DNA of 52,190 bases, taken from assembly GCA_026928325.1 (NCBI GenBank), contig JAIXKS010000047.1, positions 1-52,190 on the forward strand. Direction: 5' to 3'. The DNA comes from Chitinophagales bacterium. Lineage in GTDB: Bacteria > Bacteroidota > Bacteroidia > Chitinophagales > Saprospiraceae. A program made the translations under genes and the position numbers. Of the stretch, positions 1 to 52,190 are shown one piece after another; the first letter of the stretch is position 1, and each line of letters starts with the position of its first letter. The notes below the pieces were generated by a model that saw only the letters and a program-made list of their open reading frames with translations, did not search any database and was not told the DNA's origin.

Positions 1-75
1 GGTAAAGTGACTGTTGATTCTTGGATTAGTGGGATTTGTCAATTCGTTGTGGAAAGTGGTAAACCGGTGAAATTG

Positions 76-105
76 TTGAATTGTAGGAACTTCTTAATAT
101 CTTTG
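76..105 (+). promoter_or_regulatory. promoter of recF
   Basis: TTG at 76-78, a 19-base spacer and TATCTTTG at 98-105 match the Bacteroidota -33/-7 consensus (TTG-N19-TAnnTTTG). Transcription would start near 112, about 20 bases before the chosen recF start. Confidence 0.75.
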
Positions 106-132
106 TGGCTTGTAATCATAAAATGAGATTCA

Positions 133-1239
133 TTGATTATTCAAAACCTTAAATTAACGCAGTTTAGAAATTATGAACACGCCCATGTTGCTTTTCATCC
201 GAAAGTCAATGTGTTGACTGGACTGAATGGTATGGGAAAGACAAATGTTCTTGATGCTCTGTATTATTTGTGTTTGGGTAAGAGTTATTTTTCTTCCGGA
301 GATAGAAATGTTATCATGCAAGATAAAGATTTTTTTCGGATTGAATGTGAAGTAGTACGGCAGGATTATCCGGAGCAAATCGTCGTTAAAGTTCAGGCGG
401 GAAGCAAAAAGGAAATCATCGCTTCGGGTAAAAAAGCGGAAACTATCGGTGATCATATCGGACATTATCCTGTAGTCATCATTGCACCCGATGATGTTCA
501 ATACATGCTCGAAGGCAGTGAACAACGGCGTAATTTTCTAAATAATACGATTATACAAACGGATCGAAATTACCTATCTGACATTTTATTGTATAATGCG
601 CTGTTGAAAAGACGCAATGCATTATTGAAAAATTTTCAAGAGCAAAATACTTTTGACAGTTTACTGTTAGAGTCCGTTACTACACCAATGCATGCGCCGG
701 CTGCTAGAATTCATCAACGTCGAAAACAAGAGGTTGAAAAACTGGGGGAGATCTTTGCAGCGACCTATGCCGACATTGCTCAAAGCCAAGAGACATGCAC
801 GCTAATCTATGAAAGCCCTTTGGATAACCACACCTTAGACTATCTAATGGAACGAAATCATGAAAGAGATCGCTACTTGGCAAGGACGACCCAAGGTATT
901 CATAAGGATGATCTCGTCCTGCAGATGAATGGTTTTCCCTTGAAAAACTATGCCTCTCAAGGTCAACTCAAATCCTTCGTTTTGTCATTGAAGATCGCAC
1001 AATTTAAGATGATTGAGAAACATACGGATACAAAACCGATATTATTGCTCGACGATATCTTTGATAAGTTGGATGACCTTAGGGTGCGAAGATTGCTAGA
1101 AATGTTGCTGGATCATGATTTTGGCCAGATTTTTATAACGGATACCAATTCATCGAGGATGAAGGATATTTTAGATAATTTACAAACAGAATTTCTATTG
1201 TTTCATGTATCCAAAGGGGTAATCGGAAGCATGGATTGA
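133..1239 (+). CDS. recF: DNA replication and repair protein RecF
   Basis: RecF is an SMC-like ATPase that binds gapped DNA and helps load RecA through RecOR. At 368 residues it has the usual family length. Walker A is GLNGMGKT (30-37), the signature region reads YASQGQLKSF near 275, and Walker B is ILLLDDIFDKLD from 303. The start is a TTG codon; the nearby ATG at 123 is in another frame, and the promoter at 76-105 leaves only a short leader, so TTG is the best choice. The gene stands alone under its own promoter, with dnaA about 2.7 kb downstream. The family is certain; the exact start is less so. Confidence 0.95.
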   Translation: MIIQNLKLTQFRNYEHAHVAFHPKVNVLTGLNGMGKTNVLDALYYLCLGKSYFSSGDRNVIMQDKDFFRIECEVVRQDYPEQIVVKVQAGSKKEIIASGKKAETIGDHIGHYPVVIIAPDDVQYMLEGSEQRRNFLNNTIIQTDRNYLSDILLYNALLKRRNALLKNFQEQNTFDSLLLESVTTPMHAPAARIHQRRKQEVEKLGEIFAATYADIAQSQETCTLIYESPLDNHTLDYLMERNHERDRYLARTTQGIHKDDLVLQMNGFPLKNYASQGQLKSFVLSLKIAQFKMIEKHTDTKPILLLDDIFDKLDDLRVRRLLEMLLDHDFGQIFITDTNSSRMKDILDNLQTEFLLFHVSKGVIGSMD

Positions 1240-1395
1240 TTGAAATGTTGATTCTTATTGGTGTAAAGGTGTAATTATTATTGTTGTTTTGTGAATTCGT
1301 TAGATTTGTCGAGTTGCTTGAAAGGACCTGTCCTATTTTTTGAAAATCGAAAAGGGCTATTTTTATTATTTAACCGTGAAATATAAATTTTATAA

Positions 1396-1403
1396 TATCT
1401 TTG
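1396..1403 (+). promoter_or_regulatory. promoter -7 box for the 1435 operon
   Basis: An exact TATCTTTG lies 31 bases before the ATG at 1435. No good -33 TTG is visible at the standard distance. It probably drives the three genes 1435-3619, which are nearly contiguous. Confidence 0.65.
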
Positions 1404-1434
1404 CCTTGTTAATTAAAATAGATATCAGAATCAG

Positions 1435-1941
1435 ATGGATGCCTTTTTAGATGTTTTAAAATATACAATTCCAGCCTTAATAGTATTTGCAACCGTATTT
1501 TATTTGTTTAGAAACTTCCTGAATCAACAATACCAAATAGAAGCGTTGAAATTCAGACAAAGTCAAAATAAAGAAGTGCTTCCTTTGCGGTTGCAAGCCT
1601 ATGAAAGATTGATGATGTTTTGCGAAAGGATGAATATAGACAATCTTGCATATCGCTTGTCATCATCTGAGATGACCGTTATGGATTTAAAGCAAGCCAT
1701 GTTGATTGCCATTCAGCAAGAATATGAGCACAATGTCTCTCAACAAGTGTATATCAGTGATAAACTGTGGGAAATCATTCATTTGGTTAAAGAACAAGTT
1801 CAATCTGTTATCTTAGAATCTGACGGTTCGACTGCGGCAGAACTAATCGCAAACGCAAGGATGAAAATGGCCTCGAATAATGTTGACCCGATAGCTTATG
1901 CCAAGGCCGCTATTCGTAACGAAGCACAATTATTAATGTAA
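1435..1941 (+). CDS. small membrane-anchored protein (DUF7935-like)
   Basis: The protein has 168 residues, with one N-terminal membrane segment at about 10-28 (PALIVFATVFYLF) followed by a soluble, mostly helical region rich in charged residues. It resembles a conserved Bacteroidota family of unknown function that I recall as DUF7935; this is recognition by pattern, not a search. The stop codon overlaps the next start by one base (TAATG), so it is co-transcribed and probably translationally coupled with the 5'-nucleotidase-domain lipoprotein. No catalytic motif is visible and no function is proposed. Confidence 0.8.
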   Translation: MDAFLDVLKYTIPALIVFATVFYLFRNFLNQQYQIEALKFRQSQNKEVLPLRLQAYERLMMFCERMNIDNLAYRLSSSEMTVMDLKQAMLIAIQQEYEHNVSQQVYISDKLWEIIHLVKEQVQSVILESDGSTAAELIANARMKMASNNVDPIAYAKAAIRNEAQLLM

Positions 1942-2693
1942 TGAAAAGTTTGATGAAAATAAGGTTGGTTTGGCTTCTAGGCTTGATGATGGGTTTTGGC
2001 TGTGGCAAAGTTTACCATGTGGCGGACGTGCAGACAAAAAACTATCGAATCGAACGAGCTTCATATCCCGTCGATGTTAAGGTGGCAGCCATGTTGGAAC
2101 CCTATCGATTAAAACTCGAAGAAACCATGAATGAGGTTATAGGATATAATGACTTCGAAATGGTTAAGGCCAAGCCATGGTCAGGTTTGACCAATTGGTT
2201 TACGGATGTAGTATTTGACGAAACTCAAAAAATGGTTGCAGAACCGCTTGATTTTGCGATTCAAAATTATGGAGGTATTCGGTTGAACTCCGTAGGCGCT
2301 GGAGAGATAACAGTAGGAAAAATTTATGAAATTATGCCCTTTGACAATATTGCCTATATCATGGAATTGAAAGGAAGCGTCGTTCATGCATTGTTCGATA
2401 GGATAGCAGAATCCGGAGGATGGCCGGTTAGCAAAAATGTATATTTTGAAATTGCTTATGGCAAAGCCAAAAATATTAAAATCAAGGGAGAACCCTTGCA
2501 AGAAGATAAAATTTATTACGCTGTGATACCGGATTATGTCGCCATTGGTGGCGAAAATATGGATATGTTGAAAGATTGTAAAATACACAATACAGAAGCC
2601 TTCATTCGGGATTTGATGATAAATCATCTACGCGAACAATACGGTCGTGGTATGCATATTCAACCCGATTTAAAAGCCAGAATTATAGAATAA
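1941..2693 (+). CDS. 5'-nucleotidase C-terminal domain lipoprotein
   Basis: The 250-residue protein starts with a lipoprotein signal (lipobox around GFGC, residues 18-21), so it is probably an envelope lipoprotein. The rest matches the C-terminal substrate-binding domain of UshA/5'-nucleotidases: the region containing FAIQNYGGIRLN, GEITVGKIYEIMPFDN and the later VIPDYVAIGGENMDML are characteristic. It has no metallophosphatase domain of its own; that domain is encoded by the next gene, two bases downstream. The two proteins together would rebuild one bipartite nucleotidase that releases nucleosides or phosphate from nucleotides outside the cytoplasm. The order is reversed relative to the fused enzyme. 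Partnership is inference from adjacency. Confidence 0.88.
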   Translation: MKSLMKIRLVWLLGLMMGFGCGKVYHVADVQTKNYRIERASYPVDVKVAAMLEPYRLKLEETMNEVIGYNDFEMVKAKPWSGLTNWFTDVVFDETQKMVAEPLDFAIQNYGGIRLNSVGAGEITVGKIYEIMPFDNIAYIMELKGSVVHALFDRIAESGGWPVSKNVYFEIAYGKAKNIKIKGEPLQEDKIYYAVIPDYVAIGGENMDMLKDCKIHNTEAFIRDLMINHLREQYGRGMHIQPDLKARIIE

Positions 2694-2695
2694 TC

Positions 2696-3619
2696 ATGAA
2701 AAGAAGAGATTTCCTTAAAAATGCAGCCTATACGGGAGTTTTATTGACCTCTGGAGCTTTTCCGTTATTAGCGGATAGTGCTGATCCAAATCTGACAAAA
2801 TTGACTATCCTTCATACCAATGACGTTCATAGTCGAATGGATCCTTTCCCGATGGATGGCAGTAGAAATCAGGGTTTGGGCGGAGTAGCAAAAAGAGCTA
2901 CCTTGATCAAGCGCGTGCGCAAAGAGCAAAAAAATGTCCTATTATTAGATGCGGGAGATTATTTTCAAGGAACACCCTATTATAATTTTTTTGGAGGAGA
3001 AATCGAGATCAAGATGATGTCAGAATTGGGTTACGATGCTTCTACTTTAGGAAATCACGATTTTGATGGCGGTATGGATGGCTTAGAAAGACAGTTAAAA
3101 CACGCCAACTTTCCGATTATCATCTCCAACTACGATTTTAATGATACCATCATGCAAGGTAAAACCAAACCCTACACCATCTTTAAAAAGGATGGCATTA
3201 AAATTGGCGTTTTTGGATTAGGTATCGAATTGGAAGGGCTTGTGATGAAGGCGAATTATTTGAGTACGCGCTATCTGGATCCTGTAGTCGAAGGTCAAAA
3301 ATGGGCTACCTTTCTAAAGCATGAAGAAAAATGTGATTATGTCATTTGCCTATCTCACCTAGGTTATAAATATCAAAAGGAATCCACCAAAATATCAGAC
3401 GTTATCTTGGCTCAACAGACCAAGGATATAGACTTAATCATCGGTGGGCACACACATACTTTTTTGAATCAGCCAGAGCGTCTGCCTAATATGGAAGGGA
3501 GACCCGTTATCATCAATCAAGTTGGTTGGGCAGGCATCGTTTTAGGGCGAATCGATGTGGTGTTTGAACGCAATAAAAAGGGTACTTGTGTGAGCTGTAA
3601 AAATCTATTAGTAGGGTGA
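2696..3619 (+). CDS. Tat-exported metallophosphatase (5'-nucleotidase N-terminal domain)
   Basis: The 307-residue protein carries a Tat-type signal (MKRRDFLKNAAYTG). The calcineurin-like metallophosphatase motifs are all present: LHTNDVHSR (metal ligands D and H), LLLDAGDYFQG, TLGNHDFDGG, CLSHLG, and IIGGHTHTF near the C-terminus. This is the catalytic half of a UshA-like 5'-nucleotidase and lacks the C-terminal domain, which is encoded immediately upstream. It ends the operon that starts at 1435. Tat export fits folding with metal before export. Substrate (nucleotides, UDP-sugars or other phosphoesters) cannot be fixed from sequence. Confidence 0.9.
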   Translation: MKRRDFLKNAAYTGVLLTSGAFPLLADSADPNLTKLTILHTNDVHSRMDPFPMDGSRNQGLGGVAKRATLIKRVRKEQKNVLLLDAGDYFQGTPYYNFFGGEIEIKMMSELGYDASTLGNHDFDGGMDGLERQLKHANFPIIISNYDFNDTIMQGKTKPYTIFKKDGIKIGVFGLGIELEGLVMKANYLSTRYLDPVVEGQKWATFLKHEEKCDYVICLSHLGYKYQKESTKISDVILAQQTKDIDLIIGGHTHTFLNQPERLPNMEGRPVIINQVGWAGIVLGRIDVVFERNKKGTCVSCKNLLVG

Positions 3620-3934
3620 TAGAAAAAAAATGGAATTATCAATCACTTATTTATTAAGACATTTATAATATGTTATTATTGATAATTATAGGAAATTACA
3701 AATTACTAAACAAGTAATATAAATAATTGAAAATGAGTTATTTATTATGAAAATAAATATATGAATTTTATTTGCAATAAGTTTTTTTTCTTTTAAAAAA
3801 AGCCGCACTTTTGCCCTAATCCCGGAATTAAGATCCTAAGTAGAAACAGAGATTTTTGAGGAAATTCAAAAGCCGATTACACTTTTGAACGGTAAAAGGA
3901 ACATAATTTTAAAACATATATATTAAATTTTGGA
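3620..3934 (+). promoter_or_regulatory. AT-rich dnaA upstream region with probable promoter
   Basis: This 315-base gap is strongly AT-rich from about 3640 to 3800. CACTTTTG at 3806-3813 is a 7/8 match to TAnnTTTG and is the best promoter candidate, giving a leader of about 115 bases. I found no TTATNCACA DnaA box here, so I do not call an origin of replication. Confidence 0.45.
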
Positions 3935-5341
3935 ATGGTAAAGAATCATATACTTGTATGGAATAACTGTCTCAATGTAATAAGAAAAAGTATAGATTCT
4001 AAGCTCTTTAAGACATGGTTTGAACCCATAACGCCTGTTAGATTAGAAGGAGATGCATTGACAATTCAGGTTCCCAACAAGTTTTTTTATGAAATGTTGG
4101 AGGAACATTATGTTGACGTATTAAAAAAGGCAGTCATAACCGAACTTGGAGTAAAAGGTAGCTTAGAATACCAGATTATGGTTGAAAATCATCGACAAAT
4201 CGGTGGTCATGGTGTACCTGAACAACCAAAATCTACGCTAAAAAAGGAAGATGTCAAAATGATAAACCCTTTTGTCATTCCTGGCATTCGAAAAATAAAA
4301 GTGGATACGCAGCTTAACCCAAATTATACCTTTGAGTCTTTTGTCATGGGTGAATGCAACCGCTTCCCGGGTTCGGCTGGTATGGCGATTGGCAAAAAGC
4401 CAGGAGGTACAGCATTTAATCCATTAGTTATCTATGGCGATGTGGGTTTAGGTAAAACACATTTGGCGCAAGCGATAGGGAATGAAGTAATTCATCATAA
4501 TAGTGACAAACAAGTCCTATACCTCACTACAGAGAAGTTTACTAGCCAAGTGATTCAAGCCGTTAAAAATAATAATGTGGATGATTTTATGCATTTCTAT
4601 CAGATGATAGATGTATTGATCGTCGATGATATTCAGTTTTTAGCCAATAGACCAAAAACCCAAGAGATATTCTTTAATATTTTCAATCAACTCCACCAAA
4701 CAGGAAAGCAGATTATCTTGACTTCGGATAGATCTCCAAAGGACTTGATTGATGTGGACGAAAGGCTCATATCCAGATTTAAATGGGGGCTTGTTGCTGA
4801 TTTGAAAGTTCCTGATTTTGAAACTAGAATTCGAATACTCGATAAGAAATTAGAGAAGGAAACCTTGGTATTAACCCAAGAAATAAAGGAGTACATCTGT
4901 ACCCACATTAAAAATAATATCCGAGAAATCGAAGGTGTTGTTATTTCGTTGGTAGCACAATCTACACTAAATAAAACAGAAATTGATATGAAATTAGTGA
5001 AAAACATCGTCAAGCAATTTGTTAGCCCGGTCGATAAGGAAGTTTCTGTTGAAAATATAAAAGCTTTGGTTGCTACACATTTTAATATTCCAGTAGAAAC
5101 TCTTCAATCTAAAACTCGGTTGCGCGATATCGTAGTGGCAAGACAGCTTTCTATGTATTTAGCTAAAAATTATACCAATAACTCCTTGAAATCCATAGGA
5201 GCATCTTTCGGCGGCAGAGACCATAGTACAGTTTTACACTCGCTCAAAACCGTTAGAGATATGATGGATACGGATCAGTCTTTCAAGGAAAAGGTCAATT
5301 ATTTAGTAAAAAAAGTTCAAACAACTTTAGTAAATGGATAA
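3935..5341 (+). CDS. dnaA: chromosomal replication initiator protein DnaA
   Basis: The 468-residue protein has the standard four-domain layout. Domain I is at about 1-85, then a variable linker, then the AAA+ domain with Walker A GDVGLGKT (168-175) and Walker B VLIVDDIQFL (near 225-234). The C-terminal DNA-binding domain carries the DnaA-box recognition signature GGRDHSTVLHS from residue 426. It opens the origin and initiates replication in an ATP-dependent way. It lies alone between an AT-rich upstream region and a thioredoxin-like gene that has its own promoter. Length and motifs are complete, with no sign of truncation. Confidence 0.98.
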   Translation: MVKNHILVWNNCLNVIRKSIDSKLFKTWFEPITPVRLEGDALTIQVPNKFFYEMLEEHYVDVLKKAVITELGVKGSLEYQIMVENHRQIGGHGVPEQPKSTLKKEDVKMINPFVIPGIRKIKVDTQLNPNYTFESFVMGECNRFPGSAGMAIGKKPGGTAFNPLVIYGDVGLGKTHLAQAIGNEVIHHNSDKQVLYLTTEKFTSQVIQAVKNNNVDDFMHFYQMIDVLIVDDIQFLANRPKTQEIFFNIFNQLHQTGKQIILTSDRSPKDLIDVDERLISRFKWGLVADLKVPDFETRIRILDKKLEKETLVLTQEIKEYICTHIKNNIREIEGVVISLVAQSTLNKTEIDMKLVKNIVKQFVSPVDKEVSVENIKALVATHFNIPVETLQSKTRLRDIVVARQLSMYLAKNYTNNSLKSIGASFGGRDHSTVLHSLKTVRDMMDTDQSFKEKVNYLVKKVQTTLVNG

Positions 5342-5360
5342 AGGAATACATTAATATTTT

Positions 5361-5368
5361 TATCTTTG
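5361..5368 (+). promoter_or_regulatory. promoter -7 box of the thioredoxin-like gene
   Basis: Exact TATCTTTG, 18 bases before the ATG at 5386. It overlaps the in-frame GTG at 5368, which therefore cannot be the translation start. Confidence 0.7.
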
Positions 5369-5385
5369 TGGCTTCTTTGAATTCA

Positions 5386-5856
5386 ATGGCTAAATACGGT
5401 ATTATATTCATGATAGTTTTATGTGGACTATCTAGTTGTAATCAGAAGATAGAAAAAGCTGTATTACAATGGATTACTATCGAAGAAGCCAGTAAAATAG
5501 CGGAAGGAAACAACAAAAAGAAGTTTTTGATTGATGTATATACAGATTGGTGCGGCTGGTGTAAAGTGATGGATGAAAAGACATTTACAGATCCACAAGT
5601 GATTAGTTATCTAAATGAAAACTTCTATGTGGTGAAGTTTAATGCCGAACAAAAAGAAACAGTAGTTTACAAAGGTAAACGCTATGAATGGCAAGATGAG
5701 GGCAGAAGCGGATACAATGCGTTGAGTTACGAATTGTTAAATGGAAGAATGAGTTATCCTTCTCTTGTCTATATGAACGCAAAATTAGAACCTATAAGGA
5801 TTTCGCCCGGATATAAAGAACCCGGGAGATTGTTATTAGAATTGGAGTCCTTATAA
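5386..5856 (+). CDS. thioredoxin-like lipoprotein
   Basis: From the ATG at 5386 the protein has 156 residues. It begins with a lipoprotein signal (lipobox near GLSSC), so it sits on the periplasmic side of a membrane. A thioredoxin fold follows, with DVYTDWCGWCKVMDEKTF containing the redox pair CGWC, then the DSBD/DUF255-type continuation FTDPQVISYLNENFYVVKFNAE and a conserved cis-proline in MSYPSLVYM. Such proteins reduce or isomerise disulfides in the envelope, often linked with c-type cytochrome or oxidative-stress work; the exact partner is unknown. An upstream in-frame GTG at 5368 lies inside the promoter and is rejected. It is followed by the tRNA cluster. Confidence 0.88.
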   Translation: MAKYGIIFMIVLCGLSSCNQKIEKAVLQWITIEEASKIAEGNNKKKFLIDVYTDWCGWCKVMDEKTFTDPQVISYLNENFYVVKFNAEQKETVVYKGKRYEWQDEGRSGYNALSYELLNGRMSYPSLVYMNAKLEPIRISPGYKEPGRLLLELESL

Positions 5857-5864
5857 TATATTTT

Positions 5865-5939
5865 GGGGTATTAGCTCAGTTGGTTTAGAGCACTACCTTG
5901 ACAGGGTAGGGGTCACTGGTTCGAGTCCAGTATATCCCA
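5865..5939 (+). tRNA. tRNA-Val(GAC)
   Basis: A complete cloverleaf of 75 bases: acceptor GGGGTAT pairs with ATATCCC, the anticodon stem CTACC/GGTAG encloses TTGACAG (anticodon GAC), and the T-arm contains TTCGAGT. Discriminator A; CCA is not encoded. Confidence 0.95.
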
Positions 5940-5947
5940 CAAAAAAA

Positions 5948-5979
5948 AATCACAAAATTTATAAAAAATTTGTGTGATT
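5948..5979. terminator. long AT-rich hairpin after tRNA-Val
   Basis: Inverted repeat AATCACAAAATTT / AAATTTGTGTGATT with a short loop. It ends tRNA-Val transcription plausibly, but no T-tract follows on the plus strand (the A-tract is upstream), so its polarity is uncertain. Confidence 0.4.
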
Positions 5980-5981
5980 GC

Positions 5982-6011
5982 TTGTAAAGATTAATAATAG
6001 TCATATCTTTG
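5982..6011 (+). promoter_or_regulatory. promoter of tRNA-Ser and tRNA-Pro
   Basis: TTG at 5982-5984, a 19-base spacer and TATCTTTG at 6004-6011 give a full match to the Bacteroidota promoter. It probably drives both tRNA-Ser and tRNA-Pro to the terminator at 6313. Confidence 0.75.
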
Positions 6012-6079
6012 CATCGCTTTTAAAGAAGGCATGAAAATCATAAAGATTGATTTTCTTTTTTAAGTGCAATTTATACCAC

Positions 6080-6166
6080 GGTGGGGTGGGTGAGTGGCTT
6101 AAACCAACAGTTTGCTAAACTGTCGTACTGGAAACGGTACCGGGGGTTCGAATCCCCCCCCCACCG
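6080..6166 (+). tRNA. tRNA-Ser(GCT)
   Basis: An 87-base class II tRNA: acceptor GGTGGGG pairs with CCCCACC, discriminator G. The anticodon loop TTGCTAA gives GCT (serine, AGC/AGU codons). A long variable arm and GGGGGTTCGAATCCCCC T-arm are present. CCA is not encoded. Confidence 0.95.
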
Positions 6167-6232
6167 CTTTCGGTATTTATAATAAAAATTTTTTAAATAC
6201 AATACATCAGAAAAAGTATTTAAAAATGTTTT

Positions 6233-6307
6233 CGGGGCGTAGCGCAGTCCGGTTAGCGCACCTGGTTTGGGACCAGGGGGTCGCAGGTTCGAATCCTGCC
6301 GCCCCGA
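6233..6307 (+). tRNA. tRNA-Pro(TGG)
   Basis: A 75-base cloverleaf: acceptor CGGGGCG pairs with CGCCCCG, discriminator A. The anticodon stem CCTGG/CCAGG encloses TTTGGGA (anticodon TGG). CCA is not encoded. Confidence 0.95.
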
Positions 6308-6312
6308 CATTA

Positions 6313-6339
6313 GGGAAGTCATTTTGGCTTCCCTTTTTT
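6313..6339 (+). terminator. Rho-independent terminator after tRNA-Pro
   Basis: Stem GGGAAG / CTTCCC with a 9-base loop, followed directly by six T residues (6334-6339). It closes the tRNA transcription unit. Confidence 0.85.
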
Positions 6340-6417
6340 GTGTGCCTATATGTTGAGATTATCTCGCATTATGGATCAAGGATTTGAATGTATCTTCAAT
6401 TCTAATTCAAAATCCTA

Positions 6418-6524
6418 GTGCTCTGTCTATAAAAAGACTTAAATCATAATGGAAGTTATTTTTTTAACGATGAGATTTGAAAATAGAACGACATTTCATT
6501 AAGATTCTTTTGTTGACAGCGCAC
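6418..6524 (+). mobile_element. MITE-like element, copy A (short form)
   Basis: A 107-base element with terminal inverted repeats GTGCTCTGTC...GACAGCGCAC. It matches copy B (10065-10171) at 99 of 107 positions by eye. No coding capacity. It sits between the tRNA terminator and the 3' end of the tricorn-like gene. Confidence 0.8.
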
Positions 6525-6608
6525 AAGATTGTAGGGATAGGACGATCCGCCATAACGAATGCCAGGTTTTAGATAAAATCCTATTTACATTATTATGGCC
6601 ACAGAAAC

Positions 6609-6675
6609 AATAAGTCTTGAAAAACGACTGACTTGACACTTTTTGGCTCGTAATAGCGTTTCTATTGCTTAATTT
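6609..6675 (+). repeat. second repeat family, copy 1
   Basis: Starts AATAAGTCTTGAAAAACG and contains TTTTGGCTCGTAATAG. It aligns with 34018-34088 and more weakly with 28704-28764. It overlaps the last codons and stop of the tricorn-like gene. Similarity was judged by eye. Confidence 0.4.
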
Positions 6676-9600
6676 GCATCAAAATCTCCTCGACTGCATT
6701 TTTGAGCTGTGGGTCTTGATCTTCTAGCAAATCTTTAAAAGTATTTTTGATGTATATGTCTGGCTTGATACCCGTTTTTTCAAGGTCTATCCCATCAAGT
6801 GTATATACACCCCAAGCAGGAAGTCGGTAGGAAGATCCATCAACCAATCTTTTTGCTGATGTAAATATAATCCATCGATAGGTTTCCGTACCTATAACTT
6901 TACCCAACTTGAGTGCCTTAAATCCAGCTGCGGTCACTTCTGCATCGCTAAGGGAATATTGGTTGATTATTAGGACGATAGGCTTGGATGCTGGTGCGAA
7001 ATTGGGTTGTAAGGTAAATGCGCCTTCTCGGTATTTCCACTGAAGATATGGTCTTTGCGCTAAGAAATTGAGTACCTTGTCGTGCACATTTCCGCCAGTA
7101 TTGTATCGTAGATCCAAGATTAGTCCTTTCTTTTTGGATTCTTGTTCGACCATGTCTAATAGAAATTGATCCAAGGAACCAAGTCCCATATTTTTCATAT
7201 AAACGTAGGCAATGGTGTTATTACTCCATTCATCCACATGCTGCCGATTGGTAAAAATCCAATCGTCATACAACAAGGTTTTGTGCGCACCCATATCATA
7301 GGGATGGATAAGGGTTTTGATGATTTGTCCCTTTCTTTCAAATTCGAGGGTCATTTCAGACATAAATCGCGGTGAGGTAAACAACGCATACCGATTGGTT
7401 TGCTTGGTTATTTTTTTACCATTGACAGATATGAGTTTATCTCCGGGTTTTATGTCTATGTTTTTATGATAAGCTGGAGATTTTCGCAATATTTTATCTA
7501 CGATATAAGGGTTATCTTCTTTAAATAGGATGCCAGTTTCGTGGGTGATATAAGAAAGTGGCTTCGACTCTTCATTACCATTAGAGTTGAACCCAAGATG
7601 TGAGGCATTGAGTTCGCCGAGCATATCATTAAGTAAGGTTCTAAAGTCAGATCGATTGGTTATACCCGGAAGAAAGGCTGCATATTTATTTTTTATAGCT
7701 ACCCAATTTTTACCGTGAAATTGGGTGTCATAGAAGTTTTCTTCTACACCGGCCCAAGTCTCATAAAACATTTGTTGAAACTCGTCATTCAAGTTTTTTT
7801 CAAAATTGTATTGAATCTGTATTTTTTCGGCTTGTGTTTTTTCGCCTTCTAATTTATATAGGTGATTATTGCTCAAAAAGTAAATGTCTTTTTTGTTCTG
7901 GACGAAAAGATCCGCCCTTTTTGAAAAAATACGAGTAGTAGCTGGTTTTTCAAATTGCTCAAAAACAGTTCTGTAGAGTTGAACGGTGTCACTATTTTGT
8001 CGTGCATTAAAAAACAGTAAGTTTTTGTCATTGGTAGCGAAAACTTGTGGATCAAATTGGAAGCCATACCGATCTGTTATCCGTTCTATTCTTTCCAACA
8101 TGCCTACTGGGTTGATGGAAATATCGATAGCTGCTTTCTTTTTATTTGCGGCCTTGTCTGACGAAGCATCGCTTTTTGCCTCTTTCGCTTCTGCTTCTTC
8201 CGTAAACAACTTGTCAAATTCTGATGATTTATAGGGTTGGTCAAACCAGTCAAGTGCCATTCGAAATATGTTGGATTGTTGATTGCCCAACGGATAGCTT
8301 GGGCTAGTTCTGTCACTTGAAAAGTAAATATATTTTCCATCTGGAGACCAAACCGGATCATTTTCCGATATGTCAGTATGGGTTAGGTTTATCGTTTTGT
8401 TATGCTTGATATCATGAATAAAGATATCTTTTTCAAAATTTCTTCGAGCTGAAAATAATACGTAATTATCATCTGGAGAGAAGGATGGTATAGAATTTTG
8501 AAACGCCCATATTTCATCCTGAACGATTGTTTTTGAAGTCATTTGTTCTAGATCCAAAATACGGACTTCATCTCTTCCACTATGATAGACTGCGGCAGTG
8601 TAGGCTGTATTAATCGTAATATCTCTATTGTTGCGCAATTCTGAAGTATGTTGTTTGGGTTGACCTTTGCCATCAGCCACCATAGAAAACCAGTTTTGGT
8701 AGCCCTGCCACGTTTGATTATAAAGGATAGTCTTGTTGTCTTTGAGCCATTTTACTTCCATAGCTCTTTCAGTGCCATCGGTAATCTGACGGGTAAATTT
8801 CCCTTTGATATCTGAAACAAAGATAATTCCACGGCTTACGAAAGCAATCTTCTTTCCGTCGGGAGAGATGTCGAAATAACTAATTTCACCGGTTGTATCA
8901 TAATGTTTGGCTTTTGATAATAATTGATTTTTAGCTATTTTTATCGAAATTGGCCTACTTTGGTTGGCATATACATCGTAGATATATATCTGATAATCCT
9001 TGACAAATACGACTTTATTCCCTTGTGCAGCCACAAAAGGATGCTTGATCGAAGCGTCAAAGTGCGTCAAAGCTTGTTTTTGATTTTGTTGAATTCGGTA
9101 TAGATTGTATTCTCCATTTTCTTCATCAGAAACAAAATAAATATTTCCGTTTATATCCGTCGAAGGATGAAAATCTTCACCGAGATAGTTGGTGTATTGC
9201 TTAAACGTTTTAGTCTTTGGATTGTAGGCTAGTAAGTCTGAATTATTTTCACCTTTGTAGTATTTTCTATAAAGTTGCCAAGCACCTTCTGAGGAATTGG
9301 TGAAAATGTAAGAACCATCCGGACTTTGGGTAATACCAACGGTAGTGTTGAAATAATTTTTAAAAAGACGCACGGGTGTATCTCCGGATATTTTTACACT
9401 ATAACTAGCAAATCCATTGCTTCGATCAGATGTAAATAATACGGTATTGCTATCCCAACACCAATTTTCCATTTCGTCTTTGCCGGTATGATAGGTCAAT
9501 TGTTGGATGGTGCCGCCCTCGAGCGACATGACAAAGACGTCAAAATTGCCATATTGATTTGAACTAAAGGCCAACCATTTTCCATCAGGTGATACTCGCG

Positions 9601-9805
9601 GATTAATCTCTTCGCCAATCAACGCCGTGATCCTTTCTGCAACGCCACCTTCACTACTGACCTTCCATATATCACCTTCAAAAGAAAAATATACGGTACG
9701 CCCGTCCGGACTTAAACCCGGTTTTGAATTGATAAATATCTCGTTTTGAGCTTGAAGATTCAGGATGGTTAGGCATAACCATAGAGTAGCTAATATTAAT
9801 CGCAT
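6662..9805 (-). CDS. tricorn-like S41 peptidase
   Basis: The 1047-residue protein starts with a Sec signal peptide (MRLILATLWLCLTILNLQAQ). The N-terminal half consists of PD40-type beta-propeller blades (repeated SPDGKxxAF/YF motifs, for example at about 32-60, 315-330 and 480-495). A tricorn C1 helical region follows near 700-760, then a PDZ domain near 770-850 (INGKKITKQ), and an S41 peptidase core with the catalytic region NQYSLSDAEVTAAGF from residue 948 (probable nucleophile Ser in SLSD). Tricorn enzymes degrade peptides fed through the propeller; here export suggests periplasmic or outer-surface peptide digestion. A Lys/Ala-rich linker sits near 540-560. The gene is monocistronic and flanked by MITE copies A and B in the same orientation. 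Confidence 0.93.
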   Translation of the reverse strand: MRLILATLWLCLTILNLQAQNEIFINSKPGLSPDGRTVYFSFEGDIWKVSSEGGVAERITALIGEEINPRVSPDGKWLAFSSNQYGNFDVFVMSLEGGTIQQLTYHTGKDEMENWCWDSNTVLFTSDRSNGFASYSVKISGDTPVRLFKNYFNTTVGITQSPDGSYIFTNSSEGAWQLYRKYYKGENNSDLLAYNPKTKTFKQYTNYLGEDFHPSTDINGNIYFVSDEENGEYNLYRIQQNQKQALTHFDASIKHPFVAAQGNKVVFVKDYQIYIYDVYANQSRPISIKIAKNQLLSKAKHYDTTGEISYFDISPDGKKIAFVSRGIIFVSDIKGKFTRQITDGTERAMEVKWLKDNKTILYNQTWQGYQNWFSMVADGKGQPKQHTSELRNNRDITINTAYTAAVYHSGRDEVRILDLEQMTSKTIVQDEIWAFQNSIPSFSPDDNYVLFSARRNFEKDIFIHDIKHNKTINLTHTDISENDPVWSPDGKYIYFSSDRTSPSYPLGNQQSNIFRMALDWFDQPYKSSEFDKLFTEEAEAKEAKSDASSDKAANKKKAAIDISINPVGMLERIERITDRYGFQFDPQVFATNDKNLLFFNARQNSDTVQLYRTVFEQFEKPATTRIFSKRADLFVQNKKDIYFLSNNHLYKLEGEKTQAEKIQIQYNFEKNLNDEFQQMFYETWAGVEENFYDTQFHGKNWVAIKNKYAAFLPGITNRSDFRTLLNDMLGELNASHLGFNSNGNEESKPLSYITHETGILFKEDNPYIVDKILRKSPAYHKNIDIKPGDKLISVNGKKITKQTNRYALFTSPRFMSEMTLEFERKGQIIKTLIHPYDMGAHKTLLYDDWIFTNRQHVDEWSNNTIAYVYMKNMGLGSLDQFLLDMVEQESKKKGLILDLRYNTGGNVHDKVLNFLAQRPYLQWKYREGAFTLQPNFAPASKPIVLIINQYSLSDAEVTAAGFKALKLGKVIGTETYRWIIFTSAKRLVDGSSYRLPAWGVYTLDGIDLEKTGIKPDIYIKNTFKDLLEDQDPQLKNAVEEILMQIKQ

Positions 9806-9840
9806 AAAATCTAAATTTTGAAATGATAAGACTTATGTTG

Positions 9841-9848
9841 CAAAATTA
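9841..9848 (-). promoter_or_regulatory. promoter -7 box of the tricorn-like gene
   Basis: On the minus strand this reads TAATTTTG, a full match to TAnnTTTG, 35 bases upstream of the start codon. No standard -33 element is clear. Confidence 0.5.
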
Positions 9849-10064
9849 TACTTTTATGAGGAAACCATTACTTTTATCCGTCTAAAGTTTAGCGTAAATA
9901 GTCTGGATTGAATATTTTTACTACTATGATTAGATGATTTAGGATTTTGGTATGCAGGTTTAGCATTTCTAATAATAAAATTGATGCGTGTTTTGCCATA
10001 TCTTCAAAAATTAGATGGTTGAGGATGTGTTATTTTCTAAGGAATTGCCTTGATGTTCTGGCTA

Positions 10065-10171
10065 GTACCCTGTCCATAAAAAGACTTAAATCATAATGGA
10101 AGTTATTTTTTTAACGATGAGATTTGAAAAAAGAACGACATTTCATTAAACTTCTTTTGTGGACAGAGCAC
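10065..10171 (+). mobile_element. MITE-like element, copy B (short form)
   Basis: 107 bases, ends GTACCCTGTCC and GGACAGAGCAC. Eight differences from copy A by eye. Lies in the divergent gap between the tricorn-like gene and the DUF721 gene, a 477-base gap that otherwise holds only the two promoters. Confidence 0.8.
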
Positions 10172-10233
10172 TTGGTTTGGGGTTACTTGCGCTCACAACC
10201 ATAAAAAAAATATGGTAATTAGTGGAATTTTAC

Positions 10234-10241
10234 TAGTTTTG
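10234..10241 (+). promoter_or_regulatory. promoter -7 box of the DUF721 gene
   Basis: TAGTTTTG is a full match to TAnnTTTG, 41 bases before the TTG start at 10283. No clear -33 element. Confidence 0.5.
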
Positions 10242-10282
10242 TCATTGTTTAATCAATTATAACCGGAAGTGACTTAATTATT

Positions 10283-10576
10283 TTGGGAAGACATAACGAT
10301 AAAAATATCAAGGAAGTACTCGGTGCCTATCTCGCGAGTAACAAACGGGTGGCTAAAGGATATTATACGTCACATATTAGTGATGTGTGGAAGGAAATGA
10401 TGGGACCTACTATTGCTGGTTATACCTCCAAAATTATGTTTCGGGATGGTGTACTCAAGATTTATTTAGAATCTTCAGCATTAAAAAAGGAGTTATCCAT
10501 GTCGAAAGAAAAGATTATTAAGCTACTTAATGAAGCCTTAGGCCATGAAGTGGTGCTTTCTGTTGAGCTCTTTTAG
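10283..10576 (+). CDS. DUF721 / DciA-like protein
   Basis: A 97-residue protein of the DUF721 family: a basic N-terminus, then the core VWKEMMGPTIAGYTSKIMFRDGVLKIYLESSALKKELSM, with the conserved W, G and LxVxxxSxxxxxEL pattern. DciA, the characterised relative, loads or regulates the replicative helicase in bacteria without DnaC; the KH-like fold core is what is seen here. It starts with TTG; no in-frame ATG or GTG lies close upstream after the stop. It converges with the holin-X-like gene, whose stop is only seven bases away. The family call is firm; the helicase role is by homology. Confidence 0.82.
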   Translation: MGRHNDKNIKEVLGAYLASNKRVAKGYYTSHISDVWKEMMGPTIAGYTSKIMFRDGVLKIYLESSALKKELSMSKEKIIKLLNEALGHEVVLSVELF

Positions 10577-10583
10577 AGCAATC

Positions 10584-11054
10584 CTATATTTGTTTATTAA
10601 TAAAAGCTTTGATTTTCTCTGAAATTGTGATTTGTCCCCATTTCGATAGGATCAAGGTTAAAATGCCGAAAATCGCTGCTGAAATTAAGAAACCGTAGTA
10701 TGGATGACCCAAAAGTTCTCCTAAATAAATCGATAAAGCAATCGTTAAAAATAAAAATACGATAATAAGCAATATCACCATAATCAATACGTAAACCAAA
10801 GACGATAGTACATGCGCCAATTTTTGAACAATCGTAGTTGCTAAATCATGAATTTGTTTACGGGCATATCCGGTCACTTCTCCTGCGAGATCATCGATTT
10901 GTTCAAGCATTAGAAATTTCACGGAAGAGTATAACGAGGTTTTAAAAGAATCGGAACTATCGACGCCCTGTTTTTCATTGATACGCCGTTCTAATTCGTC
11001 GATTAACCTCAGTAAAAGTACCTTGATAATATTTGTCCACTTTGAAAAATTCAT
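10584..11054 (-). CDS. holin-X-like membrane protein (phage holin family)
   Basis: From the ATG at 11054 the protein has 156 residues. An amphipathic helical N-terminal half (about 1-80) is followed by two strong membrane segments (about 85-112 and 120-142), then a basic tail. This matches the Phage_holin_3_6/Actinobacterial holin-X family, which in Bacteroidota is a common chromosomal membrane protein with no shown lysis role. The longer ORF to 11099 is rejected because a promoter-like box overlaps that segment. No phage genes are nearby, so a prophage holin is unlikely. Confidence 0.75.
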   Translation of the reverse strand: MNFSKWTNIIKVLLLRLIDELERRINEKQGVDSSDSFKTSLYSSVKFLMLEQIDDLAGEVTGYARKQIHDLATTIVQKLAHVLSSLVYVLIMVILLIIVFLFLTIALSIYLGELLGHPYYGFLISAAIFGILTLILSKWGQITISEKIKAFINKQI

Positions 11055-11084
11055 GTCATACGAAATATAATATATCATACGGTG

Positions 11085-11092
11085 CAAACATT
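11085..11092 (-). promoter_or_regulatory. promoter -7 box of the holin-X-like gene
   Basis: Minus strand AATGTTTG, 7/8 match to TAnnTTTG, about 30 bases before the ATG at 11054. It supports the shorter start. Confidence 0.35.
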
Positions 11093-11237
11093 GTACCATA
11101 TACTTGTTTTCTTCTTTTTTGTAGTATGAATTCTCAAAAAAGAAACGTGAATGAAATAATAGGCAAGCTTGTGAAAAGGTGAAAATATATGCGTTGTTTT
11201 TTTTGATGAAATATGTACCTTTACTTTCTTTTTGTGA

Positions 11238-12056
11238 ATGGACGTGTTCTTTTCAAGTATTTTAAAAAAGACGGTTATGTTGCGATTCTGGATATTTTGT
11301 ATAGTAAGTTGCTTTGTTTTACAACAGGGAAGGTCACAAGTTCCATGTGATATTACGAATCATTATGCGGATTTTATCCAAATTAAGCGTCATGATGACG
11401 GCCGGCGAAAATTTATTTCCAAGCAAGTTTTTAAACCTATACAAGCTCAATGTTTTTCAGACTTGGTCAGTGATAACACGATGTTTATATACTATCTTGT
11501 TTCCGGATTTACATCAGATGCCAATCATGAGGCTTTGATGGAAATCACTGACGACGCAGCATTGCAACAGGTGTATTTTGCAGATTTGAGCGTTGATACG
11601 ATGTTCAACACCATCATGAAAACTTGGGTAGAAAAAACAATAGACCGCAGTTTGCCTAAGGATACGATCTCGATGGATGCATTGATGAATGTAGCCGTTA
11701 AGTTTTTTTCAGTAATTCGAGTAATGGACGATGGCACATTTATAGGCAAAGTAGGTGCGGGCTTGTACGATATCAAAAAAACTTTATCTAGGCGTGCGCC
11801 CTTTCTTGAAGCTTTTGTATGGACATCCATCTCGGCAAATCAGGATAATCAAGCATATCCATTGAATGAGGAATTTAATAAAGCCATTCAAGCATTATAT
11901 AAAATAGAGTTGGGTGTTGACCCGACAGAAAGGGTGTTTAGAGCTCAAGGTGCCATGTATTTTATCATGAAGGACAATGTTCATTTACGGGATATGCTCA
12001 AGGATGAGTACAAGAAACATGAGAAGTTTTTGCCTTTTGTATTGGTAAGTGACTGA
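11238..12056 (+). CDS. secreted protein of unknown function
   Basis: The reading frame has 272 residues. A second in-frame ATG at 11277 gives MLRFWIFCIVSCFVLQQG, a clean signal peptide ending around GRSQ, and may be the true start. The mature part is a single helical-looking domain with scattered aromatic residues, two Cys (PCDI and AQCF) and no known motif that I recognise. TACCTTTA at 11216-11223 is a weak promoter candidate. It is monocistronic and converges with the PD40-OmpA gene. I assign no function; an envelope or secreted protein is all that the sequence supports. Confidence 0.75.
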   Translation: MDVFFSSILKKTVMLRFWIFCIVSCFVLQQGRSQVPCDITNHYADFIQIKRHDDGRRKFISKQVFKPIQAQCFSDLVSDNTMFIYYLVSGFTSDANHEALMEITDDAALQQVYFADLSVDTMFNTIMKTWVEKTIDRSLPKDTISMDALMNVAVKFFSVIRVMDDGTFIGKVGAGLYDIKKTLSRRAPFLEAFVWTSISANQDNQAYPLNEEFNKAIQALYKIELGVDPTERVFRAQGAMYFIMKDNVHLRDMLKDEYKKHEKFLPFVLVSD

Positions 12057-12247
12057 CGTGCTATCAGCAAAGATGTGTAAATCTCAAATATTCCAAGATT
12101 GCAGAGGTTTTGTTGTCGAAAAGCATGGTAATATCACGCTCGTCTAACTTTAGCCTCGAAAATATGCACTATTGTCGATGAAGCAATCATTTTTGTGAAA
12201 ATGCAATAGTTGTTGCTTATAGGCAACGAACGGACAAAAACAATTTT

Positions 12248-13993
12248 CTAATTTTCTAGAATAATGATTTCTGTTCGCCGATTGTATTTATGCTGTTCTT
12301 CTGTACAAGGGACATTGTCCTTGCAGTGGTTTCTAAGTTTGGATTCACCATATCCTCGTATTTCTATACGATTTTCGTCGATACCTTTCGATGTTAAAAA
12401 ATCCCTTACGGCATTAGCTCGATGGATACTTAATTGAAGATTGTAATCGGCGGTACCTCGACTGTCCGTGTGTGCATCGATTTTGATGCGCATTTTAAGA
12501 TTGCTCAACATCGATTTATATAAAGCTGTAAGTTCTGGTGTAAATACTGTATCAATACTGCTGCTGTTGTATCCAAAATAGATATTGTCAAGGATGACCA
12601 TATCACCAGATCGTTTATTTTCAAATAGATCATCGCTATTAGTGATGTCTTCTTCTTCGATATCCTTAGGGATTTCTATATCTTCTTCTGGCTCTAACAC
12701 GATGTTAACATGATTTCCATGGGATAAGAAATCGTATATAAAATTAAGCGTGCTGTATCCATCTGCAGAGAAATTGATCAAAAATTTCTGACTTTTTTTG
12801 ATTTGAAATGTGGCTACACCATCATTTTTCGTATATAATGGTGGAAAGGCATGGCCTTTTTTTGGCGAAAGTTTAAGGATTAATTCTCCCGGATCTTTGC
12901 CTGAAAGCATATCAATGTTATAGCTGGACATCGAAAAGTTGTTGACATCAATGCTAAGCGGCGTTAGGGTAACGGCCACATTGGGCATCGGCTCTAGGCT
13001 TAGTTTGTCCATAACTCTTACTTGTGCCGTCACCATCTCAGATTTGTCTTGCCCAAAAATAGGGATATCCGATTCAAATCGATAGATGTCATCATTGCCT
13101 TGACCACCTTGTCGATTACTTGCAAAATACCCCGAACGTAGATTTTCTCTAACGATAAGTCCGAGGTCATCAAATGCGGTGTTGAATGGCTTTGGCAACA
13201 ATTCAGGAGCAGACCACATCCCATTTTCTAGTTTGGATACATACATGTCAAGCCCGCCAAATCCACTGGGTCTCGAGGAGGCGAAAACCAAAAGACTATC
13301 ATTGATCAAATTGGGGAAAACTTCGTTGTCTATTGAATTTACTAGAGTTCCAAGATTGGTAATACTTGTCCATGTAGTGCCGTCGAGATAAGCTGCATAC
13401 AAATCCATTTTGCCGTGGCCTCCCGGTTGATTTGATGAGAAAATCATCATTTGGCCATTTTGCGAAAGCGTAGGATGACAAACAGAATAATTGTCAATAT
13501 TGATATTGATCGGTTCTGCTGAAGGATTGGATAAATTGAGGTCTGCTGTAAAAATTCTAAGGTAAAAAGTATCTACTTCTACACCCTTACGGTTTCGTTT
13601 TTCTCTATGCGATCTCGTAAAAAACATGACATTTCTTTGGAGGTCATAACTCATGGGACCTTCGTGAAACTCTGAATTGATTTTTTTGTGATAAGGCTTC
13701 ATTTCCATTAAAGAATTATCGAGATTAACTTCAGAAGCACCCAATTGGAAGAAAGACTGATCAATCGATTTATCAAATATTTTTCCTTTAGACTCCGTAT
13801 AGACAAAGGCTATTTTGTTTCCGATAAAGGCAGGAGAAGATTCCATATTGGCTGTATTGACGGCATCTTCATTGTAGATTTTTACGGTCTTTATGGCATC
13901 TTTATTGACTATTTCCTTGGTAGAACCTTGCGCAGTCATCGCGCCAAGACCCAAAAATGAACATGTTACTGTATATAAAAGCTGTTTGTACAT
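12248..13993 (-). CDS. PD40-repeat OmpA-family protein (PorE/SprE-like partner)
   Basis: The 581-residue protein has a signal peptide (MYKQLLYTVTCSFLGLGAMTAQ). PD40/WD40-like propeller blades with the motif SSNQPGGHGKMDLY or SSRPSGFGGLDMYVSK span about 60-310. A carboxypeptidase-regulatory-like beta domain with an EEDIEIP acidic linker follows (about 320-460). The C-terminal OmpA domain (from about 475: FGYNSSSID, IDAHTDSRGTADYNLQLSIHRANAVRDFL, RIEIRGYGE, NRRTEI) binds peptidoglycan. Such proteins anchor T9SS-linked outer-membrane assemblies to the cell wall. Its start overlaps the PorP/SprF stop by one base (TAATG), and it is the last gene of the adhesin-PorP-OmpA operon. A specific PorE equivalence is not claimed. 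Confidence 0.9.
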   Translation of the reverse strand: MYKQLLYTVTCSFLGLGAMTAQGSTKEIVNKDAIKTVKIYNEDAVNTANMESSPAFIGNKIAFVYTESKGKIFDKSIDQSFFQLGASEVNLDNSLMEMKPYHKKINSEFHEGPMSYDLQRNVMFFTRSHREKRNRKGVEVDTFYLRIFTADLNLSNPSAEPININIDNYSVCHPTLSQNGQMMIFSSNQPGGHGKMDLYAAYLDGTTWTSITNLGTLVNSIDNEVFPNLINDSLLVFASSRPSGFGGLDMYVSKLENGMWSAPELLPKPFNTAFDDLGLIVRENLRSGYFASNRQGGQGNDDIYRFESDIPIFGQDKSEMVTAQVRVMDKLSLEPMPNVAVTLTPLSIDVNNFSMSSYNIDMLSGKDPGELILKLSPKKGHAFPPLYTKNDGVATFQIKKSQKFLINFSADGYSTLNFIYDFLSHGNHVNIVLEPEEDIEIPKDIEEEDITNSDDLFENKRSGDMVILDNIYFGYNSSSIDTVFTPELTALYKSMLSNLKMRIKIDAHTDSRGTADYNLQLSIHRANAVRDFLTSKGIDENRIEIRGYGESKLRNHCKDNVPCTEEQHKYNRRTEIIILEN

Positions 13994-14946
13994 TAGAAAT
14001 ATCTTGGATTGATAATGACGGATTTTATTTTTTTAGGTATCATATTATAGGTGAGAATCACTTCTAGGCTACCATTACTCGCTGTTCTTAACTTTGAAAG
14101 GCCTATATCGTACGCAAAGCCCATCATGATTTGTTCTGACAGTTGATAGCTAAAAATGAGGTCGATAGATTCACCTAAGTCTCCTTGGGTGCCTCCGGTA
14201 CGATAGGTAAGCCCGGCCGAATACGTGTTTTTGATGGTTAATGAACCATTTAAATCGATGCCAAAAGGCGTGTTTTCCGCAGCTCTAAAAAGTAGTTGAG
14301 GTGTAAGTCTAAGATCATTATTGATAATGAAAGTACCTCCAGTCATCAAAAAAAGATGTCTTACTTCTGTGGAAAAGAGATTGTTTTTGTCAAAATCAAT
14401 GTCCGCTTTGATCATTCTAGGTACTGACGCTCCAATAAAAAAGGTATTGGTGTTATAATAAACGCCAAATCCTGCATTGATGAGATTGATGGATTGAATA
14501 GTCTGCGGAATGGATGGATCAATCGTGATATCTTGTATCGCAAATAGGCGGCTATCAGTATAATCTTGCTTATAATTTCTTCCAGACACATTCATACCCA
14601 TGCTCAATGTTCCATCACCCAGCAAAAACTTATAAGCATACATCAATTCATAAGTGATTTTTTCGGTTATACCAATGGTTTGTCTTTCGAAATTAACAGC
14701 GAGACCGATTCTATTTCCGATTCTCGGTAAATTGACATTGAAGACCTGAGCCTTGGGAGCGCCTGGAAATCCATTCCATTGATCGCGGTACAAAAGTGAA
14801 GCTGAAAGATAAGATTCATTCCCTGAAAATGCCGGATTTAAGGCGAGCTTGTTGTACATAAACTGGGTGTACATCTGTTGCTGTTGGCCATTGGCTGCCA
14901 AGCCTAAACCCAAACAAAAGAGCAATAATACTACTATTCTTCTCAT
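13993..14946 (-). CDS. PorP/SprF family type IX secretion membrane protein
   Basis: The 317-residue protein has a signal peptide and the diagnostic N-terminal motif QQQMYTQFMYNKLALNPAFSGN, followed by SLLYRDQWNGFPGAPKAQ and repeated beta strands that end in aromatic residues, as in an outer-membrane barrel. SprF-type proteins are needed for T9SS export and cell-surface attachment of the giant type B cargo encoded beside them. Here the cargo is the 2106-residue protein: the PorP start overlaps its stop by four bases (ATGA). Family and operon are clear from sequence; the cargo pairing is inference from the SprB/SprF precedent. Confidence 0.94.
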   Translation of the reverse strand: MRRIVVLLLFCLGLGLAANGQQQQMYTQFMYNKLALNPAFSGNESYLSASLLYRDQWNGFPGAPKAQVFNVNLPRIGNRIGLAVNFERQTIGITEKITYELMYAYKFLLGDGTLSMGMNVSGRNYKQDYTDSRLFAIQDITIDPSIPQTIQSINLINAGFGVYYNTNTFFIGASVPRMIKADIDFDKNNLFSTEVRHLFLMTGGTFIINNDLRLTPQLLFRAAENTPFGIDLNGSLTIKNTYSAGLTYRTGGTQGDLGESIDLIFSYQLSEQIMMGFAYDIGLSKLRTASNGSLEVILTYNMIPKKIKSVIINPRYF

Positions 14947-17900
14947 CGTTGCAAAATTAAAAATCCATTGATAGGTTTGCTGTTATCTCCTAATTCGACC
15001 ACATAAAAGTATGTGCCTGCAGGAAGAGGCGAACTTCCATAATTTCCAGACCAATCATTCTTGTATTGTTTCGCTGAATATACTTCTACGCCCCATTCAT
15101 TAAAGACAGTCACTCGATTATTAGGGAATTTTCCGGTTTCTAAACAAGGAATGATGAAATAATCGTTGATACCATCGTTATTTGGTGTAAAAATAGTGGG
15201 TACGAGACATTCGATATCTTCATCAAAGGTGATATACACCGTGGCTTCACTACATAAGAAATCACAGAATGAAGCGCAAACTCGATATGTAAAGGATACC
15301 GCTTTTATGGAACGAACATCTGGCGTGAAAACGATATGCTGACCATCGACTTTAACGCTGCCATAATCAGGTTGCTTGATTATCGTAATTTGACTTTCGG
15401 CCGGGAATAGGTCATTAGCTAATACTTGAAACAATTGTTGACTTCCATACTGAATATGGTAGTAGTCATCTTCAGCATCGGGTTCAAATTCCGCATAAAT
15501 GCGAACTGTATCTCGACTAAACTCCGGACATCCATTGACGGAGTAATCTAGATAAATGACGTTATTTCCAGGAGACAGCCCGGATATGTTCGGCGAAATG
15601 GCGTGAATATCATCAATAATGATTTCTGGGCGCGACGCTGTCCATTTGATATCCACTTGAGGAGGACCGTGTAGTGCTATCAATCGAGCATTTTCTCCTG
15701 GACAAACAATGATATTTTTTTCTACGGCTGTGGCTTTTAGATCCGGTGGTGTGTTGATGTTGAGTACCAAATTGTCCGAAGGAAGCGAATGACACCCACC
15801 AACGGTTGCCTGGATACTGAGGAAAAAAGTTCCTGGCCCTAGATCCATAATGTTGGGTATTGTTTGACAAGCATTTTTGCCTTGCGCTAGGATTTGCTGA
15901 TCGATGACATCTAAAATGGTGTAGGTCGCATCTGGAGTCAACGTACTGTTTTGAATACAGACTTCTAGCGTTGCATCTTGAGTGCCGCAAATAGTGAACG
16001 TATCATCATTAGATTGAGGCGTTTTAATTTCGTCTCTCACAGATATATTAACCTGCTGTGCTGGTAAGGATTTACATCCGTTTATTTCAGCAACTACGGT
16101 ATAAAGTCCACTATTGATTTTTGTACTCGAAGGAATTATCCAAGAATCTCCTGCAAAATCCGTGTTGTTAGGTCCTGACCAATGATAATTTACACCTTCC
16201 GCTTCTTGCACTTTCAAGAAGATAGAATCACCGTAACATACTAGAGCATTGAAATCAATAACCGGTGTCGATGGTTTCTTTCGGATCGTTAGTTGAATAG
16301 CAGGTGAGAAGGAAGATATACAGCCCGATCCGTTTATCCTTACGGAATAGCTACCTGCATAAGAACTGTTGATATCAGGTATATTGAGAAAGCTATTATT
16401 TAAGACGAGTGTCCCTTTAGGTGTACTCCATTCGTAAACAGCACCACTGATGGCACCGGACACTTCTAATTTAATGCTGTCTCCTTCACAAAATGAATCG
16501 GGCGCAATGATTGTCGGTGTTTCTGGCGTGATATTAAATTCTAAATCTATGCTATAAGGTTCGGATGGGCATTTCCCATTATATACAACGAGCGTGTACT
16601 TGCCATTTTTTTGAATAGAAAGGTCAGTAACATAAGCATGTTTATCATTAGAATTAAAGTTATCAGGTCCTGTCCATTGGTATTTATATTGATCAGAGTT
16701 TGGAAACACAGATGGCAATAATCTTATTGTATCGCTATTTTTAAGACAAGGAAGCTCGTCCGAACTAAGGGCTGTGATTTCAGGAACGGCAATAAGAGAT
16801 ACCGTCGTATTGGCGTTGTTTTTACAACCTGTCGGTGTTGTGATGGTCACCGAATAATCTCCAGGTATTCCCGGGATGATCGGGTTGTAAACATCGGGTA
16901 TATTGCTGACAGGTCCAGACCATTTGTAGGTGACATTGGGTACAAAAGTAGCTTGCAACGTTACGCTGTCTCCTTGACATACTGGTCCTGAATTAATAAC
17001 GCCGATTTGAAGGATGGCATCAACTCCTACAAATTTAACACTAGATTGTGGCGAGGTACAATTGCCTTTAAATGCCGTGACCGTCCAATCTCCTTGTAGC
17101 GAAGTTTGTGCATTTGGAATGATGAGGCTATTATCTTGTGTGGTCGTAAATAGAACACCATTTTTATACCATTCATATTTCTCCGCTCCAGGGGATTGCG
17201 TTGCTATCAAAGAAAAAACTTCTCCTTCGCAGATGATGTCAAGTCCAGTAATAATCGGTGTTGCGGGCGATTCGAGTATGGTCACTCTCGTGATGGCTGT
17301 ATCTGAAACACAAGTTCCATTTTTTACAATCAACAGATAATCTCCCGCATGATCCTCATTGATATTTTTGATTGGTGGCGGATTTGAACCTGTGGCTGTA
17401 TATCCTCCAGGACCTGTCCATTCGTAGGTGTATTTTGGGTTGTTGGTCGTGCTGGATAGCACGATTTGTCCACCTTCACATGGAGATTGAAATATATCTT
17501 TGACTACCGCTTGAGGGATTTCTTCAACGGTGATTTTCAATAATGGCGAAGGATTCGAACTACAATCCGGATTACGGGCGATCATATAGTAAAAATGCGG
17601 ACCCGATATCGCCGGCGTTATGACTAAGTCAGGATTTCGAGTGGTTCCTAGTAGAACACCAGTTGGGTAAATACCTTCAAACCAATCATAAAAAACGTCT
17701 CCATTATAAGCTGTACCCGACAAAATAACTTCCGTGCCGGTACAAACCGTAGCTAATGACGTCGAGATTTCAGGGTTGGTCAATGGCTTGACATTGACGA
17801 GAACAGAACCTACTGCAGTACACCCGTTAAAACCGGTCACAGTCAGCGTGTACGTTCCATTGAATCGTTCATCGGGATTAGGAATGACTGGATTTTCCGT

Positions 17901-20900
17901 AAAAAACTCGGTACCTTGTGGACCTTGCCATTTAAAAGTATAGGTACCTTCAACTGGTGCATCCGGAACATTGGCAAAGAGTTTGAGCGTATCACTAGAA
18001 CATAACCCGGATGAATAGGTCGGGTTGAGTGGAAAACTGTTGATTTTGACTAAGGTAGTACATTGATCTTCATTGCCTTGTGCATCTCTTGCTGTTAAAA
18101 TAACATCGATATTGGCACCCAAAAAGCTACAATCAAATTCAGAAGGAGCAACAGATAAGGTTACATCTCCACAATTATCAAAACTTCCGTTATTGATTAA
18201 TTCCGGATCTAAGATCGCATGGATTAGTCCCGAAGGATGTATTTCGATGGCTGCATTTTTACAAATAGCCGTAGGCGGTTCTTGGTCGATTACGTTTATT
18301 TCTAAGGAGCAACTTCCTGTGTTGCCAGCGGCATCTTGGGTTTTTATTTCGACCGTGTTTTTACCACCGTTAAGGGTGATGAAAAAATTTAAAACGTCAT
18401 TTGGAATGGCTTTTTCCGGAATCGTAGTCGCTCCAGACACACTATACGTGAAAGCTGCGTCAGAATAGGATAGTCTCGCTTTAATGTAGGAGATGCGGTC
18501 GATCGTCGCATTGCCACTCAATTCTATACAAGGATTGATACCATTACTACTATTCATAGGGACCGCTAAAAAAGAAATTTGGTTATTTGAAATCCATTGA
18601 TTGAAAAGGTCACGCTCTATGGTGAATGCCGTGATGCTCTTTTTTGTGCATCCTGCATCATTGACGATATTGGTTGCGCCGATGTACGTTCCGTCCGAAG
18701 CATAAATTTCAAAAGACTCACCGGCTTCATTGTTATCTCCAAAAAATTCGACTTCTAAAGTGGCAGGATGGTCAATATAGCGGATAGGAAAGATGTCATT
18801 AAAAACGAGTTGTTTGTTTCGTGCCTCATAGACACCTTTGATAGGATCAAAGGAATAGGAGATATATGTTGCCTCGTCCGATCCCGGAGCTATTCGCGAA
18901 TAAGGGCGATTGCCTGCACAATTTTCTAGGGTTGTAAAGTTGATAGGAATACTGATTTCGTCGGTACATACGCCTAAAGCAAGCACAGAAGAAATGTCGG
19001 ATGGACAATGGATTTGAGGTGCAATTTGATCGATAACTTCTATCGTTTTTGAACATGTAGCTATGTTATGAGCACAATCGATGACTATAAAGTCGATTTT
19101 GTTGATGCCTTGTTGTAAGACCAATTCAATTGAATCCGCATGTGTATATTGTATCGTATCCGAACTATTTAAAATATAGTAGGTTCTAATCCCGTCTTTA
19201 ACACCTATATCGAAACTTAGACTTACCTCAATGGTACTTTTGCCGCAGATATTATTAATCGAAAAAACTGGATCTCCTTGGATTACATTAGGTTCGAATC
19301 TGATATCAATATATCCATCTTGAACCCAATCTTTAATCCTTTCTTTATTTAAGATCACATCAAAACTCACGGATGAACATTGCATCGGACCTCTCGGTGA
19401 AATTCCTACGAAAGTGCCATCTTCATCGTAAATATTAAAATATTCAGTAGGATCGTCGATGTCTAAATTGACGAGTTTTACCTGTATAATGCCGTCTTCA
19501 AATGGATAATCCAAATGTGGATTAAATGGCCCGATATGGACCGTTACTGGATCAAAAATCGCTTCTGGTCCTGGAGGATCTTGTGACGTAAGTTCTGTAA
19601 TGATTTTTTGCGTGATGGTTGGCGTAGTTGACACACAATCATCGGTGATTTCAGGTGTTTTAACCTTGACTAAAGGTTGGCATTCCTCTGTACTTATCGT
19701 GATTGTACCTTCTGAACATGCTGTGATTTCAGGTGCGGTGATGTCTTGGATGCCAAAAATAGCTGGTGTAACACTTACATTGCCACAAGAGTCATAGTAA
19801 ACGAAATCGACTTCTGCATACCTGAGCCAACCCTCAAGACCGGACGGACAAGTTAATGGAGGCATCACGGTAGGCGTTATTCCTGGAAATGTACTAAGAT
19901 CGTTCGCATCGTAAGAACCTTTCATTGCCGCAAAGGCATAGATAGCGCCACAGACTGGACTTGCTTCTGAACCACCCATGTCAAGTACCCACTCATAAAA
20001 CCGACCATCGAGATTTGCCAAGTCGTCGCATGCTAAAGCAACATTTTGTGCCGGTTGGATGATGACGGGTTTTAGGTTTTCTTTTACGACGATTTGTTGC
20101 TGATATTGGGCTGTTTGTAGGCAAACATCAGCAACAGTATAAGTTCTCGTGATGACTTTTGAACATTGTCCATCCATCAAATCATCTGTAAATGTGACTG
20201 TCGTAATCGAGCAATTGTCTCTAAAAATGCCGAATATGCTATCTTGTTTTATTTCAAATTCAGCACAACTTAGCGTGATGTCGTCTAATTCTTCGATTTG
20301 AGGCGCAAGCGTATCACGGACGATTATAGTTTGGCTCTGTGACGTGGCATTACCACATTTGTCCTGAACGGTCCAAGTTCTTACGATTTCATAGTTGTAA
20401 TAATCACAAGAGGATTCATCTCCGGCTTGAGTAGATACTTCTTCGAGTGTCGGTGTTAAATTCGATGAACACCCATCCAAAACTTCGGGTGCGATTGCTG
20501 TAGGAATGCTTTGACATGAAACGGTTACATCTTCAGGAAAATTTAAAAATATCGGACTAATCGTATCGATAACACTAAAGGAAGTTGTACCCGGTGTTAT
20601 ACTTTGATTCTGACAATCATCTTTGACAAAAAAGTTGATTTTCATGGTCCATGCACACGTTCCATCCGGGATTCTTGGGTAGGGACCATTGGCGATATTG
20701 CCACTTCCCGATGATATCTGGACATTATCTACAAAAAAACCATACGTAAAAGTCGTCCATACTACACTATCCGAACATGCGTCTGTTGCTACATATCCTC
20801 CCTTGTCTTTTATCCATGCTATCAGCGTATCTCGGATGTAATTATGACAAGCGTATTGAACATTAGGCACGTAATTGAACGTAGGAGCACTCGTATCTAT

Positions 20901-21263
20901 CGTATAAAATGAAGCTGTATCGGGTTCGCTGATATTGCCGGAAGCGTCAATAGCTGAAAAAATCACTTCGACATATTGTGTATTTCCGCAAAGCGTTCCT
21001 TTGGAGTTATTGAAAATCTCCATGGCTTCTCCTAATGAGATGTTCGTGATAATATCGTAGATCCCAGAATTGTCTTCAAATTCTGCACCCGCAGCGAGGT
21101 TGAACCAAGCAGTCAATTTTTCATTTAATTGCGTTGCTTTACCACATTCAAAGGAAGTATCTCGAGCAGGCTTTAGCAAAATAGGAGGAATCGTATCCTG
21201 TCCGTAAGAATAAAACTGTGAAAAAATGAGTATAATAAGAGCGATACTTCGAATTAGAGGCAT
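14943..21263 (-). CDS. giant T9SS type B adhesin (HYR/Ig-like repeats)
   Basis: At 2106 residues this is the largest protein in the window. A signal peptide (about 1-20) is followed by HYR-type repeats with the pattern DTxxPxI...SCxxI...C (about 25-1060), two related jelly-roll-like inserts (near 560-690 and 800-940), then about ten Ig/PKD-like repeats containing GPxG or WxGP (about 1080-1940). The C-terminus (from about 2020, IFTPNNDGINDYF, then VFNEWGVEVYS and LPAGTYFYVVELGD) is the gliding-motility-associated type B T9SS sorting domain. Cysteine pairs recur in each repeat, suggesting disulfides. It is probably a SprB-like surface adhesin for gliding or attachment. It is transcribed first, with the PorP/SprF and OmpA genes downstream by 1-4 base overlaps. 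Confidence 0.93.
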   Translation of the reverse strand: MPLIRSIALIILIFSQFYSYGQDTIPPILLKPARDTSFECGKATQLNEKLTAWFNLAAGAEFEDNSGIYDIITNISLGEAMEIFNNSKGTLCGNTQYVEVIFSAIDASGNISEPDTASFYTIDTSAPTFNYVPNVQYACHNYIRDTLIAWIKDKGGYVATDACSDSVVWTTFTYGFFVDNVQISSGSGNIANGPYPRIPDGTCAWTMKINFFVKDDCQNQSITPGTTSFSVIDTISPIFLNFPEDVTVSCQSIPTAIAPEVLDGCSSNLTPTLEEVSTQAGDESSCDYYNYEIVRTWTVQDKCGNATSQSQTIIVRDTLAPQIEELDDITLSCAEFEIKQDSIFGIFRDNCSITTVTFTDDLMDGQCSKVITRTYTVADVCLQTAQYQQQIVVKENLKPVIIQPAQNVALACDDLANLDGRFYEWVLDMGGSEASPVCGAIYAFAAMKGSYDANDLSTFPGITPTVMPPLTCPSGLEGWLRYAEVDFVYYDSCGNVSVTPAIFGIQDITAPEITACSEGTITISTEECQPLVKVKTPEITDDCVSTTPTITQKIITELTSQDPPGPEAIFDPVTVHIGPFNPHLDYPFEDGIIQVKLVNLDIDDPTEYFNIYDEDGTFVGISPRGPMQCSSVSFDVILNKERIKDWVQDGYIDIRFEPNVIQGDPVFSINNICGKSTIEVSLSFDIGVKDGIRTYYILNSSDTIQYTHADSIELVLQQGINKIDFIVIDCAHNIATCSKTIEVIDQIAPQIHCPSDISSVLALGVCTDEISIPINFTTLENCAGNRPYSRIAPGSDEATYISYSFDPIKGVYEARNKQLVFNDIFPIRYIDHPATLEVEFFGDNNEAGESFEIYASDGTYIGATNIVNDAGCTKKSITAFTIERDLFNQWISNNQISFLAVPMNSSNGINPCIELSGNATIDRISYIKARLSYSDAAFTYSVSGATTIPEKAIPNDVLNFFITLNGGKNTVEIKTQDAAGNTGSCSLEINVIDQEPPTAICKNAAIEIHPSGLIHAILDPELINNGSFDNCGDVTLSVAPSEFDCSFLGANIDVILTARDAQGNEDQCTTLVKINSFPLNPTYSSGLCSSDTLKLFANVPDAPVEGTYTFKWQGPQGTEFFTENPVIPNPDERFNGTYTLTVTGFNGCTAVGSVLVNVKPLTNPEISTSLATVCTGTEVILSGTAYNGDVFYDWFEGIYPTGVLLGTTRNPDLVITPAISGPHFYYMIARNPDCSSNPSPLLKITVEEIPQAVVKDIFQSPCEGGQIVLSSTTNNPKYTYEWTGPGGYTATGSNPPPIKNINEDHAGDYLLIVKNGTCVSDTAITRVTILESPATPIITGLDIICEGEVFSLIATQSPGAEKYEWYKNGVLFTTTQDNSLIIPNAQTSLQGDWTVTAFKGNCTSPQSSVKFVGVDAILQIGVINSGPVCQGDSVTLQATFVPNVTYKWSGPVSNIPDVYNPIIPGIPGDYSVTITTPTGCKNNANTTVSLIAVPEITALSSDELPCLKNSDTIRLLPSVFPNSDQYKYQWTGPDNFNSNDKHAYVTDLSIQKNGKYTLVVYNGKCPSEPYSIDLEFNITPETPTIIAPDSFCEGDSIKLEVSGAISGAVYEWSTPKGTLVLNNSFLNIPDINSSYAGSYSVRINGSGCISSFSPAIQLTIRKKPSTPVIDFNALVCYGDSIFLKVQEAEGVNYHWSGPNNTDFAGDSWIIPSSTKINSGLYTVVAEINGCKSLPAQQVNISVRDEIKTPQSNDDTFTICGTQDATLEVCIQNSTLTPDATYTILDVIDQQILAQGKNACQTIPNIMDLGPGTFFLSIQATVGGCHSLPSDNLVLNINTPPDLKATAVEKNIIVCPGENARLIALHGPPQVDIKWTASRPEIIIDDIHAISPNISGLSPGNNVIYLDYSVNGCPEFSRDTVRIYAEFEPDAEDDYYHIQYGSQQLFQVLANDLFPAESQITIIKQPDYGSVKVDGQHIVFTPDVRSIKAVSFTYRVCASFCDFLCSEATVYITFDEDIECLVPTIFTPNNDGINDYFIIPCLETGKFPNNRVTVFNEWGVEVYSAKQYKNDWSGNYGSSPLPAGTYFYVVELGDNSKPINGFLILQR

Positions 21264-21317
21264 ATCAGAAATCTCAGGTTATGGTATTAAATTGGATACA
21301 ACTAAAGGTATCAAGGG

Positions 21318-21325
21318 CAAAGATA
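21318..21325 (-). promoter_or_regulatory. promoter -7 box of the adhesin operon
   Basis: Minus strand TATCTTTG, 54 bases before the adhesin ATG. Probably drives adhesin, PorP/SprF and PD40-OmpA together. Confidence 0.65.
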
Positions 21326-21410
21326 AACCAAAATTATCAGTTGAATGTGTTAAAATCTGGCTTTAACATCATTTTTATAATACTTTTTTATGAATATGAG
21401 CCTGAATGAG

Positions 21411-22469
21411 TTACCCTTTTTCTTCGATGTATATTTCTTCTTCCTTGTTGTAGAGGATAGACAATACATTGTAAAAAATAACAGCAGAAAGTAAGACGAA
21501 GTAATAGGTAAACAGTCTCCATACGGAAACAATCAGGAAGGATAATTCCTCAGGAATGGTCTTTCCGAAAATAAGCAAAAAGGCGGCTTCGGCACCTCCT
21601 GTAGCTCCCGGCGTTGGTACGAGCAACATAGTAACATAGACGACCCATTGCCTCAAATAGATCTGTATGGCTTCAAATTGAATACCGAAGGCGTGGAGTA
21701 CAACGATTAAGACTGAAAACTTAGCCATCCATTGAAAAAACAACATAATCAGGCTAAATGCCATGAATTTTTTACCAGACTTTAGCGCACGTTTAAAATT
21801 GGATTTGAGATCAGTCCAACTCTCGTTTATTTTAATTTTTAATTTGAGAATTTTAGTTTTTATGCCTTGAGGTAAGTAGGTCCACAATCTAAATTTAGTG
21901 GGAATCTTGTTGAGCCTTAACATAGTTATATAGAGCGTAAGTAGGGCAATGATGATAATCAAAGTAAGGAGATGTTCCGAAATCAGAGCTTGTAGTGCCT
22001 GCCCTACATCACCCATTACGCCGATCGAAAAGAAGGTAGCAAGTAGAATGCCGGTCGTATAGAAAATAATATCTTCTATTACACCATAAGTTAGCAAAAA
22101 GCCTGCGCTGCCGGCGGAAAAGCCATAATTGAGCAATAATGCAGCTTTTACCGGTGCGCCTCCGATGGCTGTGGGACTCAATGCAGAAGCAAGTTCTGAA
22201 GTTATGACAATCTTGAGCAACGTTCGATAATTAATTTTTTCCTTCAGAAACTTTGACCATACATATACTCGTAGGGCGTACAATATCCATGGCGTAAACA
22301 ATAAGGCTATGATGATAATGATGTGGAAAAAACTTAACCGTTGGAGATAGCTGAGCAGGCTTCGTTCGGTGGTAAACAAGACAAAAAGTATATGGGCTCC
22401 AACTCCAATACTTATAAATATAATAAGCCTATTGATGATTTTTTTGAAATTAAGCTTCTTCTCGGCCAT
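21411..22469 (-). CDS. lysylphosphatidylglycerol synthase TM-region (flippase-like) protein
   Basis: The 352-residue integral membrane protein has about eight hydrophobic segments. It carries the family motifs ALSPTAIGGAPVKAALL and the late PTPGATGGAEAAFLLIFGKTIPEE, typical of the UPF0104/LPG_synthase_TM family. There is no C-terminal aminoacyl-transferase domain, so it is not a full MprF; such stand-alone proteins may act as lipid transporters, but the substrate is unknown. It lies upstream of the adhesin operon on the same strand with 147 bases between, including that operon's promoter, so it is probably a separate unit. Confidence 0.88.
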   Translation of the reverse strand: MAEKKLNFKKIINRLIIFISIGVGAHILFVLFTTERSLLSYLQRLSFFHIIIIIALLFTPWILYALRVYVWSKFLKEKINYRTLLKIVITSELASALSPTAIGGAPVKAALLLNYGFSAGSAGFLLTYGVIEDIIFYTTGILLATFFSIGVMGDVGQALQALISEHLLTLIIIIALLTLYITMLRLNKIPTKFRLWTYLPQGIKTKILKLKIKINESWTDLKSNFKRALKSGKKFMAFSLIMLFFQWMAKFSVLIVVLHAFGIQFEAIQIYLRQWVVYVTMLLVPTPGATGGAEAAFLLIFGKTIPEELSFLIVSVWRLFTYYFVLLSAVIFYNVLSILYNKEEEIYIEEKG

Positions 22470-22527
22470 ATTCCGCTAGGCTTTTTATATTTTCGTTTAA
22501 AAAACAATAATAATAGTCAGTTTTAGG

Positions 22528-22535
22528 ACAAATCT
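22528..22535 (-). promoter_or_regulatory. promoter -7 box of the LPG-synthase-like gene
   Basis: Minus strand TAGATTTG, full match to TAnnTTTG, 58 bases upstream of the ATG. It lies in the 335-base divergent gap, which holds this and the promoter at 22696 and nothing else recognised. Confidence 0.5.
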
Positions 22536-22695
22536 ACTATTTAAGCGTTAATTCGTTTTAAAAAACACAAAATTGTAAATAAAAATTCTTAAAATTGCAC
22601 TATGTTACAACGAGTTAAGAAGATTTATTGATAATATTATTACAAATGTACGTATTGTTTTTATCTTGAATCTCGTTATCTTGTATAAATATTTT

Positions 22696-22703
22696 TATCT
22701 TTG
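22696..22703 (+). promoter_or_regulatory. promoter -7 box of the PKD surface-protein gene
   Basis: Exact TATCTTTG, about 100 bases before the ATG at 22805, leaving a leader of about 95 bases. No -33 TTG at the canonical distance. Confidence 0.55.
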
Positions 22704-22804
22704 AATTGAATTAAACAAATGACACAGTTTTACAATGGTTTTGACATAATCAATGACTAACAACCAAGGGTCTGTATTATTTGTTGCATAATGCAAATAT
22801 TAAC

Positions 22805-25081
22805 ATGAGGAGCAAAAAAATTAGGGTTATCGATTTTCTTTGGATGGTATTCATAGTTCTCTTGCCAAGTGTGAGTTATGGACTACATATCATAGGTGGC
22901 GATGTTGTATATCGTTGCCTAGGCATCAATTCAGATCGAAATGAAGTTCGATACGAAATAACTTTCACGATGTATCGAGATTCTAAAAGTCAAGGTGCTG
23001 ATTTTGATAATCCTGCCAATTTCGGTATATACAGAGGCGCCGGCAATAGTTGGAAATATGTCAGGACGATTACCAATATCTATGTTAAAGATAAAAAAGA
23101 CATTGACATCAATAATGAAAACCCGTGCATTTTAGTTCCCGCTAATGTCGGTGTGCAAAGTGGAACGTATAAATTTGAAGTGACGCTTCCTATCATTGAC
23201 GAGTCTTATATGATCTCGTTTCAACGATGTTGTAGAAATAATACCGTGTTAAACCTCGTAGATCCGGGAGGAACAGGAGCTGCTTTTACTACCGAAATTA
23301 CGCCGGAAGCCCAGCGTGTTTGTAACAATAGCCCTGTATTCTCGAGCTTTCCACCGGTAGTGATTTGTGTGAATAGACCGATTAACTTCAACCATTCCGC
23401 TACGGATGTGGATGGAGATAGCTTGGTGTATGAGTTCTGCGCACCATTGACAGCGGGTGGTTCGGAAGGAACAAATGGAGGAAATGCTCAATCATGCAAT
23501 GGAGTCACACCCAATCCTAGTAGATGCCCACCTCCTTATAGAGAAGTAACTTTTAGAGCGCCTAATTATTCCTTTGATAAACCTATGGCTGGAGATCCGC
23601 TCGTGTATATTGATGCGGAAACGGGTCTTATCGACGGCTCACCAAATGTCATCGGCCAGTATGTAGTCGGTGTTTGTGTAAAGGAATACAGAAATGGTGT
23701 TTTGTTATCTTCCTTACGGCGAGATTTCCAGTTTAATGTTACAACTTGCGAGCAGGCAGTTCATGCCGATATCAAGGCCTCTTTTAAGGATGGTCAAGAT
23801 TTTACGATCAATAGCTGTGGCAATCAAACGGTAGATTTTAAAAATTTAAGCACAGACATCAAATATATCAAATCCTATAGCTGGGAATTTGATATCCATG
23901 GGAAGATTGAGACGCTTTCTAGTCGAGACGCAACATTTACATTTCCGGGAGTAGGCACTTATAATGCTACTATGATTTTGAATAGGGATTTAGCAGGTGC
24001 ATCCGAATGTATCGATACGGCTAATATCACGATTAATATCTATCCATCCATAGACGCTGATTTTTCATTCAAATACGATACCTGCATATCAGGACCGGTT
24101 GTCTTTAAAGACTTATCTGTTAGTGGTGCCGGCCCTATTGAGCGTTGGGATTGGAATTTTGGCGAAGGTAAATCGTCGGTTAAAGATCCTGCTTTTGAAT
24201 TTGAACTTCCCGGAGATAAGATTGTTCGACTGATTGCTGAGGATATTAATAGTTGCCGAGATACGATTTTTAAAACGATTAATTATTTTCCGGTTCCTGC
24301 TTTGATTGTTATCGAACCTAATACATTTACCGGATGTCAGCCGGCGACGATTACTTTTAACAATCTAAGTTATCCGATTGATGATACCTATACATTGTTG
24401 TGGGATTTTGGAGACCAATCATTTGGAGACGATTTTAGTCCCAATCATTTATATACTGAAACGGGCGTTTATTCTGTAAAATTGCAAATTACTTCTCCTC
24501 TAGGATGTAAGACAGAAAAAACGTGGCGTAATCTCATCAAAATAGTAGATAGCCCTAAAGCCGGTTTTTCATATACGCCGGAAGAACCCAACTTGTTGTT
24601 TAATACAGTGGACTTTAAAGATGAATCTTTTGGTGGCATTGCTTGGCAATGGCATTTTGATACAGTCGGAATATCACTTTTTCAAAATCCTACATTTACG
24701 TTCCGCGATACAGGTACCTATGTCATCGAACAAGTCGTTTTGCACCGAACCGGTTGTACAGATACAGCATATGCGTATATCCAGATATTACCTTATGTCA
24801 ATTATTTGATGCCGAATGCTTTTACACCTAATAGTGATGGTTTGAATGACGAATTTAAACCTGTAGGTTACTTCCAAGGTATCAGTTATTACCATTTGTC
24901 GGTTTGGAATCGTTGGGGCGAACAACTTTTCGAGAGTGATGACCCTAACGTTGGTTGGAATGGGCAACGCAATAATACAGGTGATTTTGCGCCTCCAGGG
25001 GTTTATGCTTATATTTTAGAATATACCAATGGTCTAGGTGAAAGAAAATCCGAAAAAGGCCAGTGTACACTCATTCGGTAA
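22805..25081 (+). CDS. PKD-domain surface protein with T9SS type B sorting domain
   Basis: From the ATG at 22805 the protein has 758 residues; the eight-codon longer start lacks support. A signal peptide (VFIVLLPSVSYG) precedes an N-terminal cadherin-like/HYR domain with HSATDVDGDSLVYEF (near 210) and cysteine-rich loops. Several PKD domains follow with the typical WEFD, WNFGEG, WDFGDQSFGDD and WQWHFD motifs. The C-terminus (MPNAFTPNSDGLNDEF, then VWNRWGEQLFES, PPGVYAYILEY) is a type B T9SS sorting domain. It is probably secreted and attached at the surface. Unlike the other giant protein in the window, it has no adjacent PorP/SprF gene, so it must use one encoded elsewhere. Confidence 0.92.
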   Translation: MRSKKIRVIDFLWMVFIVLLPSVSYGLHIIGGDVVYRCLGINSDRNEVRYEITFTMYRDSKSQGADFDNPANFGIYRGAGNSWKYVRTITNIYVKDKKDIDINNENPCILVPANVGVQSGTYKFEVTLPIIDESYMISFQRCCRNNTVLNLVDPGGTGAAFTTEITPEAQRVCNNSPVFSSFPPVVICVNRPINFNHSATDVDGDSLVYEFCAPLTAGGSEGTNGGNAQSCNGVTPNPSRCPPPYREVTFRAPNYSFDKPMAGDPLVYIDAETGLIDGSPNVIGQYVVGVCVKEYRNGVLLSSLRRDFQFNVTTCEQAVHADIKASFKDGQDFTINSCGNQTVDFKNLSTDIKYIKSYSWEFDIHGKIETLSSRDATFTFPGVGTYNATMILNRDLAGASECIDTANITINIYPSIDADFSFKYDTCISGPVVFKDLSVSGAGPIERWDWNFGEGKSSVKDPAFEFELPGDKIVRLIAEDINSCRDTIFKTINYFPVPALIVIEPNTFTGCQPATITFNNLSYPIDDTYTLLWDFGDQSFGDDFSPNHLYTETGVYSVKLQITSPLGCKTEKTWRNLIKIVDSPKAGFSYTPEEPNLLFNTVDFKDESFGGIAWQWHFDTVGISLFQNPTFTFRDTGTYVIEQVVLHRTGCTDTAYAYIQILPYVNYLMPNAFTPNSDGLNDEFKPVGYFQGISYYHLSVWNRWGEQLFESDDPNVGWNGQRNNTGDFAPPGVYAYILEYTNGLGERKSEKGQCTLIR

Positions 25082-25374
25082 TAGCCGGTTATTAAACAGT
25101 TTTTGGCGAACCTTCTTTATAGAATTGAAAAGACCTTGGGCTTATTGGATTGTCTTTGGTCGTAATATAACTAAATGTGAATAATTCGGATTGAATGTCG
25201 CTTTTGTATAAATGTTTGCTTGTCAGTCGATTATAATGGTTGTATGACCTACTGTAATTAAAATCATTAAAATGAGTGATTTGCCTCATGGAAACATTTT
25301 GTTGTTATAAGTACCTTGCATGTAGAGGAAAAAAGGGAAGTTTTCCTAGATTTATTAACTTTAAATTTATAACA

Positions 25375-26580
25375 ATGAAACGCACATCTATTTATGTTTT
25401 GATTGGTTTTCTTACCATGTTTTTGTATGCTTGTAGTTCTGATGATAGTCCTAAGCCAAGCGCCAATACAGGGTCGGAATTTATCTTTAAGTACGATCCA
25501 TTAAGAGATAATGTCTATGGGGACAAAAGAGGATTCTTTAGAGTGACCTTGAAAAATGATAAGCCGGAAATCAAAAGACTCAATGACTTTTATTCGGGTG
25601 GACATGATTTTGATGTCAATGAGCAAGGTACAGTCGTCTTCACATGTGAAAGTTTGGTGGTACCTTTTGGTGCTCCTAAAAATTCTCGTTTAGCTTATTT
25701 TTCGATTTCTAAACCTGGAGATGTAAAGTTTGTGGCGCCACCGGCAGATCCTAAAGATGGTCATTGGGTTGTAGTTCCAACAGAAACGCCTATTATTTTG
25801 AAAGATGGTCGATTAGTAAATCAGCTCAACTTAGAGAGTGATGTTACTGGCGGAGGAAAAAAGTATCACATGGGTATCTATGACCCTGCAAAAAATAAAT
25901 GGACGATAAGCCCTGATGTTAGTGCACATGTATTGGCACAGCCGGAGCAAGGTACCTATACGACAGCAGGTTTGATTAAAAATAGTACCGCAGTTCTATC
26001 GCCAGATCAAACCAAGGTATATATAACCACACAAGGTTATGGTTATAAATCCGGTGCCATCCAATATGAAAAATTGTTTGTGACATATTATGATTTGACA
26101 ACCAATGATTTTGTAACCGTATTTGCCGGAACGCATACCTTACTTACAGCAACCAACAAGAGTGTTTATTTCACCTATACCAACCGTACACATGCAGTCG
26201 ATATCGTCTCTAAAAAATTAACGCAAGTGGAAGCACAATATGGTGGCGAATTTACAGGTGCGGCGACACACGATGAGATTATTAAAGTATGGAGAAAAGC
26301 CGGCTTAGGTACTTATACGAATAGTGGTGCATCCTTTACATGGAAGCACATCATCAATACAGACAAATTGACGGATAAAACTTATAGAGGACTTGGTAGC
26401 AAGGCATTCTATACAAAAGATGATAAAGAAATCATCTTTGCTGCTACGACAAATTTTGAAACCACTTTTGATGCGGATTTGGCAGTGATGAAGACGGAAT
26501 TAATCGCGAATAATCCTGAACCTGAAGTTTTGTTTACGCTACCTAAAAATTTCAGTTATCACTTCAAGATGTTGAAATAA
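25375..26580 (+). CDS. beta-propeller-like lipoprotein of unknown function
   Basis: From the ATG at 25375 the protein has 401 residues; the longer ORF from 25276 is rejected because its extra 33 residues are basic and cysteine-rich and precede a perfect lipoprotein signal (MKRTSIYVLIGFLTMFLYAC, lipobox LYAC). The mature protein begins SSDDSPKPSA, typical of Bacteroidota lipoproteins. It contains repeated beta-rich segments with FDV, LVVPFGAPKN, SPDQTKVYITTQGYGY and KDDKEIIFAATT that suggest a propeller. Length and pattern recall the DUF4374 group, but I am not sure. It ends at a strong terminator (26617-26657). Confidence 0.8.
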   Translation: MKRTSIYVLIGFLTMFLYACSSDDSPKPSANTGSEFIFKYDPLRDNVYGDKRGFFRVTLKNDKPEIKRLNDFYSGGHDFDVNEQGTVVFTCESLVVPFGAPKNSRLAYFSISKPGDVKFVAPPADPKDGHWVVVPTETPIILKDGRLVNQLNLESDVTGGGKKYHMGIYDPAKNKWTISPDVSAHVLAQPEQGTYTTAGLIKNSTAVLSPDQTKVYITTQGYGYKSGAIQYEKLFVTYYDLTTNDFVTVFAGTHTLLTATNKSVYFTYTNRTHAVDIVSKKLTQVEAQYGGEFTGAATHDEIIKVWRKAGLGTYTNSGASFTWKHIINTDKLTDKTYRGLGSKAFYTKDDKEIIFAATTNFETTFDADLAVMKTELIANNPEPEVLFTLPKNFSYHFKMLK

Positions 26581-26616
26581 CACAAGACGGATATAATAAA
26601 ATTTTGGATATGTACC

Positions 26617-26657
26617 GGCTTCACTTTCTCTTTGTAGATGGTGAAGCCATTTTTTTT
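26617..26657 (+). terminator. Rho-independent terminator after the propeller lipoprotein
   Basis: Stem GGCTTCAC / GTGAAGCC (8 bp) around a 16-base loop, then A and eight T residues. The T-tract overlaps the stop codon of the convergent HAD gene. Confidence 0.8.
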
Positions 26658-27354
26658 AGGGCAGCAATAGTGGTATGATTTCATGGATTTGCTCAAATTG
26701 ATAAAAACCAGCATCTGAAATCGTGACATCGACATGTTCATGTTCCCAAGTACAATGAAATGGAATGTGAATCGCAGAAGCACCACATTCTAGGATAGGT
26801 AGGATGTCGGATTTGATGGAATTGCCGATCATGACAAATTCGGAAGGAAGGATATCCAATCGCTTGAATATCCTTAGATAATCAGCGACTTTCTTTTCAG
26901 AAACGACCTCAATGTGATGAAAATAAGGTAGAAGCCCGGAACTTTGAAGTTTGCGCTCTTGATCGAGTAAATCGCCTTTAGTGACGACGATTAATTTATA
27001 CTTTTTGGATAGAGATGCAAGGACCAATTGGATATTGTTGATCAAGGTTACAGGCTGATTGAGTTGGTGTCTGCCGAGTTCGATGATTTTTCCAACGGTT
27101 TGGATGGGCAAATCATTTCCAGCAATGTGCATGGCTGTTTCCAGCATGGACAACACAAAGGCCTTGATACCGTATCCATAGAGTTCGAGATTGGCAATTT
27201 CGGTGGCGAGCAACTCCTTAGCTAAGTCATCTCGGGATGCAAATTCAGATAGCAAATCAAAAAATACAGCTTCTGATTGTCGAAAATATGTTTCATTTAC
27301 CCAAAGGGTATCATCGGCATCAAATCCTATTATTTTTACTTTGTTGAGTTCCAT
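26656..27354 (-). CDS. HAD-superfamily hydrolase
   Basis: From the ATG at 27354 the protein has 232 residues. Motif I is GFDADDTLW (nucleophile D12, acid/base D14), motif II is VVTKGD, the motif III lysine is in SEKKVADYL, and motif IV is MIGNSIKSDI. A helical cap lies at about 20-95. It is a phosphatase-type HAD enzyme, YjjG/GMP-phosphatase-like by motif spacing; the substrate is unknown. The ten-codon longer start is rejected since the -7 box TACTTTTG (27373-27380) lies in it. Its stop overlaps the T-tract of the opposing terminator. Confidence 0.9.
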   Translation of the reverse strand: MELNKVKIIGFDADDTLWVNETYFRQSEAVFFDLLSEFASRDDLAKELLATEIANLELYGYGIKAFVLSMLETAMHIAGNDLPIQTVGKIIELGRHQLNQPVTLINNIQLVLASLSKKYKLIVVTKGDLLDQERKLQSSGLLPYFHHIEVVSEKKVADYLRIFKRLDILPSEFVMIGNSIKSDILPILECGASAIHIPFHCTWEHEHVDVTISDAGFYQFEQIHEIIPLLLP

Positions 27355-27372
27355 ATTTTTTGATTTCTGCGC

Positions 27373-27380
27373 CAAAAGTA
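27373..27380 (-). promoter_or_regulatory. promoter -7 box of the HAD hydrolase gene
   Basis: Minus strand TACTTTTG, full match to TAnnTTTG, 18 bases before the chosen ATG. Confidence 0.6.
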
Positions 27381-27471
27381 GCAAACCGGCTCTATTTTAG
27401 AATCATTATTCTTATATTAATGCAAAGATTTTGATGGAATGGTTGAGGCTTTGGTTCAAATTGGAGGATTT

Positions 27472-28383
27472 TTACAACTCCATACGCCAGATTCGGATCG
27501 TTCGATCATCACTTGCCGATATCAAGGACTGATATTTATCGGACCACTGTAGTTTGTTGACTGAATTGATATGTCCACCTTTTTGAACATCTATTTTTTG
27601 AATTGCCTGTAGGGTTTCTCTATCCCAAACTCTTATGGTTTTATCTCTTGATCCAGAGGCTATAAGGCCAGTATCTGGCATGTCAACGATACTGTTGATG
27701 GTGTACCAATGTGCAGGTAGGGCTTGCAATAATTTGGCTGGATGTGTTGTCTGCCATTCTTTCATCATAGCGTCTCTTCCACCGGTTATCAGAGCTTCAT
27801 CGTCGAGATTTAAGATCGTAAAGACACTATTTTCGTGCGCATCGTCGATTGTATCTACTACGGTATTGGTCTTGAGTGAAAATTCATAAACATGGTGGTC
27901 ACTACCGCCGATAAAAAGCGTATCTAATTGAGTATTTGCCTCGATGCAACGCAGTCCTTTATGGTTGATTTTATAGGAATGGATGGGATGGCGATTTGCA
28001 ATGTTCCAAAAACAAAGGTATCCATCTTTACTCGCTGTTACCAATACCTGATCCGATATTTGCAAGATGTCGAATATGGATGATTGATGGCCTTTGACTA
28101 CCGCCTGCATTTCTTTTTTGTCGATATCGAACCAAAATAATAAGCCGTTCATATCTCCTGCTAATAGCGTGTTTTTATCCCAAAGCAGACATGTGCTAAA
28201 AAGTTTGGCATCGGTTTTGGCGACCAGGATTCCATCTGATTTTGTTCCCGACAAATCCCATTGGACGATCCAACCATCACCGCCAACACTGTAGAAAAAT
28301 TGTGTGTCATCAGTATTTATGCTATAAACAGATCCTGAGTGGCCTCTTAATTCTTTAAATAACTTAAATTGTCTAGCTTCCAT
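27472..28383 (-). CDS. WD40-repeat protein
   Basis: The 303-residue protein has no signal peptide and is almost entirely WD40 repeats: about seven blades, each with a GH...S...LWD pattern (for example GHSGSVYSI, VVKGHQSSIFDIL, DGYLCFWNI, SGSRDKTIRVWDRE, SASDDRTIRIW). This closes as a seven-bladed propeller, a cytoplasmic protein-interaction platform. No enzymatic domain is attached. It is monocistronic, between the HAD gene and MITE copy C. The partner is unknown. Confidence 0.92.
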   Translation of the reverse strand: MEARQFKLFKELRGHSGSVYSINTDDTQFFYSVGGDGWIVQWDLSGTKSDGILVAKTDAKLFSTCLLWDKNTLLAGDMNGLLFWFDIDKKEMQAVVKGHQSSIFDILQISDQVLVTASKDGYLCFWNIANRHPIHSYKINHKGLRCIEANTQLDTLFIGGSDHHVYEFSLKTNTVVDTIDDAHENSVFTILNLDDEALITGGRDAMMKEWQTTHPAKLLQALPAHWYTINSIVDMPDTGLIASGSRDKTIRVWDRETLQAIQKIDVQKGGHINSVNKLQWSDKYQSLISASDDRTIRIWRMEL

Positions 28384-28511
28384 GGTGATATTTCGTTCAT
28401 GAAGGTTTATGTCCGTTGCAGTATTGAATTTTTATCAAGCAGGCGACGATACTATTTCGGAATCGAATGATACATACCAAACAATTCGTTATCATAGATA
28501 GTTTTATCATA

Positions 28512-28662
28512 GTGCTCTGTCTATAAAAAGACTTAGGAAGTTGTTTTTTTTAAAGATCAAGGCAAAAAACGCAGACATAGTGGTAACTATGGTGCGTATT
28601 TTTAACGATGAGATTTGAAAAAAGAACGACATTTCATTAAGATTTTTTTGTGGACAGTGCAC
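28512..28662 (+). mobile_element. MITE-like element, copy C (long form)
   Basis: A 151-base copy with ends GTGCTCTGTC and GACAGTGCAC. It contains the central hairpin CATAGT/ACTATG (28576-28591) missing from copies A and B, and lacks about ten bases of the left subterminal region. It lies in the 453-base gap between the WD40 and phosphopantetheinyl transferase genes. Confidence 0.85.
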
Positions 28663-28703
28663 TAGAAAATACCCTTTGCTTTCTAGTGCATCGGCAAAAG
28701 AGT

Positions 28704-28764
28704 GATAAATGGGTCGAATTGAAGCTATTTTGGCCCGCAAGAGTTTTCTAAGAGGTAATTCGGG
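28704..28764 (+). repeat. second repeat family, copy 3
   Basis: Contains TTGAAGCTATTTTGG and ends TAATTCGGG, both shared with 34018-34088. It begins about 40 bases after MITE copy C. Judged by eye. Confidence 0.4.
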
Positions 28765-28836
28765 TATAAGGAGGCTTGTATGAAACTTTTACTTTTCAGG
28801 ATGGGTTAATGGTAGTGACAATTAAATCGAAGTAGA

Positions 28837-29478
28837 TTGGGATTAATCTTTAAAGAAAATTTATTAGAAACCGGAGTTTTGGGTGTCTGGGAAAGCACGG
28901 AGCCAGATATTTTTTTTGAAGAAAGGATTGATTTTTATCCTGAAGAATTAGAAGAATTAACCTTACTTAAAGCTCGCAAAAGGAGTGAATGGCTGTCTTC
29001 CCGATACTTATTGCATGTATTATCCGAGCGCAATATCCGTGGCGCATGTGTTAAGGATCAGTATGGAAAACCATACCTTAAGGATTCGCCCTATCATATT
29101 TCCATTAGTCATACCCATAATTTCACTGCTGTAATCGGGTCGTCAGTATCATGTGGGATTGATATTCAACATTGGGTTGAGAAAATAAGCAGAATTGCCA
29201 AGCGATTTATTAGTGAGGCCGAGTTTGAGTATATAGATATGTCGAATGCCTTGAGTTACTATCATGCTTTATGGGGCGCTAAAGAAGCGATGTACAAATC
29301 GTATGGTATCCGATCTTTGGATTTTAGGGCAGATATGCGTATATTGCCCTTTATTTATCGGCCGGAAGGATTTTTTTTCGAAGGAATGATACAAAAAGGT
29401 AGTTTTAATAAAAACTATACTTTATTTTGTCGCCAAATTGACCAATTAGTTTTAGTATATGCTTTACAAAAAGACTGA
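28837..29478 (+). CDS. 4'-phosphopantetheinyl transferase (Sfp-type)
   Basis: The 213-residue protein attaches the 4'-phosphopantetheine arm of CoA to a carrier-protein serine. Seen motifs: KxxYGKPYL near 75-81, HISISHTHNF (87-96), the Mg-binding GIDIQ (107-111, D109), and WGAKEAMYKSYG (146-157, E150 and K154). It starts with TTG; the only close ATG upstream is followed by a stop in its frame. Length matches the Sfp/HetI type rather than AcpS. It overlaps the next gene by 20 bases, so the two are coupled. No polyketide or peptide synthetase gene is near, so the acyl carrier protein of fatty-acid synthesis is the likely target. Confidence 0.9.
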   Translation: MGLIFKENLLETGVLGVWESTEPDIFFEERIDFYPEELEELTLLKARKRSEWLSSRYLLHVLSERNIRGACVKDQYGKPYLKDSPYHISISHTHNFTAVIGSSVSCGIDIQHWVEKISRIAKRFISEAEFEYIDMSNALSYYHALWGAKEAMYKSYGIRSLDFRADMRILPFIYRPEGFFFEGMIQKGSFNKNYTLFCRQIDQLVLVYALQKD

Positions 29479-29908
29479 ATTTAAATTTTTTATAGTTATT
29501 GCCTGCTTGATGGTAGGTTTGATTGCTTGTAAAAATAAGCAATTTGTGGAGAGTGATGAGGATGTTGCTTTGTACGATACCAAAGAGTTTTTATCGTTTT
29601 ACGAACGATTTGGTACGGATAGTTTGTTTCAGATGCAACATATTATTTTTCCACTAGAAGGAATTCGATCTTTGCAAGATTCGTTAGACGTAGTAGGTCC
29701 GGATTTTAAGTGGGAAGAAGATTCTTGGGTTGTTCATGGACCTTTTGATGACATGAATGGGCAATTTAATCGAGAGTTTTTGAGCATGAAGGGCATCGTG
29801 ATAGAAAAGATATCTGACCAGTCTGGTAGCTTCTCGATGGAGCGTCGTTTCGGTCGGTTGTCCTCCGGGTGGTATTTGATTTATTATCGTGAAATGGGTA
29901 AGTATTAA
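29459..29908 (+). CDS. DUF4348-like lipoprotein
   Basis: The 149-residue protein starts inside the phosphopantetheinyl transferase gene. It has a lipobox GLIAC (residues 20-24) and a mature domain with FYERFGTDSLFQMQHIIFPLEG and GSFSMERRFGRLSSGWYLIYY, matching the pattern of the DUF4348 family found in Bacteroidota; function unknown. Its position implies co-transcription with the transferase. A 121-base gap with no clear terminator separates it from the metalloprotease gene. Confidence 0.8.
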   Translation: MLYKKTEFKFFIVIACLMVGLIACKNKQFVESDEDVALYDTKEFLSFYERFGTDSLFQMQHIIFPLEGIRSLQDSLDVVGPDFKWEEDSWVVHGPFDDMNGQFNREFLSMKGIVIEKISDQSGSFSMERRFGRLSSGWYLIYYREMGKY

Positions 29909-30029
29909 GGACGATATTTGCCATTTTATGAATAAAATTTGTCTTGAAAACTACATTTATAATTAAAAATTTTAGTTTGTTTTCTATATTTATTACTTTT
30001 ACAAAATTGTTTACAAATATCTGAGCACG

Positions 30030-33000
30030 ATGATTAAAAGAATCTTTACATTATCAATTATTTTATTCGTATTTGCTTCGGCAGATGCGCAATCTTTCTT
30101 TACAAAAAAGGATGAAAGCCGTATCAGTTTACGAAGTACGGACGAGAGAACAGTTATTCCTACAAAATATGAAGTTTTTGGTTTGGATGTCTCTGGTTTA
30201 AAAACATATTTAAGGCAGGCTCCTATGGAATTTGAGCAAAGCCAAGGATTATTGTTGGAAATTCCTACAGCTGAAGGCGGTTTGGATGCTTATTATGTAT
30301 TTGAGTCACCTGTGATGGAAGCAGAAATTTCAGCGCGTTACCCAAGTATTAAATCTTATAAAGCGTATAGCAAAGACAACGGATCCGTCATGCGTTTTGC
30401 ATTGAGTTCGGCTGGATTTTATGCTGCGGTTTATTCGGAATTAGGAGAAGTTTACATAGATCCGTATTCTGAAGAAAATACAAGCGATTATATCGTTTAT
30501 TATACTAAAAATCACCAGTCTGATATCTATGACAACACACCGATGTGTGGCGTAGAGCATGAAGAAAGAGCCGAAGCCGATTCAGGTCCATCTATGCACA
30601 ATAGAACAGACATTGTTAATCTTCGAGTTTTTAGATTGGCGATGGCTTGTACAGGAGAATGGGGACAAGTAGCTCGTAGAGGAACAGTTGAAAAGTGCCT
30701 TGCTGATATGAATACCATGGTCACAAGGATGAATGCTATTTACGAAAAGGAATTAGCTATGCGTTATGTGATTATTAATGACAATGACAAACTGATTTTT
30801 TTAGATCCTAAGACTGACCCTTATGAAAATTCCGATGAAGGTAAAAAAATATTGGGAACCAATACAAGGGTGATTAGTGACAGAGTAGGCGGCAACTCTT
30901 ATGATGTAGGACACGTACTTTCTATATGTTATGATATCGGAGGTGTAGCTCAAGGTGGTTCTGCTTGTCAATCCAATAAAGGAAATGGTGTAACTTGTAA
31001 TAATAATAATGACTTAACAAAGATAGTAACTCGAGTGATGGCGCACGAGGTTGGTCACCAATTTGATGCATCACACACTTGGAATATCTGTCAGCCTAAT
31101 GATCCAGGTACCGATCAGCAAAGAGCTGGTAATTGGGCGTATGAACCAGGAAGCGGAAGCACTATTATGTCTTATGCGGGTTCATGTGGTACGGATAATG
31201 TTGCTAGTGATAATGATGATTATTTTCACGTAGCGTCTTTATTCCAGATTTATAATAAAACAAATCCGGGAGGAAATGCATATAGTTGTTCACAAAAAGT
31301 CGTTACTAATAATCATTATCCTACAGTTAGTGTACCGAATGTAAGATACATTATTCCTATATCTACTCCGTTTGAATTGAGAGGAAATGGAGCAGATGAA
31401 GATGGTGATGTACTTACTTATTGCTGGGAACAATATGATTTAGGGCCTAAAGTTGCGCTTGGAACTAATAGCGAAGAAGGACCTTTGTTTAGATCTTACA
31501 AACCATCCGTAGATGGTAATATTAGATTTGTTCCGGCTCCATCTATTATCCTTTCAGGCAACTGGGCAGATAAGAAAGAGGTTTTACCGGATAAGTCTCG
31601 AGTATTGACTTTCAGATTGACAGTTAGAGATAATAATGTTGAAGCGGCAGGTGTCGTTTGGGACGAATATAAATTAGATGTTTCAGATCAGGCAGGACCA
31701 TTTAGGTTGACTTATCCTGACAAAAATGAGAAATTTAAAGTTGGCGAAGCTGTAACGGTTACTTGGGATGTTGCAAATACAGACAAGGCTCCGATCAATT
31801 GCCAGAAAGTCAATATTTACGGCTCGTTTTCTTCTGCAATTCGTGACGGTGACCCTAATTTAGTACCGCTAGCTCTTGGCGTTCCTAATAATGGATCTTA
31901 CACCATCATCATACCAAATAAAACAAGCAATTTATTTAGAATTGTTATTAAAGCTGTTGATAATATCTTCCTTACTTCATCAACTGGTCCTTCAAGAATC
32001 GATGAAGCAACAGATCCGACAATATCGATTAGCGCTAGTGCAAGTAATTTGAATATTTGTCAGCCAAATTCTGAAACAATCAGTTATAACACGATTGGTT
32101 TAGGAGGTTTTAATGGCGAGATTGGATTTATCTTAGCTGGAGCATTGCCAGCAGGCGTAGAAGCAGCCTTTGAATTTGATAAAGTACAGGCTGGCGATAC
32201 CAATAGATTGTTTATCAATACGGATCAAGTGGTCGGAAGCGTTTCAGGACAGATTATCGTAAAAGCATTTGGAGAAGGTGTAGATACCTTGACACTTTTT
32301 ACTAATGTAACAGTAGAAGGTGGCAATATTGATCATGTACAAACTGTATTCCCGGCAAATGGCGCCGATAACCTTTCCGGAATTATAACATTCACTTGGG
32401 AATCAAAACCGGATGCGGTAGCATATAATATAGAAATATCTAAGAGCCCTGATTTTTCGGCTTCAAATATTGTTGATAGTAAGACTGTAAGTGCTACAGA
32501 ATACAAATTAGGTGTTGTATTGGATAAGTCTCAAATCCATTATTGGAGAGTTAGAGCTAATAATAACTGTAAAAATGGTGCATGGTCTGATACTCAAGCA
32601 TTCCTGACCGAAGCTTTAGCTTGTAAAGAGTATAAATCCGGTGAACAAGATATCGTGATTTCTACAGCTGCTAATGTTACCGTAGAATTGCCATTAGATA
32701 TCAATGAAAGTGGAATCATTAGTGACTTGAATATCAATTTGATTAAGGCAACACACAGTCGATTAGTAGATATCGTGGCTTATTTAGTTTCACCTTCAGG
32801 CAAGGAGGCCTTATTGTGGAGCAAACAATGTGGTAATCAGCAGAATATCAACGTAAGACTTGATGATCAAGCACCAGACTTTTTCCAGTGCCCGATCAAT
32901 ACAGGTAAATTGTATAGAACAGATGTACCAAAAGGCGCCGACAAACTAGAAATCTTTAACGGTGACCAGATGAACGGTACTTGGAAGTTGAAAATAGTAG

Positions 33001-33674
33001 ATACACAGTCAGGACAAGGTGGAAAGCTTCAAGAATTTAACATGGAGATTTGTGCCAATATCAATGTGTTGAATCCATATTTGGTAACCAATAAAAGAAT
33101 GGAGATCCATCCGGGCGACAAATTATTCGTTTCTAATGGCTTGTTGGAAGCTAAAGATGATGATAATGCACCTGCGGAGTTAAGCTTTACAATCGTGCGT
33201 GTCCCTGCGGCAGGAACGATTACGCTGAATGGTCAGGCATTGTCTGTAGGTAGTGTGTTTACGCAAGATGATTTGAATAATAATCGCGTTACCTATAATT
33301 CTGATGCGAGCTATGAAGGAGAAACTTTCTTTTCTTTCACTGTTTATGATGGCAATGGTGGATGGATCGGCATTACGAATTTTGACATCTATGCAGATGA
33401 ATCTATTCCAGTTGGAACTGTAGATTACACGCTTGCTGAAGATGTTTTCGTTTTCCCTAACCCAACCCAAGAATTGTTAAATATCGTGCTTACAGGTAAG
33501 GCATTGACTTTACAATCCTTCAAGTTGATGGATGTTTCTGGTAGAACGGTGACAACAGGAGTTTTATCCGGTCAAAATAATCAATTGGATATGAGCCTAT
33601 TGGATAAAGGTATTTATTTACTTAGTATTACAGACGGTAAGCAGACTGTTAATAAAAAAGTAATCAAAATGTAG
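30030..33674 (+). CDS. secreted metalloprotease with P-domain and T9SS type A sorting domain
   Basis: The 1214-residue protein has a signal peptide (about 1-20). A reprolysin-like zinc peptidase domain (about 195-420) carries HEVGHQFDASH (339-349) with a downstream Met-turn IMSYAG. Then come a cadherin-like/Ig region, an N-terminal-linked Ig domain (KVGEAVTVTWDVANT), an FN3-like domain (IDHVQTVFPANGADNLS; WESKPDAVAYNIEIS), and a proprotein-convertase P-domain (about 880-1010, RLVDIVAYLVSPSGKEALLW; FNGDQMNGTWKLKIVDT). The C-terminus (VFPNPTQELLNI to KKVIKM) is a type A T9SS sorting domain. It is an exported or surface-bound protease; a strong terminator follows. Confidence 0.94.
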   Translation: MIKRIFTLSIILFVFASADAQSFFTKKDESRISLRSTDERTVIPTKYEVFGLDVSGLKTYLRQAPMEFEQSQGLLLEIPTAEGGLDAYYVFESPVMEAEISARYPSIKSYKAYSKDNGSVMRFALSSAGFYAAVYSELGEVYIDPYSEENTSDYIVYYTKNHQSDIYDNTPMCGVEHEERAEADSGPSMHNRTDIVNLRVFRLAMACTGEWGQVARRGTVEKCLADMNTMVTRMNAIYEKELAMRYVIINDNDKLIFLDPKTDPYENSDEGKKILGTNTRVISDRVGGNSYDVGHVLSICYDIGGVAQGGSACQSNKGNGVTCNNNNDLTKIVTRVMAHEVGHQFDASHTWNICQPNDPGTDQQRAGNWAYEPGSGSTIMSYAGSCGTDNVASDNDDYFHVASLFQIYNKTNPGGNAYSCSQKVVTNNHYPTVSVPNVRYIIPISTPFELRGNGADEDGDVLTYCWEQYDLGPKVALGTNSEEGPLFRSYKPSVDGNIRFVPAPSIILSGNWADKKEVLPDKSRVLTFRLTVRDNNVEAAGVVWDEYKLDVSDQAGPFRLTYPDKNEKFKVGEAVTVTWDVANTDKAPINCQKVNIYGSFSSAIRDGDPNLVPLALGVPNNGSYTIIIPNKTSNLFRIVIKAVDNIFLTSSTGPSRIDEATDPTISISASASNLNICQPNSETISYNTIGLGGFNGEIGFILAGALPAGVEAAFEFDKVQAGDTNRLFINTDQVVGSVSGQIIVKAFGEGVDTLTLFTNVTVEGGNIDHVQTVFPANGADNLSGIITFTWESKPDAVAYNIEISKSPDFSASNIVDSKTVSATEYKLGVVLDKSQIHYWRVRANNNCKNGAWSDTQAFLTEALACKEYKSGEQDIVISTAANVTVELPLDINESGIISDLNINLIKATHSRLVDIVAYLVSPSGKEALLWSKQCGNQQNINVRLDDQAPDFFQCPINTGKLYRTDVPKGADKLEIFNGDQMNGTWKLKIVDTQSGQGGKLQEFNMEICANINVLNPYLVTNKRMEIHPGDKLFVSNGLLEAKDDDNAPAELSFTIVRVPAAGTITLNGQALSVGSVFTQDDLNNNRVTYNSDASYEGETFFSFTVYDGNGGWIGITNFDIYADESIPVGTVDYTLAEDVFVFPNPTQELLNIVLTGKALTLQSFKLMDVSGRTVTTGVLSGQNNQLDMSLLDKGIYLLSITDGKQTVNKKVIKM

Positions 33675-33697
33675 TTTTTTTTTCATCACAATAGTTT

Positions 33698-33737
33698 AAA
33701 ACAAAGGAGCGATTCATTAGAGTCGCTCTTTTGTTTT
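33698..33737 (+). terminator. terminator after the metalloprotease gene
   Basis: A 15-bp stem with one wobble pair, starting AAAACAAAGGAGCGA and ending TCGCTCTTTTGTTTT. The T-rich 3' arm serves as the termination tract. Confidence 0.8.
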
Positions 33738-33840
33738 ATAGAGGTTTACACTTGTCAACAAGTATCATTACTGGGCTTGAATTTCAGCCATTGCTATGAT
33801 TTCTTAAGCAGGTGCTAGGTTTTCTGATGTATAGTAGAAC

Positions 33841-33900
33841 CTTATGGCGTAGTGGTAACGGTATTTATAGCATTAAAAGTAAAGGGTTCAATATCCGAAT
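33841..33900 (+). other. tRNA-like remnant in an otherwise unexplained gap
   Basis: GCGTAGTGGTAACGG resembles a D-arm and GGGTTCAATATCC resembles a T-arm at about the right distance, but the acceptor and anticodon stems do not close. It may be a decayed tRNA or chance. The rest of 33738-34017 shows nothing I recognise. Confidence 0.2.
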
Positions 33901-34017
33901 AAATCAAAATCGGTTAGCAAAACTCGGACTATGTATTAGGTTGTGTTATGAGTGTCAAAATAGAGATAAATCAGAGACTTATGATCGAAAAGGATGCGCA
34001 CTTTTATGTTACCAGAT

Positions 34018-34088
34018 AATAAGTCCCGTGAAACGTCTGATTTGAAGCTATTTTGGTGGGTAATAGATTTTCTAATGCATAATTCGGG
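34018..34088 (+). repeat. second repeat family, copy 2
   Basis: Begins AATAAGTCCCGTGAAACG and ends TAATTCGGG. It shares its 5' part with 6609-6675 and its 3' part with 28704-28764. Lies just upstream of the PASTA-gene promoter. Confidence 0.4.
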
Positions 34089-34105
34089 TTAATCATAATA
34101 ATGTT

Positions 34106-34113
34106 TATATTTG
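34106..34113 (+). promoter_or_regulatory. promoter -7 box of the PASTA gene
   Basis: TATATTTG, full match to TAnnTTTG, 22 bases before the ATG at 34135. It overlaps an in-frame TTG at 34111, which is therefore not the start. Confidence 0.65.
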
Positions 34114-34134
34114 TGCCTTGTAAATAAATTATTT

Positions 34135-34956
34135 ATGGCGAATAAAACGGAAAATGAGAGTTTTTTGGGCTATCTCAAAAGTAAAGCCTTTCTACGTCAG
34201 ATCTTACTAATTCTGGCCGTTTTTGTTCTTCTTTTGATCCTGATTCAATGGGGATTACGCATCTATACCCATCATGGCCAGAAGTTGGAATTGCCGGATA
34301 TTATTGGAAAATCGGTGGCAGAAGTCGAGCAAATGTCTGAAATGCGAAAGTTCCAATTGTTCGTATCCGATTCTTTATTTATTGTAGGTAAAAAAGGCGG
34401 ATTGATCACCGACCAAAACCCTAAGCCGGGATCCATGGTTAAGGAAAATCGAAAGATCTATGTGACCATAACCAAATACTTGAAAGAAACCGTTCGCGTA
34501 GCGGATTTACCGACCTTGTATGGCAATGCTTTTGAGCAAAAAAAAACTGAATTGAAATATCGAGATATTGATTGTGTCGTCAAGAGTTATACTTACGACC
34601 CAGGTGAGCCTAATCACATCTTGGAAGTTTATTATAATGGAGAACTGATTATTTCTAAAGAGGGTCGTAAAGACAATGTTGTCATCGAAAAGGGAGGAAC
34701 CCTTGAATGTGTTGTCTCTAGGAAGGATGGTGGCGATGTGACCATTCCTAATTTGAGATGCCAAGAGCTTGAAGAAGCCAGATTTATGCTCGAAAGTTCA
34801 AAACTGAAGTTAGGCGATGTATTAAAAAAAGGTGACGATGAGGGAACATGGTATATCATATCCCAGTCTCCTCCTTATGACGGAATCACCAATATGAAGA
34901 TGGGAGAGACAATATCTGTAACTGTTTCAGCCAGCAAACCTTTTGATTGTAATTAA
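34135..34956 (+). CDS. PASTA-domain membrane protein
   Basis: From the ATG at 34135 the protein has 273 residues. A short cytoplasmic N-terminus is followed by one membrane segment (about 24-43, ILLILAVFVLLLILIQWGL). Three PASTA domains follow: LPDIIGKSVAEVEQM (from about 53), VADLPTLYGNAFEQ (from about 122), and VTIPNLRCQELEEARFMLESSKLKLGDV (from about 200). PASTA domains bind cell-wall muropeptides in kinases and penicillin-binding proteins; this one has no kinase or transpeptidase domain. The rhodanese gene follows after 13 bases, so the two form one unit. Confidence 0.9.
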   Translation: MANKTENESFLGYLKSKAFLRQILLILAVFVLLLILIQWGLRIYTHHGQKLELPDIIGKSVAEVEQMSEMRKFQLFVSDSLFIVGKKGGLITDQNPKPGSMVKENRKIYVTITKYLKETVRVADLPTLYGNAFEQKKTELKYRDIDCVVKSYTYDPGEPNHILEVYYNGELIISKEGRKDNVVIEKGGTLECVVSRKDGGDVTIPNLRCQELEEARFMLESSKLKLGDVLKKGDDEGTWYIISQSPPYDGITNMKMGETISVTVSASKPFDCN

Positions 34957-34969
34957 GAATATAAAAATC

Positions 34970-35278
34970 ATGTCTGAAGATATAAACGTAACCGAATTGA
35001 AGCAAAAATTAGATAGTGATGCTTCTTTTATTTTTCTCGATGTTAGAGAACCTTTTGAATATGAAGAATTTAATCTTGGAGCAAGGTTAATTCCACTTGG
35101 TAATTTGGAAGCAGCTATTCCGGAGCTATTGGAACATCAAGATACAGAGATCATTATTCATTGTAGATCTGGAGCAAGGAGTGGAACAGCTAAAATGTTG
35201 CTATTGAGTCATGGTTTTACAAATGTACGCAATGTACTCGGTGGCGTTTTAGATTGGGTAGCAACATTTGGAAAATAA
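34970..35278 (+). CDS. rhodanese-like domain protein
   Basis: From the ATG at 34970 the protein has 102 residues and is one rhodanese domain: FLDVREPFEYEEFNLG in the N-terminal half and the active-site loop IIHCRSGARSGTA with the catalytic Cys. No signal peptide remains with this start, so it is cytoplasmic. It would carry or transfer sulfur as a persulfide; the partner is unknown. The upstream in-frame start at 34943 overlaps the PASTA gene and is not needed. Confidence 0.9.
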   Translation: MSEDINVTELKQKLDSDASFIFLDVREPFEYEEFNLGARLIPLGNLEAAIPELLEHQDTEIIIHCRSGARSGTAKMLLLSHGFTNVRNVLGGVLDWVATFGK

Positions 35279-35279
35279 A

Positions 35280-35303
35280 AAAGGCCGCCTTTGGGCAGCC
35301 TTT
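35280..35303. terminator. terminator between convergent rhodanese and Sua5 genes
   Basis: Hairpin AAAGGC...GCCTTT with extra inner pairs. On the minus strand it is followed by a T-rich tract, so it best terminates the Sua5/YciO gene; it may act in both directions. Confidence 0.6.
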
Positions 35304-35314
35304 GATTACTTGAT

Positions 35315-35929
35315 TTAGTCGATTTTACCTTTTCCTTCACGGAGTATCGTTATTTCGTCGCCCGTACAATCAAGGACTGTGGACTCTGCAATATCACCGA
35401 TGCCACCGTCAAGAAGAAAATCTACTTGATGGTTGAAATCTTCCTCAATTTCGTCGGGATTATTATACACTTTCACTGTTCCGTCTTCGACATTGAGCGA
35501 AGTTGAGATTAGTGGTCCATCTAAAAATTCTAATAGACCCTCTAAGATTTTATTATCCGGTATTCTCACGCCGATTTCTTCCTTGCTGTTTTTAAAGAAC
35601 TTCTGGACGTAATTATTTGAATTTAATATAAATGTATATGGTCCTGGAAGATATCTTTTCATGGTTTTAAAAACGTCGTTATCTATCTGTGGCGTGTATT
35701 GCGAAATGACGCTAATATTAGGACAGATTATAGACATTTTAGCCTGTTTTTCTTTTTTGTTCAATACCTTACAGATGCGGTCGATACCCGGTTTGTTGGT
35801 CATCAAGCATCCCAAGGCATAAATTGTGTCTGTTGGAAAAACGACAATGGCGCCTTTGTTAATATAATCCGCTACCTCTCGCAAATCACGCTTATTCGGA
35901 TTTTTGTCATGAAAGAAAACTCTTTGCAT
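35315..35929 (-). CDS. Sua5/YciO/YrdC-family protein
   Basis: The 204-residue protein matches the YciO/YrdC fold: N-terminal YINKGAIVVFPTDTIYALGC, the lysine-rich KVLNKKEKQAKMSIICPN, PGPYTFIL, GVRIPDN and the central PLISTSLN. The KxR/SxN set of the TsaC enzyme (threonylcarbamoyl-AMP synthase for tRNA t6A) is partly replaced as in the YciO branch, so I leave the gene symbol blank. It binds nucleotide and double-stranded RNA in known relatives. It stands alone. Confidence 0.88.
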   Translation of the reverse strand: MQRVFFHDKNPNKRDLREVADYINKGAIVVFPTDTIYALGCLMTNKPGIDRICKVLNKKEKQAKMSIICPNISVISQYTPQIDNDVFKTMKRYLPGPYTFILNSNNYVQKFFKNSKEEIGVRIPDNKILEGLLEFLDGPLISTSLNVEDGTVKVYNNPDEIEEDFNHQVDFLLDGGIGDIAESTVLDCTGDEITILREGKGKID

Positions 35930-36029
35930 ATTTCTTAAATTTTTATAAATTGAAAAAAATTATGAATTAGTCAATATTCTATTATATAACAACAAGCCAT
36001 AGGCGGCATATTGTTTTTCATCGCAGTAA

Positions 36030-37367
36030 TTAAAACTTGAGGAAATGCCATTTATTAGTTTTTAGATATAAATAGGACATTAAAGTGATTCCAACCCAAT
36101 AAAATATTTCGGCAGCCCAAGCCCAGTTTAAGTCAATATAGTACACTTTAATCATAATATAGCTGTAAACAATGTAGAATACTGTGAAAATCGTTTGGAT
36201 GCGTAAGGCGGTTTGTGTGTGCCCCGTACCGATTAATCCATTGAAAAAGATGCCTCCTACTCCAAAAATCGATAAAATGATTAGTAAAATCGGAAAGTAG
36301 GGTTTGGATAGGAGGATTAAGGTCATGTCTTCTTTGCCAAAAATGGGATAAAGGAAAAATTCGGGAAATAAGACTACCGGGATAGAGATCGCCAGCGTAA
36401 TTAATAAGTTGAGTTTAGTGGTTTTGAATATAATAGGTAGTACTGCCTGCCGTTTTTTATGGCCAATAAATCCGCTAACCAGGGTGTTGATACCTGCCGA
36501 AAAGCCCCAACAAGGTATGGACAATATCAGGTAAACGGTTCGGAGAATATTGGAAATTTCTAGCTCGCGTTGGCCCACATTTTCTATAAAACTGAAAAAT
36601 AAAAACCAAGACCCTATACTCAAGATAGATTGAAAAACTATAGGAGTAGAGATCTTAAACATATTGAAGGCGTCTTTGACCTCTAATGTTTTTAAAGCTA
36701 GTAAATCATATTTTCTATTGGTTTTATCCCAAACCATATATAGGATAAAAATGATAAAGGCTACGATTTCGGCGATGGTACTCGCCAAGGCGGAGCCGGC
36801 AATACCCATAGGTTCTAAGCCGAATTTGCCAAAGACAAGGATGTAATTGAGTGCCAAATTGACGATAATAAGCACTATCGTATCGTAGATAATAAATTTT
36901 GTTTTGGCTATGCCAGTATAAAAGCTAATCAATGAAATGCCCAAATAGCTAAAGAAAATACCAAAACTCCTATAATGGATGTAATCCACGCATTTACTTA
37001 ATATCTGTGGATCTACAATGAATAGCTTAAAAAACGAAGTAATGCCGAATTGTAAGAAAAGAAAAAGCAATAAAGAAAGAAAAAACTCAAATATCATCAA
37101 GGCTTGAAACGCATTGCCGACGCCTTTGTGGTTCTTTTCTCCATATTTTCGAGCTACAATGATCTGTCCTCCTCTCGAAAATCCATAGCCTATACTTGCA
37201 ATGATCAAATAAAATACACCAACCAATCCTGCTGCTGCAAAGTCCACCGAATTGTAATGATACAGAAATACATTATCGCTCAGTACGATGATGTTTTGCG
37301 CAGCACTACCCAACATGATAGGCACCGAAATCGACAGGATCTGTTTATATGATGTATTTAAATTCAT
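36030..37367 (-). CDS. MATE-family efflux transporter
   Basis: From the ATG at 37367 the protein has 445 residues and about twelve membrane segments in two six-helix halves (about 10-215 and 235-445), each with the MATE pattern. GFSRGGQIIVARKYGEKNHKGVGNAF is characteristic. It would export cationic compounds or drugs by Na+ or H+ antiport. The TTG at 37379 is rejected as a start because it falls in a promoter-like TTTTGC stretch. It is monocistronic. Confidence 0.9.
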   Translation of the reverse strand: MNLNTSYKQILSISVPIMLGSAAQNIIVLSDNVFLYHYNSVDFAAAGLVGVFYLIIASIGYGFSRGGQIIVARKYGEKNHKGVGNAFQALMIFEFFLSLLLFLFLQFGITSFFKLFIVDPQILSKCVDYIHYRSFGIFFSYLGISLISFYTGIAKTKFIIYDTIVLIIVNLALNYILVFGKFGLEPMGIAGSALASTIAEIVAFIIFILYMVWDKTNRKYDLLALKTLEVKDAFNMFKISTPIVFQSILSIGSWFLFFSFIENVGQRELEISNILRTVYLILSIPCWGFSAGINTLVSGFIGHKKRQAVLPIIFKTTKLNLLITLAISIPVVLFPEFFLYPIFGKEDMTLILLSKPYFPILLIILSIFGVGGIFFNGLIGTGHTQTALRIQTIFTVFYIVYSYIMIKVYYIDLNWAWAAEIFYWVGITLMSYLYLKTNKWHFLKF

Positions 37368-37820
37368 ATCAGGTTGCAAAATATATCAAATTTTGAGATT
37401 TCACTAAGAATATTTGAAAAAATATCGATATTCTATGGAAATTGTTTTTTTGCTGTATTGCATTTTACATCCCAGCTTTCAAGCCAAGTCCATGATTGTA
37501 GCCAAAATAAGATGCTACTTTTTTGTACGGTGCTATGATTTGCGGCTATTACGGGAATTTTTGTGATGACATTGTATGATCTAAGATTTATTCAGTGGTT
37601 AAAGTACTTTTGTACTGATTTAAAAGGTGCATTTTGTATAAGTGCCTGATTCATTGCTTTTTTGCTAAATCCGGTTTAAAATCATCAATAATGAATAATT
37701 TAGTTTGAAAATTTGATTAATCGCCTGAAAGTGTGTATTTTTATAAGTTTTGAAATATAGTAGCTGTTTTAGTGACGGAAAGGCTACGTTTAGCGCAAGC
37801 TTTATTAAAATATTTTTATC
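37368..37820. other. intergenic region between the MATE and MgtE genes
   Basis: A 453-base divergent gap. TACTTTTG occurs near 37609 and may be an MgtE promoter, though the leader would be about 200 bases. I see no RNA gene, MITE copy or coding potential here. A magnesium-sensing leader cannot be confirmed by eye. Confidence 0.3.
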
Positions 37821-39206
37821 ATGGATAAGATTAGAAGAAGAATTAAACAGATAGACTGGAGTGTCCCTTTTGACATTTATTCTTTATTCGATAAAGAAAA
37901 GGCAAATATTCATCCGGCGGAACTTGCTGGGGTATTGAGCAATATTCCGATAGAACATGCCTTGCCTATATTTGAGTCGTTTTCTGATGACTTGAAGGCT
38001 TATATTTTTTCGTATCTAGAATTTCCGGATCAAATCATTTTAATCAAACGATTGCCTACTGCGCAGGTCGGAGCAATACTAAACAATCTATCGAGTGACG
38101 ATCGAACCCAGTTTTTTAGGGATTTGTCCAATGAAGACCGCACCAATTACTTAGTTTTGTTGAATGAAGAAAACAGGAAGTCCACGCTTGATTGGTTAGG
38201 TTATGACGAAAAAAGTGTTGCGCGATTGGTCAACGAAGATTTTGCGACCATTTATAAATACATGACCGTCGCCGAAGCCTCGGAGCATTTGAGAAAATAC
38301 CATATTGATTCTGAAGCGGCTAACGTGGTCTATGTCATCGATGAAGACGGAAAACTCCTCGATGATATTCAAATCCGACGATTAGTGATGAATGAGCCGG
38401 AAAGGCCAGTTTCGGATTTGATGGATGGCGATTATATTTCTTTAAATATTAAAGACAGTGTCGATGATGCAATCGATAAATTTATGGATTATGACAGAGT
38501 CGTAATACCGGTGGTTAATGATACCCATATTTTGGTCGGTGTAGTGACTGTGGATGACATCATGGATGAATTTGAGGCAAGAGAGACCGAAGATATTCAA
38601 AAATTTGGAGGGGTTGACAAACTCGATTATCCTTATGTTCAAACGAATTTTTTTAAGCTTACTCAAAAGCGGGCGACATGGCTCGTCGTGTTATTTGTTG
38701 GAGAAATGCTGACCGCTACGGCTATGAGCTTTTACGAAGAGGAAATCGCTGCTGCGGTTGTTCTTGCTTTATTTGTGCCTTTGGTTATATCGAGTGGAGG
38801 TAATAGTGGTTCTCAGGCGGCAACGCTAATTATTAGAGCACTTTCTCTAAAAGAGATCACGCTTAAAGACTGGTGGTTTGTGATGGACCGTGAGATATTG
38901 TCAGGTTTGACATTAGGAGGGATTTTAGGAGCCATGGGATTTTTTAGGATTGTAGCTTGGCATAACTTCCAATGGTATGATTACGGTGAGCATTGGTTAT
39001 TGATTGCGCTGACTATCTTTTTCTCGTTGATAGGCATCGTGCTTTGGGGTACACTTGCTGGGTCGATGGTTCCTCTATTGTTGAAAAGACTCAATCTAGA
39101 TCCAGCTACATCTTCAGCGCCCTTTGTAGCGACTTTAGTGGACGTAACCGGTCTAATTATTTACTTTTCTGTAGCGGCCTTGATTTTAAGCGGAACGTTG
39201 TTGTAA
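37821..39206 (+). CDS. mgtE: magnesium transporter MgtE
   Basis: The 461-residue protein has the MgtE layout: an N-terminal helical domain (about 20-130, with LSSDDRTQFFRDLSNEDRTNYL), two CBS domains (about 140-270, MTVAEASEHLRKYH and VSDLMDGDYISLN), a plug helix, and five C-terminal membrane segments (about 295-460). The selectivity region LVISSGGNSGSQAATLIIRALS is present. It mediates Mg2+ uptake, gated by Mg2+ binding to the cytoplasmic domains. The TrpS gene converges with its stop 27 bases away. Confidence 0.95.
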   Translation: MDKIRRRIKQIDWSVPFDIYSLFDKEKANIHPAELAGVLSNIPIEHALPIFESFSDDLKAYIFSYLEFPDQIILIKRLPTAQVGAILNNLSSDDRTQFFRDLSNEDRTNYLVLLNEENRKSTLDWLGYDEKSVARLVNEDFATIYKYMTVAEASEHLRKYHIDSEAANVVYVIDEDGKLLDDIQIRRLVMNEPERPVSDLMDGDYISLNIKDSVDDAIDKFMDYDRVVIPVVNDTHILVGVVTVDDIMDEFEARETEDIQKFGGVDKLDYPYVQTNFFKLTQKRATWLVVLFVGEMLTATAMSFYEEEIAAAVVLALFVPLVISSGGNSGSQAATLIIRALSLKEITLKDWWFVMDREILSGLTLGGILGAMGFFRIVAWHNFQWYDYGEHWLLIALTIFFSLIGIVLWGTLAGSMVPLLLKRLNLDPATSSAPFVATLVDVTGLIIYFSVAALILSGTLL

Positions 39207-39233
39207 TTCCGAAAACTATATGATCCGTAATGA

Positions 39234-40232
39234 TTAAACATTCAACAAACCGACAAGTTCTTTAACCTCTTTGAGGGTTTGTTGGGCGTGTTTTCTGATC
39301 TCGGATGATGACTGCTTGATTTGGTCTTTTAAGCGTCTTTTATCGGCATCAAGTTCTTTTTTTCTTGCGATAAAATTGGAAGTAAGCGCTACAATGGCAT
39401 TGGCGGTTGTTTCTTTTAAATCAACGTACTTGAGTTGACCCGCATGATATTGCTCCATGAGTTGGTCGTGTTCAGTAATGTTGCCACATGCTCGGATCAA
39501 TTCAAAAAGATTGCTAACGCCTTCCGCCATGGTTCCTTCAGGTGTATTGCCGGAATCTGTAACCGCAGATTTGATTTGTCTTCTTATCGTATCCTCGTCA
39601 GCAAAAAGGCTGATATAGTGCTTCTCTCCTGCGGATTTACTCATCTTTTTAGAAGGATCCGCCGTCGATCTTATTTTCGATGTTTCGGTAAATAGCGGTT
39701 CGGGCAATGCGAAATACTCTTTTCCTACTTGATGATTGAATCGTTGTGCTATGTCACGTGTGAGTTCAAGATGTTGCTCTTGATCCTTTCCTACAGGTAC
39801 ATAATCAGCCTTATAAATCAAGATATCTGCGGCTTGGAGCACAGGATAACCCAATAAACCTACGGAAATGAAGTCATCTTTTCCACCTTCTTGTACTTGT
39901 TGGCTCTTATCTTTAAACTGGGTCATTCGTGTCAACTGACCATAGGAACAATAGCAATTCAGGATCCAAGTGAGTTCCGTATGTTCGGGTACTAAGGATT
40001 GAATAAACAGGTATTCGGGCTTGACACCGGTTGCCATTAGATTTGTGACCATTTCCCAAGTATTGGTCCTCAGTTTTTTGACATCGTAGGGCATGGTCAT
40101 GGCATGATAATCCACAACGCTAAAAAAACACTGGTATTCGTCTTGTAATTTGACCCAATTCTGAATAGCTCCAAAATAATTACCCAAATGCATGGTACCT
40201 GTTGGCTGAATGCCTGATAAGATTGTTTTCAT
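39234..40232 (-). CDS. trpS: tryptophanyl-tRNA synthetase
   Basis: From the ATG at 40232 the protein has 332 residues, normal for a bacterial class I TrpRS. The HIGH-like motif is SGIQPTGTMHLGNYFGA and the KMSKS motif is KKMSKSAG; the ATP and tryptophan pocket motifs VVDYHAMT and QAADILIYKADYVPVGKDQEQH are present. It charges tRNA-Trp. The longer ORF by nine codons is rejected because the -7 box at 40257-40264 leads directly to this ATG. Confidence 0.97.
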   Translation of the reverse strand: MKTILSGIQPTGTMHLGNYFGAIQNWVKLQDEYQCFFSVVDYHAMTMPYDVKKLRTNTWEMVTNLMATGVKPEYLFIQSLVPEHTELTWILNCYCSYGQLTRMTQFKDKSQQVQEGGKDDFISVGLLGYPVLQAADILIYKADYVPVGKDQEQHLELTRDIAQRFNHQVGKEYFALPEPLFTETSKIRSTADPSKKMSKSAGEKHYISLFADEDTIRRQIKSAVTDSGNTPEGTMAEGVSNLFELIRACGNITEHDQLMEQYHAGQLKYVDLKETTANAIVALTSNFIARKKELDADKRRLKDQIKQSSSEIRKHAQQTLKEVKELVGLLNV

Positions 40233-40256
40233 TACGCTTTTTTGAATTTTGCGGCG

Positions 40257-40264
40257 CAAAGATA
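40257..40264 (-). promoter_or_regulatory. promoter -7 box of trpS
   Basis: Minus strand TATCTTTG, 24 bases before the trpS ATG at 40232. Confidence 0.65.
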
Positions 40265-40330
40265 AGCAATTAATCGCTTATGGTATGGTGCGTTGAATGC
40301 GAATTATACATTTTGGTACAGATTAAATGG

Positions 40331-40894
40331 CTATAAATCTTCGTCTTCCCATTGGCAAGCTAATTCGGGATGGACACCTTGAGTGCCTTTGAAGTGATTG
40401 ATAATGAAGGTCATATCTTTCTTGTAATCTCCTGTTGGGATAAAAGGTTCACTATAATCCACTACCTTGTTTCCAAAGTCAAATTTGACTAAGATGAGCG
40501 GAACTTTTGCTTGGTACGCAATATAGTAAAAGCCCGATTTGAATTTTCTGACTCGTTTTCGAGTACCTTCCGGAGCTATGGCAAAGGATAATTCATCGTA
40601 TTGGCTAAATAGGGAAGCCATCGTATCAACAAAGTTGGAACTTTTGCTGCGTTCTACGGGAATACCTCCTAATTTTCGAAAAATAAATCCATAAGGCCAT
40701 TTGAATAAAGAGTCTTTGGCGATATAATTGACATTTAGTGGCATACCAAATTTTAAAAGTATGCCCAAAGGAAAATCCCAATTGGAAGTATGCGGATAGA
40801 CGGCATACACTTTTTGCGGGATTGTCTCAGGGTCGATTCCTGTCCATTTAAATCCACATAATTTGAGTATCAGGCGGCATAATGCTTTTATCAT
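40331..40894 (-). CDS. 1-acylglycerol-3-phosphate-type acyltransferase
   Basis: The 187-residue protein has the PlsC-family motifs: HTSNWDF (HX4D catalytic pair) near 35, GGIPVERSKS near 75, and IAPEGTRKRV near 107. There is only a weak N-terminal hydrophobic segment, so it is a short member of the family, similar to the acyltransferases that resemble lysophospholipid enzymes. It would acylate a lyso-lipid at the inner membrane. It lies 78 bases downstream of paaC on the same strand and may be read through from it. Confidence 0.88.
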   Translation of the reverse strand: MIKALCRLILKLCGFKWTGIDPETIPQKVYAVYPHTSNWDFPLGILLKFGMPLNVNYIAKDSLFKWPYGFIFRKLGGIPVERSKSSNFVDTMASLFSQYDELSFAIAPEGTRKRVRKFKSGFYYIAYQAKVPLILVKFDFGNKVVDYSEPFIPTGDYKKDMTFIINHFKGTQGVHPELACQWEDEDL

Positions 40895-40972
40895 ATGCTT
40901 CGTATTTATTGTTGCTTACCTTTTGATACCGAGCTTTGGCTTTAGATTCTTGCTGGCAAAAAAACGTCAAGA

Positions 40973-41719
40973 TTACCAAGTGGCTCCCGGATATGCCCGC
41001 TGGAGGTACTGCATTTCTGATAGAATATGACCTAGATACTCGCTATGGAGGCCGGTTTTACCGCCTTTTCTAGCAAAATAATCCGTTGGCAAATCTAACG
41101 TTGCTTCGCTCACGACCGATTGAACCTTCGCGATGGCTTTTGAATGAATGCTTGATAAGTCCGGACTGATTTGTTGATTGATACAGGCAACTTCGTAGGA
41201 GGCCGGGTCAAACATTTCGTCAAAGAAAGGCATCAAATCGTTTAAAGATGCTTGCATTTTTTCGTGGCTTTCCTCTGTACCGTCACCAAGTCGGATCATC
41301 CATTCTCCCGAAAATGTCAAATGGTATCTGGCTTCTTTGATACTTTTTTCGGCTATAGCTGCCAAGGTAGCATCCTTGCTTTCGACCATTGCTTCTAGGT
41401 GGAAATAATGCCAACAATCAAATAGGAACTGTCGGACGATCGTTTGGCCCCAGTGGCCATTAGGCTGCTCGACCAAAAGTACATTTTTAAAGGCTCTTTC
41501 ACTACGAAGCATCGGATAGTCATCCTCGGCCTTGCCTTCTTTTTCAGCAAGATACTGATAGTAGGTTCGAGCTTCGCCGATTAAGTCTAATGCGATGTTT
41601 GTCAGAGCAATATCTTGTTCTAGTACAGGACCATGGCCACACCATTCGCCCAAGCGCTGACCTAAAATCATATTGTTGTCAGCCAGCATAAGTATGAAAT
41701 CTTTTAAATTTGCATCCAT
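40973..41719 (-). CDS. paaC: phenylacetyl-CoA epoxidase subunit PaaC
   Basis: The 248-residue ferritin-like protein is the structural partner of PaaA in the 1,2-phenylacetyl-CoA epoxidase. It shows DNNMILGQRLGEWCGHGPVLEQDIALTNIALDLIGEAR and KEARYHLTFSGEWMIRLGDGTEES, the PaaC hallmarks. PaaB is four bases upstream. The next gene on this strand is an acyltransferase rather than paaD, so the epoxidase cluster is incomplete here. Confidence 0.95.
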   Translation of the reverse strand: MDANLKDFILMLADNNMILGQRLGEWCGHGPVLEQDIALTNIALDLIGEARTYYQYLAEKEGKAEDDYPMLRSERAFKNVLLVEQPNGHWGQTIVRQFLFDCWHYFHLEAMVESKDATLAAIAEKSIKEARYHLTFSGEWMIRLGDGTEESHEKMQASLNDLMPFFDEMFDPASYEVACINQQISPDLSSIHSKAIAKVQSVVSEATLDLPTDYFARKGGKTGLHSEYLGHILSEMQYLQRAYPGATW

Positions 41720-41723
41720 AAAA

Positions 41724-42005
41724 TTACATGTGTTTTACTTCGTCAGGTAATTCGTAAAAAGTAGGGTGTCGATAGATTTTATCCGCTGCCGGATCAAACA
41801 TGGATTCATTTTCCTCGGGATTTGATGCGGTAATCTGGCTAGACTCTACTACCCATATACTAACGCCTTCATTGCGACGTGTATAGACATCCCGTGCGTT
41901 TTGAAGCGCCATATGTGCATCTGAAGCGTGTAAACTACCCACGTGTTTGTGGTTCAATCCATTTTTGGATCTGATGAATATTTCAAATAAAGGCCAGTCT
42001 TTCAT
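41724..42005 (-). CDS. paaB: phenylacetyl-CoA epoxidase subunit PaaB
   Basis: The 93-residue protein matches PaaB: WPLFEIFIRSKNGLNHKHVGSLHASDAHMALQNARDVYTRRNEGVSIWVV. PaaB bridges the PaaAC heterodimers in the epoxidase. It is followed by paaC after four bases. A serine-protease gene separates it from paaA on the same strand. The 51-base gap upstream holds a half-site TGTTCG (42021-42026) of the putative TetR operator. Confidence 0.95.
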   Translation of the reverse strand: MKDWPLFEIFIRSKNGLNHKHVGSLHASDAHMALQNARDVYTRRNEGVSIWVVESSQITASNPEENESMFDPAADKIYRHPTFYELPDEVKHM

Positions 42006-42020
42006 ATTGCAACCTATTTT

Positions 42021-42026
42021 TGTTCG
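42021..42026. promoter_or_regulatory. possible TetR half-site before paaB
   Basis: TGTTCG equals one arm of the inverted repeat at 46633-46646. A six-base match is expected by chance every few kilobases, so this is weak. Confidence 0.2.
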
Positions 42027-42056
42027 TTAATAATATAAAATTTTAATTTTTCAATA

Positions 42057-43961
42057 TTAATTTAAGCATGTCGCCGGAAATGATACCAATACGCCTCGGT
42101 TACTTATCTTACTTATAAAACAAGTGTTGTTTGGGCTTGTCATTAACAGACCTTTGGTTGTTGATTGAATAACTAAATCACCTGATGTAACCTCCGTATG
42201 ATCAGGAAGCATTGCGATAGCTGTTGTCGAAAAACTTCCATCGTTATTCATTTCAAGTTGCCAATATTGATCATCTGGCGAACGCATGATTATTTTTGTA
42301 ATGCTGTCAGTAAGTCGCAAACTTGCGTCTTTTATAAAAACAGAATGTTCATTGGGAACACCTAGTTCTGTGATATTTAAAGTACCGGAATTAGTGACAC
42401 TCATTCTAAAGATATGGTTATTGGCACTTGTCAATACGATCCCTGCATTCTTATCATTGACGACGATACTCTTATCTAAAAGGACGTAGGGCGTATAATT
42501 TTCAGGTAACACCATTTCAATTGCTGCTGTGGCATTAATCCGGCCATATCCGTAGGTATTGTTTGGGCTCGAAGCACCGGGGATACCATTGCAATTTTGG
42601 GTAGTCGTCAGCGGCGTACTCGTTTGTTCGATGATGGTTTCTATAAGATCTACATTTCCTGCCAAATTGGGATTAGCTGATATCATTAAGGCTACTAAAC
42701 CGGCGACGTGTGGCCCAGCCATACTCGTGCCACTTGAATTTGCAAAAGTTCCATTTTTAATGCAAGAACGAATTCCTACGCCTGGGGCGGATACATTGGG
42801 CTTGCTTCGTCCAGAGCCATCGACGGTTACGGCACCTCTACTGCTGAAATCGGCTATGACATCACTACTGTTGGTAGCACCGATAGTGAAACTGCCTTCA
42901 AAGATAGCGGCAGGGTCATTGACAGTTTCGCAAGCTGACCCTGAATTTCCGGCTGAAACGACAATGACACATCCAGCATCTCTAAGATTATTTAAAGCTA
43001 GTTCCATAACATCAAAATTGGTGGTATTGCATCCTTCAACAGGTGGGCATCCCCATGAATTGTTGATGACGTGTGGCATTTTTGTTGGATCGCCAGAACC
43101 ACCACCGACCGGATATGGCGCTAAAAACCATTCGAAACACTCGACATAGGTCGTCAGTGTGCCATCGCCTTCATCCATATTGCGGCATCCGATCCACTGT
43201 GCACCAGGAGCTACCCCGATATCGTCACCATTGTTGTCTAAACTACCGACCATGGTGCCCATCGTGTGGGTGCCATGATTGTGATCATCACATGGCTCGG
43301 GGCTATCATATCCGCATGGGTTATTAGGATTGGCATTACTATGGATGGCGTCGTGCCAATTGTAATCGTGATCTGCTATAGCTCCATCCCATCCGCGATA
43401 TTTCGCCTTGATGGTATTGATTTCCCAAGCATATCCTGTATCTTGTCCTCCGACGACGACACCTTGACCCGTGTATCCCAATGCCCAAACGCTAGGAGCA
43501 CCGATTTTATTGAGTCCCCAAATCGGTGTTCGTTCCCCGCCGGAATTTGTCTGGTCGCGTTCTGGCATTTGATGCATGGTAAATTTGCTGTCTTCTATGA
43601 TATAGGCGACATCGTCACGGTCGCTCAATCGTTGAATCATGTCATAATCACAGCTTGCAGCGATCATATTTACTATGTAAAATGAACGATGTCTGATGTT
43701 TTGATTCTGAAGTATGCGTAGGATATCCTGTTGTGTACGGTTGGCTTTTTGATATAGCTGCTTATAGACGTAGGTCGCTTTAGCATCTTTACTATAGATC
43801 GTATGCACCGAAGAGATGTCAGTCTGATCTTTCATCATAATGACGACATTTTGTGGCTGATGTACGGGTGCTTTGGATAGTCGCATATCTATTTTATTTA
43901 AAATTTGCCCATTGACGCAAATGATAAACAGACTAAAGACCAAAGTAAAGATGTGTTTCAT
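42057..43961 (-). CDS. secreted S8 (subtilisin-like) serine protease
   Basis: The 634-residue protein has a signal peptide (about 1-18), an inhibitor-I9-like propeptide with the HRSFYIVNMIAA segment (about 20-130), and a subtilase domain (about 150-480). Catalytic residues: Asp in GGQDTGYAW, His in DDHNHGTHTMGTMVG, Asn in VINNSWGCP, and Ser in NSSGTSMAGPHVAGLVAL. The C-terminal 150 residues are beta-rich, ending in a Cys (FPATCLN), with no clear T9SS sorting motif. It is on the same strand inside the paa cluster, 27 bases after paaA and 51 before paaB, so it seems inserted into the operon; co-regulation is inference. Confidence 0.92.
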   Translation of the reverse strand: MKHIFTLVFSLFIICVNGQILNKIDMRLSKAPVHQPQNVVIMMKDQTDISSVHTIYSKDAKATYVYKQLYQKANRTQQDILRILQNQNIRHRSFYIVNMIAASCDYDMIQRLSDRDDVAYIIEDSKFTMHQMPERDQTNSGGERTPIWGLNKIGAPSVWALGYTGQGVVVGGQDTGYAWEINTIKAKYRGWDGAIADHDYNWHDAIHSNANPNNPCGYDSPEPCDDHNHGTHTMGTMVGSLDNNGDDIGVAPGAQWIGCRNMDEGDGTLTTYVECFEWFLAPYPVGGGSGDPTKMPHVINNSWGCPPVEGCNTTNFDVMELALNNLRDAGCVIVVSAGNSGSACETVNDPAAIFEGSFTIGATNSSDVIADFSSRGAVTVDGSGRSKPNVSAPGVGIRSCIKNGTFANSSGTSMAGPHVAGLVALMISANPNLAGNVDLIETIIEQTSTPLTTTQNCNGIPGASSPNNTYGYGRINATAAIEMVLPENYTPYVLLDKSIVVNDKNAGIVLTSANNHIFRMSVTNSGTLNITELGVPNEHSVFIKDASLRLTDSITKIIMRSPDDQYWQLEMNNDGSFSTTAIAMLPDHTEVTSGDLVIQSTTKGLLMTSPNNTCFISKISNRGVLVSFPATCLN

Positions 43962-43988
43962 ACAAACTATATTTTAAGGATGGCTAAA

Positions 43989-44939
43989 TTATGCTACTGA
44001 AATGGACTTTTTTTGCTGTTGTTTCTCAGCATAGGCCGTTGCTGCATCTCGCACCCATTGACCGGCTTCGTGTGCTTTTATCCGCGCTGCCAATCTCTCT
44101 TTATTGCATGGTCCATTGCCTGCGATGACTTGATAAAACTCTTCCCAATTGATTTCGCCGAAGTCATAGTGTCCGGTTTTCTCATTAAATTTGATATTCG
44201 GGTCGGGTAGGGTGACGCCCAAGACAGCCGCTTGAGGTACGGTCATGTCGATAAACTTTTGGCGGAGTTCGTCATTGGACAATCTTTTGATTTTCCATTT
44301 TACGGACTGTGCACTATTCGGAGAGTCTTTGTCGGTTGGGCCAAACATCATCAAGGAAGGCCACCACCATCTGTTGACAGCGTCTTGCACCATTTCTTTT
44401 TGAGCTTCGGTACCTTGACTCATGGTATAAAGAATGTCGAATCCTTGGCGTTGGTGGAAAGATTCTTCCTTGCATATGCGCACCATAGCTCTAGAATAAG
44501 GTCCAAAAGATGTCCTCGTCAATGCTACCTGATTGACAATGGCGGCACCATCTACTAGCCAACCTATCGTCCCCATATCGGCCCAAGATAATGCAGGATA
44601 GTTGAATATACTTGAGTATTTGGCTTTGCCGGCATGTAGCAAATCGATCATTTCACTTCGACTTGTTCCCAACGTTTCTGCTGCTGAATACAAGTAAAGT
44701 CCATGTCCGGCTTCGTCTTGGATTTTAGCGAGTAAGGCTAGTTTTCTTCTGAGGCTAGGCGCTCTTGAAATCCAATTACCTTCAGGTAGCATACCTACAA
44801 TCTCAGAATGTGCGTGTTGGGATATCTGGCGAACGAGCGTTTTTCTATAGGCGTCCGGCATCCAGTCACGAGGTTCGATTTTTTCTTCGTTGTCGATTCG
44901 GTTCTGGAAATTCGCTTCAAGAGAATAATTTGGGCTCAT
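43989..44939 (-). CDS. paaA: phenylacetyl-CoA epoxidase catalytic subunit PaaA
   Basis: The 316-residue di-iron oxygenase subunit shows [66 protein letters not shown], with the metal-binding ExxH (DEAGH). Later come [13 protein letters not shown] and [19 protein letters not shown]. It inserts one oxygen atom into phenylacetyl-CoA. It sits 22 bases downstream of the TetR regulator and upstream of the S8 protease. Compared with PaaA elsewhere nothing is missing. Confidence 0.96.
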
Positions 44940-44961
44940 AATATAAGATTTTAATAATTGT

Positions 44962-45546
44962 CTAATGAATTAAAGGCTTTTTATAAAGGATTTTTAAAAT
45001 GGCAGTGACTAATTCGGATTCAACAAGCGACTTTTTGTATTTTTTGGTTGCAGAATAAGGCCAATTGAGCATATTCATAATGATGCTGAAAACGAGGTCT
45101 TGGTCTTCAAATTCAAATAAATCTTGAGTTTTGCCATCAATAAGAATTCTTTTAAAATTGTTTTCGTAATTCTTGCGCAAGGATAGGAAGATAATTTTAG
45201 TATCGTCTGGCAAAAAGGTCCATTCATCATTAAATACCGTCACGGATGCCGGATGTTGATAAGCCATTTGGATATGAAGACGGATGAGGGATTTGATCTT
45301 TTCATCGGCCAAAATTTCCGAAGCGAGTATTCTTTGCATGCCTTGCGTAAATAATTCCGAGCAATTCATACAAATCTCTACCAATAAATCCTCCTTCGAA
45401 TTTATATGGCTGTAGATACTAGATGGTTCCAAACCTACCTTTGTCGCCAAGGCGCGCATACTCGTTGCACTATACCCTCTGTCTTGAAACAAATCGGCAG
45501 CTGCATTGATGATATGGCGTTTTTTTTCGGATACCGGCGCTTTCAT
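44962..45546 (-). CDS. TetR-family regulator
   Basis: From the ATG at 45546 the protein has 194 residues. The N-terminal HTH (about 10-55, [43 protein letters not shown]) is a textbook TetR domain; the remainder is a helical ligand-binding domain. The longer TTG start at 45570 would overlap paaE; the ATG leaves four bases. Located between paaE and paaA, it is the likely local repressor, sensing phenylacetyl-CoA or a related CoA ester. The operator candidate is at 46633-46646. The regulator-ligand link is inference. Confidence 0.9.
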
Positions 45547-45550
45547 AGGC

Positions 45551-46624
45551 TTATTTTTGGTCAAAATCAACAGCGACTTTTTCGGTTCTTGGATGTGATT
45601 GGCACAATAATACGTATCCGGCTTCCACTTCTTCTGCTTCTAAGGCATAATTAATGTCCATGACGACTTCACCTTCTGTGACTTTGGCCTTGCATGTACT
45701 ACATACGCCACCTTTACAAGAATACGGAAGGTCTGCACCATGAGCGATACCAGCATCGAGGATGCTCTTATCGGCATATCCAACGTTGAATTCATAAATA
45801 TTGCCATCCATCTGTAAGGAGATGCGGCTTTCTTTAGTCCGATCATGTTCGCTAAGGTCATCTTTTTTATCTGTTTTTCCGATACCGTCAGTATTGAATA
45901 GCTCTATATGAATCCTATTTTTATCGACACCGGCTTGTTGTAAGACTTCTTGGACTTCGAAAATCATTTCGTTAGGTCCGCAAATCATTACGTCATCCAC
46001 GTCGGCAGGATTGAAAAGCAATTTTGCAAATTGATTGCATTTGTCTTTATTTATCCTTCCATAATAGAGATCAATGCCGGTTTTTTCGCGTGAGAAAATG
46101 TGATGCACTGTAAACCGCTGTAAGTATTGGTTTTTTAGCGCCTCAATATCTTCTCGAAACATGATGGAGCTAAAATTTTTATTGCCATAAAACAACATAA
46201 CCTGTAGATCCGGATGGTTGTACAAGATGTCTTTTATCTGTGCGATTACTGGTGTAATCCCAGATCCTGCTGCGAAAAAGACTACCTGCTTTTTACCAGT
46301 ATAATCTAATGTGAATTTGCCTGTAGGCGGCATCACTTCTAGTTGATCGCCAATCTGGAGTTTGTTATTGGCATAGGCTGAAAATCGGCCGTCATTTACT
46401 TTTTTAACCGCTACGGACCATTTGTTTTCAGCTGGGGCACTACAGAGTGAATAGGAGCGTCGCAATTCTTCTCCCTTGTGTAGGTACTTAAATATCAAGT
46501 GCTGTCCCGCTTTAAAAGCGAAAAGGGTACGTTTGTCTTCAGGAATATCAAAAGTGATTTCTACGCATTCACTCGTCAATCGGCGGATGCCCGAAACTTG
46601 TAGGCTATAAAATTTATTACTCAT
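45551..46624 (-). CDS. paaE: phenylacetyl-CoA epoxidase reductase PaaE
   Basis: From the ATG at 46624 the protein has 357 residues. An FAD-binding ferredoxin-reductase domain (about 5-110, with RRSYSLCSAP) is followed by an NAD(P)-binding domain (about 115-235, FFAAGSGITPVIAQI and MICGPNEMI), then a plant-type [2Fe-2S] domain with Cys at 303, 308, 311 and 341. It passes electrons from NAD(P)H to the PaaABC epoxidase. The longer ORF start adds 50 unlike residues and runs through the promoter, so it is rejected. It is first in the operon, four bases upstream of the TetR gene. Confidence 0.95.
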   Translation of the reverse strand: MSNKFYSLQVSGIRRLTSECVEITFDIPEDKRTLFAFKAGQHLIFKYLHKGEELRRSYSLCSAPAENKWSVAVKKVNDGRFSAYANNKLQIGDQLEVMPPTGKFTLDYTGKKQVVFFAAGSGITPVIAQIKDILYNHPDLQVMLFYGNKNFSSIMFREDIEALKNQYLQRFTVHHIFSREKTGIDLYYGRINKDKCNQFAKLLFNPADVDDVMICGPNEMIFEVQEVLQQAGVDKNRIHIELFNTDGIGKTDKKDDLSEHDRTKESRISLQMDGNIYEFNVGYADKSILDAGIAHGADLPYSCKGGVCSTCKAKVTEGEVVMDINYALEAEEVEAGYVLLCQSHPRTEKVAVDFDQK

Positions 46625-46632
46625 GGCTGGTA

Positions 46633-46646
46633 CGAACATTTGTTCG
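46633..46646. promoter_or_regulatory. candidate TetR operator at paaE
   Basis: Inverted repeat CGAACA-TT-TGTTCG, between the -7 box and the paaE ATG, at the predicted transcription start. Position and symmetry suit repression by the TetR protein at 44962-45546. Confidence 0.5.
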
Positions 46647-46677
46647 CAAAGATAAAGTATAATTTGCGGAATTGCAA
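46647..46677 (-). promoter_or_regulatory. paaE operon promoter
   Basis: On the minus strand, TTG (46675-46677), a 20-base spacer and TATCTTTG (46647-46654). It would drive paaE-tetR-paaA and possibly the genes downstream. Confidence 0.7.
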
Positions 46678-46828
46678 CAATCTTTGATTTATTTGAAGGT
46701 CTTTTTGTGAGAATTGATGCAATGAGCATATAGATTTTATTTGAATTTAATAGACACTTTTTTAGATACAGCAATAATTATTGGGATTTTGAATCCTTAG
46801 AAAGATTTTTTTAAACTAATTATCACTA

Positions 46829-46988
46829 GTGCTCTGTCAACAAAAGGGCCTTCATGAAATGTTGTTCTTTTTTCAAATCTCATCGTTAAAAATACGCGCC
46901 ATCGTTACCACTATGCCTGCGTTTTTTGCCTTGAGCTTTAAAAAAAACAACTTCCAATATTATTTAAGTCTTTTTATGGACAGAGCAC
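46829..46988 (-). mobile_element. MITE-like element, copy D (long form)
   Basis: A 160-base copy, reverse orientation relative to A-C, with ends GTGCTCTGTC and GACAGAGCAC. The central hairpin has one mismatch (CATCGT/ACTATG). It lies in the gap of about 1 kb upstream of paaE. Confidence 0.85.
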
Positions 46989-47682
46989 AGGGGCGATGAA
47001 ATAATCCACTTACAATGATGTTCTGATCCTAATAAAAAAATAAAAAGTTATTCGATGCGCTACAAAATCGTAATTATTCCTAACCTAAAAGAAAATCTGA
47101 AACGCATAAATTAGAATCTAAAAATAATGTAACTACCTTATTTATATGGTTTTAAGGGTGGCCAACTGCCATATTAGTGAACCATTTAATTATTATTTAT
47201 GACCGCATATAACAAAAGTTATATTGTAGGACCTCATTAATATTGTCAACTTTGTAATATTATTTTTTATGAATCGAGGTTGGAGGTAAAGGTTGTAATT
47301 AATTTCAGAAACATCCGATACGACAAAATTGATTGATGTTATACTAGCTAGACTAAATCTATAATGACTAATCAGCCATTGAGGACGTAGTCTGACTTTG
47401 AAAAAAACTACTTTTTTTTTCACGCTGCATTACAAATCCTTACATAAACATAAATAAGAGCTTCAACAAAGGTCTTGAAGCTCGTGATAAGATATATGAA
47501 TGCTCGAATAGATTTTATAGCAGCTTGATCAGTTAGGTTTGTGCTCTAAATTCAATAAATCTATCAGCATTCAAATGCTTTAGGTATATCTAAAATGAAC
47601 TTTTTATGTAAAAAATCTTTGACCTGATTCGAAATCATTTTAGTATAACAAAAGTTATAGTATAAAATTTTCATACAACGTG
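46989..47682. other. gene-free stretch with an isolated hairpin
   Basis: No coding sequence is convincing here: a 76-codon minus-strand frame (47193-47423) has unlikely composition. The one clear structure is the perfect inverted repeat GAGCTTCAA / TTGAAGCTC (47458-47483, 8-base loop). It lacks a T-tract on the plus strand; minus-strand termination is possible but no minus gene ends there. Confidence 0.4.
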
Positions 47683-47690
47683 TATATTTG
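47683..47690 (+). promoter_or_regulatory. promoter -7 box of the histidine kinase gene
   Basis: TATATTTG, full match to TAnnTTTG, 20 bases before the ATG at 47710. It overlaps the in-frame GTG at 47680, ruling that start out. Confidence 0.6.
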
Positions 47691-47709
47691 TAGTATATTT
47701 ACTAGTCAT

Positions 47710-49032
47710 ATGGGTAATCATAGATTGAAATTAGCTTTAGGCTTAGTAATTTTAATATTTTCTTTCTTATCTGTTCTGGAGGCTCAAAGTAATCAGATAG
47801 ATACAACAATCATTACATTCCAAGATAAGCCAAGTGACGGCTGGAAAGATTTGTTTTTCCTCAAGACTAATGAAGAACTTAAGTGCCCATGCTTTAGTGA
47901 AAAGATGCTAGATTCTTTATTTCAGTTTACCTGGACGCAAGGATATTGGAGCGATGTGCCTGGTTGTAAGCTACCACCTTGGCATGAAATATACGATGTT
48001 TTTATAATGCATGTAGGACTTCCGGAGTATGATTTTAATTTTTCAGCCCAGGCAGGTGTGATAGAAGGTGAGAATTATATAGCTTCTCATGTATATAATA
48101 ATATTACTGAGAAATATGAGTGGAGATGTGGAGGTGGTGGCATCCATGATTCTATTGCAATCCCATGTACGGCCATTTTGAAAAAGTGGATACTTAAAAC
48201 CAAAAAAATAGTGCCTGATATTGATTTTTGTGGTACAGGCGGAAGCTTAAGTGCACAGAAATTAAATGTATATATGCCTCCTCCGGTATGGAAAGATCCA
48301 AAATACCTCTTTATCATAGCGTTACTTTTTTTGGGGCTTGTGGGATTAGCTGTGACAATTTTTGTTCTAAGAAAAATACATAATAAGAATTTCATCATTG
48401 AAATTCAAAAGTCAGAAATTGAGAAGAAAAACTTATTGGAAAAGGAACGTAATCGTATCGCTTTAGAAATGCATGACGAAATCGGTTCAGGGCTGAGTGT
48501 GATTAAATATTTGAGTGACAAAGCGTTGCTAGATTCATCAGATAAAGACGAAATTCAAAAAATAGCAGGATACAGTAATGACCTTGTTAGCAATATGGGT
48601 GATATTATTTGGGCGATGAATTCGAGATATGATAATACAGAAAATCTTGTAAGCTATATTCGAAGGTATGCGTCTCAATATCTTGACGAATATAATATAG
48701 ATATTAGTTTTGAAATTATAGCAGAGAATAAGATGGTCATTACTGGCGAAAAAAGGAGAAATATCTTTCTTGCTGTCAAGGAAATATTACATAACATTGC
48801 TAAATATTCAGGTGCAAAAAAGGTACTTATCAGTTCGGAGGAGAAAACAAATTCTTTTAGATTGATTATTCAGGAATTGGGAGGAAAAGGATTTGATGTT
48901 GCTAAAGAAATGGAAAAAGGCAATGGACTGTATAATATGGTAAAAAGAATGAGCGATATCGATGGCACTATAGAAATCATAAATACAGGGAATGGCATGC
49001 AATTTATACTTATCTGTAAATACAATACATAA
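47710..49032 (+). CDS. NarL-type sensor histidine kinase with cysteine-rich periplasmic domain
   Basis: From the ATG at 47710 the protein has 440 residues. A signal peptide or first membrane segment (about 5-25) precedes a periplasmic domain of about 170 residues with six cysteines (KCPCF, PGCKL, WRCGG, IPCTA, DFCGT), enough for three disulfides. One membrane helix is at 199-222. The kinase part has ERNRIALEMHDEIGSGLSVI with phospho-acceptor His255, the N-box KEILHNIAKYSGAKKV and the G-box GNGLYNMVKRM. This is the HPK7/HisKA_3 class that pairs with LuxR-type regulators; one is encoded 375 bases downstream. I do not recognise the sensor domain. Confidence 0.9.
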   Translation: MGNHRLKLALGLVILIFSFLSVLEAQSNQIDTTIITFQDKPSDGWKDLFFLKTNEELKCPCFSEKMLDSLFQFTWTQGYWSDVPGCKLPPWHEIYDVFIMHVGLPEYDFNFSAQAGVIEGENYIASHVYNNITEKYEWRCGGGGIHDSIAIPCTAILKKWILKTKKIVPDIDFCGTGGSLSAQKLNVYMPPPVWKDPKYLFIIALLFLGLVGLAVTIFVLRKIHNKNFIIEIQKSEIEKKNLLEKERNRIALEMHDEIGSGLSVIKYLSDKALLDSSDKDEIQKIAGYSNDLVSNMGDIIWAMNSRYDNTENLVSYIRRYASQYLDEYNIDISFEIIAENKMVITGEKRRNIFLAVKEILHNIAKYSGAKKVLISSEEKTNSFRLIIQELGGKGFDVAKEMEKGNGLYNMVKRMSDIDGTIEIINTGNGMQFILICKYNT

Positions 49033-49117
49033 TATAATATAATATGTAATGTATTATCTGTTTGTTATTAAGGTAATATACAATGATATTATTCTGTTGT
49101 ATTTTGTATAGTTACTA

Positions 49118-49278
49118 GTGCTCTGTCAACAAAAGGATCTTAATGAAATGTCGTTCTTTTTTCAAATCTCATTGTTGAAAATACTCGCCATAGTTACCAC
49201 TATGTCTGCGTTTTTCGCCTTGATCTTTTAAAAAACAACTTCCATTATTATTTAAATCTTTTTATAGACAGAGCACTA
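49118..49278 (-). mobile_element. MITE-like element, copy E (long form)
   Basis: A 161-base copy with ends GTGCTCTGTC and GACAGAGCAC. CTAG extends both termini symmetrically, giving CTAGTGCTC...GAGCACTAG. A perfect central hairpin CATAGT/ACTATG is at 49189-49204. It separates the kinase and response-regulator genes. Confidence 0.88.
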
Positions 49279-49378
49279 GTTTCAACACTTTATTGTCTTA
49301 TTCCAAAATACAATTGATGTTATAATCACTGTTGGTGTTCAATTTGCATAAAAAACCCGGGCTAACAATATTTTTTAT

Positions 49379-49386
49379 TACATTTG
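49379..49386 (+). promoter_or_regulatory. promoter -7 box of the response regulator gene
   Basis: TACATTTG, full match to TAnnTTTG, 22 bases before the ATG. It gives the regulator a promoter of its own downstream of MITE copy E. Confidence 0.55.
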
Positions 49387-49407
49387 TAAGTCAAAGTAAT
49401 AAATCCC

Positions 49408-50037
49408 ATGATTAATGTAGCCATACTTGAGGATATTTCAGTAATTGCCGACACGCTTAAAACATACATCAACTTAGAGGATGACATGTGCTGTAATCAT
49501 ACTTTTTCTAATGCTGAAGATGCTATGCGTTTTATACCTGAGTTTAAGGATATTGATATACTAATAGTGGATATAGGCTTGCCAAGAGCCAGTGGTATTG
49601 ATGCTATCCGTTATTTATCCGAATGTTGTACTAGGATCCAGAGTTGTATATTTACGGTATATGAAGACGATGACAAAATTTATAAATCAATGCAGGCTGG
49701 TGCAAAAGGGTATATCCTCAAAAACGCTTCCAAAGATAAAGTCATTGAAGCGATAAGGGAGTTATACAACGGAGGCTCTCCGATGAGCCCTAATATAGCA
49801 AGACGAATCATTGATGTATTTTCCGCAATGAAGATTACACCGGCTATTAATTCTGATCTTTTGACTGATAGAGAAACTGAGTTGCTTACCTTGCTTTCAA
49901 AAGGCATGCTATATAAAGAAATTGCGGAACATCTAAGTATAACCACCGGTACAGTGAAGCAGCACATCCACAAGATATATAGCAAGCTCCAGGTAAGTAA
50001 TAGAACGGAAGCGATTAATAAATTAAATCAACAATAA
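49408..50037 (+). CDS. LuxR/NarL-family response regulator
   Basis: The 209-residue protein has a receiver domain (1-120) with the acidic pair at E8/D9, phospho-acceptor D55 in ILIVDIGLPRAS and K105 in GYILKNA. A C-terminal LuxR HTH follows (about 143-207, LTDRETELLTLLSKGMLYKEIAEHLSITTGTVKQH). It is probably phosphorylated by the kinase at 47710, from which MITE copy E separates it. The ChaN-like gene starts three bases after its stop and is likely its co-transcribed neighbour. Confidence 0.95.
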   Translation: MINVAILEDISVIADTLKTYINLEDDMCCNHTFSNAEDAMRFIPEFKDIDILIVDIGLPRASGIDAIRYLSECCTRIQSCIFTVYEDDDKIYKSMQAGAKGYILKNASKDKVIEAIRELYNGGSPMSPNIARRIIDVFSAMKITPAINSDLLTDRETELLTLLSKGMLYKEIAEHLSITTGTVKQHIHKIYSKLQVSNRTEAINKLNQQ

Positions 50038-50040
50038 AAT

Positions 50041-50913
50041 ATGACAAAATACATTTTTCTTTCAGTATTTATGCTCCAACTTTCCATTGGGATGGCTCAG
50101 GATGCCAAACCTTACCAGTTTTACAATAAAAAGGGAAAGGCAGTCAATTTTAATAAGGTAGTCCATAGCTTGGCAACGTACGATGTCGTATTTTTTGGCG
50201 AGCATCATAACAATGCGATTCACCATTGGCTTCAGCTGAGATTGACACAGGAACTGTACAAAAAGAAAAACGGTCAATTGGTCTTAGGTGCAGAAATGTT
50301 TGAACGGGACAATCAGTCTCAATTGGATGATTATCTCAGTGGAAAATTGGATGAAAAGAGCTTGAAAGATTCGATGCGGTTGTGGAGTAATTTTAAAACG
50401 GATTATAAGCCATTGGTAGATTTTGCAAAGGATGAACATCTAAGATTTATAGCCACCAATATACCCAGGAGATATGCTTCTATAGTAGCCAAAAAGGGAT
50501 TAGATAGCTTAAATACTGTTGCAGCACCAGAAAAGAAGTATATGATGCGGCTTCCGGTCGAGGTAACCTTAGAAACGCCTGGTTATCCCGAAATGAAGGA
50601 AATGATGGGAGCTCATGCAGGGGAAGCTGCTATGAATTTTGTCGCAGCTCAAGCCGTCAAGGATGCGACGATGGCAGAGTCGATATTTGAAAATCTGGAA
50701 TCCGGAAAATTATGGATCCATTACAACGGTGATTACCATAGCAAGCAGTACGGCGGTACGGTTTGGTATCTAAAAAAACTCAATCCAAATCTAAAAATTG
50801 CGGTAATCTCCGTATTTGAAACGGACGATACAATCTTGCCTGCTCCAAAATCGGGTTCTATTCTGACAGAGTATAATTTAGTTTTTCCGTCGGATATGAC
50901 GAAAACCTACTAA
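50041..50913 (+). CDS. ChaN-family (DUF399) lipid-free envelope protein
   Basis: The 290-residue protein has a signal peptide (MTKYIFLSVFMLQLSIGMAQ) with no lipobox Cys. The ChaN/Tiki-like domain is shown by VVFFGEHHNNAIHHWLQ (49-65), LVLGAEMFERDNQSQLDDYLSG and the C-terminal IHYNGDYHSKQYGGTVWYL. Campylobacter ChaN binds heme, and the metal-ligand His pairs (GEHHN; YNGDYHS) are kept. A heme or iron role is by homology. It directly follows the response regulator by three bases, suggesting that the two-component system controls or shares its operon. Confidence 0.9.
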   Translation: MTKYIFLSVFMLQLSIGMAQDAKPYQFYNKKGKAVNFNKVVHSLATYDVVFFGEHHNNAIHHWLQLRLTQELYKKKNGQLVLGAEMFERDNQSQLDDYLSGKLDEKSLKDSMRLWSNFKTDYKPLVDFAKDEHLRFIATNIPRRYASIVAKKGLDSLNTVAAPEKKYMMRLPVEVTLETPGYPEMKEMMGAHAGEAAMNFVAAQAVKDATMAESIFENLESGKLWIHYNGDYHSKQYGGTVWYLKKLNPNLKIAVISVFETDDTILPAPKSGSILTEYNLVFPSDMTKTY

Positions 50914-50978
50914 GAGACAAATGAAGGAATCGGTGGTTTGAGCATCGCCATTTAATGATATTTGCTATCACGATTCTA

Positions 50979-51137
50979 GTGCTCTGTCCACAAAAAAATC
51001 TTAAAGAAATGTCGTTCTTTTTTCAAATCTCATCGTTAAAAATACTCGTCATAGTTACCACTATGCCTGCGTTTTTCGCCTTGATCTTTAAAAAAATATC
51101 TTCCATTATTATTTAAGTCTTTTTATAGACAGAGCAC
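50979..51137 (-). mobile_element. MITE-like element, copy F (long form)
   Basis: A 159-base copy, flanked by CTAG at both ends like copy E, with a perfect central hairpin at 51050-51065. It fills most of the 372-base gap between the ChaN-like gene and the convergent zinc-ribbon lipoprotein gene; the remainder shows nothing recognised. Confidence 0.88.
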
Positions 51138-51285
51138 TAGGTTTTAAACTCGAGGAGCTTAGAACTTAGATGTGAATGGCATTAATGCTTCGTAATCCAA
51201 CTGCTGGATTCAAAAATCATTTTCGTATTCCCTGATTGATTGCTAATTTGAGGCTTGTAACGAATCCTCCGTGCATCATCGTGAC

Positions 51286-51774
51286 CTAATTGTGATAAGC
51301 ATCGTTATGTACGAGACTTGTTCCGCATACCGCACAAGTACTTCCGATATTATCTCCACCACCTTCATGCCCATTAGGACAGATATAGTGATAAACTCCG
51401 TTTTTAGGACCTTCCATTTGGATGGTAGGCGTGGTTGGATTTGGCTGTTGTATCGGTTGGATAGGTTGCATATTAGCGTTATCATTTGCATGGAAGGCGT
51501 CGTTGTGAACATATTGACCTCCACATTCTGGACATGATCCACCTATATTGTCAGCACCGTGATTATGCCCGTTGGGACATGTGTAATGGAAGACTTGGGA
51601 GCCTTGAGATTGCGTATCCTGAGGATTTTGCACTGAAGTATTTTCATTACTTCCTTCGGCTTTTTTCGCGTCGCTTTCAGAATTGCCACATGACTGAAAC
51701 ACGAAGAATGAAGCAACAGTCAATAGGATGAAAAGTGGATAATTTTTGTTGGTTTTTTTAATAAATGACATCAT
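51286..51774 (-). CDS. lipoprotein with two tandem zinc-ribbon-like repeats
   Basis: The 162-residue protein starts with a lipoprotein signal (lipobox FQSC, Cys29), then a low-complexity S/N/Q-rich linker (30-62). Two copies of one motif follow: CPNGHNHGADNIGGSCPECG (66-85) then VHNDAFH, and CPNGHEGGGDNIGSTCAVCG (132-151) then VHNDAYH. Each has four or more Cys/His in zinc-ribbon-like spacing, with a P/Q/N-rich spacer between. The repeats differ enough to be an old duplication. It probably binds metal at the cell surface or periplasm. I recognise no named family with certainty. Confidence 0.82.
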   Translation of the reverse strand: MMSFIKKTNKNYPLFILLTVASFFVFQSCGNSESDAKKAEGSNENTSVQNPQDTQSQGSQVFHYTCPNGHNHGADNIGGSCPECGGQYVHNDAFHANDNANMQPIQPIQQPNPTTPTIQMEGPKNGVYHYICPNGHEGGGDNIGSTCAVCGTSLVHNDAYHN

Positions 51775-51983
51775 GAGATATTATATGTTTGATTTACTTA
51801 GAGTTACAAACAAGGATATAGCATTGTGGTTCATTTTAAAGCTTACTTTGGCATAATATTCTTGCCATGCAACAGGTGTTTTGCATATAAGGTGATTTTT
51901 AATCCCAATTAAACATCGTCTTAAACAAGGTGATAAACCGTAGATATCCTTTATTTTTAATTTTTTTATGTTTTTGTAAATCA
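51775..51983 (+). other. region before the CRISPR array
   Basis: No convincing gene; a 67-codon minus-strand frame (51781-51984) is probably chance. ACAAGGATATAGCATTGTGG (near 51808-51827) and the following CATTTTAAAGC recall the tail of Bacteroidota type II-C tracrRNAs, but no matching anti-repeat is present. The last 35 bases before the first repeat are T-rich. Confidence 0.25.
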
Positions 51984-52190
51984 ATTGTGAATTGCTTTTG
52001 TTATTTGAAATACTGATATTTGCGACAATTTACGTTTTTTTGGAAAATCGTCACGATTAGTTGTGAATTGCTTTTGTTATTTGAAATACTGATATTTGCG
52101 ACAACAGAAAACGAATTTGGAGCGATCGGGAGCATGTTGTGAATTGCTTTTGTTATTTGAAATACTGATATTTGCGACAACTTGCCCTCG
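51984..52190 (+). CRISPR. CRISPR array, probable type II-C, running off the window end
   Basis: Three 46-base repeats (51984-52029, 52060-52105, 52136-52181) are separated by two unrelated 30-base spacers, a period of 76; a third spacer starts at 52182. Repeats 2 and 3 are identical and begin GTTGTGAATTGC and end TTTGCGACAAC, with complementary GTTGT/ACAAC ends. Repeat 1 differs only at its first base (A for G) and last base (T for C). Length, ends and spacer size match Bacteroidota Cas9 (II-C) arrays. GATATTTG in each repeat (positions 32-39) is near the TAnnTTTG promoter box. No cas gene is in the window. Confidence 0.93.

Follow-up and report, generated by a model that had tools for sequence, protein, structure and literature searches.

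A CRISPR array of probable type II-C at the end of the window, with cas genes on the same contig and a recurrent RAYT-like gene between cas9 and cas1

Three copies of a 46-base repeat stand at the very end of the window (the whole stretch of DNA analysed, 52,190 bases; C13:1-52190 of a 171,935-base contig), which raises the question of whether they belong to a CRISPR system and, if so, of which type and with which genes. The reading to which we give a probability of roughly 0.94 is that they are the oldest part of a type II-C array, at its cas-distal end, with cas genes and a tracrRNA alongside and cargo genes between cas9 and cas1 (Table 1). The array itself is ordinary; together with its Cas9 it adds to a kind that is already well described, and the main use would be as another CbCas9-like nuclease. 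What was not expected is the gene lying between cas9 and cas1, which resembles a transposase and occupies a slot that is filled alike in relatives beyond chance.

The array and the cas genes beyond the window

The three 46-base repeats and two 30-base spacers first described from the letters of the window were recovered by computation at the same coordinates (51984-52190), and the repeat ends, GTTGT and ACAAC, are complementary as had been noted. The array has a period of 76, made of a 46-nt repeat and a 30-nt spacer. Repeat 1 differs from the identical repeats 2 and 3 only at base 1 (G to A) and the last base (C to T), indicating that the terminal pair changes together; the degenerate terminal copy is at the cas-distal end. 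A 44-nt repeat core with up to three mismatches was found at three places in the window and in none of 100 dinucleotide shuffles, and the exact core has three places in the whole genome, all inside the window. The window stops at 52190 because a run of 2450 N begins there (C13:52191-54640), an assembly gap or withheld sequence, leaving three repeats and two full spacers readable. Since the exact core is absent elsewhere in the genome, the rest of the array, if any, most likely lies inside this N stretch, along with the leader end. No match to the repeats or the tracrRNA was found in Rfam at E up to 1.

The readable copies number only three, as they could in a chance or satellite tandem repeat that is no CRISPR array, but unrelated 30-nt spacers separate the near-identical 46-nt repeats, cas genes are present on the contig and a matching anti-repeat lies 10 kb away, which makes this alternative extremely improbable.

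The original prediction had expected a Cas9 and a tracrRNA just beyond the window end or elsewhere in the genome, and both are on the same contig, up to ~10 kb away. Past 52190, full-length open frames for cas9, cas1 and cas2 were found at 2.6-10 kb from the window end, the cas9 with RuvC_III and HNH_4 domains. The neighbouring cas genes are of type II, and an orphan array is ruled out by their presence on the same contig. The type II-C reading was borne out by cas9, cas1 and cas2 scores above the curated cut-offs, that of cas1 with the type II family, by the anti-repeat, and by the absence of csn2 (II-A) and cas4 (II-B) among the six operon proteins scanned, the 2450-N stretch being unreadable. 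The best PADLOC models were Cas1_II for cas1 and Cas2_II for cas2. The order array-cas2-cas1-cas9-tracrRNA is the usual II-C order, with the 2450 N separating the array from cas2. The II-C label is thus a probable assignment from gene content and the nearest solved relative, not from a tree against II-A, II-B and II-D Cas9.

Table 1. Features of the array (window positions) and of the adjoining cas operon (contig C13).
Feature	Coordinates	Strand	Remarks
CRISPR repeat 1	51984..52029	+	terminal copy, both end bases altered (G1A, C46T)
Spacer 1	52030..52059	+	30 nt; no convincing match in phage, plasmid or viral collections
CRISPR repeat 2	52060..52105	+	46 nt; nt 1-21 pair with anti-repeat C13:62239-62259
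Spacer 2	52106..52135	+	30 nt; no convincing match in phage, plasmid or viral collections
CRISPR repeat 3	52136..52181	+	same sequence as repeat 2
Spacer 3, initial 9 nt	52182..52190	+	N run on contig thereafter
cas2	C13:54782-55165	-	TIGR01573, 72.7 bits (cut-off 24.5)
cas1	C13:55114-56013	-	type II family TIGR03639, 272.1 bits (cut-off 120)
RAYT-like gene	C13:56167-56856	-	HUH transposase-like; between cas1 and DUF6155 gene
DUF6155 gene	C13:56869-57390	-	between RAYT-like gene and ORF170
ORF170 (170-aa gene)	C13:57394-57906 (= L008:7394-7906)	-	family without a name
cas9	C13:57911-62197	-	1428 aa; TIGR01865, 414.6 bits (cut-off 100)
tracrRNA locus	from C13:62239	+	anti-repeat 62239-62259, upstream of cas9
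AmiA-like gene	C13:62455-63321	-	past tracrRNA locus

The same genome holds a second CRISPR system with repeat arrays (L071, C17:116000-135500), in which RAMP-like, type I/III cas1, PrimPol-like and cas2-like genes were recognized, most of them named by eye. Its cas1 is of another type and adjoins the PrimPol-like gene and cas2 (by eye). A small toxin-antitoxin-like pair with a PIN-like protein also lies inside this locus.

Guide RNAs, Cas9 and the integrity of the locus

Repeat and anti-repeat form an uninterrupted duplex of 21 bp (20 Watson-Crick pairs and a terminal G-U; cofold energy -30.3 kcal/mol). This pairing fixes the sense strand of the array as plus, towards cas2, and whether the N stretch is a gap or not, the 21-bp match ties the array to the cas genes. 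The anti-repeat is followed on the plus strand by a hairpin and then by a terminator-like hairpin with a T run. Directly upstream of the anti-repeat, TATCTTTG fits TAnnTTTG, a Bacteroidota promoter element according to PMC10309648. A TTG is found inside the repeat 35 bases ahead of each spacer, and a near -7 element in the repeat (GATATTTG) has one mismatch to TAnnTTTG. Flavobacterium II-C arrays are described as having a repeat-borne promoter with TTG at that position (PMC10309648), and by analogy transcription here would likely start inside the repeats as well.

Both spacers were searched for in phages and plasmids by blastn with a word size of 11 and, as exact 23-mers, in viral contigs, and no convincing protospacer was found in these collections. 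The best phage match, shared by six Aeromonas phage records, covered 27 bases at 88.9% (E 0.6), and the best plasmid match 22 bases at 95.5% (E 0.4); no exact 23-mer occurred in the viral contigs.

The Cas9 contains the Pfam domains Cas9-BH (bridge helix), HNH_4 and RuvC_III. Its residues D9 and H862 fall in the alignment at the two positions where the deposited dead CbCas9 carries alanine, and the key HNH and RuvC residues are, as read from the alignment, present.

A functional system could operate in the following way. Pre-crRNAs would be transcribed on the plus strand toward cas2, probably from a promoter in each repeat, the 5' half of each repeat would pair over 21 bp with the predicted tracrRNA, and the duplex would be trimmed by host RNase III. 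Cas9, with its key HNH and RuvC residues present, is predicted to cut matching DNA, and Cas1-Cas2 would insert new spacers at the cas2 side. The RAYT-like, DUF6155 and 170-aa genes are most likely co-oriented cargo, tolerated where cas9 modules exchange, and not required parts.

A MITE-like repeat, about 165 bases long and bounded by inverted ends of 21 nt, is present ahead of the array (window 50976-51140), right after the N stretch (L008 4641-4760, in the coordinates of the present locus) and beyond cas9 (L008 13455-13776), so that the CRISPR-cas locus is bracketed by its copies. Two pieces of MITE-like copies are separated by a further N stretch, which is short.

It is improbable that the array is a relic, that is, the remains of a MITE-flanked locus which cargo has interrupted and which no longer makes or uses crRNAs. 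Decay of this kind could account for the degenerate terminal repeat, the three foreign genes (RAYT-like, DUF6155 and ORF170) between cas9 and cas1, the MITE-like copies on both sides and the search without a convincing protospacer; yet cas9, cas1 and cas2 are full-length and the key Cas9 residues are kept, repeats 2 and 3 have the same sequence, the anti-repeat retains 21 pairs with the repeat, and the cargo lies on the cas strand, like all cargo ORFs of the 77-locus survey below.

Cargo and the RAYT-like gene at the cas9/cas1 junction

Seventeen named Cas9 relatives were compared, 16 of them with cas1. The nearest were L017 and L020, with 81-82% Cas9 identity; their cas1 is only 46-48% identical. 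Judged from these identities, this is the pattern of an in-place cas9 replacement, as documented for Flavobacteriales (PMC12669027) and within a conserved II-C locus of F. psychrophilum (PMC10309648). Both relatives also have cargo between cas9 and cas1, consisting of a PRiA4_ORF3 gene and a RAYT-like gene in L017 (Bacteroidota MAG SZAS-80), and of two RhuM-like frames, one under the Pfam cut-off, in L020 (Crocinitomicaceae MAG). Among the 16 relatives with cas1, three had cargo and one a RAYT-like gene; nine of their cargo ORFs were on the cas strand and five on the opposite strand, all five in L019, a locus of mixed cargo strand with an 8.4-kb insertion. The array of L020 (82% Cas9 identity; L020:16423-18614) has repeats read as 57 nt, with a period of mostly 87 and 25 copies by script, and in most L020 relatives examined the repeats are shorter (46-47 nt).

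A wider survey covered 395 genomes of the window's class, probably Bacteroidia, the present genome included. Its 136 cas1 rows were split by bit score into 83 type II-like and 53 type I/III loci, partial hits in G471, G467, G156, G203 and G493 being left out. Sequence was examined for 80 type II-like and 20 type I/III loci, plus L071-L073 and the present locus; 22 of the 53 type I/III loci (L071 and L072 included) were thereby examined in sequence and the other 31 by coordinates alone. The operon survey took in 82 type II-like loci, with G152 outside it, and five were dropped for having no type II cas1 over 200 bits, which left 77 loci, 67 with cas9 and 10 without it on the examined stretch. 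This set overlaps with the named relatives, as cas1 is identical in L087 and L020 and in L159 and L025.

ORFs of at least 75 aa between cas9 and cas1 or between cas1 and cas2 were found in 29 of the 77 loci, and all 45 of these cargo ORFs were on the cas strand. Pfam searches of ten cargo proteins gave matches for nine, to ATPase_2, nucleotidyltransferase-like, HIRAN (two), Fic, DUF4143, RhuM, DUF559 and GIY-YIG families, and nothing for one.

The ORF170 family was found at 20 sites in two genome samples (8 and 13 rows, with the present genome in both). Six sites are at CRISPR loci of types II-C, I-B, III-A and III-B, some of them labelled by eye: II-C in the present genome and G154, cas4-cas1-cas2 loci (type I-B by eye) in G050 and G148, a locus with RAMP genes (type III-B by eye) in G100, and one with Csm4 and another RAMP gene (type III-A by eye) in G419:C7. 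The other 14 sites are unrelated places as read by eye, some on short contigs. Members of the family often have a Cys-rich C-terminus, which the present copy lacks, and tblastn of ORF170 against phages gave no match. The family ranks as a second candidate alongside the RAYT-like gene. At the G154 locus (L073, G154:C36), of type II-C, cas1 is flanked by two RAYT-like genes, and an ORF170 relative is present too.

The DUF6155 family was found in 20 of 148 relative genomes. In the 19 genomes other than the present one it was not beside cas9 (E up to 1e-30), and a blast search of its neighbourhoods in the same 19 genomes found no adjoining cas9, cas1 or cas2. A role of the DUF6155 gene as a Cas9 partner was ruled out, given the lack of cas neighbours in other genomes.

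The RAYT-like protein matched NF047646 with E 6e-15 and 55.4 bits (curated cut-off 80) and Pfam Y1_Tnp with 18.9 (cut-off 23). Its HUH motif is NHFH and its tyrosine motif YIHLNP; H53 and H55 are invariant and Y164 nearly invariant in 16 aligned RAYT-like copies. The gene contains a palindrome with perfect 15-nt arms within its coding sequence (L008:6557-6589), and this palindrome is very similar across RAYT-like genes with only about 44-60% protein identity. Within the coding sequence, 17 of 19 CRISPR-locus copies and 7 of 20 non-CRISPR copies contain an inverted repeat whose arms are 15-19 nt long and differ at no more than one base, at a required score of 12 or more, and codon shuffles of those CRISPR-locus copies reached at most 10. 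The 19-nt palindrome core (at most one mismatch) was found nowhere in the present genome outside the RAYT-like gene.

The RAYT-like gene might take an active part in II-C adaptation or in cas9 exchange, its HUH single-strand nuclease being kept next to cas1 for handling DNA ends or carrying a cas9 module between loci. We regard this as unlikely, and hold as equally tentative the idea of a lineage of RAYT-like HUH single-strand nucleases that is resident in Bacteroidota II-C operons, returns to the same slot between the effector and adaptation modules, moves from locus to locus independently of cas9 and of cas1-cas2, and would aid spacer uptake or cas9 swapping. What speaks for a partnership is, first of all, the distribution of the gene. 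A profile derived from 16 copies, every one of them at a CRISPR locus (one type I-like, one upstream of cas9), gave 105 rows in the 395 genomes, corresponding to at least 100 RAYT-like sites in at least 73 genomes; at most seven candidates per genome were scored, so copies may be missed. A RAYT-like gene was present within 2 kb of cas1 in 18 of 83 type II-like loci and in none of 53 type I/III loci, and 19 of the 100 sites were within 2 kb of a type II-like cas1, against about 0.02 expected with an assumed mean genome of 3.9 Mb and 4 kb per locus. One further site (G393) is upstream of cas9. Within 7 kb the counts were 19/83 and 0/53 (Fisher P 5e-5), and no RAYT-like gene was found within 20 kb of the 53 type I/III cas1 genes. 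A weak match of 30 bits at L102 was left out of the RAYT counts. Even a profile made from 20 non-CRISPR copies only was positive at 18 of 77 type II loci; the two sets of 18 are not identical but each has one locus that the other lacks, L115 being counted by coordinates only and L116, a 28-bit fragment, by profile only. The gene is mostly between cas9 and cas1, and between cas1 and cas2 in L129, L131 and the second copy of L073. For this one sample the statistics of its recurrence at the cas9/cas1 junction are firm. Text searches of titles and abstracts, not exhaustive, showed no paper describing a RAYT-like gene at cas9/cas1 among the matches listed (one match, PMC7606416, concerns E. coli transcription factors by its listing), and the word CRISPR occurs 0 times in the available text of PMC6006769, on RAYT/TnpA-REP genes.

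From the history of the gene, the group of seven, the comparison of L127 with L151 and the dN/dS of the closest CRISPR pair, given below, also speak for a partnership. In a tree of 39 RAYT copies, the present gene (L008) falls in a group of seven (with L017, L144, L096, L095, L127 and L151), every member of which is between cas9 and cas1; support at the base is 90/77, and there are starred branches within. The CRISPR label requires 8 changes on this tree, whose bootstrap had not converged, 2 of them forced by starred branches; 1 of 500 label shuffles was as low (mean 13.3). On the cas1 tree the same seven loci require 5 changes (shuffled mean 6.9; 5 of 500 as low), and for the other RAYT-bearing loci the number is 12, the maximum possible. 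Pairwise identity within the seven is 58-80% for RAYT, 33-87% for cas9 and 43-77% for cas1. The DNA of L127 and L151 is 0.78 identical in RAYT, compared with 0.48 in cas9, 0.57 in cas1 and 0.61 in cas2, and that of L096 and L127 is 0.83 identical in cas9, 0.69 in RAYT, 0.54 in cas1 and 0.61 in cas2. Such discordant divergence points to separate movement of cas9 and of RAYT, each leaving its neighbours behind, unequal rates being another possibility. The closest CRISPR pair of RAYT genes has a dN/dS of 0.14 (dS about 1.1).

Against a partnership, the RAYT-like gene is missing from 59 of the 77 surveyed II-C loci, and 67 of the 100 RAYT-like sites are in genomes without a type II-like cas1. Two non-CRISPR pairs have dN/dS values of 0.11 and 0.06, so the CRISPR copies do not stand out in being under purifying selection. 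Seven of the 20 non-CRISPR copies occupy another operon, between deoC-like and aldehyde-dehydrogenase-like genes (names by eye; L191, L195, L197, L198, L200, L201 and L202, seven genomes). Operon copies are broken or partial in L091, L132 and L134, L116 holds a fragment and L093 a partial second copy; the L115 copy is cut at a contig end. The same slot is used by other gene families. In G050 (L065), outside the counted set, a RAYT-like gene has cas4 as its neighbour in a type I-like locus, so type II is not the only type with which the gene is associated.

On balance, cargo is more likely than a functional link to CRISPR, and we read the RAYT-like gene as recurrent cargo at a known cas9-swapping junction. 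If it is mere cargo, the junction still collects small genes of many families, mostly in the cas orientation, which warns against naming CRISPR partners from neighbourhood alone. A transposase-related gene that recurs at the cas9/cas1 boundary is a definite thing to test.

Comparison with known systems

The closest solved Cas9 is CbCas9 (PDB 8iyq, 8wmh, 8wmm, 8wmn and 8wr4), with a phmmer score of 2028 bits. Residues 1-1426 of the 1428 in the present protein were aligned with it, and the alignment ends at CbCas9 residue 1427 of 1442; a C-terminal helix (CTH) is a feature of PcrIIC1-associated II-C Cas9 proteins. The original prediction had called the Cas9 uncharacterised, which is right for this protein, but a solved member exists in its family. 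The CbCas9 system is reported as type II-C, with a partner protein, PcrIIC1 (PMC13153721). Pfam gave no PIN-domain family at E up to 0.001 for any of the three cargo proteins, indicating that PcrIIC1 is not among the readable genes of the operon; unlike the CbCas9 system, the readable operon here has no gene for this PIN-domain protein. ORF170 and the DUF6155 protein were each considered as PcrIIC1 and ruled out, having no PIN family and no convincing PDB relative; the cyclin-K matches in the PDB search of the cargo proteins had E 0.11 or worse and were discounted.

Compared with known RAYT/TnpA-REP genes, the present gene combines traits of two subclasses. NHFH with YIHLNP is the pair printed for subclass 2.1, and a palindrome within the gene is a trait of subclass 2.4 (PMC6006769). 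REP insertions within tnpA-REP genes are described there for a subclass whose members occur in Bacteroidetes, Cyanobacteria and further phyla. Another RAYT feature, the dispersal of REP palindromes through the genome, was not seen here for the palindrome core of the gene itself.

The II-C locus of Flavobacterium psychrophilum Fp2Cas9, as described in PMC10309648, shares with the present locus the 46-bp repeats, an array downstream of cas2 and the position of the repeat-borne TTG promoter. In the Fp2Cas9 locus, IS982 and IS256 transposases are found between the tracrRNA and cas9 and in the array, whereas the present locus has a RAYT-like gene and two small genes, located between cas9 and cas1.
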